Source: Clostridiales bacterium
Lineage (GTDB): Bacteria; Bacillota; Clostridia; Christensenellales; Pumilibacteraceae
NCBI GenBank assembly: GCA_029069015.1
Contig: JAIEBL010000386.1
Coordinates: 1 to 12,258 of the forward strand
Reading direction: 5' to 3'
DNA: 12,258 bases
Shown: positions 1-12,258 of the stretch, piece after piece
How the letters are laid out: each line of letters begins with the position of its first letter
How positions within the stretch are numbered: position 1 is the stretch's first letter
Translations under genes and position numbers: made by a program
The notes under the pieces: model-generated
What the model saw: the letters and a program-made list of their open reading frames with translations, nothing else
The model's database searches: none
Told to the model about the DNA's origin: nothing

Positions 1-44
1 ATATAATAATTATACTTATAACGGCTTTTAGTATTTAAACCAAA

Positions 45-2012
45 TTATACCTTCTCGAATACCGGAATTATATCGAGAGGAGCGTCGACTTCGATGGTTT
101 TGCCACCGTCGTATATTTGTTTGGTGAAAATGTTTTGCCACTTTGCTTTGGGCAGATAGACTTTCTTCGTCCGTTGTCCTTCGTAGAGCACCGGAGCGAC
201 GAGATACTTGTCACCGAACATATACTGGTCGGAAACCTGCCAGCATTCGGCGTCATCGGGGAATTCGTAGAACATGGTGCGCATGATCGGCTCGCCCCGC
301 ATGGCGGCGTCTTCCGCGAGCTTTTTGATATACCCTTTCATGCTCTGCCGCAGTTCGACGTAGCGACGGAGCACCGAGAAGACGTCTTCCCCGAACGAAT
401 AAATTTCGTTCGGGTGTCCCGTATGCGCAAACCCGCTCCCGAAGTCCCGCTCGTCAAGCGGCGGAATTTCGAATTCGCCGCCCTTATCGCCGTGCATGCG
501 GAGAACGGGACAAAACACCGAATATTCAAACCACCGATATAAAAGCTCTTTATATTCGGGTTTGGACGCGTCAACGAAAAAGCCGCCCGTGTCCGTCGTC
601 CACCAAGGGATGCCCGCAAGAGAAATATTCAGCCCCGCATAATATTGATCCCGAAGCGACTGAAAGTTTCCGTAGATGTCGCCCGACCAGACGAGCACGC
701 CGTAGTTCTGGCTTCCGAGCCATGCCGAGCGCACGAGGTTGCAGACGTCCTTTTGCCCCATAGCGGTCTGTCCGTCATAAAACGCCTTGGCGTGCAGCAC
801 GGGATAGATATTCCCCACTTCGAGGTCGTGCCCCGCCGCATATCTGTAATGATCGAAATCGTAGCGGACAAACTCGGGCTCGGCCTCATCCAGCCAGAAC
901 ATGTCGATGCCGTCTTCGAAATAATTCTGTTTGCACTTATCCCAGATGAACGCGCGTGCTTCGGGGTTCGTCGCGTCGTAGATCACCGTGTCGCCCAAGA
1001 AATCAAAGCAGATCGGATACCCTCTTTCCACTCTGACGCCCAGCCCGTTTTCCACAAGCTGCCTGAAATTTTCGCTGCGCTTGTCCACCGTCGGCCAAAT
1101 GGAAACCATCGTGCGGATGCCGTAGCTTTTCAGCTCCCTCACCATGCCCTTAACGTCGTACCAATACTTGGGATCGAATTTCCAGTCCCCCTGATATGTC
1201 CAGTGAAAGAAGTCGATGACGAGAACGTCGATTTTGACCCCTCTTCTTTTATACTCGCGCGCGACTTCCAAGACCTCGTCCTGCGTTCTGTACCGCAGCT
1301 TGCTTTGCCAAAGCCCGAAGACGTTTTCATCCATGATCGGCGTTCTGCCCACGGTTTCGGTATACCGCTCTTCGATCTCTTTGGGCGTTCCCGCGACCAC
1401 GTAGTAGTCGATGGCGGTCGAGCATGCGGCTACGAACGTCGTTTCGTTCGTCGCAAAATCCGCCCGCCCGACAGACGGATTATTCCATAAAAAACCGTAC
1501 CCTAAACTGGAAATATAAAAAGGCACAGTGATCTGCGAATTGCGCTGCGCAAGCTCCAAGGAGCTGCCCTTGAGATCATACAGCCCGTCCTGATACTGCC
1601 CCATGCCGAAGATCTTCTCGGCTTGCCCCTCGAACCGTTGCGTGATCTTATAGCTGTCGCCGACGATGGGCTTATACTCTCTTGCATACAGTTTGAGCGA
1701 AGGCGTGTGCGGCGTGTCGTACCCGAAATGGCGGTACTTCTCATTAAGGATCAGCGCACCGTTTTTATAAAAGCTGACGTGCCCCGCATCCGTGATTTCC
1801 ACGGAAAGCGCACCGTTCGTCAGCGTCGCGCATTTGTCGGCGATTTCAATACGCACTTGGGGCGTAACAACTTCACGAAGCGCGTCGTATTTCAAAGTAA
1901 GGCTTCCGCTCACCGAGCCCTGAAACCGTATCCCGTCCTGCCCCCAACCGCGCAATACAACGGACTCATAGCCGAACCTACAATAAAGACAATCGTTTTT
2001 TATTTCAAACAT
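45..2012 (-). CDS. Glycoside hydrolase family 31 alpha-glycosidase (alpha-xylosidase/alpha-glucosidase type)
   Basis: This 655-residue enzyme should cleave a non-reducing terminal alpha-linked glucose or xylose with retention of configuration. There is no signal peptide or membrane segment, so it probably acts in the cytoplasm on imported oligosaccharides. An N-terminal beta domain (about 1-225) precedes the TIM barrel, which opens at FGLWQSKLRY (232-241). The predicted nucleophile is Asp375 in FWLDEAEPE, and the acid/base is Asp445 in WSGD. The stretches HWTYQGDWKFDP (270-281) and GIPWWTTDTGGF (467-478) are typical of bacterial GH31. A C-terminal beta domain follows from about 575, and the length is normal for the family. 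The ATG has GAGGGG about six bases upstream. A LacI-type operator lies 62 bp upstream of the start, and no transporter or regulator gene is in view. Family assignment is firm; choosing xylose over glucose is only a guess. Confidence 0.93.
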   Translation of the reverse strand: MFEIKNDCLYCRFGYESVVLRGWGQDGIRFQGSVSGSLTLKYDALREVVTPQVRIEIADKCATLTNGALSVEITDAGHVSFYKNGALILNEKYRHFGYDTPHTPSLKLYAREYKPIVGDSYKITQRFEGQAEKIFGMGQYQDGLYDLKGSSLELAQRNSQITVPFYISSLGYGFLWNNPSVGRADFATNETTFVAACSTAIDYYVVAGTPKEIEERYTETVGRTPIMDENVFGLWQSKLRYRTQDEVLEVAREYKRRGVKIDVLVIDFFHWTYQGDWKFDPKYWYDVKGMVRELKSYGIRTMVSIWPTVDKRSENFRQLVENGLGVRVERGYPICFDFLGDTVIYDATNPEARAFIWDKCKQNYFEDGIDMFWLDEAEPEFVRYDFDHYRYAAGHDLEVGNIYPVLHAKAFYDGQTAMGQKDVCNLVRSAWLGSQNYGVLVWSGDIYGNFQSLRDQYYAGLNISLAGIPWWTTDTGGFFVDASKPEYKELLYRWFEYSVFCPVLRMHGDKGGEFEIPPLDERDFGSGFAHTGHPNEIYSFGEDVFSVLRRYVELRQSMKGYIKKLAEDAAMRGEPIMRTMFYEFPDDAECWQVSDQYMFGDKYLVAPVLYEGQRTKKVYLPKAKWQNIFTKQIYDGGKTIEVDAPLDIIPVFEKV

Positions 2013-2052
2013 ATTTTCCCCTCGATGCGATTTCTTTTAAGCAATGACATTC

Positions 2053-2085
2053 TGTATATAAATACGGAAGCAGGTTTACGTAAAC
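2053..2085 (-). promoter_or_regulatory. Predicted GH31 promoter with LacI-family-like operator
   Basis: GTTTACGTAAAC at 2074-2085 is a perfect 12-bp palindrome with a central CG, the usual form of LacI/GalR-family operators (a CcpA-type site is less well matched). It starts one base past the stop codon of the upstream gene. On the minus strand it covers a possible -35 (TTTACG, 2084-2079), followed after 18 bp by a possible -10 (TATATA, 2060-2055). A repressor bound here would block polymerase. The palindrome is seen; the protein that binds it is inferred, and the -35/-10 match is weak. Confidence 0.5.
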
Positions 2086-2086
2086 A

Positions 2087-2509
2087 TTATTCAAACGTAT
2101 GAAAATACTTTTTTCGCAGTTTTTGTCTTACCTTATAGTAGTCCGAAGGTTTGATCGAGAAAATGCCCCAGTCCTTATTGAATGAATCGACTTTGAATTT
2201 CCAACAGTCATACATCCAACGCATGAAATCAAACATGCAATCAAAATCAAACGCATGTTGCGCATTGACCGTTTCTATCCGTTCGATTTTGCAAACACCC
2301 GCTATGTCGCAACACAATTTATAGATCACTTCACACATGGAATAGAAAGAAACCGTCGCGGCTTGTAGGCTCAGTTCCTTCTCTTCCTCATTCCCGAAAT
2401 ACCAATTCAAAGTGCTGCAATACAACTCGTTGCTTTTGATAATATTTTCGATTTTGTCGGAATCAGCGGAATCGATTCTCAAATTCACGTAGAAGCTTTC
2501 TATTCCCAT
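2087..2509 (-). CDS. Hypothetical 140-residue soluble protein
   Basis: I do not recognise this protein. It starts MGIESFYVNLRI, has no signal peptide or membrane helix, and is rich in aromatic residues and Cys (SMCEVIYKLCC, 57-67; FDFDCMFDFMRWMYDCW, 87-103), suggesting a compact helical fold. The frame stays open upstream to 2611, but I chose the ATG at 2509. AGGAG lies eight bases before it, and the start is only four bases past the stop of the upstream membrane-protein gene, so the two are probably translationally coupled. Co-translation suggests a shared function with the membrane protein. A small immunity-like or accessory protein is conceivable but unsupported. Confidence 0.72.
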   Translation of the reverse strand: MGIESFYVNLRIDSADSDKIENIIKSNELYCSTLNWYFGNEEEKELSLQAATVSFYSMCEVIYKLCCDIAGVCKIERIETVNAQHAFDFDCMFDFMRWMYDCWKFKVDSFNKDWGIFSIKPSDYYKVRQKLRKKYFHTFE

Positions 2510-2513
2510 AGTC

Positions 2514-3341
2514 CTAACTCCTATCCTGTCCGTTATCTCGCGTGTCTGCGTTTTTGGAACGCTTCTTCTGCAAGCGGTGCAGATACGCCTTTGTCGCATA
2601 TTTTCTCTCAAATATCAGACACCAAATCAGCGAAAGAATAAACACAAACAATATCATACTTAGTCCCCATAGGAAGGCTTTCTTCGTGCCCCCTATCACA
2701 ACCGCGGCAACGCCAAAAATACTGACTACAGTAAAGAGCACTACGACTGTGTAACGGAAAAACATGAAAATTCCATACTGCCGTGCGGACATCGTGTCTT
2801 CGTTCGCTTGCGTAGGATTTTCAACCAAGTCCGATTGCTCTGTTTGTTCCGGTTCGTCGTCTAATAGGTGTGGTGCAAATCTGCGTACGGCTTCTATCAG
2901 CTTGCGACTTTGCTGCACCATGATCACGTCTTTGCTCCACGCCGCTTTGGAATAGGACATGCCGTCGATCGTTTCGGCTTTTGAAAATAGTGCAAAATAA
3001 TCTGGCCTTGAAATGCTCCCTATTTCTTTTATCTCTTCCCACGAAAATTGCTTTTTGCAAAGACCGCCGAACAGTGACGTCTTTACGCCTTCTTTGCTCA
3101 GCTCCACGCGTGAAAAAGCAAGCTTGGTACCGAAGGCAACCAGCGAAATAATGCCTACGGGTATTACAATAATATCAAGCCATAATATATGCTCTTCTGC
3201 CATATCTGCCCTGAAAGAAGCGGAAAAGCCCAAAAGAAAGGCACCCCCGACTAAAAGGCAAAGCATCAATATATACCCGACCATAAAAGACGGCGAAGAA
3301 TTCACCACTACTCTATCCTGTTCTTTGCGTTGTTTCTTCAA
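2514..3341 (-). CDS. Four-helix membrane protein with PH-like middle domain
   Basis: This 275-residue integral membrane protein of unknown function has predicted helices at about 18-40, 52-74, 194-216 and 221-244. Between the pairs, residues 77-158 carry the pattern SRVELSKEGVKTSLFGG...FSWEEIKEI, which resembles bacterial PH-like domains (YdbT/bPH type): alternating strands, a W-E-x-I turn and a closing helix (VQQSRKLIEAVRRF). That domain would face the cytoplasm. An acidic linker (161-184) joins it to the second helix pair, and the C-terminus is strongly basic. The start is TTG at 3341, with GGAGG seven bases upstream. The ATG five bases earlier reads ATG-AAT-TGA and cannot be the start. It overlaps no neighbour upstream and is followed after four bases by the 140-residue gene. 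The PH-like assignment is tentative. Confidence 0.75.
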   Translation of the reverse strand: MKKQRKEQDRVVVNSSPSFMVGYILMLCLLVGGAFLLGFSASFRADMAEEHILWLDIIVIPVGIISLVAFGTKLAFSRVELSKEGVKTSLFGGLCKKQFSWEEIKEIGSISRPDYFALFSKAETIDGMSYSKAAWSKDVIMVQQSRKLIEAVRRFAPHLLDDEPEQTEQSDLVENPTQANEDTMSARQYGIFMFFRYTVVVLFTVVSIFGVAAVVIGGTKKAFLWGLSMILFVFILSLIWCLIFERKYATKAYLHRLQKKRSKNADTRDNGQDRS

Positions 3342-3430
3342 TTCATTTCCTCCATAGATTTATTTTCTCTTCGTTCCCCAATCCGCACAAATCAAGTAGA
3401 AAAACTATTTCGATGCTTGTTTATATAAAA

Positions 3431-3796
3431 CTAATCTTGGGTTATCTTGGGTTCGAAATCTTCGGGGTGCTTTTTATAATGCCAGTATAGGCGTATTTTA
3501 CCCGCATATTCGGATAGGAAACAAATACAGAATACGCCGTAGGCAATCAAACCGCCGAATATTGAAAAAAGACACGCATACGCAAAAATTTCTTTAACCG
3601 AAATCATACACCCAATTAAGCAAGCCAAAAGAAATACGCCAAACGTTACGGAAACCCCTATATATATTCCCCAATACTTTTTGTATTGCTTTTCGGTAAT
3701 GAGTTCGCCGGTCGCGCGCAGATAATCGACTTCACTTCTGTCAAAGTGTTTTTCGGTCGGCATACCGCTTTCGCGCCTGTCCTCTTTTTCGTCCAT
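3431..3796 (-). CDS. Small two-helix membrane protein, unknown function
   Basis: This 121-residue protein has a charged N-terminal cytoplasmic segment (1-41, including RSEVDYLRATGELITEKQYKK) and two hydrophobic helices at about 42-64 and 69-93. A basic tail (GKIRLYWHYKKHPEDFEPK) follows. No family is recognised. The ATG at 3796 has AAGGGG six bases upstream; the internal Met12 lacks a comparable site. The last codons sit in a 10-bp tandem duplication that sets the present C-terminus. The next minus-strand gene begins 89 bases downstream, also a membrane protein, so the three genes 3796-2087 may form one transcription unit. I see no convincing terminator between them and no clear promoter of their own. 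Confidence 0.7.
   Translation of the reverse strand: MDEKEDRRESGMPTEKHFDRSEVDYLRATGELITEKQYKKYWGIYIGVSVTFGVFLLACLIGCMISVKEIFAYACLFSIFGGLIAYGVFCICFLSEYAGKIRLYWHYKKHPEDFEPKITQD
3434..3453. repeat. Tandem 10-bp duplication (ATCTTGGGTT x2)
   Basis: Two perfect, directly adjacent copies of ATCTTGGGTT lie at the 3' end of the 121-residue membrane-protein gene. Ten is not a multiple of three, so the duplication changes the reading frame. With two copies the protein ends EPKITQD; with one copy it would read EPKISFI and stop at a TAA eight to ten bases further on. This looks like a recent slippage event with little effect on the fold. Confidence 0.8.
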
Positions 3797-3842
3797 ACCG
3801 TGCCCCTTTTAACCTTTAACGGTCAAAGACTTTTTATCTTGC

Positions 3843-3874
3843 AAAAATATCCGCCGGACGAGCGACGGATATTT
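3843..3874 (-). terminator. Rho-independent terminator of the zinc-ribbon/SPFH operon
   Basis: AAATATCCG (3845-3853) pairs perfectly with CGGATATTT (3866-3874) around a 12-base loop. On the minus strand the hairpin is followed by five T residues (3847-3843). It begins ten bases past the SPFH stop codon. The stem is AT-rich at its base, so it may be moderate in strength; the plus strand beyond the stem is also T-rich. Confidence 0.65.
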
Positions 3875-3883
3875 ATTTTTCTT

Positions 3884-4882
3884 TTACTGTAATTTCGTGC
3901 CGCATTCGTTGCAGAACTTTGCGCCGGGAGTGACGGGGCTACCGCACTCGGGGGAGAACTTTTTGAGCGGAGAACCGCATTCGGGGCAGAACTTTGCGCC
4001 GGGAGTGATGCTTGCGTGGCACACCGAGCAGGTCAGACCGCCGCCCGTAGCACCCGCGCCTGCGGCGACGCCGCCCGCCATGTTGTTATTCAGTTGCATG
4101 CCCGCACCCACGCCGACGATCGTGCCCGTGGCGGAATGCTTTGCCGCTTCTTTGAGTGCGTCGGCTTGCGCCATTTGCGTATAGACATCCATGTTGCCGC
4201 GCATGATGCCCAACTTTGCGCTCTCGTCCACCGCCTTTTCGAGTTCGGGCGGCACGGACAGGTTTTCCACGTCGAACGCGGTCAGCGTGATCCCCAGCTC
4301 GTTGCAGCGCTCTTTCGACGCTTCTTTGACAGCATCCGAAAGTTCTTTATAGCGAAGCGTCATATCCGAGAGCGTAAGCCCCAGTTTACCGAACGCGCTC
4401 GAAATACCGCCCACGAGCATGGAGCGTAGCGTCACACAAACGTCGCCCGCGTAATAGATATCGGTAAGGCCGCAGTATTTTAAGAACTTGCAAGGGTCGG
4501 TGACTTTGAACGCGTACGAGCCGTGGCCTCTGAGGCGAATCACGCCTAAGTCTGTCTGCACGGGCACGGGGTTGGACGTACCCCAACGCACGGCGGTAAA
4601 TTCCTTGGTGTTGACGAAATACACTTCCGATTTAAAGGGCGTTTCGAAGCCGTACTTCCAGCTCAGCAGCTTCGTGATGATGGGCAGACTGTTGGTTTCG
4701 AGCTTATACATGCCCGGGCCGAACACGTCGGCGGTGACGCCTTTATCGCAGAAAACGGCAGCCTGCGTTTCGCGCACGGTGAGGGTCGAACCTTTTTTGA
4801 TCACGTCGCCCTTTAAGTTGAACTTTTGCACGACGACGTCGTAGTTTAAAAAGGGCAATTCGATATTTTTCAAGAATCCCAT
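3884..4882 (-). CDS. SPFH-domain protein with C-terminal zinc ribbons (YdjI-like)
   Basis: This 332-residue protein belongs to the YdjI-like SPFH (band-7) group. Such proteins oligomerise at membranes as scaffolds; in Bacillus, YdjI takes part in the PspA envelope-stress system. The SPFH region spans about 20-225 (e.g. GVIRLRGHGSYAFKVTDP 113-130, ELGITLTAFDVENLSVPPELEKA 195-217). No N-terminal membrane helix is evident, so membrane contact would be peripheral. A Gly/Ala-rich linker (251-282) leads to a zinc ribbon with Cys285, Cys288, Cys299 and Cys302. A second copy of the ribbon has Cys313, Cys324 and Cys327 but Ser310 where the first Cys should be. The ATG has AAGGAG six bases upstream, directly after the stop of the double-zinc-ribbon gene 12 bases away, so the pair is one operon. 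Family is secure; target and physiological role are not shown. Confidence 0.88.
   Translation of the reverse strand: MGFLKNIELPFLNYDVVVQKFNLKGDVIKKGSTLTVRETQAAVFCDKGVTADVFGPGMYKLETNSLPIITKLLSWKYGFETPFKSEVYFVNTKEFTAVRWGTSNPVPVQTDLGVIRLRGHGSYAFKVTDPCKFLKYCGLTDIYYAGDVCVTLRSMLVGGISSAFGKLGLTLSDMTLRYKELSDAVKEASKERCNELGITLTAFDVENLSVPPELEKAVDESAKLGIMRGNMDVYTQMAQADALKEAAKHSATGTIVGVGAGMQLNNNMAGGVAAGAGATGGGLTCSVCHASITPGAKFCPECGSPLKKFSPECGSPVTPGAKFCNECGTKLQ
3911..4008. repeat. Duplicated zinc-ribbon coding segment, 75-bp period
   Basis: The 23-base string beginning GCAGAACTTTGCGCCGGGAG occurs identically at 3911-3933 and 3986-4008, exactly 75 bases (25 codons) apart. It encodes the TPGAKFC part of both ribbons in the SPFH protein. 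Identity over 23 bases with no synonymous change points to a recent in-frame tandem duplication of the ribbon, after which one Cys was lost. Confidence 0.85.
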
Positions 4883-4894
4883 AGTTTTCTCCTT

Positions 4895-6535
4895 TTAGTC
4901 CTTAAATTCCATTGTTTTGACGGCGTGCTCGAACACAGGCGCCCAATACCACCGATCTTTTCCGAGACAGTTCCAAGAGCCTATGCCCTGCTGCCCGCCG
5001 AACGAGAAGAAGAACATGGCGTTGTAGATGCTTTGGTCCGCGCCCTGGGTGATAAAGTCGATCATGAAGATATTGCGCTTGCGCGTAAAGCGTTGCGCCT
5101 CGCCGAACTTCGCACCGGGGTAAATGCCTTTGAGCGCGCTCAGCATCTGCTGACCGTACGCAAAGACGTCCTCTTCCTTCAACGCGCCGACGATATTCAG
5201 GTTCAGATTGACGGTCGAGTCGGGCGTGGTGTAGATATATTTGGGGGCGTTGGCGCGGTATTTGATGCGGCGCATCTCTTCGGGCATGACGATAAAGTTT
5301 TTGGGCATGATCGCCGTCACACGGTTATCAGCGACGGCCGCGCGCACGAATTTGACGTCGGGTAGCGTTGCGCCCTCGGGCATATCCGCACGGATGTTTT
5401 CGTAGTTGAGTCCGGGAATTTCGAATTTAAGCGCGTTGCCGTTGATGATGAATGTCGTGCCGCACGCCGAGCAGAACGCCGTTTTGCCGTCCGCTTCGAG
5501 CACGACGGGTGAGCCGCATTGCGTACAGATCATCGCCTCAGTGTCCTGACTGCGCTTGATATGTATTTCGTTGCCGCTCTTTCCCTCGCGTTTGTAGCCG
5601 CAGGAAATGCAGACGCCGTTTTCATCGAGCTCGCCGCCGCAATTCGGGCAAACGTTACCGACGAGCGTTTCGTCGGATACGTTCACGTTCAGTTCGGCGT
5701 CCGAAATAATGTTGACCGTGTCGGATTGTTTGTTTGCTTGCTTCGCCTGCCCTCCGCCGCCGTAGTGATACACGCGCCGCCCGTTTACACTAATATCCAG
5801 CGACGGTATGCGCATTTTGTCGGCGACGGCAACGAGTGCGTTCGTAAGATTATCCGTCAGGCGGTTAAGGTCTTCCTCCCGCTTTTTGCCGCGGGCATAG
5901 CTTACGAACAGCTCGTCGGCTTCCGTTTCCCTGTCCGTGGTTTCGGTAAGGCTGATTTCGGTTATGTAGCCCGTCTTGTAGTCGAGGTGCGAATCGGTTT
6001 TGTCCATACCGTGCACGTCTACGCGGAGCGCAAGCGTTTCGCCGCGAATCGCCCCCGCCGCCCATTGATCGATTGCATGGTACAAAATCTTCTCTTCGGC
6101 TTTTTGGACCGTTTCGCGGTTCTTTTTATACGCCTTGGTTAAAAGCTTGTGCGCCTCTTTGTTGCCATGCTGTTCGAGCACGACGTTGGATATATATTCC
6201 ATGAGCGGGTCTTTGTAGATGCAGTCTTTCATGCCGAACAGCCAACTGCCCACGAGCGCTGCTTCGAATCCGAAGTTATATATTGCGCCTTTTAAGTATT
6301 CAACGTCTTTGGCGACGAGCGTATCCTCGTTGATCCTGCGCCGTATGTAATAGGCACATGCGGATTCGTCGCCGTTGACGGTAAGCTTATACAAAAGCTC
6401 GGTGGGCGCGTTCTTATACAGTTCTACCTGCGATTCGAATTTTTCGAACAAATCCGCATACTGCTCGAAAATTTCCTCCACGACGTCCACACGGTTACCC
6501 TCAAATATGTCTTTCCATTGCTCGATACTTAACAT
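4895..6535 (-). CDS. Double TFIIB-type zinc-ribbon protein, partner of the SPFH protein
   Basis: This 546-residue cytoplasmic protein has no signal peptide or membrane helix. An alpha-helical N-terminal region (1-160) is followed by a mixed region (161-290). Then come two zinc ribbons, Cys296/299/309/312 and Cys337/340/355/358, of the type annotated as TFIIB-like in Firmicutes. Residues about 395-546 form a C-terminal alpha/beta domain (VTAIMPKNFIVMPEE...WAPVFEHAVKTMEF) whose pattern recalls the PsbP/DcrB/Mog1-like fold; that comparison is tentative. The ATG at 6535 has GAGG about seven bases upstream. It is the first gene of an operon with the SPFH gene, 12 bases apart. Similar zinc-ribbon/SPFH pairs occur in the ydjGHI part of the Bacillus pspA operon, so a membrane-surface or stress role is plausible. 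The function is not established. Confidence 0.8.
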   Translation of the reverse strand: MLSIEQWKDIFEGNRVDVVEEIFEQYADLFEKFESQVELYKNAPTELLYKLTVNGDESACAYYIRRRINEDTLVAKDVEYLKGAIYNFGFEAALVGSWLFGMKDCIYKDPLMEYISNVVLEQHGNKEAHKLLTKAYKKNRETVQKAEEKILYHAIDQWAAGAIRGETLALRVDVHGMDKTDSHLDYKTGYITEISLTETTDRETEADELFVSYARGKKREEDLNRLTDNLTNALVAVADKMRIPSLDISVNGRRVYHYGGGGQAKQANKQSDTVNIISDAELNVNVSDETLVGNVCPNCGGELDENGVCISCGYKREGKSGNEIHIKRSQDTEAMICTQCGSPVVLEADGKTAFCSACGTTFIINGNALKFEIPGLNYENIRADMPEGATLPDVKFVRAAVADNRVTAIMPKNFIVMPEEMRRIKYRANAPKYIYTTPDSTVNLNLNIVGALKEEDVFAYGQQMLSALKGIYPGAKFGEAQRFTRKRNIFMIDFITQGADQSIYNAMFFFSFGGQQGIGSWNCLGKDRWYWAPVFEHAVKTMEFKD

Positions 6536-6562
6536 GGCGTACCTCTTTTATTCGATAGTTCT

Positions 6563-6638
6563 ATTATATAACTACACGGCTTACAAAAACCACGTTTTTG
6601 TTTTGCTATCGCAAATCTATTTGCAAAATGCAAATAGA
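6563..6638 (-). promoter_or_regulatory. Leader hairpin and GCAAAT half-site cluster upstream of the zinc-ribbon gene
   Basis: Three half-sites alternate in orientation: GCAAAT (6611-6616), ATTTGC (6619-6624) and GCAAAT (6630-6635). The first two form an inverted repeat with a 2-base gap. The last two sit in a 9-bp perfect hairpin (6616-6624 with 6630-6638, loop AAAAT). This could be an operator or an mRNA leader hairpin. A TATAAT on the minus strand at 6568-6563 could be a second, closer -10, but its -35 (GGTTTT at 17 bp) is poor. Confidence 0.45.
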
Positions 6639-6659
6639 AGCCGTTCGTTGCATAATGTC

Positions 6660-6691
6660 GTGAAAAAGCCCTTGCAAGCAAGCTTTTTCAC
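6660..6691. repeat. Perfect 10-bp inverted repeat at the predicted transcription start
   Basis: GTGAAAAAGC (6660-6669) and GCTTTTTCAC (6682-6691) are exact reverse complements around a 12-base spacer that itself contains the palindrome CTTGCAAG. The right arm begins five bases past the minus-strand -10, so the repeat covers the expected start of transcription near 6689. It can act as an operator in DNA or as a 5'-terminal stem-loop in the mRNA. No gene ends here, so a terminator role is unlikely. Confidence 0.75.
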
Positions 6692-6695
6692 TTCT

Positions 6696-6724
6696 ATTAT
6701 ATCGTATCAGGGGAAAAATGTCAA
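6696..6724 (-). promoter_or_regulatory. Consensus sigma-A promoter for the zinc-ribbon/SPFH operon
   Basis: On the minus strand, TTGACA (6724-6719) and TATAAT (6701-6696) are separated by exactly 17 bases, a perfect match to the housekeeping consensus. Transcription should start near 6689, giving a leader of roughly 154 bases before the ATG at 6535. A full-consensus promoter next to strong inverted repeats suggests a gene kept off by a repressor and switched on strongly. Confidence 0.82.
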
Positions 6725-6736
6725 TCCGCTTTCCTC

Positions 6737-6765
6737 TTGCTTTGCCGCAAAATATGTGGTATACT
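6737..6765 (+). promoter_or_regulatory. Promoter of the Cys-rich orphan gene (extended -10)
   Basis: TTGCTT (6737-6742) and TATACT (6760-6765) are 17 bases apart, with TG one base before the -10 (6757-6758), an extended -10. Transcription should start near 6772. AAGGAG at 6778-6783 lies eight bases before the ATG at 6792. Its -35 is only 12 bases from the -35 of the divergent consensus promoter, so one regulator could serve both. Confidence 0.7.
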
Positions 6766-6791
6766 GAGTATATCAATAAGGAGAGAACATC

Positions 6792-7745
6792 ATGACGAGA
6801 AAAACGTTTCAAAACACCGTAACGGCCTTGCTCCCCTCGGTGAGTGCACGCGAAGCGGTAGCACGCGAGAACTTCGCTTTTTCGGACAGGGCGCTTCTTC
6901 GCATCATCTACGAGTACGCCCCCGATTTAGACGTTAAGCTGAAACTTTTCGAACAGGCAAAAAACCTGTTTACCGAGAAAAGCTCCAAGCTACACGCGCA
7001 GAAGCTGATCGACTACTACACGCGGCAGCTCAGCGATTTCAAGACGCCCCGAGCAAATACGCTCTATGAGGTGGTCATCAAAAGTGAACCGGATATAACG
7101 CCCGATCGGTATCTGGTATCGACCTATGAAGACGCGCTCTCGTGTATAGAGTGCCATCTAAAATACTGCGAAATCAAAGCGAAAGACGAAAGCCCGCTTG
7201 CAAGGTATACCATTTCCCGCCGCAGCACGGTTGCGCCGAGGAAAGCGTCGGATATCGGAAAGATTCCGTGGCCCGACGAGTGCATACTCGGCTACAAGCG
7301 GAAGATCATCGACGTGCATTGCCAAAGCATTGCCAACGAATGGCGCGACAAATGCCCGTCGCATGATTTTTGCTACACATGTAAGTACGATTGCATCGAC
7401 AAAGACGATCTTCCCCTTCCCCGCTTTTTGAACCTCTACGACCTCGTAGCCGTAAAGTATGAAAACGGGAAAATCGAATACGGCATCTATGCGTATGAAT
7501 CGGAAGAAGACGACTATACCGCCTACGTCTATATGTTCGATAACGAATACGTCAAAGGGCGCATCTTGGACAAAACGGACGAGGACGGCATCGGCTACTC
7601 ATTCTACACGCACGAGCATATCCCTCTTGCGATCGCCGAGCGCGTAGATCCCGAGTCCGTCCCCGAAAGCGTCCGCGCCGATTATCTCTACGCAAAATCG
7701 GTGGTAGAAGCCGAACACGCGGAACAAAAGGAAAACGGGGACTAA
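6792..7745 (+). CDS. Cys-rich hypothetical protein (317 residues)
   Basis: I do not recognise this protein. It is soluble, with no signal peptide or membrane segment. The N-terminal third (1-125) is mostly helical and charged. The middle is Cys-rich: Cys118, Cys121, Cys126, Cys164, Cys177, then CPSHDFCYTCKYDC (188-201), with Cys188/194/197/201 and His191 as likely metal ligands. A beta-rich acidic segment follows (215-275, e.g. YDLVAVKYENGKIEYGIYAYE), and the C-terminus is acidic. The ATG has AAGGAG eight bases upstream and an extended -10 promoter. It is the only plus-strand gene here, divergent from the zinc-ribbon/SPFH operon across a 256-base regulatory region, so it may be co-regulated with that operon. 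A zinc-binding or Fe-S role is only an inference from the Cys pattern. Confidence 0.78.
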   Translation: MTRKTFQNTVTALLPSVSAREAVARENFAFSDRALLRIIYEYAPDLDVKLKLFEQAKNLFTEKSSKLHAQKLIDYYTRQLSDFKTPRANTLYEVVIKSEPDITPDRYLVSTYEDALSCIECHLKYCEIKAKDESPLARYTISRRSTVAPRKASDIGKIPWPDECILGYKRKIIDVHCQSIANEWRDKCPSHDFCYTCKYDCIDKDDLPLPRFLNLYDLVAVKYENGKIEYGIYAYESEEDDYTAYVYMFDNEYVKGRILDKTDEDGIGYSFYTHEHIPLAIAERVDPESVPESVRADYLYAKSVVEAEHAEQKENGD

Positions 7746-7772
7746 AATTGAGAATTAGGAATGGGTTGTTTT

Positions 7773-7847
7773 CTGTCACCTCGACCAAAGCGTAGCGGAG
7801 TGGAGAGGTCTCTTAAAGAGATTTCTCGGCTTCGCTCGAAATGACAG
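7773..7847. repeat. Dispersed palindromic repeat A (75 bp)
   Basis: The element runs from CTGTCACCTCGACC to TCGAAATGACAG. The outer 12-base arms match except for two positions, which become G-U wobbles in minus-strand RNA. An inner hairpin pairs GAGAGGTCTCTT (7803-7814) with AAGAGATTTCTC (7816-7827). From general knowledge, repeats with GTCATTTCGA...TTCGCTCGAAATGAC ends occur in many copies in various gut bacteria. It lies in the 3' region of the Cys-rich gene, before the terminator, and carries no coding sequence. Confidence 0.7.
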
Positions 7848-7869
7848 GGCGGAACGGGACTATTCCATT

Positions 7870-7901
7870 AAAAAACGCAAGCCGTATGGCTTGCGTTTTT
7901 T
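7870..7901. terminator. Bidirectional rho-independent terminator
   Basis: AAAAAACGCAAGCC (7870-7883) and GGCTTGCGTTTTTT (7888-7901) form a perfect 14-bp stem with a GTAT loop. The T run on each strand lets it end both the plus-strand Cys-rich gene (stop at 7745) and the minus-strand redox operon (stop at 7926). Confidence 0.93.
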
Positions 7902-7925
7902 CGTTACTGCATATTTGTTTTTTCG

Positions 7926-10142
7926 TTATTCAAGAAAGCTTTCTACGAGCTGTTCGAGGTCTTCGTACGAGTGGAAGGAATTCGTGCTGTTGTAGAGGAC
8001 GATGCCGTATTTGTTTACGATGACGGTAAGCGGCCACATTCCCTCGCCGCCGAGTGCTTCATAGGTAAGGCAGGTGTTGCCCTCTAAATTGTCTTGCGCA
8101 AAGGTGAGCGTTGCGTTCGGCCATTTCTCGGAAATGAACTGCGGAACGTTGCGGGTGGACGAGCCGTGAATGGCGAGGACGTTGATATCCGGTTTATTCT
8201 TCGTCAGCGTATCGAAGTAGGGAATTTCGGCGACGCAGGGCGTGCACCAGGTCGCCCAGAAGTTGATGACCGTCAGCTTACCGCGTTTTTCATAGAGCGT
8301 AAAGCTGTCGTCCGAGCCGTAGAGCTGAACCGTAAAGTTAGGCGCGCGCTGTCCGACCTCGTAACCCTCTTCCGCGAGGAAGCTATCCACGAGCTGTTTG
8401 AGGTCATTGTACGATTGGAAAGAGTAAGTGCTATTGTACATGACAAATCCGTTCTCGTCCACGATTACGGTAAGCGGCCACGTGTCCGTACCGCCAAGTG
8501 CAGTAAAGGTAAGGCATTCATCGTTGTCAATATTATCTTGTGCAAAAGTAAGCGTGGCGTTCGGCCAGTTCTCAGCAATAACCGTGTCAACGTCGGCGTC
8601 GGATGCGCCGTGAATGGCAATTACGTTAATGTCCGATTTGTCCTCGGCGAGCGTATTGAAATAAGGGATTTCCACCAAGCAAGACGGGGAACCTGTATCC
8701 CAGAAATAAATAACCGTCATCTTGCCGCGATGGTCGTACAGCTTGAAACTGTCTTCCGAGCCACATAAAGTAACTGTAAAGTCGGGGGCAAGTTGCCCCA
8801 CCTTATAGCCCGTTTCAATGGGTTTACTGTTGCCCTTGTTGCCTTTGTCGATAAAGTTGTAGTAAACAAGCGCGGTGACGAGAAGGACGAGCGCGGCGAT
8901 GACCGCCGTCAGCTGCAACCAGAACGCTTTGCCGCGGCTTTTCTTCGCGGGTTTCGGTTCGACCGTTTTTGTGGATGCAGGCGCAATCGTTTCCGCACTT
9001 GTCCGCGTTACGATTTCGGTTTGCGCGCTTGTTGCCGTAGCTTGTGTGTCCGCGACGACGTTTGCCGCAAGCTGCGGCTCGGTCGCAAAGCTAAGCGGCT
9101 TTTCGATATTTTCCGTTTCTGTTGCCGTTTCGACTTCGGACGCATGCAAGAACAGCTTCGAGCCTTTCCAGCGGATCGCTTGCGTGGGGCAAGCGGGAAT
9201 GCACTGTCCGCAGTTGATGCATTCGTGGTCGCCCACGCGCTTGATGTCCATTTTGCAGACGGTGACGCATTTGCCGCAGTCCGTGCACTTTTCTTTGTCT
9301 ACCTTCACGCCGAGGAGAGCTATGCGGTTAAAGAAACCGTAGATCGCGCCAAGCGGGCAGAAGAAGCGGCAGAAGAAGCGGAAAATGAAAACAGACGCCA
9401 CGATAAAGACGATCAGCAGAGAGAACTTCCAGGCGAACTGCCCGCCGAGCATACCGAACATAGCGGAATTTTTGGGATTAATCAGCAGCCCGATTGCGCC
9501 GCCCAAAGTGCCCGCGGGACAGATGTATTTGCAAAAGCCGGGGAGCGGAACGTTGCGCCGCGAATACAAGAGTGGAATGATGATGACGAGCACGGCGAGC
9601 AGAACGTATTTAAAGTAGGAGAATATGCGCGTCACGCGGCTCTTTCTCAGTTTGGGCGTGCGGATCTTATACAGCAACTCCTGCACGAGCCCTACGGGGC
9701 AAAGGAAGCCGCAAATCGTACGCGCAAACATAATCGCAAAGATGGCGAGTATCCCTATCACGTAGTAAGGCGCGCGCACGCTGCTCTCCGCCAGCGCGTT
9801 CTGAAACGCGCCGAGCGGGCAAGCGCCCACCGCGCCCGGACAGGAATAGCAGTTGAGCCCAGGCACGCACATGTATTTCGTGGTCGGACTTTTGTAAATC
9901 TGTCCTTTTATGTACCCTTTTACATTCGCGTTATAAAGAAGCGTCGCGTATACCTGAATGAGCCGCCGCTTGCTCGGCATATGCGCGCGCAGCCATTCCC
10001 TAATCGTGCGGCGCTTGTGCGGGATGCCCGTGTCCGCTTCCGTCTTTTTGACAAGTTTATGATGCCGTATGCCCTGCCACACGAAGAACGCGATGACGGC
10101 GGCGAGAACGACGCACAATACTATGATGATCGCAATATTCAT
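7926..10142 (-). CDS. Membrane polyferredoxin fused to two tandem thioredoxin-like (TlpA/ResA) domains
   Basis: This 738-residue protein joins cytoplasmic Fe-S chemistry to extracytoplasmic thiol chemistry. Residues 1-330 are a NapH/YccM-type module: helices near 3-22, 125-143, 175-193 and 240-257, CP motifs at Cys98/101/108, 144/148, 204/208 and 258/262, and two 4Fe-4S sets (Cys286/289/292/296; Cys308/311/314/318). A Thr/Ala/Glu-rich linker (335-400) leads to a fifth helix (407-427). Two thioredoxin-like domains follow: 445-592 reads FWDTGSPSC (Ser485, Cys488) and 593-738 reads FWATWCTPC (Cys633, Cys636). Both keep the cis-Pro (Pro556, Pro704) and an extra Cys (543, 691). So only the second domain has an intact CXXC. 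The ATG has GAGGAG six bases upstream, overlapping the TGA of the CXXC-tail gene. A role in reducing external disulfides or peroxides is inferred; no partner oxidoreductase is visible. Confidence 0.9.
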   Translation of the reverse strand: MNIAIIIVLCVVLAAVIAFFVWQGIRHHKLVKKTEADTGIPHKRRTIREWLRAHMPSKRRLIQVYATLLYNANVKGYIKGQIYKSPTTKYMCVPGLNCYSCPGAVGACPLGAFQNALAESSVRAPYYVIGILAIFAIMFARTICGFLCPVGLVQELLYKIRTPKLRKSRVTRIFSYFKYVLLAVLVIIIPLLYSRRNVPLPGFCKYICPAGTLGGAIGLLINPKNSAMFGMLGGQFAWKFSLLIVFIVASVFIFRFFCRFFCPLGAIYGFFNRIALLGVKVDKEKCTDCGKCVTVCKMDIKRVGDHECINCGQCIPACPTQAIRWKGSKLFLHASEVETATETENIEKPLSFATEPQLAANVVADTQATATSAQTEIVTRTSAETIAPASTKTVEPKPAKKSRGKAFWLQLTAVIAALVLLVTALVYYNFIDKGNKGNSKPIETGYKVGQLAPDFTVTLCGSEDSFKLYDHRGKMTVIYFWDTGSPSCLVEIPYFNTLAEDKSDINVIAIHGASDADVDTVIAENWPNATLTFAQDNIDNDECLTFTALGGTDTWPLTVIVDENGFVMYNSTYSFQSYNDLKQLVDSFLAEEGYEVGQRAPNFTVQLYGSDDSFTLYEKRGKLTVINFWATWCTPCVAEIPYFDTLTKNKPDINVLAIHGSSTRNVPQFISEKWPNATLTFAQDNLEGNTCLTYEALGGEGMWPLTVIVNKYGIVLYNSTNSFHSYEDLEQLVESFLE
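7929..8810 (-). repeat. Tandem duplication of the thioredoxin-like domain (444-bp period)
   Basis: Both active-site Cys to Cys and cis-Pro to cis-Pro distances are exactly 148 codons, so the two domains are in-register copies. Well over half of the aligned residues are identical by eye, including long blocks such as WPNATLTFAQDN and WPLTVIV. Local DNA similarity is also clear (GCGTTCGGCCA in both copies). The unit proximal to the membrane (about 8367-8810) carries the altered active site; the distal unit (7929-8366) keeps it. Confidence 0.88.
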
Positions 10143-10152
10143 ACCGTTCTCC

Positions 10153-10962
10153 TCAGCCTAACCCGATACATTCGGTGCAGATGTTAACCGCCTTTATCAT
10201 GACGTCGTGCGCCCCGCCGTTGAGCGCGCCCACGATGATAAATACAACCGCGACGCAGAACACCGCGCCGCGCGTAATCCAAAGCGCAAGGTCGGTCGAA
10301 AGCGCACGCAGTACTTTTTGATACCATTTAAGCGGTTTCTGCGGCTCGTCCGACGCGTTACTTTTGTCGCCGTGCTTTAACATGGTTTTGAGCGCGCTTA
10401 CCTGCTGCTTTGCAAGGATGCCGTTGGTGATCGCTGCCGCAACGAGTACGAGAAAAGAAACGGCAACGCAAGGAAGCACGTGGCGCACCATCGCAAAAAT
10501 TTCAGCCGTGATGTTTTCGCCTTTGAAGTTGGCGGTTTTTAACAGATAGCAAAGCGAGCTGATCGCGCAAATAAGTGCAACGGAAAACGCCCCGCACCAC
10601 ACGATCAGTCGAGCAAGTTTCAGCGTTTTGTACTTCTTTGCCGCTTCATCGTATTCCTCGTCCTTACCGCTCGCCGCCACTTTCTCAGAGAGCAGACGCA
10701 CCGCGTTTTCGGGCGTGGGCTTGGCCTTTACTTCATACAGCGGGAAGATCGCGCCGCAAGCGATCACGCCCACGAGCAGGATAAAGGGGATCGCCAGCAT
10801 CTTTAATCGCTTGGCAACGATTGCGCGAGAAAAAACGACGCCCGTGCCCCGCCCCGAATAGTAAATGTCGGCGGCAACGCAAATCAGCGCAATGCCCATT
10901 GCCACCGAAAACACCCCGACCAAGATCGAGTATAGTAAACGTATTTTTTCCGATTTATTCAT
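10153..10962 (-). CDS. Five-helix membrane protein with CD1871A-like C-terminal CXXC tail
   Basis: This 269-residue membrane protein starts MNKSEKIR. Predicted helices are about 12-33, 55-76, 119-142, 161-182 and 228-246. The loops after helices 2 and 4 are long and basic, as expected for the cytoplasm, which puts the C-terminus outside. It ends IKAVNICTECIGLG, with Cys262 and Cys265 in a CXXC. That ending matches the small clostridial family named CD1871A (CXXC motif-containing), here fused to a larger membrane protein. The gene is followed ten bases later by the polyferredoxin-thioredoxin gene, so the CXXC could relay electrons to the thioredoxin domains. I chose the ATG at 10962: the upstream GTG at 10983 falls inside the promoter spacer. 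No Shine-Dalgarno site is seen, in line with a nearly leaderless mRNA. The redox role is inferred. Confidence 0.8.
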   Translation of the reverse strand: MNKSEKIRLLYSILVGVFSVAMGIALICVAADIYYSGRGTGVVFSRAIVAKRLKMLAIPFILLVGVIACGAIFPLYEVKAKPTPENAVRLLSEKVAASGKDEEYDEAAKKYKTLKLARLIVWCGAFSVALICAISSLCYLLKTANFKGENITAEIFAMVRHVLPCVAVSFLVLVAAAITNGILAKQQVSALKTMLKHGDKSNASDEPQKPLKWYQKVLRALSTDLALWITRGAVFCVAVVFIIVGALNGGAHDVMIKAVNICTECIGLG

Positions 10963-10973
10963 AGGTGTGTATA

Positions 10974-11002
10974 AATATACCACAAAACGCGCTTTCTGTC
11001 AA
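10974..11002 (-). promoter_or_regulatory. Sigma-A promoter of the redox operon, predicting a near-leaderless mRNA
   Basis: On the minus strand, TTGACA (11002-10997) and TATATT (10979-10974) are separated by 17 bases, with TG one base before the -10. Transcription should start at about 10966-10970, only four to eight bases before the ATG at 10962. That leaves no room for a ribosome-binding site. Confidence 0.8.
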
Positions 11003-11069
11003 GTACGGGCAGAGTATGAAGATAGTGAAGAAGTTAAAATGAAGAGTGAAAAGGTAGAGTGTTCACGTT

Positions 11070-11162
11070 CCCCGTCATTGCGAGCCTCAGGCGAAGCAAT
11101 CCAGAGAAAAAGCAAGTTGGGGTCTGGATTGCTTCGTCGCTTCGCTCCTCGCAATGACGGGG
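11070..11162. repeat. Dispersed palindromic repeat B (93 bp)
   Basis: The outer arms CCCCGTCATTGCGAG (11070-11084) and its exact complement (11148-11162) are 15 bases each. The inner arms CGAAGCAATCCAGA (11092-11105) and TCTGGATTGCTTCG (11123-11136) are 14 bases each around a 17-base loop. From general knowledge, the CGTCATTGCGAG...GAAGCAATCC pattern is a widespread high-copy intergenic repeat. It has no coding sequence and lies between the redox-operon promoter and the terminator of the neighbouring gene. The flanking 11003-11069 is purine-rich with no evident gene. Confidence 0.8.
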
Positions 11163-11174
11163 ATAACAAAACAA

Positions 11175-11208
11175 AGAACGGCGGCAACATGTTCGTTGCC
11201 GCCATTCT
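11175..11208 (-). terminator. Terminator of the lipocalin-like gene
   Basis: AGAACGGCGGCAAC (11175-11188) pairs with GTTGCCGCCATTCT (11195-11208) around a 6-base loop. On the minus strand the one mismatch becomes a G-U pair, giving a 14-bp stem followed by a broken T run (TTGTTTTGTT). It starts 23 bases past the stop codon at 11232. Confidence 0.8.
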
Positions 11209-11231
11209 TTTATTGACCTTTCGTATTGCGT

Positions 11232-12258
11232 TTAGTTCGCTTGTCTGGTATAGGTTTCCGACTCGTCGTTCGAGTCTTTCATCGTCAGGGAATTTCCGTT
11301 GAGCGTGACGGTGTAATTTTCCTCGGGGAAAATATCGTCGGCGGGAAGCGTAAAGGTATACGTGCTGCCGTTTTTCGTCCACGTGCCGCTAAGAGTGCCC
11401 ATGTCGTCCTCAAGGCTCCAAGTGCCGTCGGCATTCACCGTAAGCGTTTTGCTGCCGCCGAGCCCCGTGAGCTTATACACGCCGACGATCGGATCGTCCT
11501 GCAAAGCAAACACGAAATCGATCGGGCCATCCACTTTACTCTCGTCTCCGGTAGCAACCGCAAACGTAAGCGTTTTCGCGGTGGGATCGAATGTGACGCT
11601 GAAAGTCAAATCGACGCGGACAAAATCACTACCCACTATATCCAACCCGCCTTCCTTCGCGGTAAACGTATAGGTATTTTCGTCCGTCTTTTCCCAAGCG
11701 CCCGTGTAGACCGTCTTTTGCTGCATCATCTGGGTCGTCATGATCGTAAACCCGTATCTCTTGTGTACGGTAAGCAGGTACTCGTTCCCCTCGCAATTGG
11801 TTTGAGGATTTCCTTCTTCATCTACGTAGCTTACGAGCGTATAGCTGCCCACGATCTGGTCGGGTACGATCTCGTCATCGTAGTAGTAGAGCGGGAACAT
11901 CCATTTGGAATCTGCATCGTCTGCGTTAATACAGGCAGAAAGCTGATCCGTGTTGAGCGCATAGAACGTTTCAAGGAACTCTTTCAGTTCTTCCGTCAGC
12001 GGATAGACGCCGTCTGCGTTTACATAATTCGTATAGCAGGCATTCACGTCGAGCGCGCTCGGGATCACGTTGTTTTGCGTCTTATCCCGATCGTAATTCT
12101 TAAAGCCGCGCAGGAAATAGCGATAGTCGGTTCTGTCGAAGCCGTAGGGCGCTTTCGCTACGGTTTTAACGTAACTGAAATAAGAATTCTCTTTGTCTAA
12201 GTAGGCAAGCGGTTCACCGATGCTGAATCTGTCCGCGCCGACTTTTTCCTTAAGCATG
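11232..12258 (-). CDS. C-terminal part of a protein with two lipocalin-like beta modules (partial)
   Basis: At least 341 residues are visible, and the frame is open to the window edge. The Met encoded at 12257-12255 is probably internal, because no upstream region can be seen to test it. Residues 1-130 are mixed alpha/beta with no family I recognise (e.g. YGFDRTDYRYFLRGFKNYDRDK). Two beta-rich modules follow, each opening IVGxY and closing in a GxW...YTFT strand: 135-200 (IVGSYTLVSY...GAWEKTDENTYTFTA) and 257-304 (IVGVYKLTG...GTWTKNGSTYTFTLP). Such lipocalin-like repeats are common in secreted lipoproteins of gut Firmicutes. The composition is acidic, Thr-rich and low in Lys/Arg in this half, fitting an exported protein. 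A signal peptide would lie outside the window. A hairpin terminator follows. Function unknown. Confidence 0.75.
   Translation of the reverse strand, partial: MLKEKVGADRFSIGEPLAYLDKENSYFSYVKTVAKAPYGFDRTDYRYFLRGFKNYDRDKTQNNVIPSALDVNACYTNYVNADGVYPLTEELKEFLETFYALNTDQLSACINADDADSKWMFPLYYYDDEIVPDQIVGSYTLVSYVDEEGNPQTNCEGNEYLLTVHKRYGFTIMTTQMMQQKTVYTGAWEKTDENTYTFTAKEGGLDIVGSDFVRVDLTFSVTFDPTAKTLTFAVATGDESKVDGPIDFVFALQDDPIVGVYKLTGLGGSKTLTVNADGTWSLEDDMGTLSGTWTKNGSTYTFTLPADDIFPEENYTVTLNGNSLTMKDSNDESETYTRQAN

Follow-up and report, generated by a model that had tools for sequence, protein, structure and literature searches.

The closest described systems each share some parts with the protein analysed below. 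Thioredoxins of the ResA/TlpA/Etrx type are fed by CcdA/DsbD (4nmu, 1st9, 4hqs, 4hqz; PMC3914529), and NapH-like systems, in which a membrane Fe-S module has been proposed to mediate trans-membrane electron transport, have flavinylated domains or respiratory enzymes as their coupling partners (PMC8238504). Thioredoxin folds that lack catalytic activity form part of the redox chain in QSOX, with the domain order Trx1, non-catalytic Trx2, pseudo-Erv and Erv (PMC3616962), and in PDI, with the order a-b-b'-a' (PMC4030966). Finally, a preprint (PMC12637426) describes a 'novel operon' of gut Clostridia that consists of a 4Fe-4S protein, a TlpA family disulfide reductase and a CxxC protein. This three-protein redox operon is reported there to predict immune side effects of cancer therapy, so the biochemistry of such operons is of interest to readers beyond the niche.

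Here we analyze a gene from a stretch of 12,258 nucleotides, hereinafter the window, that encodes a polyferredoxin fused to two TlpA-like domains, the membrane-proximal D1 and the distal D2. The reading that we favor, with a probability of roughly 60%, is that the protein is an Fe-S-driven trans-membrane thiol-reducing core in which D1 is a redox-dead, tandem-duplicated pseudo-thioredoxin that serves as a spacer or docking arm.

Gene architecture and the upstream CXXC partner

The order of the parts in the window protein (Table 1) bears out the original prediction of a polyferredoxin fused to tandem thioredoxin domains, the first broken and the second with an intact CTPC. The cysteines of the membrane module (CXXXC pairs 144/148, 204/208 and 258/262 and the cluster C92/C98/C101/C108) are invariant across 40 aligned sequences. 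Matches to PF12801 (42.2 bits, cut-off 22) and PF00037 (36.7 bits, cut-off 21.1), together with two Fer4 motifs that would face the cytoplasm, place the protein among the NapH-like membrane ferredoxins; it is called NapH-like and not NapH because its score against TIGR02163 (NapH/MauN), 82.8 bits, lies under the curated cut-off of 213.05. The sequence KPAKKSRGK directly precedes the anchor helix, which by the positive-inside rule would be oriented with its N-terminus inside and its C-terminus outside.

D2 is a TlpA/ResA-like thioredoxin with an AhpC-TSA/Redoxin match, a CXXC motif and the cis-Pro; its third cysteine, judging from the spacing to the cis-Pro, may be the counterpart of human thioredoxin Cys62. 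The predicted model shows the full ResA fold for D1 as well, but the CXXC motif is broken, so that D1 is a pseudo-member of the family by fold only. The two domains are 63% identical (dN 0.247, dS 1.30 by NG86, the latter near saturation) and differ at five of the eight active-site residues. A sequencing or assembly error at Ser485 can be dismissed in view of this degree of divergence and of the occurrence on two contigs.

Table 1. Coordinates of the fusion gene, its domains and motifs, and the adjoining partner gene in the window
Feature	Position	Strand	Remark
Whole gene: NapH-like polyferredoxin, anchor helix, TlpA-like D1, TlpA-like D2	7926..10142	-	738 aa
NapH-like module, residues 1-330	9153..10142	-	Fer4_5 match
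Two Fer4 motifs, residues 286-318, 8 Cys	9189..9287	-	
Anchor helix, residues 405-431	8850..8930	-	helix in predicted model
D1, membrane-proximal TlpA/ResA-like domain, residues 441-588	8379..8822	-	
D1 broken active site, S485-P-S-C488	8679..8690	-	
D1 third Cys, C543	8514..8516	-	
D2, distal TlpA/ResA-like domain, residues 589-738, intact	7929..8378	-	
D2 active site, C633-T-P-C636	8235..8246	-	
D2 third Cys, C691	8070..8072	-	optional within family
Operon partner, membrane protein up to 276 aa, CD1871A-type end	10153..10983	-	NF040920 match
CTEC of partner, within ...KAVNICTECIGLG at the C-terminus	10168..10179	-	

Directly upstream of the fusion gene, with 10 bases between them, lies the partner gene, which matches the CD1871A family (NF040920) with 36.5 bits (cut-off 32; 40.8 bits in the genome search) and is the only match to it in the draft genome at E 0.001. 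A literature search for CD1871A found no paper. At 76 of 91 distinct loci, the NapH core is preceded by an open frame that ends in a CXXCIG tail, and for the other 15 the CXXC partner is absent within the stretch examined. Measured from stop to stop, the CXXC frames next to stand-alone NapH genes are mostly 53-84 residues long (12 of the 13 with a partner, the longer one being located at a contig end), and those next to fusions mostly 228-419 residues. Eight fusion loci of one family (L144, L155, L157, L158, L159, L143, L145 and L156) show no upstream CXXCIG partner in the stretch examined; candidate readings are that they use another partner or that the gene is located elsewhere.

Several other features of the window were observed. 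A promoter-like site at 10974-11002 (minus strand; 11 of 12 matches, and a TG ahead of the second hexamer), of a kind found about as often as chance expects, overlaps the GTG start of the CTEC gene at 10983, and the true start of this gene may be the ATG at 10962. Between the CTEC gene and the neighbor gene at 11232-12257 (minus strand), which has a weak lipocalin-like C-terminal match (Lipocalin_4, 21.6 bits against a cut-off of 22.4), there is a terminator-like stem of 17 pairs (11173-11210), the count of such stems being near the shuffled mean. The frames on both strands of 10999-11302 read ...LRASGEAIQRKS...LLRRFAPRNDG and SLRGAKRRSN...SPEARNDG, which from its look may be a dispersed intergenic repeat. 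At 3884-6535 (minus strand), an SPFH/Band_7 protein with zinc ribbons adjoins a 546-aa protein with weak zinc-ribbon matches.

Prevalence of the fusion and the slot before the last TlpA domain

The combination of a membrane Fe-S module with thioredoxin-like domains had been considered unusual. This goes too far for the fusion itself: fusions of NapH-like polyferredoxins with a TlpA domain occur commonly in the order to which the window belongs, and this base architecture is less rare than first assumed. Relatives of P0005 at E 1e-60 are present in 105 of the 396 genomes of the order, among which 51 have a frame of at least 434 aa, here called long, and 54 a shorter one of the stand-alone type, a split made by open-frame length and not by domain content. 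Within the family of the window's genome, 24 of 74 genomes contain a relative. Gut samples are the source of many of the named relatives. A literature search of titles and abstract openings, with thin coverage of subscription journals, returned no description of a fusion of this kind that contains a dead TlpA copy.

A census of the fusion was drawn from 256 proteins and loci, the protein searches contributing the best 120 of 164 and the best 120 of 456 relatives; after removal of 17 entries without TlpA in frame, 5 duplicates and 1 entry without a NapH match, 233 distinct fusion proteins remained. For each of these, the length of the slot between the anchor helix and the last TlpA domain was determined. 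It is shorter than 60 residues in 198 proteins; the other 35 have slots of 60 residues or more, 28 of them with a length of 126-163. The protein L141 (G331) has an insert before the anchor helix, on the cytoplasmic side, with a weak match to DUF2188 (13.1 bits, cut-off 22).

At least one further secure TlpA-like domain occupies the slot in 19 of the 35 proteins, giving 20 such domains because P0002 has two. The cysteine-free slots of L096 and L017 were kept apart from this set since their matches to the TlpA profile are weak (probabilities of 7.5 and 10.3, compared with 0.97 and 2.35 for the best among 20 shuffled copies). Other lineages have placed other domains in the position of D1 or left it empty. 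Three kinds of such domains fill 11 slots: a common one, recognized by eye from the signature G.G(T/S)...P(Y/F), in L108, L109, L113, L018, L122, L123, L129 and L132, a second in L133 and L134, and a third in P0010. The TlpA profile gave near-zero values for the three of these eleven slot domains against which it was run (L113, L134 and P0010), and Pfam scans of the whole proteins P0010, L113, L018, L133 and L108 yielded no match over the cut-off within the slot. By eye, the P0010 slot has a lipocalin-like look. The last three slots of at least 60 residues (L145, P0165 and L156; 62-81 residues) include a repetitive linker in L145.

These counts bear on an alternative in which D1 is a pseudo-enzyme that specifically docks either the CTEC partner or D2 substrates, so that, unlike in a passive spacer, its surface matters. 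The retained and constrained fold of D1 speaks for such a role, but relatives with the same kind of partner hold other domains in the slot, and 198 of the 233 lack a slot domain altogether; we consider it unlikely. The same 198 proteins indicate that a spacer is not required in general, which has to be kept in mind for the favored reading of D1 as a spacer or docking arm.

Active-site loss and origins of the proximal copies

The last TlpA domain has a CXXC motif, and each of Cys633, Cys636, Glu639 and cis-Pro704, in all 233 proteins, a count favored by the sampling because NFWATWC was one of the two genome-scan patterns and the protein searches scored likeness to D1-D2 pairs. Among the 20 secure proximal domains, 17 have no cysteine at either CXXC position, one (the window D1) has kept a single cysteine and two have kept both. 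The expectation that two-domain homologues always lose the same cysteine thus fails, but the original suggestion that D1 is not an enzyme is strengthened; most likely it is none. The two exceptions, P0030, with copies that are 99% identical, and L143, a fusion of two dissimilar active domains, retain both active sites, so the tandem is not always a dead domain joined to a live one. Intact motifs in both domains, which in close relatives were held to speak against the idea of a broken relay or binding domain, thus occur in these two among the 19 secure tandem proteins, neither of them close on the NapH tree.

The fold core has been retained: in the 19 aligned proximal copies (L143 was left out of this alignment), Phe628 and Asp684 are present in 19, Phe681 and Tyr717 in 18 and Trp629 in 17. 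The cis-Pro is present in 12 of these copies. The third cysteine, found in 86 of the 233 last domains and 2 of the 19 aligned proximal copies, seems to be an optional inherited residue. With Cys488, Glu491, Pro493 and the cis-Pro all retained, the window D1 is at an early stage, the damage to its active site being an early instance of a loss that recurs among the relatives. A monothiol relay, in which Cys488 (with Cys543 or Cys460) would hand electrons to D2, draws on the survival of Cys488, Cys543 and the cis-Pro in this copy, but is improbable in view of the 17 copies without a cysteine at either CXXC position and of the single TlpA domain in the closest relative, P0006; as a general purpose of the proximal copies, the relay once proposed for Cys488 and Cys543 finds no support.

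The phylogenetic analyses indicate that the tandem originated more than once. On the domain tree (85 rows), the proximal label, carried by 19 rows including the intact copy of P0030, requires at least 6 changes, 5 of which are forced by well-supported branches. The AU test rejects a single clade of all 19 proximal rows (p 0.0002) and also a single group of the ten shorter-branched dead copies, a group picked after the tree was built (p 0.0004). One ancient duplication behind all proximal copies is ruled out by these tests unless gene conversion mimicked the pattern. On the NapH tree, with 114 rows chosen from the census proteins and loci, the dead-tandem label needs 12 changes, 6 of them forced, or 10 without two unsure rows. 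The window D1 clusters with its own D2 and with P0006 (support 98/98), whose NapH part is 90% identical to that of the window protein. The plain reading of these sequence comparisons is repeated duplication; part of the pattern might also have been produced by gene conversion among long-standing copies or by an ancient tandem that was lost many times.

Branches are longer in the proximal copies (0.55 for D1 against 0.19 for D2 in the window protein, 0.45 against 0.10 in P0004). This difference, the one cysteine left in the window D1 and the fresh copy in P0030 are what would be expected if D1 were a redundant, functionless duplicate in decay. We nevertheless regard decay as highly unlikely, because the loss hits the proximal copy in the tandems found and spares the core even on long branches, dN is well under dS, and other domains also occupy slots; the open frames are no argument here because openness was a search condition, and broken relatives would have escaped detection since the frames analysed were open by construction.

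Returning to D1 as a redox-dead spacer or docking arm, we see about even odds for a broader scenario in which the slot is a modular feature of Fe-S-driven thiol reductases of Clostridia and was filled repeatedly, either by unrelated folds or by duplication of the protein's own thioredoxin followed by one-way death of the proximal copy. The pseudo-enzymes would then form a graded series that starts with P0030 (both sites intact), continues with the window protein (one cysteine left) and ends with the P0050/P0056/P0058 group. If this is true, a graded series of enzyme-to-scaffold conversions can be followed within one protein slot.

A possible electron route and its relation to known systems

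Under the favored reading, a cytoplasmic, ferredoxin-like donor of low potential would reduce the two Fer4 clusters, and electrons would cross the membrane through the NapH-like membrane part to the outward CTEC of the partner and then to the CXXC of D2, which would reduce extracytoplasmic disulphides. The window protein probably carries electrons outward to thioredoxin; this direction, like the topology, we infer from the domain arrangement. D1, with its fold kept and catalysis lost, would take no part in the redox chemistry and would act as a spacer or docking arm between the membrane and the working domain. The repeated gain of dead in-between domains in the relatives suggests such an arm and not a second enzyme.

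None of the 18 Pfam matches of the window protein at E 0.01 is to PF02683 (DsbD_TM), and the window's draft genome has no match to this domain at E 0.001, which is weak evidence for the absence of DsbD/CcdA because this genome is 84.8% complete. DsbD_TM scores over the cut-off in 1 of the 51 genomes with a long frame vs 64 of the 345 others (Fisher p 0.001, ignoring kinship), which fits an Fe-S route replacing CcdA/DsbD. If so, the supply of outward reducing power in anaerobes without detectable DsbD/CcdA becomes testable.

In L143 (G361:C29), the NapH-TlpA fusion carries an additional part, which contains repeats of Ig-like appearance (judged by eye) and a TlpA domain. A separate relative of this part with a CTYC motif, L161 (G000:C124:2181-2492), is encoded in the window's genome (24% identity over 564 residues, E 5e-31). 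L161 is probably secreted and is a candidate electron acceptor, for which the one fused case is a lead rather than proof.

Compared with the systems introduced above, D2 has the fold and CXXC motif of the ResA/TlpA/Etrx thioredoxins and the same putative function in extracytoplasmic reduction, but in the window protein an Fe-S membrane module stands in place of CcdA/DsbD, the parts are fused and there is an extra dead domain (PMC3914529). The membrane module resembles those of NapH-like systems but is coupled to thioredoxins instead of flavinylated domains or respiratory enzymes (PMC8238504). By analogy, the role of D1 may resemble that of the non-catalytic Trx2 in QSOX, although it lies outside the QSOX family (PMC3616962); QSOX and PDI (PMC4030966) are eukaryotic oxidases and isomerases of other families, without a membrane Fe-S module. 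The likeness to the operon of gut Clostridia (PMC12637426) is one of ingredients, a 4Fe-4S membrane protein, a TlpA-type reductase and a CXXC protein being adjacent in both; that operon consists of three genes, whereas in the window the 4Fe-4S protein and the reductase form a single chain, the CXXC tail belongs to a membrane protein of larger size, and a TlpA copy that is dead has been inserted.
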